Of a stretch of 29,409 nt of DNA, positions 1 to 29,409 are shown one piece after another. The stretch is from positions 1 through 29,409 of IMG/VR virus record IMGVR_UViG_3300027754_000326. The stretch is one strand, 5' to 3'. The number at the start of each line of letters is the position of its first letter. Within the stretch, counting starts at the first letter, position 1. The translations under genes were made by a program, and so were the position numbers. The notes beneath the pieces were generated by a model, which worked only from the letters and a program-made list of their open reading frames with translations, made no database searches and had not been told where the DNA came from. Source of the stretch: a virus.

Positions 1-228
1 TAGGAAGGTTAAATTAGGGTCCCTAAGCCATTCCCAGCTCGCTAGGCAAGCTGTGATGGTAGACTTACCCGTACCGCGTCCTGCGGCTATGATGGCATCT
101 GACTGCCCTTCTTGGATCTCTCTGGCTAATTCATACTGTATCTTAGTAGGTTCCCCAAGTCCTAAATGCTTAAAGCAAAAATATAGATGGTTTCTAAAAT
201 CATTGATTACTTCTTGGGGAACTTTCAT
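1..228 (-). CDS. Terminase large subunit, N-terminal fragment (cut by window edge)
   Basis: This is the ATPase/nuclease motor that packages DNA into the prohead through the portal (T7 gp19 equivalent). Only the first 76 codons are present and the frame is open to position 1. The start is the ATG at 228, which overlaps the TAA of the small-terminase gene as TAATG, so the two are translationally coupled. Residues about 43-51 read AGRGTGKST, a clear Walker A P-loop, preceded by a helical segment with IQYELAREIQEGQ as expected upstream of the terminase ATPase core. Walker B, coupling motif and nuclease domain lie outside the window. Being the last gene of the late operon after lysis genes and the small subunit matches T7 gene 19. 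The identification rests on the P-loop plus position. Confidence 0.85.
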   Translation of the reverse strand, partial: MKVPQEVINDFRNHLYFCFKHLGLGEPTKIQYELAREIQEGQSDAIIAAGRGTGKSTITACLASWEWLRDPNLTFL

Positions 229-449
229 TAATAAGCTGCTTTCTTAATCTTAAAGGGAACTGAGTCCTTCATAGCGGCCTCTACAGCCTCAATAGCTTCG
301 TTAGGAATGGTATTAACCTTATCCTTGTGGTCGCTGAGGATGCCTCGTACCACGGTATAAAGACCAGGGGTTCTACGGTCTGGGTCACTGAGATCGCTGA
401 TTAAGCAGTCTAATAACTTCTCTTGCATTTCATTTAACTTTTCTTTCAT
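228..449 (-). CDS. Small terminase subunit (T7 gp18-like, by position)
   Basis: A 73-residue, mostly helical, charged protein beginning MKEKLNEMQEKLLDCL and ending in a Lys-rich tail (FKIKKAAY). It sits directly before the large terminase and overlaps it by one base, the arrangement and size range of T7-like small terminases (T7 gp18 is 89 aa), which recognise phage DNA and stimulate the large subunit. The central stretch DPDRRTPGLYTVVRGIL looks like a folded helix-turn region. The start at 449 overlaps the upstream lipoprotein stop as ATGA, with a GGAGAAATAA ribosome binding site. No diagnostic motif exists for such short terminases, so the call is mainly from context. Confidence 0.65.
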   Translation of the reverse strand: MKEKLNEMQEKLLDCLISDLSDPDRRTPGLYTVVRGILSDHKDKVNTIPNEAIEAVEAAMKDSVPFKIKKAAY

Positions 450-736
450 TTTATTTCTCCTAGGGGTCTAGTGTCTTTTACATAGGAAGGGGGTACACAG
501 TACCAACCTTCGGGAATGGTTACAGTATTGTTACTGAGGAACCATTGACCTTGTTGTAGGGTATATACATAGACTCTAGCATTAGGGCCTATCCGAATCG
601 GACTCTCGTCTGGGATGAATACTGTCCTGCTTCCGCAACCACTCATCAATCCTAGAACCAGCACGACGCAAACGCTCAACATCAACATCAGCATCGACAG
701 CCATTTTACCTGCTTCAATTTTTTTAAGTAAAACAT
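446..736 (-). CDS. Small phage lipoprotein, candidate outer-membrane spanin
   Basis: A 96-residue protein with Lys residues at the N-terminus, a long hydrophobic segment rich in Met/Leu/Val, and a lipobox LMSGC at about residues 30-34, so signal peptidase II processing and lipid attachment at the Cys are predicted. The mature part (TVFIPDESPIRIGPNARVY, then TIPEGWYCVPP) is about 60 residues with no further membrane segment. The ATG at 736 is preferred over an in-frame TTG one codon upstream, because AGGA lies about 8 bases before it. The first half overlaps the preceding 65-aa gene in another frame, as in nested spanin genes, and the end overlaps the small terminase as ATGA. A lysis role (o-spanin) is inference from lipobox, overlap and location; another surface lipoprotein role is possible. 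Confidence 0.6.
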   Translation of the reverse strand: MFYLKKLKQVKWLSMLMLMLSVCVVLVLGLMSGCGSRTVFIPDESPIRIGPNARVYVYTLQQGQWFLSNNTVTIPEGWYCVPPSYVKDTRPLGEIK

Positions 737-779
737 CAAATAATCCTACTGCAATTTGCATTAAAATTCTATCAAACAT
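582..779 (-). CDS. Small protein of the lysis cassette, function unknown
   Basis: A 65-residue protein starting MFDRILMQIAVGLFDVLL. The N-terminal third is hydrophobic but too mixed to be a sure membrane helix. The second half is charged (VERLRRAGSRIDEWLRKQD) and probably helical, ending in an Arg/Asp/Ser tail. The ATG at 779 overlaps the holin-like gene by 8 bases; two ATGs further upstream lie deeper inside that gene and are less likely. Its last 155 bases are shared in another frame with the lipoprotein gene. No enzymatic motif is seen. The position between a holin-like and a lipoprotein gene suggests a lysis or membrane role, perhaps partner to the lipoprotein. Confidence 0.6.
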   Translation of the reverse strand: MFDRILMQIAVGLFDVLLKKIEAGKMAVDADVDVERLRRAGSRIDEWLRKQDSIHPRRESDSDRP

Positions 780-963
780 TTGGAGTAGTCGGGGGTTTGG
801 CATCCTTAGCAAAAATCAATCCAACTCCAGCAATAATAGCTGCAATAGCTGAACCAAAATCTACTACGGTTGCTGGGTCTGCATCAAACATAGTTACAAA
901 AACGCTACCAATAGCTACGATAATTGCACCGATACCTGCCATAGTTGTATTACGATTATTCAT
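772..963 (-). CDS. Holin-like two-helix membrane protein
   Basis: A 63-residue protein with two hydrophobic segments: about residues 10-27 (GIGAIIVAIGSVFVTMF) and 35-52 (FGSAIAAIIAGVGLIFA), joined by a short acidic loop (DADPAT). The C-terminus is polar and Lys/Pro-containing (KDAKPPTTPNV). Small size, two membrane helices and position just after the tail fibre match T7 gp17.5 (67 aa), the holin that forms inner-membrane lesions at lysis. The start overlaps the upstream gene as ATGA. Gly-rich helices are also found in phage membrane proteins of unknown role, so the holin call is inference from topology and locus. Confidence 0.6.
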   Translation of the reverse strand: MNNRNTTMAGIGAIIVAIGSVFVTMFDADPATVVDFGSAIAAIIAGVGLIFAKDAKPPTTPNV

Positions 964-1223
964 GGTTTCCTTCTTTCTAATTCTAAAACTCTTTGCTTTA
1001 GGTCTTCGAGCATGGCACTATGCCTTGCATCTGTAGAAGACACTTGTATTTGGGCTTTTAATAAATCTTGAACAATAAGTTTTAACTCAGCTATATCATT
1101 AGTGGTTCTACTTAGTATTGATGTAGTCTTACCTATCTCAATAAAAAAACCACCAACACCAGCTAGAATAACTAGGAGTTGCACAATTTGTAAAAGTCTA
1201 TCAAAATCATTCTTTTTTTCCAT
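960..1223 (-). CDS. Membrane-anchored coiled-coil protein (candidate inner-membrane spanin or holin)
   Basis: An 87-residue protein with a short charged N-terminus, one membrane helix at about residues 12-30 (IVQLLVILAGVGGFFIEIG), and then a long predicted coiled coil (DIAELKLIVQDLLKAQ, later MLEDLKQRVLELERR). A single N-terminal anchor followed by a periplasmic-type coiled coil is the layout of inner-membrane spanins, though some single-helix holins look alike. Translation starts at an ATG with an AGGAG site just downstream of the tail fibre gene, and the stop overlaps the holin-like gene as ATGA. It opens the four-gene cassette between tail fibre and terminase. The exact lysis role is unproven. 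Confidence 0.55.
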   Translation of the reverse strand: MEKKNDFDRLLQIVQLLVILAGVGGFFIEIGKTTSILSRTTNDIAELKLIVQDLLKAQIQVSSTDARHSAMLEDLKQRVLELERRKP

Positions 1224-1236
1224 TGTAATTCTCCTA

Positions 1237-4200
1237 TTATTCGTTAGTACTTACATCCATACCACTATAGTTTATAAAATCTACAGATCCATCTGTATTT
1301 AAAACAGATAAACGAATCCAAAGATTAGTGGGTAAACCTAACCTAGTAAACTTAACAGCACATTCATTACGGCCTGAAATTATTTGTGTATCTGTTCCAG
1401 TTCCTACTCCCGATGAACCTACAATTGGATTTGCATCATTATAATTGTTAGGGGAAATTAAGTCAGCTAAACTACCATAAGATTCGATAGGGCTAGCAAT
1501 ACTCCGTGCAAAATCAGCAGTAATATCTCCAAAACTCCAAGGACCAGAATCAATCTCAGTATCGGCTGTATTTGATTCTCTTATTGGATATACAGCTGTA
1601 CTGTTCCACTTTCTAAATATTTTAGCATAACCAATAGATTTTAACCTAGGTACTTGAATACCTAGCGTAATAACATATCTATTAGCTCCAGCAGTTGTTT
1701 CTACTGTTTCGTGTTTAACATAGACACGTGTATTTGATTTATTAAATCTAGATAAAACACGTGCTTGGTCTACCTTTAACATACCGTTTTTAAAGATATC
1801 ACTTTTATTAACTAAAAGAGTTGTGTTAGTACTGTAATTATGATCTGTAAATCCATACTCTAAAATAATAGAAGTTTTTAAAGACGAAACACTATCTGTT
1901 TTAAAGTAGGGTAATAAACCTGTCTTAGTAACAATTCTATACACATACTCATCTGTAGGGTCTGGCATAAAGTTTATTGCATCTGAAAATAAACGATTAG
2001 CATCTATATTAAGTAAATGAGTACCAATTAAACCATCAGTTGGCCCTACTGAGTTACCAATAGTATTTGGCCTAAAATGCCAAGGGAAATATTCTTTTGC
2101 TCCTTGAGTTACTGGTTGTGTGTATAAAAATCCAGCATATGGTGGAGATTTTCCATAAAGTCTGTATAAATTAAGGTTATCTGAAGCTATAGTTACATTT
2201 TGTGTAACCCAATCAACATCAGCTTCATTAAATCTTATGTTATTATTACTAACTGCATCTGTACTCCAACGAGCACACCAATCAGTCCAAACAGCATCAG
2301 CCTTGTAATAAGCACCTATACCATCAATAGAATAAATAGAAGTATTTGTATTAGTTGTAGGTGCTAGGCATTTTGAATAACCTGTAAATCTTACTGTGTT
2401 TCTTTCAAAACTTCCTAAAGTAGTTAAAGCACTAAGAGTTTTATCAGCTAAAGCAAGTGCTGCTTTGTTGTAATAGATAATTTGCTTAGGAATTTTCCAT
2501 AGGCAATTAGAACCACCATCACTAGAATCTTCTAATCTCTTAAATGTATAATTATCTAATCCTGTGTATTCTGAACTAATTAAAAAACCTTTTTTTAATC
2601 TTGATAAAGCATCTCTATCTTTAACTATAGAATCAGTACTAACAGTAGGACGAGAACTAGCAAATGCCATATCTCGTAATCCTAATAAATAATAATCCCG
2701 ATATGATGCTGCATTCTCATCACCAATAACATTTAATGCTGTTGTCAATGTAGCTAAAGATATTATTCCTGGGGCAGTAAAATACACTGAAGTAGAATCC
2801 ATTTTAGGAATAGAAGATAAACAAGATGTAGAACTATCTGGGATACTTAGATAAAATGTTTTAATTCCATATCCTTTGACCTTAGATGTGTAAACAGGTC
2901 CCGCACCAGTAGAATCTGTATCATAAGTAAAATAAGGAGATGTATAATATTTTCTTCCTGAACCATTAGTTACCTGAACACCATGTTTTTTTAAAGTAGT
3001 AGTTCCAATACCATAACCCGCAGCTGAATACAATTCTTCTGGACTATCCCATAAAGCTGTTGCTGGACTCATTAAGTTTTGAGATGATGTAAAATCAACT
3101 AATGATGAAGTATTTAAAGATAAGTCCCAATGGAACTTAACCTTAACTGGATTAGTAACATTAGCTGCTAACCCTATTAACTGACTGTTAACAGTAGAAA
3201 AGAAAGATTCTGGTATATCTGTACCAGATACGTTTGGCGATGGAAGTGTTTTTTGAAGTATTCTATAGGATGTAACTGGATCAGTAAGGACCCACTCATT
3301 ACTTCCATTTTTAAATTCAGATAATATACCAGAAACTGGAGCTGATATACCAGAACCACCACTATTATAACTAGTATTCAAACCAGAAGCATAAAAAGTT
3401 CTACCACTAAATACTGGATTAGCGGCTGTAATAGTTACAGAAGGAGCAGCATTGGCCCAATTTGTTCCATTGTATCTTAGTATATCTCCAGAAGCTGCAC
3501 CACTTACACTAATACCGCTAAGTGATGCAAAGGTTCCAGAGAATGTAGAACTAACAAATTTAGATCCATCCCATACAAGAGCATACCCAACACCCAAACT
3601 AGATAAATCAAATTGAACAACAGGAGGCCCACCAATTATAATAAAACCACTAGAAGATGGATTAATAACAGTCCAATTTGTAGTATCAGCATTAGGTGCT
3701 GTAGTACCTGCACCAACCGTTAAACGTTTATATAATGCTGTTGCTGTTGCTCCTGTGTGTGATACTATAGCATTAATAGCATAACTAGTACCACTTACCC
3801 AAGAAGGAACACCAGTAGATACTGTATAATAAAAATTTTGAGTACCATTAGTAAAGATATTCTCTTGTATTCCAAAGAGTAATTGATTAAAAGATTCGTT
3901 TAGTTGGGTAGAGGTTAATTTAGCACCATCTACAAAACTATATAACATCCTATCAGTAGGTGTTCTACGCCTAATAACTAACTCACCAGCTGGAGCAGCC
4001 GAAGCAAATACAATATTTTTAGTAGTTGTATTTACAGTATAATTAGTACCCTGAATAAGAAGAGTTTCTGCGGCCAAAGCACTTGCTCTAGAGTATACTT
4101 TAAGTTGTGAGCTTTCTGGAAATTCACAAATCCAAGCAATGGAGTTATAGCTGTAAGTTAAACTTCCAGTTACAGTATGTACATACTCAACATTAGTGAG

Positions 4201-4239
4201 TAATACGGGATTATTAGATGTATAACTATAGCAAGTCAT
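1237..4239 (-). CDS. Tail fibre with T7 gp17-like N-terminal attachment domain
   Basis: A 1000-residue receptor-binding fibre. The first about 150 residues match the gp17 N-terminal domain that docks fibres on the tail: beta-strand-rich start, then VIRRRTPTDRMLYSFVDG and LTSTQLNESFNQLLFGIQE, a segment highly typical of T7-like fibres. About residues 215-265 carry a fibre-type repeat (YALVWDGSKFV and ILRYNGTNWANAAPS). The remainder is a Ser/Thr/Tyr-rich beta-type region with no recognised enzymatic motif, likely shaft and receptor-binding tip. It is much longer than T7 gp17 (553 aa). The gene follows tail tubular B by 9 bases; in T7 four internal-virion genes lie between them. Start has AAGGAG upstream. 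Fibre identity is secure; receptor unknown. Confidence 0.88.
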   Translation of the reverse strand: MTCYSYTSNNPVLLTNVEYVHTVTGSLTYSYNSIAWICEFPESSQLKVYSRASALAAETLLIQGTNYTVNTTTKNIVFASAAPAGELVIRRRTPTDRMLYSFVDGAKLTSTQLNESFNQLLFGIQENIFTNGTQNFYYTVSTGVPSWVSGTSYAINAIVSHTGATATALYKRLTVGAGTTAPNADTTNWTVINPSSSGFIIIGGPPVVQFDLSSLGVGYALVWDGSKFVSSTFSGTFASLSGISVSGAASGDILRYNGTNWANAAPSVTITAANPVFSGRTFYASGLNTSYNSGGSGISAPVSGILSEFKNGSNEWVLTDPVTSYRILQKTLPSPNVSGTDIPESFFSTVNSQLIGLAANVTNPVKVKFHWDLSLNTSSLVDFTSSQNLMSPATALWDSPEELYSAAGYGIGTTTLKKHGVQVTNGSGRKYYTSPYFTYDTDSTGAGPVYTSKVKGYGIKTFYLSIPDSSTSCLSSIPKMDSTSVYFTAPGIISLATLTTALNVIGDENAASYRDYYLLGLRDMAFASSRPTVSTDSIVKDRDALSRLKKGFLISSEYTGLDNYTFKRLEDSSDGGSNCLWKIPKQIIYYNKAALALADKTLSALTTLGSFERNTVRFTGYSKCLAPTTNTNTSIYSIDGIGAYYKADAVWTDWCARWSTDAVSNNNIRFNEADVDWVTQNVTIASDNLNLYRLYGKSPPYAGFLYTQPVTQGAKEYFPWHFRPNTIGNSVGPTDGLIGTHLLNIDANRLFSDAINFMPDPTDEYVYRIVTKTGLLPYFKTDSVSSLKTSIILEYGFTDHNYSTNTTLLVNKSDIFKNGMLKVDQARVLSRFNKSNTRVYVKHETVETTAGANRYVITLGIQVPRLKSIGYAKIFRKWNSTAVYPIRESNTADTEIDSGPWSFGDITADFARSIASPIESYGSLADLISPNNYNDANPIVGSSGVGTGTDTQIISGRNECAVKFTRLGLPTNLWIRLSVLNTDGSVDFINYSGMDVSTNE

Positions 4240-4248
4240 TGGTACTCC

Positions 4249-6990
4249 TTATTCAACACTAGTGTTTCTAGATCTAAAGTTACCTAGAATTTCTATATTA
4301 GATATATTACATGGGGTTGGATAGCTTGATTTGATAAAAATCTTACAAGCTTCAGAATAGGATAGAATCTTAACTAAGTGTTCTCCTACATAATCAATCT
4401 TTAAATCATTAGTAAAATCCAGTAAACTGTTAATATCAGTTGGAAAGAATGTAGTTGAGGTAGCTGTTCTACCTCTACGCTCTACTTCAATATCATAAGA
4501 ACCTGAATTTAAGTGGCGAGTTGTAACTCTTCTTAAGTTTAATACACCTTCGGTTGGACTATCTGCAGTTACACCACTCTTGTAAGTAGATCTATAGACT
4601 TGTTGTGACAATTCAATATTCATTTCATAAGAACGACCAACATATATAGGAAAACTTGGGGGAGAACTAGTAACGGTTATTTTAGTTAATCCAGTAATAC
4701 CATCAGTAAAGACAGAAGTAATTGGTAGATTTAATAAACCAGATGTACCCCATTCTTCTGCGGTTATAACTGTATCTAGAGTTGGATCGTAGAATGGTAA
4801 GGTTAATGTAACTAATCCACCACCACTGGTCATTTGAGCTACTGGAACTTTGTATAACCAATCAATCATAGGAGTTGCAACGTTTACAGATTCCATAGAA
4901 GTAAAGTATACGTTTAATGTTTTAACTCCAGAATATCCAGTTCTCTTAGAGATCAAATATAAATCTTTCTCATAAGATTTAAGAGCAAAAATAGAATCGT
5001 TAGTTGATAAAATCCAACGATGAAAAGCTTGTTGGATAACCTTTTCACCATTAGTTCTAAAGGTAAACAAATAAATTGTATTCTTATTATCAGCATCAAC
5101 AGATAACAAAGTATTAACACCAGAGCTTACTGTAATGGCTCCTAGATTAATAGGCAGATAATCTCTACAATGAGAACTAACTTCCATTGAGGTAGAGTAT
5201 TCATCATTAAAAGAACTACCACTAAGGTACATATAAACCTTACCAGCATTCATAAAGAATACGTTATTACCCATCTTCTGAGGAGCTACTAGTTTAGATG
5301 TACTATAAAAGGATGTCGGTCTAAACTCAACACTAAAGGGAGAGATACCACCCTCATTTCCGTTACCACGAACTTCAAATTGAACCGAGCCTGAGCTAAG
5401 GGCAAATAAGATGTTTTGGAATGGGACAATGTGGCTTAGTTTATTATAGGCTCCTACGCTAGCCTGTATGTCAATTGGATCTGAAGCAGTAATATTACTG
5501 ATATCATCTACCCAAAAGTTATAGTAAGCATTAGTTCGACTTGAGAAGATATTGTTATCAGTAGCCATCCAAAGTCTACCCTTCCAGATAGACATAGATT
5601 GTACTTTTTCTTTCTTTACTACTGAATTAGGACCAGGATTGCTTACTGAACTTCCTGATCTTCTAGGAAATAAAGGCATTTCCTTTATTCTCCATTTATT
5701 GTCTGTAGCTGTATCTTTATATATGATTAATGGGAATCGTCTATGATCAAAAACTGTATTAGGACCTTCGGATCTAACTCGTTCAAAGTAAGGGTTTTTA
5801 GTCCACCTAGTAGCCCTGTAGAAGCCTGTAGGGAAGGATAGGTAGGGATTACGGACAAAGTATACCTTGCCTAGCCCCAGATAGGCTGTGCTGCCGTCTC
5901 TGTCCTCTGCTGTTAAAGGAGATGATTTGTAATAATGATCTTTAGCCCAATCAATAACTCCACCTTGAATTGGAATATATTTTGGCTTATCGTAATAAGC
6001 ATTTAAAGTTCTCCATGCTTTGTATCCATTAAAATCTGCAACATCATTTTTTACTAGGGTAGCTGGATACTGTGGAATAATTTCAAAGTTTTCTAAATTT
6101 TGACCTGTTTCTTCCATTTCTAATGTGGTTGGATCTATACTATTAATTATATCATCTCTAACATTTGTCCAATAAGATGAATAATCGGTAATATCGTCTT
6201 CAAGTGCTGGACTAAGTGTAGTTGGATTTTGTGTTCTTTTGTAATTAATAACATCACCAGAGTGAATGTATTGATTACTAGCAAAAGATCCTGCCCAGTT
6301 AACTGAACTATATTCCATTTCTAAAGAAGAATTATTTGGAAGATAATCTAAAGGAACTAATTTATTCCACAATATTAAACCAACATCAAAATCAATTGAT
6401 CCTAGAGTTTCTTGAATACTGGTAGTACCAACATTAGCAACTGTGGTTCCTGCTATTTTATATGAAGTAGATCCAACTTTATTACCAAAAGTAATATATT
6501 CAAAAACACCTCTGTTAAATCCTGAGGTATTACTATTAGTAGTTCCTTCTTGAAGATCAACTGTTTCCTTAATCCACTCTGTAGGTTCAATTCTATAAAC
6601 TGTAATAAAATTATCTAGCTTAATGGTTTGTCCACCATAAGTAAAGGAATTTTGCGCTACTGGATCAAAGGTATATCCTGCTCTATTAATAATAATACAA
6701 TAACGATTATAACCATCAATATCTAACCAATGAAAATATAAATTATCTGTATTAAAGTTAGTTGCTCCAGATGGAGAAAATGTTGTACTTGGGTTAAGAT
6801 TAAGTACATCTAAATAGGTAGTACTTGCACCCGAAGCAACATAACTTAATGGTGATCTTTTTTCGGCAGACTTCTCAATAGTAACTAAACAATTATCAAT
6901 GTTTTCTGATTCAGTTACTAATCTTTTTGTTGGAGCTTGTCTACCTACTCCTCCGCTTAATGAATTAATTGAGAGTCTTGCAAGTGTCAT
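4249..6990 (-). CDS. Tail tubular protein B (T7 gp12-like nozzle)
   Basis: A 913-residue structural protein immediately after tail tubular A, overlapping it by one base (TAATG). It is beta-rich, and its opening (RLSINSLSGGVGRQAPTKR) and the internal stretches WKGRLWMATDNNIFSSR, HIVPFQNILFALSSGSVQF and FEVRGNGN are the sort of propeller-blade sequence found in gp12 nozzle proteins. T7 gp12 is 794 aa, so this is a somewhat long member. It should form the hexameric lower tail that channels DNA and carries the fibres. Identity follows from family-like sequence together with position between tail tubular A and the gp17-like fibre. Confidence 0.88.
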   Translation of the reverse strand: MTLARLSINSLSGGVGRQAPTKRLVTESENIDNCLVTIEKSAEKRSPLSYVASGASTTYLDVLNLNPSTTFSPSGATNFNTDNLYFHWLDIDGYNRYCIIINRAGYTFDPVAQNSFTYGGQTIKLDNFITVYRIEPTEWIKETVDLQEGTTNSNTSGFNRGVFEYITFGNKVGSTSYKIAGTTVANVGTTSIQETLGSIDFDVGLILWNKLVPLDYLPNNSSLEMEYSSVNWAGSFASNQYIHSGDVINYKRTQNPTTLSPALEDDITDYSSYWTNVRDDIINSIDPTTLEMEETGQNLENFEIIPQYPATLVKNDVADFNGYKAWRTLNAYYDKPKYIPIQGGVIDWAKDHYYKSSPLTAEDRDGSTAYLGLGKVYFVRNPYLSFPTGFYRATRWTKNPYFERVRSEGPNTVFDHRRFPLIIYKDTATDNKWRIKEMPLFPRRSGSSVSNPGPNSVVKKEKVQSMSIWKGRLWMATDNNIFSSRTNAYYNFWVDDISNITASDPIDIQASVGAYNKLSHIVPFQNILFALSSGSVQFEVRGNGNEGGISPFSVEFRPTSFYSTSKLVAPQKMGNNVFFMNAGKVYMYLSGSSFNDEYSTSMEVSSHCRDYLPINLGAITVSSGVNTLLSVDADNKNTIYLFTFRTNGEKVIQQAFHRWILSTNDSIFALKSYEKDLYLISKRTGYSGVKTLNVYFTSMESVNVATPMIDWLYKVPVAQMTSGGGLVTLTLPFYDPTLDTVITAEEWGTSGLLNLPITSVFTDGITGLTKITVTSSPPSFPIYVGRSYEMNIELSQQVYRSTYKSGVTADSPTEGVLNLRRVTTRHLNSGSYDIEVERRGRTATSTTFFPTDINSLLDFTNDLKIDYVGEHLVKILSYSEACKIFIKSSYPTPCNISNIEILGNFRSRNTSVE

Positions 6991-7664
6991 TAAAACCTCG
7001 TTCTTGTAAAGTAGGCATCGTTACTTAGTATACCACGCCTATCAACTGCTGTTCTAGTTCCTATATCTCCTAAGAAGATTGATCTATTCTTCTTTTGCAT
7101 ATCAGAAGCACGACCTCTAGAGTAATGGTAGCTTTCTCGCATAGCCATACGTTTATCAATATCTAGATCACCTTGGGTAATCATTTGATACTCTCTGGCT
7201 GCTGATTCCATAATACCACGTTGTAAGGCAGAGTCAATATCATTCCAACCATAAGGTGGATCATCTCCCTCAATGCCTAACATAACAATTACTTCAATTT
7301 TAAGACCACTAGTGTAGGTAGAAAAAACATCAGTCTGCTTGGTGATATTGAATAACCTTGTTGGATTGGACTTAATAGTTGTTTGGATCACCTCCCCCGT
7401 CGTTGGATCAAACAATGGTTCAATAACCTGAGCATAACAAGCAGTAGATGGCAAAAGAATAGTACCGTTAGCTTCTAGCGTATAGGTATTTACAAATCTA
7501 TTATTAGCTACGCCTCTCATCATAGCAGCTTTAATGGTCTGTTTAAGAATGAACTGAGCAACACTGGTATCAACACCAGCGTCCTGATCTAGATCTACAA
7601 TCAAATGTTCACCTGACGATAACAACATATGATTTATAGCATCTGTGTAACTATATAAACCCAT
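6990..7664 (-). CDS. Tail tubular protein A (T7 gp11-like adaptor)
   Basis: A 224-residue protein starting MGLYSYTDAINHMLLSSGE, typical of the gp11 adaptor family (T7 gp11 is 196 aa), which forms a dodecameric ring between the portal and the tail nozzle. Helical segments such as AQFILKQTIKAAMMRGVANN and DIDSALQRGIMESAAREYQ fit the adaptor fold. It lies downstream of the capsid gene and is coupled by TAATG overlap on both sides: with the 56-aa gene upstream and with tail tubular B downstream. Confident from sequence style and gene order. Confidence 0.88.
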   Translation of the reverse strand: MGLYSYTDAINHMLLSSGEHLIVDLDQDAGVDTSVAQFILKQTIKAAMMRGVANNRFVNTYTLEANGTILLPSTACYAQVIEPLFDPTTGEVIQTTIKSNPTRLFNITKQTDVFSTYTSGLKIEVIVMLGIEGDDPPYGWNDIDSALQRGIMESAAREYQMITQGDLDIDKRMAMRESYHYSRGRASDMQKKNRSIFLGDIGTRTAVDRRGILSNDAYFTRTRF

Positions 7665-7834
7665 TATCTAGCTCCTTTCTTTGGATATGGAACCAATTTA
7701 TTTAACAACTCTTGACGTTTTTCACAACCACAATCTTTGGTTGGTTTAATATTTAATGCGTTAGCAACCTTAGCTACTGTATCTCCTAAGCCTCTTTGGT
7801 ATGGAGAAATTGGATTGAATGGTTTTAGTGGCAT
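7664..7834 (-). CDS. Small conserved-type phage protein with CGC motif
   Basis: A 56-residue protein, MPLKPFNPISPYQRGLGDT at the start, then a helix (VAKVANALNIK) and a DCGCEKRQELLNKLVPY ending followed by Lys/Arg. Small proteins with a CGCxxRxxxLNxxxPY tail recur in aquatic phages; the role is unknown to me. It overlaps tail tubular A by TAATG. Its ATG lies only 14 bases from the run of U bases of the post-capsid terminator, so it is the first gene made on transcripts that pass the terminator. A possible AAGT/GGAG-type site lies partly inside the terminator (CAGGAGACTTT before the ATG). Position is equivalent to nothing in T7. Coding status is well supported by length, overlap and composition. 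Confidence 0.75.
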   Translation of the reverse strand: MPLKPFNPISPYQRGLGDTVAKVANALNIKPTKDCGCEKRQELLNKLVPYPKKGAR

Positions 7835-7847
7835 AAAGTCTCCTGAG

Positions 7848-7883
7848 AAAAAAATACCTAGGGGGCCTTTCGACCCCCTAGGT
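7848..7883 (-). terminator. Strong rho-independent terminator after major capsid gene
   Basis: A perfect 10-bp inverted repeat (plus-strand arms 7856-7865 ACCTAGGGGG and 7874-7883 CCCCCTAGGT) with an 8-base loop. On the minus strand it is followed, after a single A at 7855, by seven T bases (7854-7848). It stands 19 bases downstream of the capsid stop. This corresponds to T7 T-phi, which lies just after gene 10 and lets capsid mRNA accumulate above the tail genes; partial read-through would feed the tail, lysis and terminase genes. Confidence 0.92.
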
Positions 7884-7902
7884 GGTTAATGATTAATTAC
7901 TA

Positions 7903-9225
7903 TTAGGCAGTAACGTAACTACCTCTGATTGTAGCGCAAAGTTCTGGACGAAGAACACCAGCACCACCCATGATGCTAGCAACAGTAAAGAATGTGCCTC
8001 TACGGACATCCTTAACTGTTTCAACCTTCATACCTTGTAACCGTAGCGAACAAATAGCTGATTGCTGCCAAATAAGAGCTTTAACTGGTTTCAGAGTTTG
8101 ACCAGTTTGAACAACACCTGCAGCATCTACTACGGTAGTAGCAGTATCATTAGTTCCGTTATACCAATTAAAATTATATTTAACGTCGCCTAAATCTTTA
8201 ATTAAGCCAACGTTAATAGATGTAGCTATTCTACCAGTAGTAGCAGATACAGCTCCTTGTGCAGTATTGGCACCACCAGCACCGTTATCACTAACTACTC
8301 GTTGATGATCAAGTTGCTGAATATGGTTAGATTTTACAATCTTAACACCCATATACTCAAGAGTATCTGGAAGATTAAACATACTCTTGCTTAATGGACT
8401 GCCAAGTCCACCAGCCTCTGCTACGCCGCCAAAGAATGGACGACCAGCACCGCCTACAAGGCCAGTAGAGTCACGGGCAATACCAAGAGCACGGATGTCA
8501 TGGAAAGCCTGTGGAGTCACTGCACAGTATACACCAGTAAGGGTAGCGTCAATTTCAGAAAGACGAACCATATAACGCTCTAAGTAATCAAGAAGAAGAA
8601 GCGCAGCATCAGCTCGTTCAGTTGAGGTTGCTCCTCTTAAACCTAACATGTTAAAAGCATTAACTGCTGGGAGAATAGATTCATCTACACACATACCCTG
8701 ATAACCAGATGAAAATGGACTACGAGCAGCAGTTACAGAACCTAATGCAATCATGGAAGCAATTTGCTTATCACGAATGTAACTAAGTTGTAAACCAGCT
8801 TGACGGGCTAGTTCTGAACGATAATCCCATTGAGTAATCATGAGAGAAATATCGTCTAATTCAAAGAATGATGCCATTGGACGCTGATCTAGTGAGATGT
8901 CAAAGTAACCAGCAGTTGATGCATTAGAATCTCCTAAAAGTTCTTCACCAGCCTTCCAAACACCTTTATGACCAACGGTTCCAGTAACAGGAAATCGTTT
9001 AGTGGTGCCTGATTCAATGGTTTGTGTAGTTACCATAGGTTCAAAAATATTGTATTGATCGTAAGCATTAAGTACTTCGCCAGACCATACTGGAAGCCAG
9101 TATTGTTCTGTTCCAACTGCTCCTGGAGTTGCTGAAGTAGTATTTGCTGCCGCACCGCCACCAATCCAACCGTAGGTTTGCGAAGGTGCGGGTACAAGTT
9201 GTGATGCTGATAATGAGTCTGCCAT
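7903..9225 (-). CDS. Major capsid protein (T7 gp10-like, HK97 fold family)
   Basis: A 440-residue protein in the gp10 position, between scaffold and tail tubular A. Typical segments include EVLNAYDQYNIFEPMVTTQ, TKRFPVTGTVGHKGVWKAGE, a DISLDQRPMASFFELDDIS extended-loop-like region, and a helical QAGLQLSYIRDKQIASMIALG. The C-terminal part has the VKIVKSNHIQQLDHQRV stretch common in this family. It assembles into the icosahedral shell around the scaffold. T7 gp10A is 345 aa; this one is longer, and I see no slippery site giving a gp10B-like extension. The start has a strong AAGGAGAAAC site. An intergenic leader precedes it and a strong terminator follows it, which marks it as a highly expressed gene. 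Confidence 0.92.
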   Translation of the reverse strand: MADSLSASQLVPAPSQTYGWIGGGAAANTTSATPGAVGTEQYWLPVWSGEVLNAYDQYNIFEPMVTTQTIESGTTKRFPVTGTVGHKGVWKAGEELLGDSNASTAGYFDISLDQRPMASFFELDDISLMITQWDYRSELARQAGLQLSYIRDKQIASMIALGSVTAARSPFSSGYQGMCVDESILPAVNAFNMLGLRGATSTERADAALLLLDYLERYMVRLSEIDATLTGVYCAVTPQAFHDIRALGIARDSTGLVGGAGRPFFGGVAEAGGLGSPLSKSMFNLPDTLEYMGVKIVKSNHIQQLDHQRVVSDNGAGGANTAQGAVSATTGRIATSINVGLIKDLGDVKYNFNWYNGTNDTATTVVDAAGVVQTGQTLKPVKALIWQQSAICSLRLQGMKVETVKDVRRGTFFTVASIMGGAGVLRPELCATIRGSYVTA

Positions 9226-9332
9226 ATTTGTTTCTCCTTATATAGAAACTATTGTTATTTGAAAATTATAAAACGAAGGAGAAAACCTTAATTGTTCTGT
9301 GTCCTAGTATTTGTTACTAAGATTATACAGAG
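9226..9332 (-). promoter_or_regulatory. Capsid mRNA leader: TATAAT box and possible sequestered ribosome binding site
   Basis: This 107-base non-coding gap between scaffold and capsid is the largest inside the head operon. On the minus strand a consensus TATAAT (9327-9322), directly preceded by TG, lies just after the scaffold stop, but no good -35 box is visible 16-18 bases upstream, so promoter activity is uncertain. Further down, TTTCTCCTT (9284-9276) is an exact reverse complement of the capsid ribosome binding site AAGGAGAAA (9239-9231), separated by 36 bases. The pair could form a weak 9-bp hairpin hiding the site. No gene fits here. Confidence 0.4.
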
Positions 9333-10259
9333 TTAACGATTTCTAAAACCGTACCGAGATGTATTAATTGTCATTGCCTCTACTGCATTTCTATATGCAG
9401 AGTCTACCCGAAATCGTGGATCTCGTAAAGCAGCTTGTTGTTCAGCAAAACTATTAAACACCTGTACGGATTGTGGAACCTGAGATTGATTAACCCGATT
9501 GTCCATTGGTCTAGGTTCCTGTGAAGGGGCCTTTGGTGGGTTTTGTTGCTCGTAGCGTGCCTTAAGTCCTAGGAGGATATTCTTATAAGCATTTGTCTGT
9601 AGAGCGCGATTAGTAGCAGAAACTTCTTCAGCAGTCAGGTTGTCCTGTGCCCATTTGAACATTCGTTTTAGATTGTCATTGCCTCCGACAACCGAAGCCG
9701 CATCGTCCCATGATTGCTTTGCCAAAGCTTTTCTACCTTTAATTAATTGCTCAATAATAACTTCATCCGCACCCATCTTTTCTCTAATTTCTTTTCGAGT
9801 AGCGTCACTTACGGAATCTGCTGAGTCAATTTCTTTACCCCAGCGGACCCAATCTTCTGCGCTAATCTTATTAGAGACTGATTGTGGAATTGTAGATGCA
9901 ACTATTTTAAGATCTTCAGCAATGCCTGATAGATCCTCTACTACCTCAGGTACTGCCTGAGCAACGGGAGGTGAGTCCTTATAATCAGGATTGATCACCC
10001 CATTTTGATTGTATTGTTTTTTTAATGATGCATTTTCCTGTTTAGCCTGAGTGAATCCTTTACGGGCTTCAAGAAGGCTATTGAACCAAGCATCAGATGA
10101 TTTGAAGTTACTAGGGATCTTTTGTCCCTGATCTTGAACGTACTTCATGAACATTGCACGTTCGTGTGTTGTAACTGGATCTTCTGTTTGAATTGGTGTT
10201 GCTAAATCTGGCTGAGTCCCTACAGGTTGAGATTGTTCAGCATTATTAATTTCTGGCAT
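9333..10259 (-). CDS. Capsid scaffolding protein (T7 gp9-like)
   Basis: A 308-residue protein (T7 gp9 is 307) immediately upstream of the capsid gene. It has a Gln/Pro/Thr-rich disordered N-terminus, then a helical region with coiled-coil character (about 60-90, LLEARKGFTQAKQENASLKK), an acidic central helix region (SAEDWVRWGKEIDSADSVSD), and an Arg/Asn-rich C-terminus ending SRYGFRNR, as expected for a capsid-binding tail. It should guide prohead assembly and leave before or during packaging. The start has AAAGGAGAG upstream. No enzymatic motif. Identity comes from composition, size and position. Confidence 0.85.
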   Translation of the reverse strand: MPEINNAEQSQPVGTQPDLATPIQTEDPVTTHERAMFMKYVQDQGQKIPSNFKSSDAWFNSLLEARKGFTQAKQENASLKKQYNQNGVINPDYKDSPPVAQAVPEVVEDLSGIAEDLKIVASTIPQSVSNKISAEDWVRWGKEIDSADSVSDATRKEIREKMGADEVIIEQLIKGRKALAKQSWDDAASVVGGNDNLKRMFKWAQDNLTAEEVSATNRALQTNAYKNILLGLKARYEQQNPPKAPSQEPRPMDNRVNQSQVPQSVQVFNSFAEQQAALRDPRFRVDSAYRNAVEAMTINTSRYGFRNR

Positions 10260-10287
10260 TTATATAACTCTCCTTTAAGATTATTCG

Positions 10288-10407
10288 TTATCGTGAACGA
10301 GTCTTAGTTTTCTTAGGTAAATTTGGGTTTGGTTTCTTTGTATCTGGCTTAGGGCCAGTACGATTCTTGACATAATCTAAATCTGCTTTTGTGTTTTTAT
10401 TATTCAT
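10288..10407 (-). CDS. Tiny basic protein, 39 aa
   Basis: An open frame encoding 39 residues: MNNKNTKADLDYVKNRTGP, followed by a Lys/Pro/Thr-rich tail ending TKTRSR. It overlaps the upstream 60-aa gene as ATGA, and scaffold follows after 28 bases. Strongly basic and probably disordered; it could bind nucleic acid or a capsid component, but no domain is recognised. Support is the exact start/stop overlap and the lack of any other use for this stretch. The function is unknown. Confidence 0.6.
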   Translation of the reverse strand: MNNKNTKADLDYVKNRTGPKPDTKKPNPNLPKKTKTRSR

Positions 10408-10586
10408 TTCTTCTTCATCTTCTTTCCAGCCTTTTTCTTAACTGGGGCTTTCTTCTTAGGCATTGGTTGTTCTTGAGGCATTTGTCCCATTTGTGATTCC
10501 ATTGATCCAGGACCCATGCCTGTTGGCATACCGCCCATACCGCCCATACCGCCCATACCGCCCATCATTTGTTGTAATCTGCTCAT
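10404..10586 (-). CDS. Tiny Met/Gly-repeat protein with poly-Lys tail, 60 aa
   Basis: Residues about 7-20 are four MGG repeats, the middle is Met/Gln/Pro-rich, and the last 18 residues are mostly Lys (KKKAPVKKKAGKKMKKK). This is low-complexity throughout and suggests a disordered, DNA- or capsid-interacting peptide. It overlaps the next tiny gene as ATGA and sits 8 bases after a tandem-paralogue virion gene. The repeat region is encoded by a 9-base tandem repeat, so length variation between related phages is likely. The function is unknown. Confidence 0.6.
   Translation of the reverse strand: MSRLQQMMGGMGGMGGMGGMPTGMGPGSMESQMGQMPQEQPMPKKKAPVKKKAGKKMKKK
10531..10566. repeat. 9-base tandem repeat, four units
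   Basis: Four consecutive copies of plus-strand CCGCCCATA (the last differs in its final base), encoding the four MGG units of the 60-aa Met/Gly-rich protein. A perfect short tandem repeat of this kind can gain or lose units by polymerase slippage without shifting the frame. Confidence 0.9.
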
Positions 10587-10594
10587 TGTTTATC

Positions 10595-11023
10595 TCATTT
10601 CTTAAGTTTGTTAAAAATTACTTTACCAGTTTTATGTAAATTTGATTCAAATGTTGATAAGACAGTGATACCAGAGTCTATAGAACAACTACCTTCTATG
10701 TAATCATAAATACTATTAGAATTTTGATCGGTGGTTGACGTAACTAAATCATATGTATTATCGTCTGGATTATTTATATCAGCTAATACAGTACTACTAG
10801 TTCCTGTATCTTTATTAACATATGTAATAACGTTTAAATTTAAATTAACTGTATTTCTTGCAGATACTAAAAACGCATCTAATCTATTTGTTTTTAAAGA
10901 TGCAGCTCTAGTTACTATACCAGCACTTGATAGAGTGCCTCTATTTTTTAACGGAGAATTATTAAACTCTACGTATACTCCATAAGCTAAAGCATAAGCT
11001 TGTTGAATTGTTGTTAATGCCAT
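10595..11023 (-). CDS. Probable virion protein, shortest of three tandem paralogues
   Basis: A 142-residue protein with no known domain. Its start (AYALAYGVYVEFNN) and end (LHKTGKVIFNKLKK) resemble those of the two longer genes just upstream, whose ends read YHNTGLILLKKLK and YHNTGIQILKKLK and whose starts have LALARGANFF and LALAKGANYN. The middle is unlike them and lacks the lectin-like core. Shared termini with a variable core suggest a common attachment or assembly interface. The ribosome binding site GAGGT overlaps the preceding stop codon, as for its neighbour. Likely a minor structural or receptor-associated protein; function inferred only from context. Confidence 0.65.
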   Translation of the reverse strand: MALTTIQQAYALAYGVYVEFNNSPLKNRGTLSSAGIVTRAASLKTNRLDAFLVSARNTVNLNLNVITYVNKDTGTSSTVLADINNPDDNTYDLVTSTTDQNSNSIYDYIEGSCSIDSGITVLSTFESNLHKTGKVIFNKLKK

Positions 11024-11028
11024 TTTTT

Positions 11029-11049
11029 ACCTCACTTTAATTTTTTTAA
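11029..11049. repeat. Direct repeat at a paralogue gene junction (copy 1; copy 2 at 12215-12234)
   Basis: Plus-strand ACCTCACTTTAATTTTTT occurs here and again at 12215-12232, with only the length of the T run differing. On the minus strand it encodes the shared C-terminal Lys-Lys-Leu-Lys, the TGA stop, and the GAGGT ribosome binding site of the next gene. It is a footprint of tandem gene duplication and a possible recombination point. Confidence 0.8.
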
Positions 11050-12210
11050 TAAGATAAGACCCGTATTGTGATAACTAATTTCCTTGTCATCTAAGGTTGT
11101 TGTTGTTGAGGTATATGGATTTGGAAGCAAAACTAACTTTTCTACCGTCATTGTACATGGAAAAGTAGGTACATTATTAGGTAAAGAATCACTAGTAGAT
11201 CTTTGTTCTCTAACAGCGCAACCAGCATTTAATGCTGCTTCATCAAATTCAAAATCAGGAATAGAAGAATAATCTATAGATGCTATACTAGTTCCATTAG
11301 CATACCATGTAATTGTAGTTCCAGCCCAAACTACTCTAAGTTGTTGACTAACATGGGCGTTTAAACCTGTTGTTGTAGATAAAAAAACGTCTTTGACACC
11401 AGTACTAGATCTAAGACCTATTATAATTGCATACCAAGTCCATTGTCCGCTTACATAGAATGGGTGAAATCCAATCATATTTCCTGTTAATCTTGCCATA
11501 ATGCCACTTCCTGATGGATTATATAAAACATTTACAACTTGAGGACCATGTTCCCTAAAATAACCAACTACAAATCTACAATCCGAATACGTATTATTAC
11601 CTTCTAATGGATTTAAAAAACCAGTAAAAGTTAAATCATATGTATTAGGTGTAGCTGTACTTATACTTCCTTGAAGGCTACTCATGTATGAGTAATTAGT
11701 GACAGTATTTGTATAATCTTTTAAAGCTGATGTTAACATGATTCTACTGCTAACGGTCATTGTAGGATTGGTTGATAAAACAACAGATTTATTTGTAAGT
11801 TTAAATAATCCAGTTTCTCTTGGTAAAGAAGCCGTAGCTTGAACAATTAACCAATCACCTATTTTAATAATTAGATAGGTAATTCCATTTACAACATAAT
11901 ACGTAGTTGTAGTTGATTTCATACCTAACGAAAAATTAGATGTATCACTTAAGTTACCGCCATATTTATAAATTAATTGTGAGTTTAATAAATCAGTGCT
12001 AGTACTTTTATTATAAACTATTGTACCTGATGATGCTAAACCAATAGCATAATCTGGATCAAGTGCAGCTCCATTATATGGTCGATCTTTAAAACGAAAA
12101 CCACTAGAAGCTGTTAATGTATTATAGTTAATTCCCTTATTAGGAAGGAAGTTATAAAAAAAATTAGCACCTCTAGCAAGAGCTAATAATTGGGGATAGG
12201 ATACTTGCAT
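11032..12210 (-). CDS. Probable virion/adhesin protein, tandem paralogue with lectin-like core
   Basis: A 392-residue protein, unrecognised by name. N-terminus MQVSYPQLLALARGANFFY and C-terminus NTGLILLKKLK match the next gene upstream. In the centre, WTWYAIIIGLRSS and HVSQQLRVVWAGTTITWYAN, followed by SIASIDYSSIPD, align with that paralogue and look like strands of a concanavalin-A-like sandwich. Such domains in phages bind sugars or decorate fibres. It lies within the block of adhesin-like genes between portal and scaffold. The start codon is 6 bases after a GAGGT site that includes the previous gene's stop. Structural role is likely; sugar binding is inference. Confidence 0.65.
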   Translation of the reverse strand: MQVSYPQLLALARGANFFYNFLPNKGINYNTLTASSGFRFKDRPYNGAALDPDYAIGLASSGTIVYNKSTSTDLLNSQLIYKYGGNLSDTSNFSLGMKSTTTTYYVVNGITYLIIKIGDWLIVQATASLPRETGLFKLTNKSVVLSTNPTMTVSSRIMLTSALKDYTNTVTNYSYMSSLQGSISTATPNTYDLTFTGFLNPLEGNNTYSDCRFVVGYFREHGPQVVNVLYNPSGSGIMARLTGNMIGFHPFYVSGQWTWYAIIIGLRSSTGVKDVFLSTTTGLNAHVSQQLRVVWAGTTITWYANGTSIASIDYSSIPDFEFDEAALNAGCAVREQRSTSDSLPNNVPTFPCTMTVEKLVLLPNPYTSTTTTLDDKEISYHNTGLILLKKLK

Positions 12211-12217
12211 AACTACC

Positions 12218-13630
12218 TCACTTTAATTTTTTAAGGATCTGGATACCAGTATTATGGTATTGAGTATCTGAAAAGGTAATTTCAGTATTTGTATCTTCAT
12301 AATTATTAGCACCAAAAAGTAAACCAGCATCAAATGTAATGGAACCAGCAGTAGCGTGGTTAGCTGGTGCAGTATAGATATTATTAACAACAGTAAAAGT
12401 TGTTGAGTTAGTAATTGCTCCAATAAATACTCCTGTTGTGCTTGTAAGAGCATTAAAAGCACCACCTCCAGTACTTGTTTTTTCTACACGCATACCAACA
12501 CTAAGTCCAGTTGTAGTACCAGTAGTTAAGGTAACAACATTAGTACCAGTAGCTAAAGTAGCAATTAAACCACCCTTACCACCAGCTGGTAATTGTCTCC
12601 AAGAAGCTGCTTCTTCTACATATATAGAAGCAACTCCAGCTATATTGTTTGTACCATCATCTCCACCTTTTTGTGATAATACACCAGCATACATAGAGTT
12701 AGTTGTGTTTTGTATAAAAATGTTAGGTATATTAGCTACAGTTACTGTAGCAACAGGAGTTACCATATCATTAGCATAAAAAGTAACTACTCCATCAGTA
12801 AAATTAACTTTTAATTTTTGTGAAGAAAAAGCCGAAAGATTTGTATTAAAGCTATATAGATATTCGTTATCATTAGATACACTGTTAGCAGCTTTTACAA
12901 CAGCGTACCATGTATAATTTTGTCCACCTATAGCTTGAACTGGAATAAAACCAAAACCATGTGTTGGACCCACTAATGTGTTTAAAGTTGGGTCTATTAT
13001 ACTAAAAAGGTGATTATATGTATAACCAACAAAAAAAGTTTTTTGTCGTGTTTTAGCTGAATCTATAGTTCCATCTCCAGCAAGAAAATCACTTTTTTCT
13101 ACATAACCCCTATAATACATGGTAGCATTTGCTTTATCTGTAAACTGTAACCATCCTACTACTGTGCTTGATGAAGGATTTATTAAAGTTCCAGTTCTAT
13201 CATAAAGAGTATCATGTATTATACTACGAGTAACACCAATTAAACCAGGTCCACAAGTTATTTTTAATTTTGTACCATCAGAAGATACTGTTCCGCCAGT
13301 TGGGCTAGTAGCATGTCTTTGGATTTCATACCAATTTCCCAAGCTTTTTCCATTAGTCCATTTCATAGCAGTATCTACTAAATTACCACCAGTTCTATAT
13401 ACTAGTTTTGAATCATTAACAGTAGTGCTAGAAGCAAGGGTGTATAAAACAGCCGCAGAATTTAGTGCATTAGGTGCAGAGTTACTAAGTACAAACGATG
13501 GTTGATTTAGTCTAATGGGTGTTGCAGTACTCAACAATGTAGCTAAATTAATTCCAGGAAATTTACCTGGAAAATTATAATTAGCACCTTTAGCAAGAGC
13601 TAGTGCTTGTGGAAATGAAATAGCTGGCAT
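12218..13630 (-). CDS. Probable virion/adhesin protein, longest tandem paralogue
   Basis: A 470-residue protein. The ATG at 13630 has GGAGG 8 bases upstream, so it is preferred over an in-frame TTG five codons earlier. Shared features with the following gene: start PQALALAKGANYNF, middle WYAVVKAANSVS plus FSSQKLKVNFTDGVVTFYAN, and end YHNTGIQILKKLK. It has an extra segment near residues 350-445 (ATGTNVVTLTTGTTTGLSVG, then TNSTTFTVVNNIY), a small beta repeat type frequent in phage tail proteins, inserted just before the common C-terminus. This points to domain shuffling within a duplicated family. Likely a virion surface protein. Confidence 0.65.
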   Translation of the reverse strand: MPAISFPQALALAKGANYNFPGKFPGINLATLLSTATPIRLNQPSFVLSNSAPNALNSAAVLYTLASSTTVNDSKLVYRTGGNLVDTAMKWTNGKSLGNWYEIQRHATSPTGGTVSSDGTKLKITCGPGLIGVTRSIIHDTLYDRTGTLINPSSSTVVGWLQFTDKANATMYYRGYVEKSDFLAGDGTIDSAKTRQKTFFVGYTYNHLFSIIDPTLNTLVGPTHGFGFIPVQAIGGQNYTWYAVVKAANSVSNDNEYLYSFNTNLSAFSSQKLKVNFTDGVVTFYANDMVTPVATVTVANIPNIFIQNTTNSMYAGVLSQKGGDDGTNNIAGVASIYVEEAASWRQLPAGGKGGLIATLATGTNVVTLTTGTTTGLSVGMRVEKTSTGGGAFNALTSTTGVFIGAITNSTTFTVVNNIYTAPANHATAGSITFDAGLLFGANNYEDTNTEITFSDTQYHNTGIQILKKLK

Positions 13631-13651
13631 TGATGAGTCCTCCAATTTTAA

Positions 13652-14524
13652 TTAATTTCTTCCATTAGGGTTGACTGTACAAAAGACAAGTTTACTTACA
13701 TCTGTTGCTGCTGCTCCATTTGCAATTATACAACTACTAGCAAATAGATTTTTAAAGCAAATAATATCTAAACAAGGAATTGTAACAATACCCACACCAT
13801 CTAAAATTAAATCAGCAAACGTTAGTGTTGCTGTTCCAGCTGTAGGAACTACATGTGTTGTACTAGCTGGTAATACAAAGGGAGTCCAACATGGAGTTGT
13901 TCCAGTTGTTCCAGTAGATACAGCAGTTACATCCATATTAATAGTGTAGTAACCAAAACCTTTAGATCCAGTACCATCTGGTAGTGAATCTACAATACCA
14001 GGTTTAGCTAAACCACTATAGGGTGTTAAGTCAGCTATTCCAGGATCTGTTACAATAGCTAAATCAATTCTTGATGTAGAGTTACTGGCTCCAGTTACTA
14101 ACCAAGTTCCATTAAAAGCAGGTACGCCACTTCCACTAATTGTTACTTTTTGTCCAACAACACAAGCAACAGGTAATAGTACGTCTGGAGCAACTGCAGT
14201 AATAGTAGTACGTAGAACACCACCTGACCAAGAAACAAAAGAAACTGCATAAGTTTTAGGACTTTCTTTTGCAATAATTCTTGCGCCTGTAGGAATTCCA
14301 GTAATACCCTTAATAAATAAAAACGGAGAAGTGACTAATCCTGCTAATGTAGCAGCAATAGCACCAGCAGCAGCAGCTCCTCCAGTTACAATTAACTCTC
14401 TTGCATTTCTAAAATTTGGAGTTGTTGTTGCGTTTGAGAATTGTACTGTTAAGTTACCAGCTAATGCTGTTGTTCCTAAAGTAGTTGTACTTAATACGTT
14501 AATTGAACCTGATGAAGGAATCAT
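13652..14524 (-). CDS. Unrecognised probable virion protein
   Basis: A 290-residue protein rich in Gly, Ala, Thr, Val and Ser and predicted beta-rich. The first part (LGTTALAGNLTVQFSNATTT) and the segment VGQKVTISGSGVPAFNGTW followed by LVTGASNSTSRID resemble small Ig-like or fibre repeat modules seen in phage structural proteins. Several Cys occur in the C-terminal third (PCLDIICFKNLFASSC). No signal peptide or enzyme motif. It sits between a 22-aa gene, which it overlaps as ATGA, and the tandem paralogues. Role in the virion surface is inferred from composition and context only. Confidence 0.6.
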   Translation of the reverse strand: MIPSSGSINVLSTTTLGTTALAGNLTVQFSNATTTPNFRNARELIVTGGAAAAGAIAATLAGLVTSPFLFIKGITGIPTGARIIAKESPKTYAVSFVSWSGGVLRTTITAVAPDVLLPVACVVGQKVTISGSGVPAFNGTWLVTGASNSTSRIDLAIVTDPGIADLTPYSGLAKPGIVDSLPDGTGSKGFGYYTINMDVTAVSTGTTGTTPCWTPFVLPASTTHVVPTAGTATLTFADLILDGVGIVTIPCLDIICFKNLFASSCIIANGAAATDVSKLVFCTVNPNGRN

Positions 14525-14589
14525 TTCTTACCTCCGCAACCACAAGACATCTTGGGTTTCTTTTTAGTTGTTGATTTTTTCTTAGACAT
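14521..14589 (-). CDS. Tiny Lys/Cys-rich peptide, 22 aa
   Basis: A 22-codon frame starting MSKKKSTTKKKPK and ending SCGCGGKK, overlapping the next gene as ATGA. An AAAGG site lies about 10 bases upstream. The basic N-terminus and CGC cluster resemble other tiny genes in this genome (for example the 56-aa protein with DCGCEKRQ). It could bind nucleic acid or metal. Short length leaves some doubt, but exact overlap and composition support it. Confidence 0.5.
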   Translation of the reverse strand: MSKKKSTTKKKPKMSCGCGGKK

Positions 14590-14741
14590 TATTTATAGCC
14601 TTTCTTTATTATAACATGCGTCTTTAGCCATAGATTCTAACTCCTAGGTTATTTGTTGAATTTTCATCCCACCAACCACACATTAATAGGTTACAGGATT
14701 CTATTAATAATAGTGGTTAATTTAGGTAGGAAGAGATACCT
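14590..14741 (-). other. Intergenic region after terminator, candidate promoter region
   Basis: Stretch between the probable terminator and the 22-aa gene. Besides the 12-codon frame it holds a 19-codon frame (14683-14624) without a ribosome binding site. On the minus strand TTAGGTA and TACCTAA form a 7-bp hairpin with an 8-base loop, not followed by a T run, and then AATTAACCACTATTATTAAT, which faintly resembles T3/T7-class promoters. A transcript for 290-aa protein through capsid genes must start somewhere near here if the upstream terminator is effective. No firm promoter can be assigned. Confidence 0.3.
14593..14631 (-). CDS. Possible 12-codon peptide
   Basis: A frame reading MAKDACYNKERL and then TAA, with AGGAG about 10 bases upstream, just before the 22-aa gene. 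Marine phages often carry a longer small protein beginning with a DACYxK motif, so this may be a truncated relative, but 12 codons are too few to be sure. It may equally be a leader that couples translation to the next gene. Confidence 0.25.
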   Translation of the reverse strand: MAKDACYNKERL

Positions 14742-14789
14742 AAAAAACAATCTGAGGTTCAATAGATTTAACTAGAACACTGCAGATTG
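14742..14789 (-). terminator. Probable rho-independent terminator after the dockerin gene
   Basis: On the minus strand CAATCTG (14789-14783) and CAGATTG (14754-14748) form a perfect 7-bp stem with a long loop that itself contains a GTTC/GAAC pairing, followed at once by six T bases (14747-14742). It begins 7 bases after the dockerin gene stop. The loop is long, so strength is uncertain. Confidence 0.5.
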
Positions 14790-14796
14790 GGTGGGT

Positions 14797-15528
14797 TTAT
14801 TGAGTCCAGTTATTAACCAGTAAGGCTAAGTCCTGTGAGTTTACTGTGCCGTCTCCGTTAATGTCATGGGGATTAGGTTTAAAACTAGTAGATCCCCAGT
14901 CGGCTAGGAGTTCACCCATGTCTTGAGCTGTTATTAAACCATCATTATTAAAATCACCCTGTAAAGCAAGACCAACAGTTGTATTGGTTAAAGAACCAGT
15001 AACAATGTTTCCACCTACACAGCAACCATATACAATGCATTTTGCTGGGTATTGTGGATTAAGGGGTAGGTTGTCATATAGGATAACTTCTGATTGACCT
15101 AATCCAATTACTTTAAAGACAAACTTACACATCTGGGCTGGCTCTGTGGTTACAATCCATTGGTAACCTAGTACTCCATAGCAATAGAACATCCCATTAC
15201 CATCCTGTGGAGGAACTACTTCGTTACATAGGGTATAATCATTATTAGGAAAGGTAGAGTATCCAGCCATAACTCCAACATGAGATCCAATTAAGGATAC
15301 TCCTAGGAGTTGTAGTTTGGTATTGTCCCATCCAAAGGGTACATCAGCCACTACAAACCTCTGTGGGGCATTCTCAGCTGATACCATGAGCTGTACCTCA
15401 ATGATATCATCTAGTGCCACAGCCTGTTGTGGGGTTACTAGGGATAGGTTAAGCTTGGCTGTGGGGTCGTTTTGAGCCATAGCCATATTGGTCAGACATA
15501 CTAAAAAAAGACAAAATAAAAGTTTCAT
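14797..15528 (-). CDS. Secreted cohesin-like protein with dockerin type I repeat pair
   Basis: A 243-residue protein with a signal peptide at residues 1-18 (LLFCLFLVCLTNMAMA, cleavage likely before Gln19). About residues 25-185 form a beta-rich domain (LNLSLVTPQQAVALDDIIEV, then VPFGWDNTKLQLLGV) like cohesin-type sandwich domains, with seven Cys in the stretch from about 100 to 170. Residues 192-242 hold two Ca-binding loops, DFNNDGLITAQD (192-203) and DINGDGTVNSQD (222-233), each with the D-x-N-x-D-G-x-x-x-x-x-D pattern and followed by helices with LL.DWG and LV.NNW. This is the dockerin type I layout, in the style common in Planctomycetes. It follows fibre and accessory genes and is followed by a probable terminator. 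An exported, Ca-dependent binding protein is inferred; virion incorporation is unknown. Local base use is richer in G than the neighbours, hinting at acquisition. Confidence 0.8.
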   Translation of the reverse strand: MKLLFCLFLVCLTNMAMAQNDPTAKLNLSLVTPQQAVALDDIIEVQLMVSAENAPQRFVVADVPFGWDNTKLQLLGVSLIGSHVGVMAGYSTFPNNDYTLCNEVVPPQDGNGMFYCYGVLGYQWIVTTEPAQMCKFVFKVIGLGQSEVILYDNLPLNPQYPAKCIVYGCCVGGNIVTGSLTNTTVGLALQGDFNNDGLITAQDMGELLADWGSTSFKPNPHDINGDGTVNSQDLALLVNNWTQ

Positions 15529-15537
15529 ATAGTTCCT

Positions 15538-15939
15538 TTATAAATCTAAGATTTCTTCTTTTCTAGCTTCAGTTAGTAGATTAATACTAACTAAATAATC
15601 CATAGCTTGTATTGTTGTTGGGTTTGTTGTATTGATTTCTTGGGCAGCTTGACTTAATTGTAAAAAGTCTGCTACATTGACATCAGTAATAGCTTCTAAT
15701 CTAATTGCGGCTCGTTCTTCTGCTGTAAACCTTAATGTAAAGTCATAAGCTGTAAAAAGATATCTAAATGGATCATGGTGTGTAAATCTAGGTGAATTCA
15801 TTGGAGCATATATATCACCAATATCACAGATTTCAAACTCACCTAATGAAAGTAGTTCTGTTTCATAGGGCCAGACAAAACCCGATGGGGCTTCTATTAC
15901 GTTTACTACAGTAAAGTTAATGATTTCTGCGTATCTCAT
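15538..15939 (-). CDS. Probable fibre-associated protein, unrecognised
   Basis: A 133-residue acidic protein starting MRYAEIINFTVVNVIEAPSG, with a compact beta start, a GEFEICDIGDIYAPMN segment and a helical C-terminal half (LQLSQAAQEINTTNP, then NLLTEARKEEILDL). The opening, which resembles the start of fibre-assembly or fibre-accessory proteins, and the position directly after the Gly-rich fibre gene (8-base gap, GGAGAACC before the ATG) suggest a chaperone or cap for that fibre. No known domain is certain. Confidence 0.55.
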   Translation of the reverse strand: MRYAEIINFTVVNVIEAPSGFVWPYETELLSLGEFEICDIGDIYAPMNSPRFTHHDPFRYLFTAYDFTLRFTAEERAAIRLEAITDVNVADFLQLSQAAQEINTTNPTTIQAMDYLVSINLLTEARKEEILDL

Positions 15940-15947
15940 GGTTCTCC

Positions 15948-18392
15948 TTAAGTAAAATAAATTATTGCATACCCTACGCCACCTACGCCACCTGCTCCAC
16001 CACCTGTAAATCCTGCTCCTCCACCCCCTGCTCCTGACCCATTAAGACCTGCTCCCCCTACGCCACCTACGCCAGTGGCGTGTGAAGCACCTCCTCCTCC
16101 TCCTGGCCTACCCCAATCATGGATATTTCCTCTAGTATTGGTAGCTGCTCCTCCTACGCCTCCTGGGGCTACACCACCAGAGATATTGGCATCAGCAAAC
16201 GGATACATACCAAAAGATGCACCACCGTTAGTTGCAACATTGCTTGTATTAATTCCTCCACCAGAACCACCACCATATGGAGACATAGATAAACCTACAG
16301 CAATAGAAGATGTTTGTCCACCAAGGGAACCAGCACTGACTGAACCTGAGCCACCTGTGCCTCCAATATAACCTTGTGTTGCTCCAGTACCTCCTGTAGT
16401 TGTTGTTCCAGTAGCAGTACCTGCTCCACCTATACCACCAGCACCCCAGCAAAGTCTAGTTGCAGCTACTCCATTATAGGTAGCTGTAACAGTTGATGTT
16501 CCTCCGTTACCACCAGTTCCTGCTAAACCAGATGAGGATACAGGACCAGCACCAGATAAACCTCCAGCACCAGCAGTAAATGTCAATGTTCCTGTTATAT
16601 CAGCTACAGCATATTTTAATATATTTACAGAACCCCCTCCTCCTCCTGCACCACCACATCTATTCTGTCCGTTACTATTCCATGAACCACCACCTCCACC
16701 ACCGCCTCCACCACCACAAACTATTGTTATAAAGGTAGCACCTGCGGGTATTGTTATACCAGAAGTAGTGGTAGCATAGAATGCTCTAGTTGGGGTAAAT
16801 CCACTAGATATGGTTGCTGGAACCCAAGCTGTATTATTCCATTGAATAACTTGATTTAAAGTAGCACCTGTTTGTGTAAGATCACTGAGGGCATGAGTAT
16901 GGCTAGTAGGAGTCCTTGAATTAGATAATCTTGAATCATCTGCTCTTACTACTTGAGTTGCATTACTAACACCTGAAGTAACAAAATCTACAGCAAATGT
17001 TCTATTGGCAGATAGATCTCCACCACCTGTTAAACCTAGTCCTGCTGTTAAAGCTAAAGTGTCTGGAACAGGGGATGTAGCTATGGTAGCTAATTCACCA
17101 AGAGCGGATAGTTTAAGACCGTTGCCAATAGTAATGTGTTGACCTACTCCAGTTCCTCCTGTATTCCATCTACCAAGTAATCTCATTTGTGGTATAGATG
17201 TTATATCTGCTATTACATGAGTATGGGTAGCAGCGGCTATACCAGCTGATGATAGTGATCTATTGACCCACTCTGTTGTGTTCCATTGTAGTACATCGTT
17301 ATTAGCAAGGGAAGTTAATGCTGTATTAATCAATACTGAGCTAGGTAATCCTACAGTAATAACAGATCCAACTGTAGTTACTTCAACTTCACCAGCAGTA
17401 CCTACTACTGTAGTTCCTGTTGGTAAGACTCCTGAATCTTTAAGTCGTATACCAAAAAAATCAAGTTTAAAGTCAAGGTCAGATGGAGTACTACTATTTA
17501 AATTTTCAAATCTAATTCCAGTATTTAAAAATCCTGTAGGAACATTTGTTGAAATTACAACTTCAGTTCCACCATTAATAGTAAAGCCAACACTTGTTGC
17601 AGTTTTCTTTTGAATTTTAATGGTGTACCATGTATTATTTGCTATTGCAGTCGTTGTTCCAGTAGTAGTTGTCCCGTTATTTACAGTTGGGGTCCATACT
17701 CCACCGCGTGTACCTACTATAAATATACCTTGTGAAGGTGAATCTGGATTGTCAAATAAACCTAATTTAATATTGTATCCATCAGTCGGACTAGCCGTTG
17801 GAGTTTTTATAGTAAAGTAAACAGTATTAAAATCAGTAAAAATAAACGAATCAATTCCAGGTGAGTTGGTCATTGACATATAACCATACCCATATCCAGA
17901 AAGTAATCTAACAAGAACAATTCCTAAGTGTCCTGTTTCTGAATCATTTTCAAGTATATTTAAACTACTAGGAACTAAAGTATTACTACTTGTTGTTCTA
18001 GGTCCTGAAGAGTATGAGTAAGGACTTAATGTACCAGATTCATTGCCATTACTTTGAGCAATAAAATTATCCCATATAATAATGGGTTGATCTGGATCAC
18101 TTGGATCTATACCTCCTCCACCACCACCTACTGGATTGTTTTCTAAATCTTGAATTCTAGCTTCCCAAGAAGTTATATTGGTTACGTCTAGTTGTTGGTT
18201 TAAAAGAATAGTAGTTGAGTCAGTCTGAGTAGATACATTACCTAGGGTATTACCAATAGTAGCGAGATTTTGTGTTGTTTGTTCAACAAAGGTATTAAGG
18301 TTAACTATAGTACTATTGTCAGTAGCACTTGTTGTACCTTGTAATTTTCGATCTTCACGACGTGCATGAGCTGATTGTTTGCGATCTGTCAT
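15948..18392 (-). CDS. Large Gly-rich tail fibre/adhesin with lectin-like domain
   Basis: An 814-residue modular protein. Residues 1-95: charged N-terminus (RKQSAHARREDRKLQG) and Thr/Asn/Gln-rich coiled-coil-like part ending in a poly-Gly linker. About 100-320: a probable concanavalin-A-like jelly roll (YFTIKTPTASPTDGYNIKLG, NNTWYTIKIQKKTATSVGFT, FKLDFFGIRLKDSG). About 330-560: fibre repeats (LANNDVLQWNTTEWVNR, VIQWNNTAWVPA) and two His motifs of fibre type (ATHTHVIADIT, SHTHALSDLT). About 575-814: a Gly-rich domain opening with TSGITIPAGATFITIVCGG, then many GGxGG segments, like Gly-rich tip domains of other phage adhesins. It likely trimerises and binds the host. It overlaps the preceding 48-aa gene as ATGA. 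Confidence 0.8.
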   Translation of the reverse strand: MTDRKQSAHARREDRKLQGTTSATDNSTIVNLNTFVEQTTQNLATIGNTLGNVSTQTDSTTILLNQQLDVTNITSWEARIQDLENNPVGGGGGGIDPSDPDQPIIIWDNFIAQSNGNESGTLSPYSYSSGPRTTSSNTLVPSSLNILENDSETGHLGIVLVRLLSGYGYGYMSMTNSPGIDSFIFTDFNTVYFTIKTPTASPTDGYNIKLGLFDNPDSPSQGIFIVGTRGGVWTPTVNNGTTTTGTTTAIANNTWYTIKIQKKTATSVGFTINGGTEVVISTNVPTGFLNTGIRFENLNSSTPSDLDFKLDFFGIRLKDSGVLPTGTTVVGTAGEVEVTTVGSVITVGLPSSVLINTALTSLANNDVLQWNTTEWVNRSLSSAGIAAATHTHVIADITSIPQMRLLGRWNTGGTGVGQHITIGNGLKLSALGELATIATSPVPDTLALTAGLGLTGGGDLSANRTFAVDFVTSGVSNATQVVRADDSRLSNSRTPTSHTHALSDLTQTGATLNQVIQWNNTAWVPATISSGFTPTRAFYATTTSGITIPAGATFITIVCGGGGGGGGGGSWNSNGQNRCGGAGGGGGSVNILKYAVADITGTLTFTAGAGGLSGAGPVSSSGLAGTGGNGGTSTVTATYNGVAATRLCWGAGGIGGAGTATGTTTTGGTGATQGYIGGTGGSGSVSAGSLGGQTSSIAVGLSMSPYGGGSGGGINTSNVATNGGASFGMYPFADANISGGVAPGGVGGAATNTRGNIHDWGRPGGGGGASHATGVGGVGGAGLNGSGAGGGGAGFTGGGAGGVGGVGYAIIYFT

Positions 18393-18535
18393 TTACACTT
18401 CCTATTAGCACTTAGTTTATTATCTGCAGAGTCGCAGTTATGCCGTGCTTTGAAAGATTTGCAAGCTTCCGTACTATAGTTGTTACCATAACCTGTAGCT
18501 CCAAAGTGAATGATTTTTTCTTGTCCATTAGCCAT
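18389..18535 (-). CDS. Small Cys/Arg-rich phage protein, 48 aa
   Basis: A 48-codon frame starting MANGQEKIIHFGATGYGNN, with a basic second half (CKSFKARHNCDSADNKLS, ending RKCK). Small proteins with a SFRARHxCD-type core are widespread in aquatic phages, often near head genes; the function is not known to me. It overlaps the portal gene by 8 bases and the Gly-rich fibre by 4 (ATGA), which strongly supports translation. The Cys/His spacing might bind metal, but this is a guess. Confidence 0.7.
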   Translation of the reverse strand: MANGQEKIIHFGATGYGNNYSTEACKSFKARHNCDSADNKLSANRKCK

Positions 18536-20138
18536 TAGGCATACCTCCTTGACCCATTAGTTGCATAGCTTGTTGTGCCATTTCAGGTGGAATATTTTGA
18601 CCACCTGTCGCTTGTAGATCTGCTTGAGCGGCACCACTCATAGCATTAGCAGAACCCTGTGCAAACATCTTTTGCATTTCCATCTGCTGTTGTTGTTGAG
18701 CTAGTTTCTGCTTTTCTTCTGCAATTTCTTCTGCACTACGTACCCAATTGTTTGCATCAAATCCCATAGATGTAATTAAGGCTCTAGCATATGCTTCCCA
18801 TTTAAAACTAGAAGCAGCTTCTGGAGGAAGATTGCGAACCATTTCACCCATCTGCAGTAACTTAGTAATATCAGATTCTCTAGATAGAGATTGTAAACCA
18901 GTTAAGATTTCAATATTAAGAATACCATTATTCTCATCAAATTGTTCTTTCATTCTTTGATCAACTTCATTATTTTCAATCATTAGATAGATTGTTCTAC
19001 GAATAATTGGAATCATAAAGTCTCTAGCAATAGACGAGAATGTACCACCTAAGATTGTTTCTAGTTCATTACCTACGGCTCTAACAGCAGTAGCAGTAAC
19101 TCTGTCACCTGTAGGCATGGCTGAGGTCTGTAGTAAGAATCCTTGACCTACCTCTTTACGCATTGCATCTACAGCCGCAGCACACGCTTGTAGCTGAGGG
19201 TTAATAGTGTCTCCTGGGGTAATGACAAAGATATCTTGTTTTCTTGCACCAACCCATTGGCCGTTTTGTGCTATAGAAAGATCATCAATTTCAGAGATAC
19301 CAGCTGGATCTACACCCATAAAGAATGTAGAAGCTGCTGCCATACCTTGAATCATAGCACGACTATATGATTCTAAGGTTCTAATATCTGAATAGATATC
19401 TTCTACATGGCTTCGACCATAGTCTTCACCAGCAACACTAGCCCAACGAAGGATAATATAAGGAAGAACAGTATAGTATCCCGTATCAATGATCGTTCCG
19501 TCAAGTTCTTTTTCAACTTGCCACGATAAGTCTTGACTTTGCGAGACTCGGATATATACCGTTTTATAACCAGTTTGTTTTTCTTCACCCGAAAGGAAGT
19601 CATACGCACTTGCAGCCTCCTCGTTACTAGGAGAAATGTATTCAAGATAAATAAATTCTTTAATAGAGCCATTTACATCTCGACGAACAACAAATTGATC
19701 TAATCGAATAACACGGAAAGAAAAATCATTTTCCATTACAATTAATACATCGCCAATAACAACTAAGTGTTGAATAGCTAAGTAAGATATCTCTCGCAGG
19801 TTATTAGAAATAAGTTTTTTATATACTTGAAAAGATAGTTTACTTAAGTACTCACCCACTTCGGCTTCTGGTTCTCTACCATTACGAAGACCAAATGTAA
19901 AAAAGGGAGTATCATTTAATGGAATTAAAACACTAAGAATTTTACTAGCAAGAGATGTAACACCTCTTGATTGTACAGATGAATAAGTCTGAACAAGATT
20001 ATCCTCTCCAGATAGAGATTGAAACGGTAATAGAGTTGGTACAGTTAATGCAGAACAAGCTCGGGATTTATTTAATTTTGATTCGCGTTTTGCATTTAGA
20101 GTAAACCATCTATCCTTAATAGTCTTTTCAGCTTTCAT
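18528..20138 (-). CDS. Portal protein / head-tail connector (T7 gp8-like)
   Basis: A 536-residue protein, the same length as T7 gp8. It forms the dodecameric ring through which DNA is packaged and ejected. Typical features: basic N-terminus (TIKDRWFTLNAKRESKLN), SRGVTSLASKILSVLIPLND, the wing region with GEDYGRSHVEDIYSDIRTL, a channel-like SAMPTGDRVTATAVRAVGNE, and a long helical C-terminus with EEIAEEKQKLAQQQQQ and a Met/Gln/Gly-rich tail. Start has AAGGAGAGAAT. It follows the Gln-rich 133-aa gene and begins the structural module, as in T7. Confidence 0.92.
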   Translation of the reverse strand: MKAEKTIKDRWFTLNAKRESKLNKSRACSALTVPTLLPFQSLSGEDNLVQTYSSVQSRGVTSLASKILSVLIPLNDTPFFTFGLRNGREPEAEVGEYLSKLSFQVYKKLISNNLREISYLAIQHLVVIGDVLIVMENDFSFRVIRLDQFVVRRDVNGSIKEFIYLEYISPSNEEAASAYDFLSGEEKQTGYKTVYIRVSQSQDLSWQVEKELDGTIIDTGYYTVLPYIILRWASVAGEDYGRSHVEDIYSDIRTLESYSRAMIQGMAAASTFFMGVDPAGISEIDDLSIAQNGQWVGARKQDIFVITPGDTINPQLQACAAAVDAMRKEVGQGFLLQTSAMPTGDRVTATAVRAVGNELETILGGTFSSIARDFMIPIIRRTIYLMIENNEVDQRMKEQFDENNGILNIEILTGLQSLSRESDITKLLQMGEMVRNLPPEAASSFKWEAYARALITSMGFDANNWVRSAEEIAEEKQKLAQQQQQMEMQKMFAQGSANAMSGAAQADLQATGGQNIPPEMAQQAMQLMGQGGMPNG

Positions 20139-20147
20139 ATTCTCTCC

Positions 20148-20549
20148 TTATATTGGACGACTAATACTTTCATATCCTGGTCGTTCGATTGTTGGCATTG
20201 CTAGGTTAAAACCACCACCAAAGTCATTAGACTCTGACTTTGATTGACCAGTCATTTCACTAACAAGTGCTGTTTCTTGTTGTTGTTGTTTCTTATATCT
20301 TTCTTCTTTAGCGGCTGCTGCTGTTTGTCTATTTAGATATTCTAAATTACGTTGACGATCAGACTCAGCACGAAAGCGAGATTCAGCATCAATTTGGTAT
20401 TGTTGTTGCATAGCCATTTGTCTACCCATCATTTCTTCTTGTTGACGCATTTGTCCAGCAACATCAATGTTTCCGCCACCACCGCCACCTTTATATTTCT
20501 TTATTTCAGGTAATTGTTTTAGTTCAGACATCATTAAAAAATTAGGCAT
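20148..20549 (-). CDS. Gln/Met-rich protein upstream of portal (positional analogue of T7 gp7.3)
   Basis: A 133-residue protein with a start MPNFLMMSELKQLPEIKKY, a run of six Gly, a Met/Gln/Arg-rich helical centre (QQEEMMGRQMAMQQQYQ, ERYKKQQQQE), and a C-terminal SESNDFGGGFNLAMP. The ATG at 20549 has AAAGGAGAAAC upstream and is preferred over the longer frame start at 20576. The position directly before the portal gene and a low-complexity, Gly-patterned tail recall T7 gp7.3, a small tail/head assembly protein. That equivalence is inference; no domain is recognised. Confidence 0.6.
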   Translation of the reverse strand: MPNFLMMSELKQLPEIKKYKGGGGGGNIDVAGQMRQQEEMMGRQMAMQQQYQIDAESRFRAESDRQRNLEYLNRQTAAAAKEERYKKQQQQETALVSEMTGQSKSESNDFGGGFNLAMPTIERPGYESISRPI

Positions 20550-20724
20550 AACCGTTTCTCCTTTCCTGTTGTTCAAATAAAGTACGTAATTTTGAGATAA
20601 CTTCTAATTGACCAGCTTTAAATCCCCTCTCGTAATCCTTTAATTTTAAGTCGCTTGGTTGCAGGGATATCGCCTTCTCCAGATACTGAATCAGGTCCTT
20701 GTTTATGTTCAACTGTTCTTTCAT
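20542..20724 (-). CDS. Small helical protein, 60 aa, unknown
   Basis: A 60-residue helical protein: MKEQLNINKDLIQYLEKAI, then YERGFKAGQLEVISKLRTL and an Arg-rich end. The GFKAGQLEVISKL stretch looks like natural protein rather than noise. It overlaps the Gln-rich gene by 8 bases and the 71-aa frame by 107 bases. GAGAGATCAA lies before the ATG, a weak site. The function is unknown. Confidence 0.55.
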   Translation of the reverse strand: MKEQLNINKDLIQYLEKAISLQPSDLKLKDYERGFKAGQLEVISKLRTLFEQQERRNGYA

Positions 20725-20833
20725 TTGATCTCTCTAGTAATAAACCATTTATGTAACTAAGACACAACGAAAGGTCAGGGTCCCTAATGGACCCTGCCTT
20801 CCACTTCTTCAATAAAATTTCAAGCTTGTTCAT
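20618..20833 (-). CDS. Small protein, 71 aa, unknown
   Basis: The first about 43 residues (MNKLEILLKKWKAGSIRDPD, then LCLSYINGLLLERSN) look like a normal helical protein. The last 28 residues (EGDIPATKRLKIKGLREG) lie in the region shared with the 60-aa frame and look less natural. It overlaps the 75-aa gene by 14 bases and has only a poor ribosome binding site, so coupled translation is likely. A strong hairpin lies inside the frame. One reading is two overlapping genes; another is a single older gene split by a frame change. Confidence 0.45.
   Translation of the reverse strand: MNKLEILLKKWKAGSIRDPDLSLCLSYINGLLLERSNERTVEHKQGPDSVSGEGDIPATKRLKIKGLREGI
20776..20796. other. Perfect 8-bp GC-rich hairpin
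   Basis: Plus-strand CAGGGTCC (20776-20783) and GGACCCTG (20789-20796) flank a 5-base loop. It lies inside the 71-aa frame, near the border of the nucleotide-metabolism and structural modules. It has no following T run on either side, so an RNase processing site or attenuator is more likely than an intrinsic terminator. It may be coding coincidence. Confidence 0.5.
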
Positions 20834-21047
20834 TTGTTTTTACCATTATATTAAGATGAAAGTCCTTTTTATTAGGACTTATTTTATTCTCTACTAATTG
20901 TTCTTGGAGGTTATCCAAGAAAATGTGCACCATTTTCATGTTATTGAAACCAACATCTAATTGACAATTGGTTAGTTTTGCTAATTTAATAGTTTCGGCT
21001 AACGCCATGTCCATATCATACTCTGTTTCAACATACATCTGAGACAT
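20820..21047 (-). CDS. Small protein, 75 aa, unknown
   Basis: A 75-residue acidic, alpha/beta-looking protein: MSQMYVETEYDMDMALAET, later MKMVHIFLDNLQEQLVENK. No known motif. The start has AAGGAGTACACT and comes 10 bases after the reductase stop, so it is made with the reductase. The function is unknown. Confidence 0.6.
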   Translation of the reverse strand: MSQMYVETEYDMDMALAETIKLAKLTNCQLDVGFNNMKMVHIFLDNLQEQLVENKISPNKKDFHLNIMVKTNEQA

Positions 21048-21057
21048 AGTGTACTCC

Positions 21058-22971
21058 TTAACTTACCTCACAACCACCTGCTGTACAAGCAAGGGCGCGA
21101 GCATTTGTGGTGCCATCCTCTAACTCATATAGTGAGAGAAGACTAAAATCAACGCTGGTTGGCATAGTACTCTGCATTTTATCATACTGTTCTTCAGTAA
21201 TCATTTCAAAGGGTGCTTGCTGATATACATGGTTATCCCTCGGTAAGAAAGAAATACCAGAAATTGCTTCCCAATGTTTCCATACCCAATCCCCAATAGC
21301 TAGGAAATCAGAGTCACTGTAATTCACAGTAATGCTTGGCTTGTGATCACAGTACCAAAGTTGATATGCTAACCACAAATTAAGATGACCAAGAGCATTG
21401 ATCTGAGACTCTGTAACACCAAAGTCTGCCTTAATAGGGAAAGAGAATATTGTAGTTTGTTCTGCTTTCATTACACAATCTTCATTAGGAACTCCTGAAT
21501 CAATCATGAATCTTGCCATTGGTGAGTTCTTAGCCATGCGTATACGTCGGATATAGAACTTACTAAATCTTGGATGTAATCCAGAAGCAGTACCAGCAAC
21601 ACAGCTAGTAGTACCTTCAGGTTTAATACAGGTAATAGATACAGAGGGATTAATTCCAATATAATTAGCCCATTCCTCATTAGTTTTATGGGAAACAAAT
21701 TTCAAGACTCCTAGTAATTTCTGTAGTTCTTCTGGACCATCACCACCATTGGTTAGGTTGTTGTCAAAGATACCAGTCATACTAACGCCAAGTAATCTTT
21801 CCTCTTCACAATTATCTTTGAAAGAGGAATCATTATTGGACTCAAAATACGAGAAATTGGTAAGCGCACTCTGTAACGTTCCCAGAATAGTCGCCAACCT
21901 AATCTTATTAATGAGCTGGGGGGCCTGGTCTTCAGGCCGTACAGCAATCGTGGACAAATTACAGAATTGATTTGGTCGTAGGATGATTTCAGAACAGGGA
22001 TTAGTCCCAAATTCATACTCTTCCTTTCTACCAGCACGTTTTGCAATAAGACGCATTGCTTCTCTATTACAAATACCACGTTCACCTGATCGTGAGTTGT
22101 ATAGAGATGACCATTCCCGCATAAAGGAACCCATGTCTGGCTTTGTTTCGTATACAACAGAGTTGTTTGCAAGAGCACGATGTCCATTCCTTTCCCACCA
22201 AGGTCCACTCTTGGCATGAGCCATTTCATAATCAGATAGATCAGATAGACTGATTAAGGCAGAGCGCCTAACCCCACCAGAGACAATAGAATCTGCAATT
22301 TGACATACAAGGTCATGTACTTCTAGTGGTTTAAGCTTACGTCCACGGGCCGCATTAAAGATGTTAGCCGTGAACTTGATTAATCTAATAAAGGGTTCTG
22401 GACCAGATGCTCGACCACCAAAGGTCTTTAGCCTAGCCCCAGCTGGGCGAATATTTGAACAATCCATTTCATAATGTTTACCTGCATATAAAGCATTAAC
22501 AAACTCAACATAAGCACCAGCCCACCCCTCTCGGGAATCAGCTACCCTATAAACTAAACCTTTAGTAAAGGATTCAGGAATAAGAGGAAGGTTATTAACA
22601 TTCTCTTTTTCAACTGAGAACCCAACACCCGTACCACACGCTAGTGCATACAGGATATTACCTAGGTCTTGAGTAGTATTAATGGCAATATAACAACAAT
22701 TATAAGCTGCTACATCATCTTTGTCAAGGGCAGGACCTGCCGTCATTAGGGTTCTCATGGAACCAAAGACTTCTCGGTCTTTCATCATCTTACGAGCAAG
22801 ATCAATATCTCCCATTTTTTCAGCAGGAAGCTTAGTTTTAAGATCTAAACGATTAATAAGATAATCAAAGTAACGATCTACGGCTTCCTCCCATGTTTCT
22901 CTACGGCTTTGTTCTGGTAACCAACGGCAATACTTATCTACTGCGACAAAATCTTCAAATACTTTGCTCAT
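21058..22971 (-). CDS. Adenosylcobalamin-dependent ribonucleoside-triphosphate reductase (class II, monomeric type)
   Basis: A 637-residue enzyme that reduces ribonucleotides to deoxyribonucleotides for phage DNA synthesis, with coenzyme B12 as radical source. Diagnostic residues: a Cys pair NCCYIAI (92-93), of which one equals the first redox Cys; NPCSEIILRPNQFC with Cys326, Glu328 and Cys337, in the same C-x-E-x8-C spacing as Cys408/Glu410/Cys419 of the Lactobacillus enzyme; and a C-terminal CTAGGC pair (629, 634), the shuttle Cys in the expected C-x4-C spacing. SDSIVSGGVRRSALISLSD and IRPAGARLKTFGGRASGPEP are family signatures. No separate small subunit is seen. It overlaps the exonuclease by 17 bases. 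The phage presumably relies on host-derived B12. Confidence 0.93.
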   Translation of the reverse strand: MSKVFEDFVAVDKYCRWLPEQSRRETWEEAVDRYFDYLINRLDLKTKLPAEKMGDIDLARKMMKDREVFGSMRTLMTAGPALDKDDVAAYNCCYIAINTTQDLGNILYALACGTGVGFSVEKENVNNLPLIPESFTKGLVYRVADSREGWAGAYVEFVNALYAGKHYEMDCSNIRPAGARLKTFGGRASGPEPFIRLIKFTANIFNAARGRKLKPLEVHDLVCQIADSIVSGGVRRSALISLSDLSDYEMAHAKSGPWWERNGHRALANNSVVYETKPDMGSFMREWSSLYNSRSGERGICNREAMRLIAKRAGRKEEYEFGTNPCSEIILRPNQFCNLSTIAVRPEDQAPQLINKIRLATILGTLQSALTNFSYFESNNDSSFKDNCEEERLLGVSMTGIFDNNLTNGGDGPEELQKLLGVLKFVSHKTNEEWANYIGINPSVSITCIKPEGTTSCVAGTASGLHPRFSKFYIRRIRMAKNSPMARFMIDSGVPNEDCVMKAEQTTIFSFPIKADFGVTESQINALGHLNLWLAYQLWYCDHKPSITVNYSDSDFLAIGDWVWKHWEAISGISFLPRDNHVYQQAPFEMITEEQYDKMQSTMPTSVDFSLLSLYELEDGTTNARALACTAGGCEVS

Positions 22972-23764
22972 AAATTTCTCCCTTATCTAGGTCTAAAATG
23001 TTTCTAACTCCGTGGTTATTTGGACACCAAAGGTTAATACTATTTGTTTGTAGATTATAATCACCTTCTTGTAGGATACGGACGCACCTAGCTTGTGATA
23101 AAGCAAACTCTTTACGAATCATATCTAGGGGACGTTTATTCTCAGGGCGTTTAGCCCAATCCTCTTCCTGATACATTTCAAGAATGGTTTGATCCCATAA
23201 CTCAATAGGTGTGTTCTGTAGGATCTTCTTAGCCTTTACAGGACCTACCTTCCAAAGACCCCAAATGTTATCAGTCGTGTCTCCAGTCATCCATTGCTGG
23301 TAAAAGTAACTATTAGCATCATCTTTAGTTACCTCTATTGGGGCATCTTCCTTATCAGGATTCCAATGCCATCCTGGAACCTGACGTAGATCTTTATCAA
23401 CTGTAACCCCAATTGCCTTACCAGAGGATACTAACATACCAATTAGGTCATCAGCCTCTAGACGATCTACACAACGAGGTAGAGAAAAGCTACGATAGAT
23501 TTCCTCTAAGACGTAAGGCATAGAGTCAGGGGTTTTAAAGTCCTCTCGATGACGCTTGTACTCAGGCCAAAAGATCTTACGGTAGTTCTTGGATCTAGGG
23601 CAAGACATGGCAATATAAACACCTTCACACCCAGCAGGTGTCCAGTTCTTAATGTCCTGTGCAATACGCTGGGGGATGTCTTCAACACCTTCAGCGTCAG
23701 CCCAGAACGCAGCCCTATAGGCAATGATATCTCCGTCAAGAATTACTTCATTTGGTTTCTTCAA
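22955..23764 (-). CDS. 5'-3' exonuclease (T7 gp6-type, FEN/PIN family)
   Basis: A 269-residue flap-type exonuclease (T7 gp6 is 300 aa) for primer removal, host DNA degradation and recombination. Acidic metal-site motifs in order: ILDGDIIAYR (8-17), DRLEADDLIG (about 100), TVDKDLRQVPG (about 121), then a helix-3-turn-helix DNA-binding motif GDTTDNIWGLWKVGPVKAKK (about 161-180). An in-frame TAG stands 12 bases before the TTG at 23764, and no ATG precedes the first motif, so TTG must be the start; AGAGGA lies about 6 bases upstream of it. It overlaps the kinase by 17 bases and the reductase by 17. Confidence 0.9.
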   Translation of the reverse strand: MKKPNEVILDGDIIAYRAAFWADAEGVEDIPQRIAQDIKNWTPAGCEGVYIAMSCPRSKNYRKIFWPEYKRHREDFKTPDSMPYVLEEIYRSFSLPRCVDRLEADDLIGMLVSSGKAIGVTVDKDLRQVPGWHWNPDKEDAPIEVTKDDANSYFYQQWMTGDTTDNIWGLWKVGPVKAKKILQNTPIELWDQTILEMYQEEDWAKRPENKRPLDMIRKEFALSQARCVRILQEGDYNLQTNSINLWCPNNHGVRNILDLDKGEIYEQSI

Positions 23765-24389
23765 TGTATTCCTCTAGTTCTAAGTAGCCTTCTTCCAGCC
23801 ACTCCTTAAGATTATTACTAACTTCTTCTTCTAGTTCTCTAAGAGAATAACCATTATCAATGACAACATCAAATAAATGTTCATACTCTGAGTTTACTTG
23901 ATCTAATGAATTTTCAATTTTAGTAGCAAGTAATTCACTTTCGTGCTTACGCCACTCAGCATCATTCTCTTCTAACTTTCGTAAAGAAGAATCAAGAAAG
24001 ATTTGAGTAGCGGCTAAATCCCTACCAAGAGCAAGTTCGTTCATGTATCGAACATCATCTTGAATAATAACAAACTCCCAGAATCTTTTGTCTTCAATTT
24101 TATTATTAATTTCTTGAAGCATAAACTCTTGGATCTTATCATAAGTACGAGTAACCCAGTAATCTTCTTCTTCTTTTCGTTTCTCAGCACCAAGCATCTG
24201 ACAAAACTCCCTATACTTTGAAGAGTCTTGTTCTTTAGTGATTCCTTGTTGACTTGCAAGATCTTTTATAGCTTGAGCAAAGGGAAGAATAACTGGAATG
24301 TATCCAAGATTAAATGAATACTTTGCAATTAAATTAGCAAAAGTAGTCTTTCCCACTCTCCCCTTTCCACTAATTTGTACAATTCTCAT
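23748..24389 (-). CDS. P-loop nucleotide kinase, probably deoxynucleoside monophosphate kinase
   Basis: A 213-residue protein with MRIVQISGKGRVGKTTFAN at the N-terminus: a beta strand and a Walker A loop (GKGRVGKT, about 8-15). Next come ILPFAQAIKDLASQQ and a YREFCQMLGAEKRKEEEDY segment, as in phage dNMP kinases of the T4 gene 1 type, then VIIQDDVRYMNELAL, a strand followed by the acidic DD and Arg substrate-side motif. The C-terminus is a long Glu-rich helix. It sits between small genes and exonuclease in the nucleotide-supply module, so a dNMP to dNDP role fits. Substrate is not determinable; an ATPase of another kind cannot be excluded. Confidence 0.75.
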   Translation of the reverse strand: MRIVQISGKGRVGKTTFANLIAKYSFNLGYIPVILPFAQAIKDLASQQGITKEQDSSKYREFCQMLGAEKRKEEEDYWVTRTYDKIQEFMLQEINNKIEDKRFWEFVIIQDDVRYMNELALGRDLAATQIFLDSSLRKLEENDAEWRKHESELLATKIENSLDQVNSEYEHLFDVVIDNGYSLRELEEEVSNNLKEWLEEGYLELEEYIEETK

Positions 24390-24525
24390 GTGAAATTTCC
24401 TTCCAATGTCTAATGATGTAACCTAAACCTATCTCACCATTGTTGTATAAAACAACAAACTGATGATCTGGGTTGTTTGCTATAAAGTCGTTTATCTGGC
24501 GCATAAAAGAAACTGCTTCAGTCAT
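24370..24525 (-). CDS. Small protein, 51 aa, unknown
   Basis: A frame reading MTEAVSFMRQINDFIANNPD, then HQFVVLYNNGEIGLGYIIRH and a short tail. Probably a helix followed by two strands. It overlaps the 31-aa gene by 8 bases and the kinase by 20, in the coupled style of its neighbours. GGGGT lies about 8 bases before the ATG. No family recognised. Confidence 0.55.
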   Translation of the reverse strand: MTEAVSFMRQINDFIANNPDHQFVVLYNNGEIGLGYIIRHWKEISHENCTN

Positions 24526-24613
24526 CGCTGTTACCCCACAGATAACTAAACATACCGTAGATACTTAGGGCAAGGAAAAACAAAGAACCAATTAAAATAA
24601 CCTTATTAAGCAT
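24518..24613 (-). CDS. Tiny membrane protein, 31 aa
   Basis: A 31-codon frame, MLNKVILIGSLFFLALSIYG and then a short polar tail ending NSDD. One membrane helix covers about residues 4-24. It overlaps the HNH-type gene by one base (TAATG) and the 51-aa gene by 8 bases. Tiny single-helix proteins within phage replication operons may modulate the host membrane; role unknown. Confidence 0.55.
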   Translation of the reverse strand: MLNKVILIGSLFFLALSIYGMFSYLWGNSDD

Positions 24614-24834
24614 TAATGTTTACCTCGGTTAACTCCCTTAGGTACAACCCTAAGATTACTAGCTGAATTGTTTTGTGGATTACCATCCTTGTGATCAATA
24701 TCTTTTCCATCACCTTTACTAACGCGCTTTGCTTTAGTAGCTGCTCTACGATTCTTATTTCGCTTAGCTCGGTTCTTTTTTTCTTCATCAGAAGATTGAA
24801 ATTTACTATACTCGTCTTTGTAATCTCTAGCCAT
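24613..24834 (-). CDS. Small HNH-type endonuclease-like protein
   Basis: A 73-residue basic protein. The ATG at 24834 (MARDYKDEYSKFQSS) overlaps the polymerase stop as TAATG. The middle is very Arg/Lys-rich (KKNRAKRNKNRRAATKAKR). The C-terminus has DIDHKDGNPQNNSASNLRVV, the DH...N...N pattern of HNH nuclease metal sites with the NNxxxNLR end typical of phage HNH proteins. It lacks the large DNA-recognition domain of homing endonucleases and may nick DNA or be a structured remnant. Found next to polymerase genes in many aquatic podoviruses. Activity is inferred from the motif only. Confidence 0.75.
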   Translation of the reverse strand: MARDYKDEYSKFQSSDEEKKNRAKRNKNRRAATKAKRVSKGDGKDIDHKDGNPQNNSASNLRVVPKGVNRGKH

Positions 24835-26558
24835 TAGTGTGTTTCCGACCAATTAGTTCCTACTTTATATTCTGCTTCTATCTTACAAGAACACTTCAGG
24901 AGTTCTCCAGCAGTGGTTGCAGATTCGCAGAGGATCTTACCAATTTTATTAGCTACATCAGGGTGGCATTCGAGTTGTAATTCATCATGTACTGATGCAA
25001 CCCAATTAAACTTTTCTTGACCAATTTCTAAACGAAGTCGTTGATCAGCTACACAAGCCCATGCCTTGGCAATGTGTGCGCCAGAAGATTGTAATAGAGT
25101 ATTGAGAGCAGCATGTTCTTTACGAACAAAGACAGGTCGCCAATTGAAAGGCTTTACATAACCTTTGTCAAGAGTATCAAATCGACAATTCTCAATTAAC
25201 TTCTTAAGTCCAGGGATATTACTTAATAGTTTGTTTTTTGTTTGCTTTGCCTTGTAAGTTGAGCATCCAATAGTCTTACCAAACTTCTCATCTCCACCAC
25301 CATAGAGGAAGCAGTAGATAGCAGTCTTAGCTGTGGTTCTAGAGTCTAGGTCCATAGCTTTTTGATTGTGTGTGTGGATATCTCCATCACAAACTTCCTT
25401 AGCATAAGCACCACCATCAAATGGGTAAAGATAATGGGCTAACATTCGTAGCTCTAGACCCTTAAGATCAGAACCAACAAGTGACCATTTATCTTTAGGA
25501 ATAAATAACTTACGTGCTCGGTCATCTGAATGAACCTGTTGGATATTTGGTTCCTTACTTGACATACGACCAGTTACTGCACCTAGGGTGTTAATAAACC
25601 CATGAATACGACCATCACGAGATATCTTGGAACGACCGATCCAATCTGATACTTGACTAATTAATTTAACAAGATCAAAGTAACGACATAGATGTTGTGC
25701 TTCTTCAAAGCTTAGGTTAGATAGAACTTCATGGTCCACCTTGGGGTTTCCCTTGTCGGTGATTGGTCCTTGCCATCCATACTTTTCAAAGAGTCGTTCG
25801 GCAATCTGTTGTCTAGAACCTGGGTTAAAGACTTCGATCTTATCTTTGAGTCTCTTGCCTGTTTTCTCAGAATGTCTAATAATGATTTTGGTTGGAAAGA
25901 TTTTGTGGAATTGATCTTCAATTGTTGATTTCTCAATGAGTAGTTCCATTTCAAGATTTTCAGCAAGCTTTAGATCAAATCCAAAACCAGCTTCGACTTG
26001 TCGTTTGATCATATCAGCAACGACATGTTCCATACGAATAGCACGATTATATGTTACTAAGTAATCTAACTTGGAAAAGTGACTCCAAAGTTTATCAGTA
26101 ATAACTGAATCTTGTAGACAGTAGATTCCCATCTCAGCTGTGTAGTTATCCCAACCACCCTTATAATCACCCTTAACCGAGTTAAGATAGATACCCCATG
26201 CCATTAGAGAATGAGATTGACTTTCTGTTGGTGGGGCATCACCATAGATAAGCCGAGATAGAATCAAGGTATCCATGATTTGTTCTGGTTTCTTGTCTAG
26301 AGAACCAAACAATCTTTCAATCAATGGAATATCAAATCCGTAGATGTTATGGCCAATAATTAAATCAGCCTCTCGTAACAGTTGAACTCCATCTTTCATG
26401 TTATCCTGTTCAAAGAGAAAGATCTCTTTGGTTTCGATATTCATGACAGACATACACCAGATCTTTGTAGCTTCTGGAAGATATGAATCTTTCTTTCCAG
26501 AGATAACTTCATGAAGCCCATTGGCTTCAACATCAAATACCAATTTTGTCGTAGCGAT
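24834..26558 (-). CDS. T7-type family A DNA polymerase with 3'-5' exonuclease domain
   Basis: The replicative polymerase, about 574 residues (T7 gp5 is 704). Exonuclease motifs: VFDVEANGL (exo I), IIGHNIYGFDIPLIERL (exo II) and YCLQDSVITDKLW (exo III). Polymerase motifs: GSDLKGLELRMLAHY (A), the O-helix TTAKTAIYCFLYGGGDEKFG (B) with Tyr at the position of E. coli Phe762, as in T7, and SVHDELQLEC (C). No ATG fits: the frame has none between the end of the primase-helicase overlap and exo I. I place the start at ATC 26558, 5 bases after GGAGAGGT. TTG at 26543 is the alternative and gives MVFDVEANGL, very like the T7 N-terminus, but is 20 bases from that site. The frame stays open upstream to 26678. 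Confidence 0.92.
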   Translation of the reverse strand: MATTKLVFDVEANGLHEVISGKKDSYLPEATKIWCMSVMNIETKEIFLFEQDNMKDGVQLLREADLIIGHNIYGFDIPLIERLFGSLDKKPEQIMDTLILSRLIYGDAPPTESQSHSLMAWGIYLNSVKGDYKGGWDNYTAEMGIYCLQDSVITDKLWSHFSKLDYLVTYNRAIRMEHVVADMIKRQVEAGFGFDLKLAENLEMELLIEKSTIEDQFHKIFPTKIIIRHSEKTGKRLKDKIEVFNPGSRQQIAERLFEKYGWQGPITDKGNPKVDHEVLSNLSFEEAQHLCRYFDLVKLISQVSDWIGRSKISRDGRIHGFINTLGAVTGRMSSKEPNIQQVHSDDRARKLFIPKDKWSLVGSDLKGLELRMLAHYLYPFDGGAYAKEVCDGDIHTHNQKAMDLDSRTTAKTAIYCFLYGGGDEKFGKTIGCSTYKAKQTKNKLLSNIPGLKKLIENCRFDTLDKGYVKPFNWRPVFVRKEHAALNTLLQSSGAHIAKAWACVADQRLRLEIGQEKFNWVASVHDELQLECHPDVANKIGKILCESATTAGELLKCSCKIEAEYKVGTNWSETH

Positions 26559-28248
26559 ATAGCACCTCTCCTTCTGGGGTAATAACAAATGGCACATCCA
26601 TAAGCTTGGCTGTCTGGTCATTGTAGAACAATGCGGTTGCAATTCCTCTACGACCACCCTTGCGGTTCTTAAGCACACGGATGTTTGTTGTATTGGCTGT
26701 TGTTAGATCAGGATGTTGTGCATTGCGTTCTAAAGCAAAGACATTATCTGAAATCTGAGCAAGAGATCCTGAGCCACGAAGGTCATTAAGGTTGATACGA
26801 TCACCCTCATCAACATTCTTTTCTGTTTTCTTAATGTGAGCTACAACATGTAGAGTAATCTTAGTACGTTCTACAAGTTCTCGTAGCTTCTTCATTACAG
26901 AATCAAGAACTAATCTTTCATCGTTTCCAAAATCAGAACCGCTAGATAGGAGCATATTACCGAGCAAAGTAATATGATCAAGGAAGATGACTTTACAATC
27001 AAGACCAACAGCCATATACTCAAGACGATTGATGATATTAGAAATGTTAGTGTTGCCAATGTGATCATAAAGATACAAAGGTTTCTTTGCAATTTCTGCT
27101 TTAGCGTTGTTATATTCTTCATCAGTTAAATTATCCTCGACCATATCTACAACAGATTTATTAGTTGTTCTTCGTAGGTCATTAAGTTGTCGTTGTGACA
27201 TAATCTTACGAACAGGCTTACCTACAATAAGAGAGATAAGATCATCTACTGTTTGCTCTGGTGATTCTTCTAAGAACACAGCACCAACTGTGCGGCCTTG
27301 GTTAAGATGATCTACAACTAATTCACGAATAATGGTAGACTTACCATGACCAGTAGCTGAAGTCCATAGGTTTAACCTACCAGAGTCTTGACCAATCATA
27401 AATGTAGTTAGTGAATCCCAAGGATACTCGTATACATTTAATTGTTGATCTGTTTGAGATACTACTTGGCTAATGTGCAAGATAGAATCTGGAGAGTATG
27501 TACGAGCATTCCAATACGCTTGTAGTAACTGAGCTGCCTCAGCATTTACAAGCATCTCATTGGGGTCCTTACGGGGCAAGGACATAATCTTTACCTTGCC
27601 TGGAGGTAAGATTTCTGCTACGTCAGCCGCTGCTTTTTGACCTGCTTCATCCATGTCAAAGCAGATAACAATAGTTTCAAAGGAAGCTAGGTACTCATAG
27701 TTTTCTTTGACACACTTAACTGCTGATCCTACACCGCTAGGAATAGAAACAACTGGATATTTATTATCAAACAACTGAGCCATAGTTAGGCAATCAATTG
27801 CTCCTTCTGTAATGAGAATCCTTTTGCCACCACTAGAGAATAAATTTTGACCGTAGAATTTGAGTCCTGCTGTGTCTCCAATCCACGCAAACTTCTTCCC
27901 GTCATATCGAATGTGTTGAGCTTGTAGTACGCCAGTCGCACCATAGAAATTTTCAATTTCAGCTCCGTTCGCTGTTGTCGCATACCCATACTGACGAGCA
28001 GTCTTTTCGTTAATTCGTCGGTGTGGTAAAGCCTGGATCTCGCCAGTACGAAACTTTTCTGTAACATATACGGGTGTTTCATCTATTACTGACTCCATTG
28101 GTTTAATTCCTTTAATGTAAAATTCACATGCATAACAATAACTGTGACCGTCATCATACATTGCTAGGTTGTTACCTGATGTATCGTTCCCTTGTGCTGC
28201 ACATTTGGGACAGCGTTTACGAGATACTACTTTTGATTCCGTTTCCAT
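26533..28248 (-). CDS. Bifunctional primase-helicase (T7 gp4-like)
   Basis: A 571-residue enzyme (T7 gp4 is 566 aa) that unwinds DNA and makes primers at the fork. N-terminus: zinc ribbon CPKC (13-16) and CYAC (38-41) for template recognition. TOPRIM primase domain: RILITEGAIDCL (Glu about 148) and IVICFDMDEAGQ (Asp about 198 and 200). Helicase domain: Walker A TSATGHGKST (about 296-305), Walker B KVIFLDHITLL (about 417-427), LHVVAHIKK and an Arg-rich RVLKNRKGGRRG (about 522-533) near the place of the arginine finger. The stop falls within the polymerase start region; the two genes overlap. The ATG has CGGAG upstream. Confidence 0.95.
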   Translation of the reverse strand: METESKVVSRKRCPKCAAQGNDTSGNNLAMYDDGHSYCYACEFYIKGIKPMESVIDETPVYVTEKFRTGEIQALPHRRINEKTARQYGYATTANGAEIENFYGATGVLQAQHIRYDGKKFAWIGDTAGLKFYGQNLFSSGGKRILITEGAIDCLTMAQLFDNKYPVVSIPSGVGSAVKCVKENYEYLASFETIVICFDMDEAGQKAAADVAEILPPGKVKIMSLPRKDPNEMLVNAEAAQLLQAYWNARTYSPDSILHISQVVSQTDQQLNVYEYPWDSLTTFMIGQDSGRLNLWTSATGHGKSTIIRELVVDHLNQGRTVGAVFLEESPEQTVDDLISLIVGKPVRKIMSQRQLNDLRRTTNKSVVDMVEDNLTDEEYNNAKAEIAKKPLYLYDHIGNTNISNIINRLEYMAVGLDCKVIFLDHITLLGNMLLSSGSDFGNDERLVLDSVMKKLRELVERTKITLHVVAHIKKTEKNVDEGDRINLNDLRGSGSLAQISDNVFALERNAQHPDLTTANTTNIRVLKNRKGGRRGIATALFYNDQTAKLMDVPFVITPEGEVLYRYDKIGI

Positions 28249-28249
28249 A

Positions 28250-28540
28250 TCACTCCGTTTGAAAGATTGTTAGTGGAATAAATTTATCCACAATTCCGTC
28301 CTGTTCCATAAAATGATTACAAATTATAGCAGTCCGTTTAAAATATTCTTCTTTAGTTAAGCCTGACTTAACTAAGTTATAACCAACTCTACAATAATCA
28401 GGTCTAGTTTCGTAGATATTACATTGATTATTTTCTAAATGAATACATGATCCATCTTCAGAAACCCACTCTCGTGGAAAGATATCAACTAAGTGTGCTC
28501 TACGACAACAAGATCCGCATGATGTACAAGGAAAATTCAT
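28250..28540 (-). CDS. YkgJ-type Cys-cluster (zinc/iron-binding) protein
   Basis: A 96-residue protein, MNFPCTSCGSCCRRAHLVDI at the start, then CIHLENNQCNIYETRPDYCR. The CxxCxxCC plus C...C.IYxxRPxxC pattern marks the YkgJ family of putative Fe-S or Zn cluster proteins; biochemical role is poorly known. The ATG at 28540 gives the family start; the open frame further upstream runs through the tRNA-Lys gene and is an artefact. The only ribosome binding site, AGGA, lies inside the tRNA acceptor stem. It precedes primase-helicase by one base. Confidence 0.85.
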   Translation of the reverse strand: MNFPCTSCGSCCRRAHLVDIFPREWVSEDGSCIHLENNQCNIYETRPDYCRVGYNLVKSGLTKEEYFKRTAIICNHFMEQDGIVDKFIPLTIFQTE

Positions 28541-28542
28541 AG

Positions 28543-28615
28543 TGGTTCCTGTGGGGGTCGAACCCACGACCAACCGATTAAAAGTCGGTTGCTCTACCAA
28601 CTGAGCTAAGAAACC
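28543..28615 (-). tRNA. tRNA-Lys (anticodon UUU)
   Basis: A full cloverleaf on the minus strand: acceptor GGTTTCT pairing with AGGAACC (one T-G wobble), a D-arm with AGCTCAGTTGGTAGAGC, anticodon stem ACCGA/TCGGT around the loop CTTTTAA, and a T-arm with GGTTCGA. Discriminator A; the CCA end is not encoded. It would help read AAA, abundant in this AT-rich phage. It is 3 bases from tRNA-Leu, so the two are probably processed from one transcript. Confidence 0.93.
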
Positions 28616-28618
28616 GAA

Positions 28619-28700
28619 TAGCTTCGGGGGGACTTGAACCCCCACGCCTTGCGGCTACGGATTTTAAGTCCGCTACGTATGCCAATTCCGCCACGAAGCC
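28619..28700 (-). tRNA. tRNA-Leu (anticodon UAA)
   Basis: An 82-base class II tRNA on the minus strand: acceptor GGCTTCG pairing with CGAAGCT (first pair G-T), anticodon loop CTTAAAA within GCGGA/TCCGT, a variable arm (AGCCGCAAGGCG), and a T-arm with GGTTCAAGTCC. Discriminator A; no encoded CCA. It reads TTA, a Leu codon favoured in AT-rich genomes. Confidence 0.92.
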
Positions 28701-28706
28701 AAAATG

Positions 28707-28722
28707 GTCCCCGTTAGGGGAC
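28707..28722 (-). other. Hairpin just before the tRNA pair
   Basis: Perfect 6-bp stem GTCCCC/GGGGAC with a GTTA loop. On the minus strand it stands between the 122-aa gene stop and tRNA-Leu and is followed by CATTTT directly before the tRNA. It may be a weak terminator or a processing signal that separates the mRNA from the tRNAs. Confidence 0.5.
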
Positions 28723-28727
28723 GCTAG

Positions 28728-29096
28728 TTATTTATAATTTGACTTGAAATAATTATTCCAATAGTCTGCTTCTTCTGTTTCTGTCATGGTGTCTCCTTTT
28801 GGACTGGCGGTTCGTTCAGTAATCTCGCCCAACCTATCAATGATGCGGATTAGAACGGATGTTGGGACATAGGAGAAGATACCTTTACAACTCTGATAAG
28901 GAAGTAGTTCTGCGATTTCTTCGGAAGGATACCCAACTTCCCACTCGTAGAAGTAAGCACCGTCCGTGTCTGGTGTGGAGTGTTTACCATAGCCTCCTTG
29001 AACAGACACCCAAACACCTCCGATAAAGAAGCCACATCTAATTGTGTTTTGTCTTGGGCGTTTTGCCATAAAGATTTGGAATTCTGTTTCTGTCAT
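28728..29096 (-). CDS. Small protein, 122 aa, unknown; possible fused or internal-start gene
   Basis: Starts MTETEFQIFMAKRPRQNTIR, with GGAAACACC before the ATG. Middle part is Tyr/Gly/Glu-rich (YFYEWEVGYPSEEIAELLP) and then helical (VLIRIIDRLGEITERT). At residue about 104 the same MTETE start recurs in frame (28787), preceded by a strong AAAAGGAGACACC, so a 19-residue peptide (MTETEEADYWNNYFKSNYK) may be made alone. The upstream open frame start at 29120 is less likely because of the overlap with the preceding gene as ATGA at 29096-29093. No domain recognised. Confidence 0.6.
   Translation of the reverse strand: MTETEFQIFMAKRPRQNTIRCGFFIGGVWVSVQGGYGKHSTPDTDGAYFYEWEVGYPSEEIAELLPYQSCKGIFSYVPTSVLIRIIDRLGEITERTASPKGDTMTETEEADYWNNYFKSNYK
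28785..28800 (-). repeat. Repeated translation-initiation cassette (also 29094-29108 and 29327-29340)
   Basis: The minus-strand sequence AAGGAGACACCATGAC occurs here and at 29327-29340, and with one change (AAGGAAACACCATGAC) at 29094-29108. In two of the copies CAG and AAACAG also follow, so the homology extends into the coding region (MTETE). A module of start site and overlapping ATGA stop has probably been copied with its gene. Confidence 0.8.
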
Positions 29097-29329
29097 GGTG
29101 TTTCCTTTCTTTCGTAGCAATCCCAGCCTCGTCTCTTAGCTTCTTTATCAGAAGCGTAGAGATCAAGTTCTCCGCTATCTCGCGAAGATAGTTCACAGAT
29201 TTCTCGCCGTGCATCGTCGCGCTGCTCTGTGAGTCGCAAGCATTCTGCATCGTGCCGCGCAAACACTTCATCAAGGACCGCTTGTAATGTCATAGTAGTG
29301 TCGGGGATATTGGTTTTGATGGTAGTCAT
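29093..29329 (-). CDS. Small protein, 78 aa, unknown
   Basis: A 78-residue charged, helical protein: MTTIKTNIPDTTMTLQAVLD, then HDAECLRLTEQRDDARREIC and a C-terminal segment ending YERKETP. Start has AAGGAGACACC. It overlaps both neighbours as ATGA. The YASDKEAKRRGWDCYER end resembles short zinc-less phage accessory proteins but no family is assigned. Confidence 0.6.
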   Translation of the reverse strand: MTTIKTNIPDTTMTLQAVLDEVFARHDAECLRLTEQRDDARREICELSSRDSGELDLYASDKEAKRRGWDCYERKETP

Positions 29330-29409
29330 GGTGTCTCCTTCATTGTTAGTGTGGGAATGTTTGATAGTTCTGTGAACATGATGTTGTCGCGGTGGACATC
29401 AAACTCATG
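29326..29409 (-). CDS. C-terminal fragment of an upstream gene
   Basis: An open frame enters from the right edge and ends 27 codons later (HEFDVHRDNIMFTELSNIPT, then LTMKETP). The stop overlaps the next ATG as ATGA, exactly like the downstream junction, where the protein also ends KETP because those codons carry the ribosome binding site. The full gene lies outside the window; the product cannot be named. Confidence 0.5.
   Translation of the reverse strand, partial: HEFDVHRDNIMFTELSNIPTLTMKETP

Follow-up and report, generated by a model that had tools for sequence, protein, structure and literature searches.

Tandem phage proteins with two conserved ends and exchanged cores are probably swappable virion adhesins

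Introduction

Why do three adjacent phage genes encode proteins that resemble one another at both ends? The genes lie in a 29,409-nucleotide (nt) stretch of DNA from an uncultured T7-like phage (IMG/VR record IMGVR_UViG_3300027754_000326; "the window" is this whole stretch), between the portal and tail genes and the scaffold and capsid genes, on one strand. The original prediction placed them correctly, at 10595 to 11023 (142 amino acids [aa]), 11032 to 12210 (392 aa), and 12218 to 13630 (470 aa); all are on the minus strand. The length of 470 aa is counted from an ATG; the open reading frame (ORF) caller's TTG at 13645 gives 475 aa for the same gene. The phage already encodes a T7-like tail fiber at 1237 to 4239. 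Judged by sequence, the three genes are members of a widespread, unlabeled family and not a local duplication, and their products are most likely swappable virion adhesins with the ends as the docking base.

The shared ends

The N-terminal motif proposed for all three proteins, ALAxGxxxxF, fits the 470- and 142-aa proteins, but the 392-aa protein has Y in place of F. All three match the C-terminal motif, HxTGxxxxxKLK, and the 142-aa protein carries one more K. The predicted direct DNA repeats at the junctions are real: they are 46 nt long and 74% identical, with the first ∼20 nt nearly perfect, and each includes a stop codon and the next gene's ribosome site. One is at the end of the 470 gene (12214 to 12259, minus strand) and the other is at the end of the 392 gene (11028 to 11073, minus strand); the latter also matches the end of the 152-aa gene of a related phage, L130. 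The repeat was not detected where the 142 gene ends.

To judge the terminal similarity against chance, the BLOSUM62 local scores of the N-terminal 40 aa and the C-terminal 25 aa were compared with those of 5000 shuffles. For the 470/392 pair, the scores were 75 and 64, respectively, and no shuffle was as good in either case. The 470/142 pair scored 32 at the N terminus (48/5000 shuffles as good) and 36 at the C terminus (6/5000). The corresponding scores for the 392/142 pair were 30 (125/5000), a level also reached in 2 of the 34 comparisons made with the starts of other genes, and 44 (1/5000). When the first 100 aa were compared, the 142-aa protein had no standout similarity to the 470- and 392-aa proteins (307/5000 and 2230/5000 shuffles as good). 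The evidence within the window alone is decisive for the shared ends and core of the 470/392 pair and suggestive for the 142-aa protein, which appears to share the ends only, and modestly.

The relatives make the case decisive. A profile was built from 16 short members of other phages, leaving out the window's own group, and was searched against 2,285 real ORFs plus equal numbers of reversed and shuffled ORFs. It found 42 ORFs at an E value of 0.046 or better, among them the 142-aa (4.6e-24), 475-aa (1.7e-6), and 392-aa (0.046) proteins of the window. All three rank before the first unrelated match (E value, 0.91) and the first decoy (E value, 1.6). The 42 matches include the 643-aa protein of L054 and its L056 fragment, which have a diverged end, and several that are cut by contig ends. 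The alignments and the profile thus bear out the prediction that the three genes share both ends.

Family members among related phages

Copy number was compared among relatives, as had been proposed with the original prediction. Members lie directly upstream of the scaffold gene in 46 of 56 distinct scaffold gene alleles; 25 alleles have one member, 16 have two, 5 have three, and 10 have none. The 56 include near-duplicates (the window and L003, L010 and L011, L044 and L046, and L013 and L014), and looser clusters were left out of all counts. A tblastn search of 50,697 phage records with one short member (from L015) gave no match, and no relative of the major capsid protein (MCP) was found in the database genome_contigs.

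Short members are 115 to 209 aa long and look like the bare base; long members are 380 to 1,314 aa long, with unrelated cores between the ends. The base can be seen to be split in the 464-aa protein of L054, in which residues 1 to 101 match model positions 1 to 117 and residues 385 to 464 match model positions 54 to 141. The window's 142-aa protein (AlphaFold pLDDT, 76; pTM, 0.73) is more plausibly a base lacking any passenger than a protein whose core has been swapped. Its model had no resemblance to the viral structure library BFVD (best E value, 1.3) and no Z score of 2 or more against 588 PDB chains, which does not show that the base is a new fold.

Cores between the ends

The 470-aa protein has four parts, all encoded on the minus strand. 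The N-terminal base segment (residues 1 to 85; 13376 to 13630) is defined by alignment and by profile matches at residues 1 to 17 and 50 to 85 in the 470-aa numbering. The ConA-like jelly-roll core (residues 91 to 348; 12587 to 13360) begins right after GGNL (residues 81 to 84) of the base segment. An additional module of about 92 aa (residues 351 to 442; 12305 to 12580), correctly predicted as an extra insert, is also found within the short member of L076. The C-terminal loop-helix spans residues 446 to 470 (12221 to 12295). In the structure model, the pLDDT is under 50 at both ends.

The predicted lectin-like core is supported by its modeled fold, that of a ConA-like lectin/glucanase jelly roll. 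The best Foldseek E value of the core was 1.7e-6, to PL7 alginate lyases, with 86 matches at 0.001 or better; residues 91 to 347 gave a VIA Z of 14.4 (root mean square deviation, 3.5; 197 aligned), with model confidence only middling. The core has the ConA-like fold of PL7 alginate lyases and GH16 enzymes, but sequence identity to them is ∼10%, and the catalytic motifs looked for are absent from the 470- and 392-aa proteins; a stray QVH occurs in 1 of 11 relatives. The core may be a ligand-binding lectin.

Other members carry other passengers. RCC1 repeats are present in the members of L041 (1.6e-12) and L063 (1.5e-6), and the L029 core matches a GDSL domain (1.1e-6), below the curated cutoff. 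An SGNH-like core, a passenger of relatives and not of the window, is inside the base in L010, and its S, G, N, and H are invariant in 7 of 7 aligned proteins. The SGNH-like protein is encoded by a separate gene beside a short member in L109, L116, L117, L122, and L125; in the scaffold alleles L032 and L035, an SGNH-like protein is present and the base is not detectable. A GDSL/SGNH profile matched L137 at 0.0068, below the curated cutoff, and did not match L010, L116, L109, L125, L122, or L035. The SGNH-like and ConA-like alignments had no significant match when searched by sequence against PDB.

Origin and exchange of the genes

The 470- and 392-aa proteins share a core, as predicted, with 24% identity over 285 aligned residues. 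The core of the 392-aa protein, which is of the jelly-roll type, is 37% identical to the 393-aa protein of L094, compared with 17 to 25% for proteins of the other lineage. The ends of the 392-aa protein group as its core does, and in L094 the two lineages appear in the opposite order. Because both the core and the ends of the 392-aa protein group with the L094 protein and not with the 470-aa protein, a recent duplication of the 470 gene to give the 392 gene was rejected. By these comparisons, the two genes are old paralogues whose ends and cores traveled together. Homogenized ends within one genome were not seen. The proposed history of duplication followed by core swapping is therefore not supported for the window's three genes, but exchange of the part between the ends is supported across relatives.

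The analysis compared 109 pairs of phages whose scaffold proteins are nearly alike; these pairs are not independent. In 48 of them, the last two cassette genes of one phage do not match those of the other. L130 is about 95 to 99% identical to the window in its portal, scaffold, tail, and cohesin-dockerin proteins, and its cassette encodes 473- and 152-aa proteins that are unrelated but retain the ends. Eight pairs were hand-picked because their cassettes differ; in all 8, the sequences become similar again no more than about 55 nt from the stop codon of the final cassette gene. L036 retains a fossil 3′ end of a deleted short member. Exchange of the middle part is well supported at the sequence level because unrelated cores occur on the same ends, whole cassettes have been replaced, and the L036 fossil remains. 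The alleles are exchanged between close phages, a trait expected of a virion adhesin or receptor-binding protein.

Strict coexchange of the cassette with the MCP was rejected: 8 of the 109 close pairs had replaced the cassette with the MCP at least 85% identical, and 30 had some cassette match with the MCP under 80% identical.

Possible roles of the cassette

We think it fairly probable that this common-base family with swapped passengers is an exchanged cassette of virion adhesins, forming a host range locus, whose products dock by their ends. The base would consist of an N-terminal strand-helix centered on Q-x-x-A-L-A-x-G and, at the C terminus, a loop-helix centered on E-x-x-Y-H-x-T-G-x-x-I-x-K-K-L-K. 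Between these two parts there would be at least two insertion sites, one of which takes the passenger. The 142-aa protein would be the base alone, and the 470- and 392-aa proteins would carry a ConA-like jelly-roll passenger. The base may dock the proteins on the particle, as originally predicted, and the passengers, to judge from the fold, may bind or modify host surface sugars. Recombination at the edges would exchange the cassettes, aided in some pairs by short stretches of similar DNA at the ribosome site and in the sequence that encodes the ends, and the locus would act on host range beside the T7-type tail fiber.

There is a modest possibility that the members are instead head-surface fibers or decoration proteins that dock on the MCP through their ends. 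In nearly every allele, the locus lies immediately upstream of the genes for the scaffold and the MCP, and in L130 both the cassette and the MCP differ from those of the window with the scaffold between them 98% identical. However, the cassette and MCP have been exchanged independently, as in the 8 pairs mentioned above, and L088 and L014 keep the cassette with an MCP identity of 73.6%. It is unlikely that the proteins are host directed but off the particle; in this reading, they would be made in the infected cell, set free when it lyses, and attach to or trim polysaccharide at cell surfaces, and the ends would be needed for folding or for oligomerization. That no member matches a known structural family would agree with this, as would a neighboring dockerin protein with an N-terminal stretch that, by eye, reads like a signal peptide, so that the block holds at least one possibly exported gene. 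The location between the tail and the scaffold/capsid genes in 46 of 56 alleles argues against it, and the swapping pattern resembles that of adhesins.

The junction repeats, the similarity edges at the ends, and the L036 fossil could also mean that the ends persist chiefly because their DNA lets neighboring genes recombine, and that they have no docking role. This is scarcely credible, because 43% of same-residue codon pairs at conserved end residues differ, versus 55% expected from codon usage, while the G after HxT is kept in 60 of 60 C termini. Such near saturation of the codons points to selection on the protein ends.

The adhesin reading has parallels in known systems. Phage adhesins usually keep an N-terminal anchor and vary the rest. 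Tailspikes and fibers, such as the Klebsiella phage depolymerases, have a conserved attachment end and an exchangeable recognition part that is swapped between close phages. Only one end is conserved in tailspikes and fibers of the Klebsiella type, whereas in the family described here the variable part stands between two conserved ends. The SGNH-domain tail fibers of Schitoviridae, Possum gp66 and G7C gp63.1 (the latter as cited in PMC9569702), have an N-terminal attachment part and a C-terminal receptor binder (PMC9569702). These adhesins of short-tailed phages have an SGNH-type domain between the attachment part and another part, and this passenger type is shared with relatives of our locus; our family keeps both ends, however, and the likeness is one of architecture.

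With both ends kept and the middle exchanged among unrelated folds (sugar binding, enzyme-like, and other), the family looks like a plug-in system for host recognition. It is found in an uncultured phage group represented by dozens of metagenome contigs. Should the ends serve for docking, they would amount to a naturally occurring adapter with two ends for particle display, and also a tag for finding candidate host recognition genes of these phages in metagenomes. Among the titles and abstract openings searched, no account appeared of the family or of a cohesin-dockerin system occurring naturally in phage particles.

The C-terminal loop and a dockerin neighbor

A calcium-loop-like C terminus and a cohesin-dockerin neighbor are, at the sequence level, leads only. 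We regard as highly doubtful a virion plug board like the cellulosome, in which the ends would form a split base with a half-dockerin-like loop, the exchanged parts would be lectins and deacetylase-like and propeller-like domains, the partner would be the cohesin-dockerin protein encoded two genes upstream of the 470 gene, and calcium would be the switch. This possible partner (14797 to 15528, minus strand) has a dockerin match (PF00404; E value, 4.9e-8, above the cutoff) and no Pfam cohesin match; it is 38% identical over 216 columns to its L014 homologue, which has PF00963 at 7.2e-6, above the cutoff.

The C termini were tested for an EF-hand-like loop (D/N/S at positions 1, 3, and 5, a hydrophobic residue at 8, and an acidic residue at 12). 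Of 61 C termini, 60 were counted, since the frameshifted L088 could not be anchored; position 8 is hydrophobic in 60/60 and position 12 is acidic in 58/60, but D is at position 1 in only 22/60. No Pfam dockerin or EF-hand match was found in 19 short members. A type I dockerin has two tandem EF-hand-like repeats, whereas the family C terminus has only one loop-helix; it fits the loop pattern in some relatives and is degenerate in the window's three proteins. A profile of the loop gave an E value of 0.057 against the four dockerin half-repeats caught by the pattern (controls, 0.075 to 0.37). The strict calcium-loop pattern is present in 8 of 54 distinct C termini, one of which (L106) matches upstream of the loop position, versus 6 of 605 other ORFs, all of which are dockerins in the case of the 6 that match.

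Genome setting

The virus record, 29,409 bases from a T7-like podovirus, carries minus-strand genes for portal (phrog_449), scaffold (9333-10259; Phage_T7_Capsid), major capsid protein (MCP; 7903-9225), tail proteins, primase/helicase, DNA polymerase, and ribonucleotide reductase (21058-22971; phrog_367, E = 1.3e-162). Two tRNA genes, Lys(ttt) and Leu(taa), lie at the window end (28542-28701). Three neighboring minus-strand genes, for proteins of 470 (12218-13630), 392 (11032-12210), and 142 (10595-11023) amino acids (aa), sit in a block bounded by the scaffold gene and the gene for an 814-aa tail protein (15948-18392, minus strand; SO2946-like_C domain, E = 6.4e-12), whose C-terminal part is glycine-rich. 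The three proteins had no convincing family in Pfam or PHROG; the top match was phrog_34051 (E = 0.026), to the C-terminal part of the 142-aa protein. A conventional T7-type fiber of 1,000 aa (1237-4239; T7-type N-terminus, phrog_11393, E = 2.3e-11) is separate from, and additional to, the cassette, i.e., the family genes and their partners just upstream of the scaffold gene.

The shared ends are not due to chance

The original prediction that the three proteins share both ends was confirmed. The similarity of the 470- and 392-aa proteins is beyond chance on evidence from the window alone. For the 142-aa protein the result was more modest: 48 and 125 of 5,000 shuffles scored as well as its N end against the 470- and 392-aa proteins, respectively, and 6 and 1 of 5,000 as well as its C end. 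Its membership was settled by a profile of the base (the conserved N-terminal element plus the C-terminal loop-helix) trained on 16 short members, all from other phages. This profile ranked 42 open reading frames (ORFs) of the locus, up to 1,314 aa in length, at E ≤ 0.046 (one end has diverged in two of them, and contig ends truncate several); the first unrelated match had an E value of 0.91 and the first decoy 1.6. The family is real and interesting.

Base, passenger, and extra module

Short members consist of the base only. The AlphaFold model of the 142-aa protein, of fair confidence (pLDDT 76, pTM 0.73), has helices at residues 6 to 14 and 124 to 141 (C-terminal); residues 97 to 112, shortly before the C-terminal loop, are poorly predicted. 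The 470-aa protein begins with the base segment, which extends to about residue 85 (GGNL at 81 to 84); next come a jelly roll (residues ∼91 to 348), a 92-aa module (351 to 442), and the loop-helix at the chain end. The module was found in the window's clade (related metagenomic loci L008 and L034), and a diverged copy (E = 3e-7, 43% over 89 columns) lies within the short member of L076; it was absent from the 381-aa relatives in protein alignment A2 and, given this distribution, is movable in its own right. Other long members, e.g., those of L010 and L037, seem to have the passenger placed earlier: the profile matches ∼14 to 37 N-end residues and then much of the base downstream of the core.

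The core of the 470-aa protein is a ConA-like jelly roll (Foldseek E = 1.7e-6, 86 matches at E ≤ 0.001; VIA Z = 14.4, root mean square deviation 3.5, 197 residues aligned) in a model of middling confidence (pLDDT 56, pTM 0.56). Its nearest structures are PL7 alginate lyases and GH16 enzymes. Because the catalytic motifs of these enzymes that we searched for were found in neither the 470- nor the 392-aa protein, a lectin-like binder is more likely than a lyase; a lone stray QVH occurred in 1 of 11 aligned proteins.

Passengers elsewhere include RCC1 repeats (L041 and L063) and SGNH-like domains (Lipase_GDSL_2 matches below the curated cutoff: L029, E = 1.1e-6; L137, E = 0.0068). The L010 passenger is homologous to stand-alone genes adjoining the short member in L109, L116, L117, L122, and L125; Pfam found no GDSL domain in this group, and S, G, N, and H are invariant in all seven aligned proteins. 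The L122 version bears a CBM_5_12 module (E = 1.4e-7). Some known phage fibers, such as Possum gp66 (PMC9569702), use SGNH domains to deacetylate host polysaccharide; the same paper cites G7C gp63.1 as a further SGNH-domain fiber. A family of 922- to 1,074-aa proteins stands in the partner place in 10 loci (L015, L016, L018, L027, L028, L043, L044, L052, L118, and L135); its N-terminal part has no GDS motif and is weakly like the SGNH-like group (E = 4e-4, with 30% over 114 residues).

Copy number among relatives

Eighty loci were retrieved from IMG/VR with the window MCP as the query, and further loci came from later scans. We counted members among the four ORFs (≥100 aa) closest upstream of the scaffold gene in 56 distinct scaffold alleles with >2.2 kb upstream, near-duplicates among them. 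Copy number ranged from 0 to 3: at least one member was present in 46 alleles (one in 25, two in 16, three in 5) and none in 10. Eight of these 10 are distant (MCP 45 to 56% identical to that of the window); the other two, L032 and L035, have an SGNH-like gene in that place. As in the window, three copies stand in a row in L094, where the order of the two long lineages is reversed. The duplication proposed as the origin of the window trio is not supported.

Cassettes are exchanged between close relatives

Core swapping, also predicted originally, was strengthened. Among 109 pairs of alleles with scaffold proteins ≥93% identical (the pairs are not independent), the last two cassette genes of one allele had no BLAST match (cutoff, E = 1e-5) to those of the other in 48. 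The best case involves the window itself. Compared with L130, it is 98.8% identical in portal (over 242 residues), 98.1% in scaffold, 98.2% in the gp11-like, 96.5% in the gp12-like, and 94.8% in the cohesin-dockerin protein, whereas the L130 cassette proteins, of 473 and 152 aa, do not match the window trio. The base profile found the 152-aa protein (E = 4.2e-10); the 473-aa protein was matched by the N-end (0.0026) and C-end (0.034) profiles and was not found by the whole-base profile (3.6). DNA similarity ends in the first codons of the 470-aa gene and restarts in the last 55 nucleotides (nt) of the 142-aa gene; the end of the L130 152-aa gene is similar to that of the 392-aa gene too, junction repeat included. 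In all eight pairs mapped in this way, which were chosen for their differing cassettes, similarity restarts no more than ∼55 nt from the stop codon of the last cassette gene, inside the gene in five and just after it in three. L036 has a 24-codon relic of a short member's 3′ end (2943-3014), directly upstream of an unrelated 462-aa gene; it aligns with the intact L117 copy in 86 of 89 columns and is the fossil of a deleted short member.

The MCP itself is exchanged: its identity ranges from ∼65 to 100% among the 109 close pairs, and in L130 it is 68% identical to that of the window beside a scaffold at ∼98%. Matching of the 814-aa tail protein to L130 is restricted to ends and patches. A long member in L088 (1697-2698) is frameshifted, by assembly error or decay: it has 333 aa, compared with 381 aa for the one in the closely related L014.

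Role of the ends

Because codons differ in 43% of same-residue pairs at conserved end residues, versus 55% expected from codon usage, the ends are conserved as protein sequence and not as DNA alone. Among 60 anchored C-termini, the G is present in 60, the lysines at +9 and +11 in 58 each, the H in 56, and an acid four residues before the H in 58. In our reading, the ends form a functional base, which, from its location, the adhesin-like swapping, and the passenger folds, would dock on the particle. Cassette and MCP were exchanged independently of each other in the 109 close pairs, which argues weakly against a close match between the cassette and variable parts of the MCP.

Two leads concern calcium and dockerins. 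In L061, L028, L076, and L037 the C-terminal loop can be read as a canonical EF-hand loop ahead of the helix, whereas the window's three loops are degenerate; the statistics are mixed, and an EF-hand-like loop is a lead, not proven. The same holds for the relevance to the trio of a neighboring dockerin protein (14797-15528; E = 4.9e-8), which is homologous (38% over 216 columns) to an L014 cohesin-dockerin protein with a Cohesin match above the cutoff (E = 7.2e-6). Of the neighbor's 28 bacterial relatives, which match mostly the dockerin part, 24 are in records titled Planctomycetota or subgroups, which suggests a host in that phylum. By eye, the N-terminal stretch of the neighbor resembles a signal peptide.

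Follow-up and report, generated by a model that had tools for sequence, protein, structure and literature searches.

What does a podovirus do with a protein that appears to be exported from the host cell and that ends in a dockerin? The window, by which we mean the whole 29,409-base virus record analyzed here, carries genes for T7-like podovirus tail proteins, major capsid protein, scaffold, head-tail connector, class II ribonucleotide reductase (RNR), exonuclease, family A DNA polymerase and primase-helicase, and all of these surrounding phage genes lie on one strand, which they share with the dockerin gene. This same-strand set of structural and replication genes confirms the podovirus late operon proposed in a first-pass annotation of the sequence. 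The features used below are the following:

14797..15528 (-), gene for a 243-aa exported cohesin-like/dockerin protein; open reading frame (ORF) with ATG start, found in 12 other viral contigs, dN far below dS
15475..15528 (-), signal peptide, residues 1-18, predicted cleavage AMA|Q; hydrophobic core followed by AxA|Q
14965..15465 (-), N-terminal cohesin-like domain, residues 22-188; alignments and a profile-profile match to cohesins
14812..14958 (-), type I dockerin, residues 191-239; Pfam PF00404
14920..14955 (-), first Ca-binding loop, D192-D203; DFNNDGLITAQD in the translation
14830..14865 (-), second Ca-binding loop, D222-D233; DINGDGTVNSQD in the translation
15538..15939 (-), 133-aa neighbor just upstream; PHROG match (phrog_25252)
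15948..18392 (-), upstream tail protein (SO2946-like domain, Gly-rich end); PHROG tail families, PF22237

Promoter-like or terminator-like signals are not in excess around the window gene. The phrog_25252 neighbor is confined to the closest relatives of the window (L001 and L012), and is thus not a fixed partner of the dockerin gene. The tail protein beyond it is 814 aa long, and its long Gly-rich C-terminal end varies between close relatives.

Architecture of the protein

From the N to the C terminus, the 243-aa protein consists of a signal peptide, a 167-residue Cys-bearing domain and a dockerin. Residues 1-18 have the look of a Sec-type signal peptide (MKLLFCLFLVCLTNMAMA|Q; 11-residue hydropathy of 3.0; AxA|Q), and there is no lipobox in this region. 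The signal-peptide-like N terminus, already noted in the first-pass reading, is retained in all eight complete phage copies compared, in spite of sequence turnover: the signal peptide drifts among copies, down to 18% identity, while the mature part is conserved, a combination that fits an exported protein. These features argue strongly that the protein is exported by the host.

The C-terminal domain matches the Pfam Dockerin_1 profile (PF00404) over residues 191-239 (E = 4.8e-8; 33.5 bits against a cut-off of 22.9), a genome-wide search places a dockerin at the same coordinates (E = 6.6e-10), and solved dockerins (6kg9 and others) match the phage protein directly (E = 1.5e-4). Both EF-hand-like Ca-binding loops are complete and lie exactly where they were first noted, at residues 192-203 and 222-233; they are conserved in all phage copies, and 10 of 10 copies match the profile. 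Judged by its sequence, the domain is a true type I dockerin and not a chance match, and Ca-dependent binding to a cohesin is predicted. Like the type I dockerins of cellulosomes (PF00404; solved structures 6kg9 and 2y3n), it has two Ca-binding loops and a significant profile match; by contrast, it has no attached glycoside hydrolase, and the carriers have no cellulosome genes. Indeed, neither of the marks by which a cellulosome component would be recognized was found: the protein contains no enzyme domain, and a search for a cohesin partner, as the first-pass annotation had envisaged, returned no PF00963 domain in ten carrier records. The cut-off of the GC-type dockerin family NF041540 (29 bits) is reached neither by the phage protein (14.8 bits) nor by two bacterial homologues scanned against it (23-25 bits). 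An AlphaFold2 model of the full protein, from a 10-row alignment, places helices at residues 201-209 and 231-239 with very low confidence (pLDDT 36), and a model of the N-terminal domain from a 7-row alignment has a pLDDT of 42; both were left out of fold searches, given these low values, which reflect the shallow alignments.

The N-terminal domain contains an NEVVPPQDGNG core and five cysteines in the mature part (101, 116, 164, 169 and 170) that are invariant across all phage copies; Cys134 is not. Its description as cohesin-like was upheld in part. A search of the phage copies with the Pfam cohesin profile (PF00963) gave no match, and one bacterial relative reached 14.2 bits, under the cut-off of 24.1. 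When the phage sequences alone were compared with cohesins by hhalign, the best of 30 shuffles scored higher than the real alignment. When the bacterial relatives described below were added, a set of 29 Paenibacillus cohesins was matched in the expected strand register with a score of 36.7 (probability 77%), and the best of 100 column shuffles scored 19.5. A likeness to cohesins is therefore supported by profile-profile comparison once bacterial relatives are included, and we write "cohesin-like" instead of "cohesin" because the domain falls short of the Pfam threshold. The Paenibacillus phyllosphaerae genome G801 (the genome of L017) has 41 cohesin-domain matches, most of them in proteins longer than 1000 aa.

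Spread, selection and recombination among phages

The first-pass annotation treated the gene as a property of one phage; instead, it is shared across very different phages. IMG/VR holds 12 other viral contigs that encode the protein, at 72-100% identity (13 with L001, which is possibly the window's own genome), and four carriers have partial copies (L009, L010, L012/L020 and L021). No match was found among GenBank phages, a plasmid search gave two matches, both dockerin-only, and a scan for the pattern YGCCVGGN gave five extra stretches, all of them short chance frames. In the open-access literature searched on dockerins and phages, no account of a phage dockerin was found. Grouping the carriers by gene content and pairwise BLAST reveals at least four phage lineages. 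Podovirus group 1 includes the window with L001, L002, L003 and L012, and synteny is near-identical in L001, L002 and L012; podovirus group 2 (L007, L008) has a median identity to group 1 of 44-45%. Two T4-like groups (L005/L010/L021 and L006/L011) carry UvsX, a DnaB-like helicase and a family B polymerase; the closest match to this polymerase in GenBank, at 50%, comes from a cyanomyovirus. The remaining carriers are L004, a 90-kb phage whose gene set differs, and L009, a small fragment. The 12 other viral contigs, the several gene contexts and the near-identical synteny, together with a gene GC close to that of the phages and the dockerin match itself (E = 5e-8), make it extremely improbable that the gene is an artefact of host contamination, of a misassembled contig or of a chance EF-hand-like sequence.

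In most comparisons across lineages, the dockerin protein is the most conserved of the shared genes: its identity is about 80-94% among podovirus group 1, the T4-like groups and L004, and 71-79% against podovirus group 2, while in the same comparisons RNR is at 50-84% and thymidylate synthase at 44-62%. The exception is the pair G002/G004, in which a fibre tip is even closer. The C-terminal 103 residues of this tip, which belongs to tail-fibre-like proteins (L002:6062-7231, L004:1-873, L046:1126-2799), are 92% identical between podovirus G002 and the unrelated 90-kb phage G004 and 45% identical in T4-like G010. The shared tip is probably receptor-binding, and its presence in the three phages suggests the same receptors or common hosts. 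Besides the dockerin gene, one further gene recurs in nearly all carrier lineages: the class II (B12-dependent) RNR, at 21058-22971 in the window. Two apparent tandem duplications were also seen: neighboring proteins of ∼600 aa in a T4-like phage (L038:4704-6506 and L038:6571-8406) have closely similar N termini (xxxxWVGGxTxTxGSYTNxLGNF), and adjacent proteins of ∼360 aa in the 90-kb phage (L032:1921-3036 and L032:3042-4115) begin MAFNNSNRS[LF]ASQRFINSINAIVIQ.

Strong purifying selection acts on the gene: in most comparisons between lineages, synonymous sites have reached saturation or come close to it, with a dN of only 0.07-0.2, and dN/dS is about 0.03-0.09 across lineages where it is computable. 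It also recombines. In the T4-like pair L006 and L011, the flanking DNA is mostly 95-100% identical, while inside the gene identity is 68-75%; L005 and L010 are about 98% identical outside the gene and 65-73% identical at about residues 143-183. Neither T4-like group forms a clade in the gene tree (AU p = 1e-6 and 3e-5), indicating that copies recombine among related phages. For the podovirus copies, a single clade is compatible with the data (p = 0.15), so that the tree lends no support to transfer between the two podovirus groups.

The position of the gene differs from one lineage to another. In L004 and the phage group of the window, it comes after tail-fibre genes. Its neighbors in one T4-like group are an endonuclease gene and a RuvC-like gene; in the other T4-like group, it is flanked by a 270-aa ORF and an endonuclease-like gene. 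In L007 and L008 it stands shortly before an 823-aa ORF, a putative RNA polymerase to judge by its location and its G002 counterparts, in an apparent early block. The gene is preceded in the L006/L011 group by a terminator-like hairpin, followed by the motif TATAAATA 24 nt before the start; of the motif's 19 occurrences in this group, 13 are 5-62 nt before an ORF, compared with at most 4 for letter permutations, and we take it to be a T4-type late promoter. The gene is thus cargo, with varying positions and expression classes, which argues against a structural role. This bears directly on the earlier proposal that the protein is a virion-associated adhesin, which would sit on the tail or capsid and tether virions to host surfaces or particles. 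Its place after the tail-fibre genes in the window's group and in the 90-kb phage is what one would expect of such a protein, but the T4-like phages and podovirus group 2 carry the gene among replication or early genes and not beside tail genes, it accompanies very different phage types, and a Sec signal peptide would remove the protein from the cytoplasm, where virions are assembled. We consider a virion adhesin quite unlikely.

Relatives in Phycisphaerae

If the protein is not part of the virion, where does it come from? A short-pattern search of 84,980 genomes found only dockerin domains inside larger proteins, and a phage-only profile of the N-terminal domain found no match in Planctomycetota or Bacteroidota. 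A search of 397 genomes of Phycisphaerae, a group within the Planctomycetota, with the phage-only full-length profile detected full-length homologues in four (E = 4e-30 to 1.2e-34) and weaker matches in others. These homologues have the same order of parts: signal peptide, N-terminal domain with an NExxPPxDG core, dockerin. With a broader profile, a full-length copy was found in about 20 of the 181 genomes of one dockerin-rich Phycisphaerae family, with E-values that are inflated for the four genomes whose rows were part of the profile; two of these copies contain a stop codon. With the N-domain profile, we matched none of 148 Bacteroidota genomes, none of 149 Bacillota genomes and 2 of 284 evenly drawn Planctomycetota genomes. 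Among the groups searched, exported proteins of Phycisphaerae are the sole full-length non-viral relatives found.

These Phycisphaerae proteins, which lie near NCBIfam NF041540, share with the phage protein an NExxPPxDGxxxxY core, the signal peptide, the C-terminal dockerin and a similar length, and they align with it over the full length at roughly 24-36% identity. They differ in that they do not have the five cysteines that are invariant in the phage copies, and in their C termini: phage copies end in NNW(S/TQ), whereas most Phycisphaerae copies carry a WGxC tail. The idea that loss of WGxC is a phage-specific release trick was dropped, since several bacterial copies also have no such tail. 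Genomes with a homologue contain roughly a hundred dockerin candidates each. In several bacteria the homologue adjoins another gene for a signal-peptide/dockerin protein (about 315-340 aa), and some of them also have a gene for a 550-aa exported protein nearby. In two Phycisphaerae genomes, the same N-terminal domain occurs in proteins of about 900-1400 aa (L152:1910-4654 and L151:1-4125), one of which has MopE-type metal-binding motifs.

In a tree of 31 sequences, all phage copies group together (100/100), and a long stem leads to their clade. The homologue-bearing Phycisphaerae genomes have a GC content of about 60-65%, compared with 37-45% for the phages; this gap, and the identity of no more than about 36% to the nearest homologues, weigh against the explanation offered below. 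The suggestion that the gene was taken from the host is borne out to the extent that full-length homologues of the same architecture exist in bacteria of this type, and the sequence comparisons strongly point to a host-type origin and to Phycisphaerae as the hosts of these phages. We infer one old capture from a Phycisphaerae-like host, followed by spread among its phages; the direction, from host to phage, is taken from the breadth of the bacterial family, not from a rooted tree.

Possible roles during infection

In lake Phycisphaerae (Nemodlikiaceae, CL500-3), an extracellular cohesin/dockerin complex, the "planctosome", has been proposed, with a peptide-degrading role and with an adaptor that has a signal peptide and dockerin, HYR and cohesin domains (PMC6461901). 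Given this proposed adaptor and the abundance of dockerins in the homologue-bearing genomes, a phage copy would most simply insert into such a network or cap it.

We propose that the gene is an auxiliary one, that phages obtained it long ago from a Phycisphaerae bacterium rich in dockerins and have since handed it on to one another, and that the host Sec pathway would export its product during infection. Whether in the periplasm or on the cell surface, the dockerin and cohesin-like modules of this product would then plug into extracellular cohesin/dockerin assemblies of the host, where the protein would take the part of an adaptor or capping subunit. Assemblies occupied or remodelled in this way may mask the cell surface, with the result that competing phages are shut out and new virions are kept from adhering to their own debris. 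The parts of this explanation differ in strength: the domain order, the homology, the distribution over phages, the purifying selection and the recombination are observed; docking into the host network, judged from the domains and their relatives, has slightly better than an even chance of being right; surface masking is the benefit that we rank first, yet it is a guess that we think rather unlikely to be correct; and the explanation as a whole falls a little short of even.

The masking step has a precedent in the way that it would work. Llp of phage T5 is an exported protein of a lytic phage that is thought to act on the host surface, in surface masking and superinfection exclusion. The likeness to Llp is one of mode of action and does not come from sequence comparison; moreover, Llp is a lipoprotein, whereas the phage dockerin protein has no lipobox. 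The case for superinfection exclusion by the dockerin protein is circumstantial, by analogy with Llp.

Two other roles would also begin with export. The protein might be an adaptor that strengthens an extracellular complex of the host for enzyme action or particle attachment, and so feeds the infected cell. Its homologues belong to a large exported set of dockerin proteins, and a peptide-degrading complex is just what has been proposed for lake Phycisphaerae; however, the gene is placed late both in the window phage and in the T4-like group C, which leaves little time for such a benefit, and the protein has no enzyme domain, so that we regard this role as unlikely. Alternatively, the protein might compete for cohesin/dockerin contacts in the matrix, loosening aggregates so that progeny spread. 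A release factor of this kind would draw on the same docking evidence as our preferred explanation and would be well served by late expression, but in podovirus group 2 the gene lies in an apparent early block, and we judge a role in release improbable.

Our preferred explanation, of a host-derived exported protein that docks onto the host network and masks the surface, leads to a broader proposal that we offer tentatively and with some doubt: different phages of the same Phycisphaerae hosts would have in common, and exchange by recombination, a secreted decoy subunit with which they hijack the extracellular cohesin/dockerin system of the host. If true, this would be a new class of interference, in which viruses act on a network that assembles proteins outside the bacterial cell. 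The locus is already a clear case of one secreted gene that is shared and recombined between phages with unrelated replication and virion modules. If the host link holds, the gene could serve as a metagenome marker for phages of uncultured Phycisphaerae. These bacteria can encode a hundred or more dockerin proteins per genome; a strongly selected viral member of this set is a sign that the system is important at the cell surface, and offers one small protein as a probe for it.
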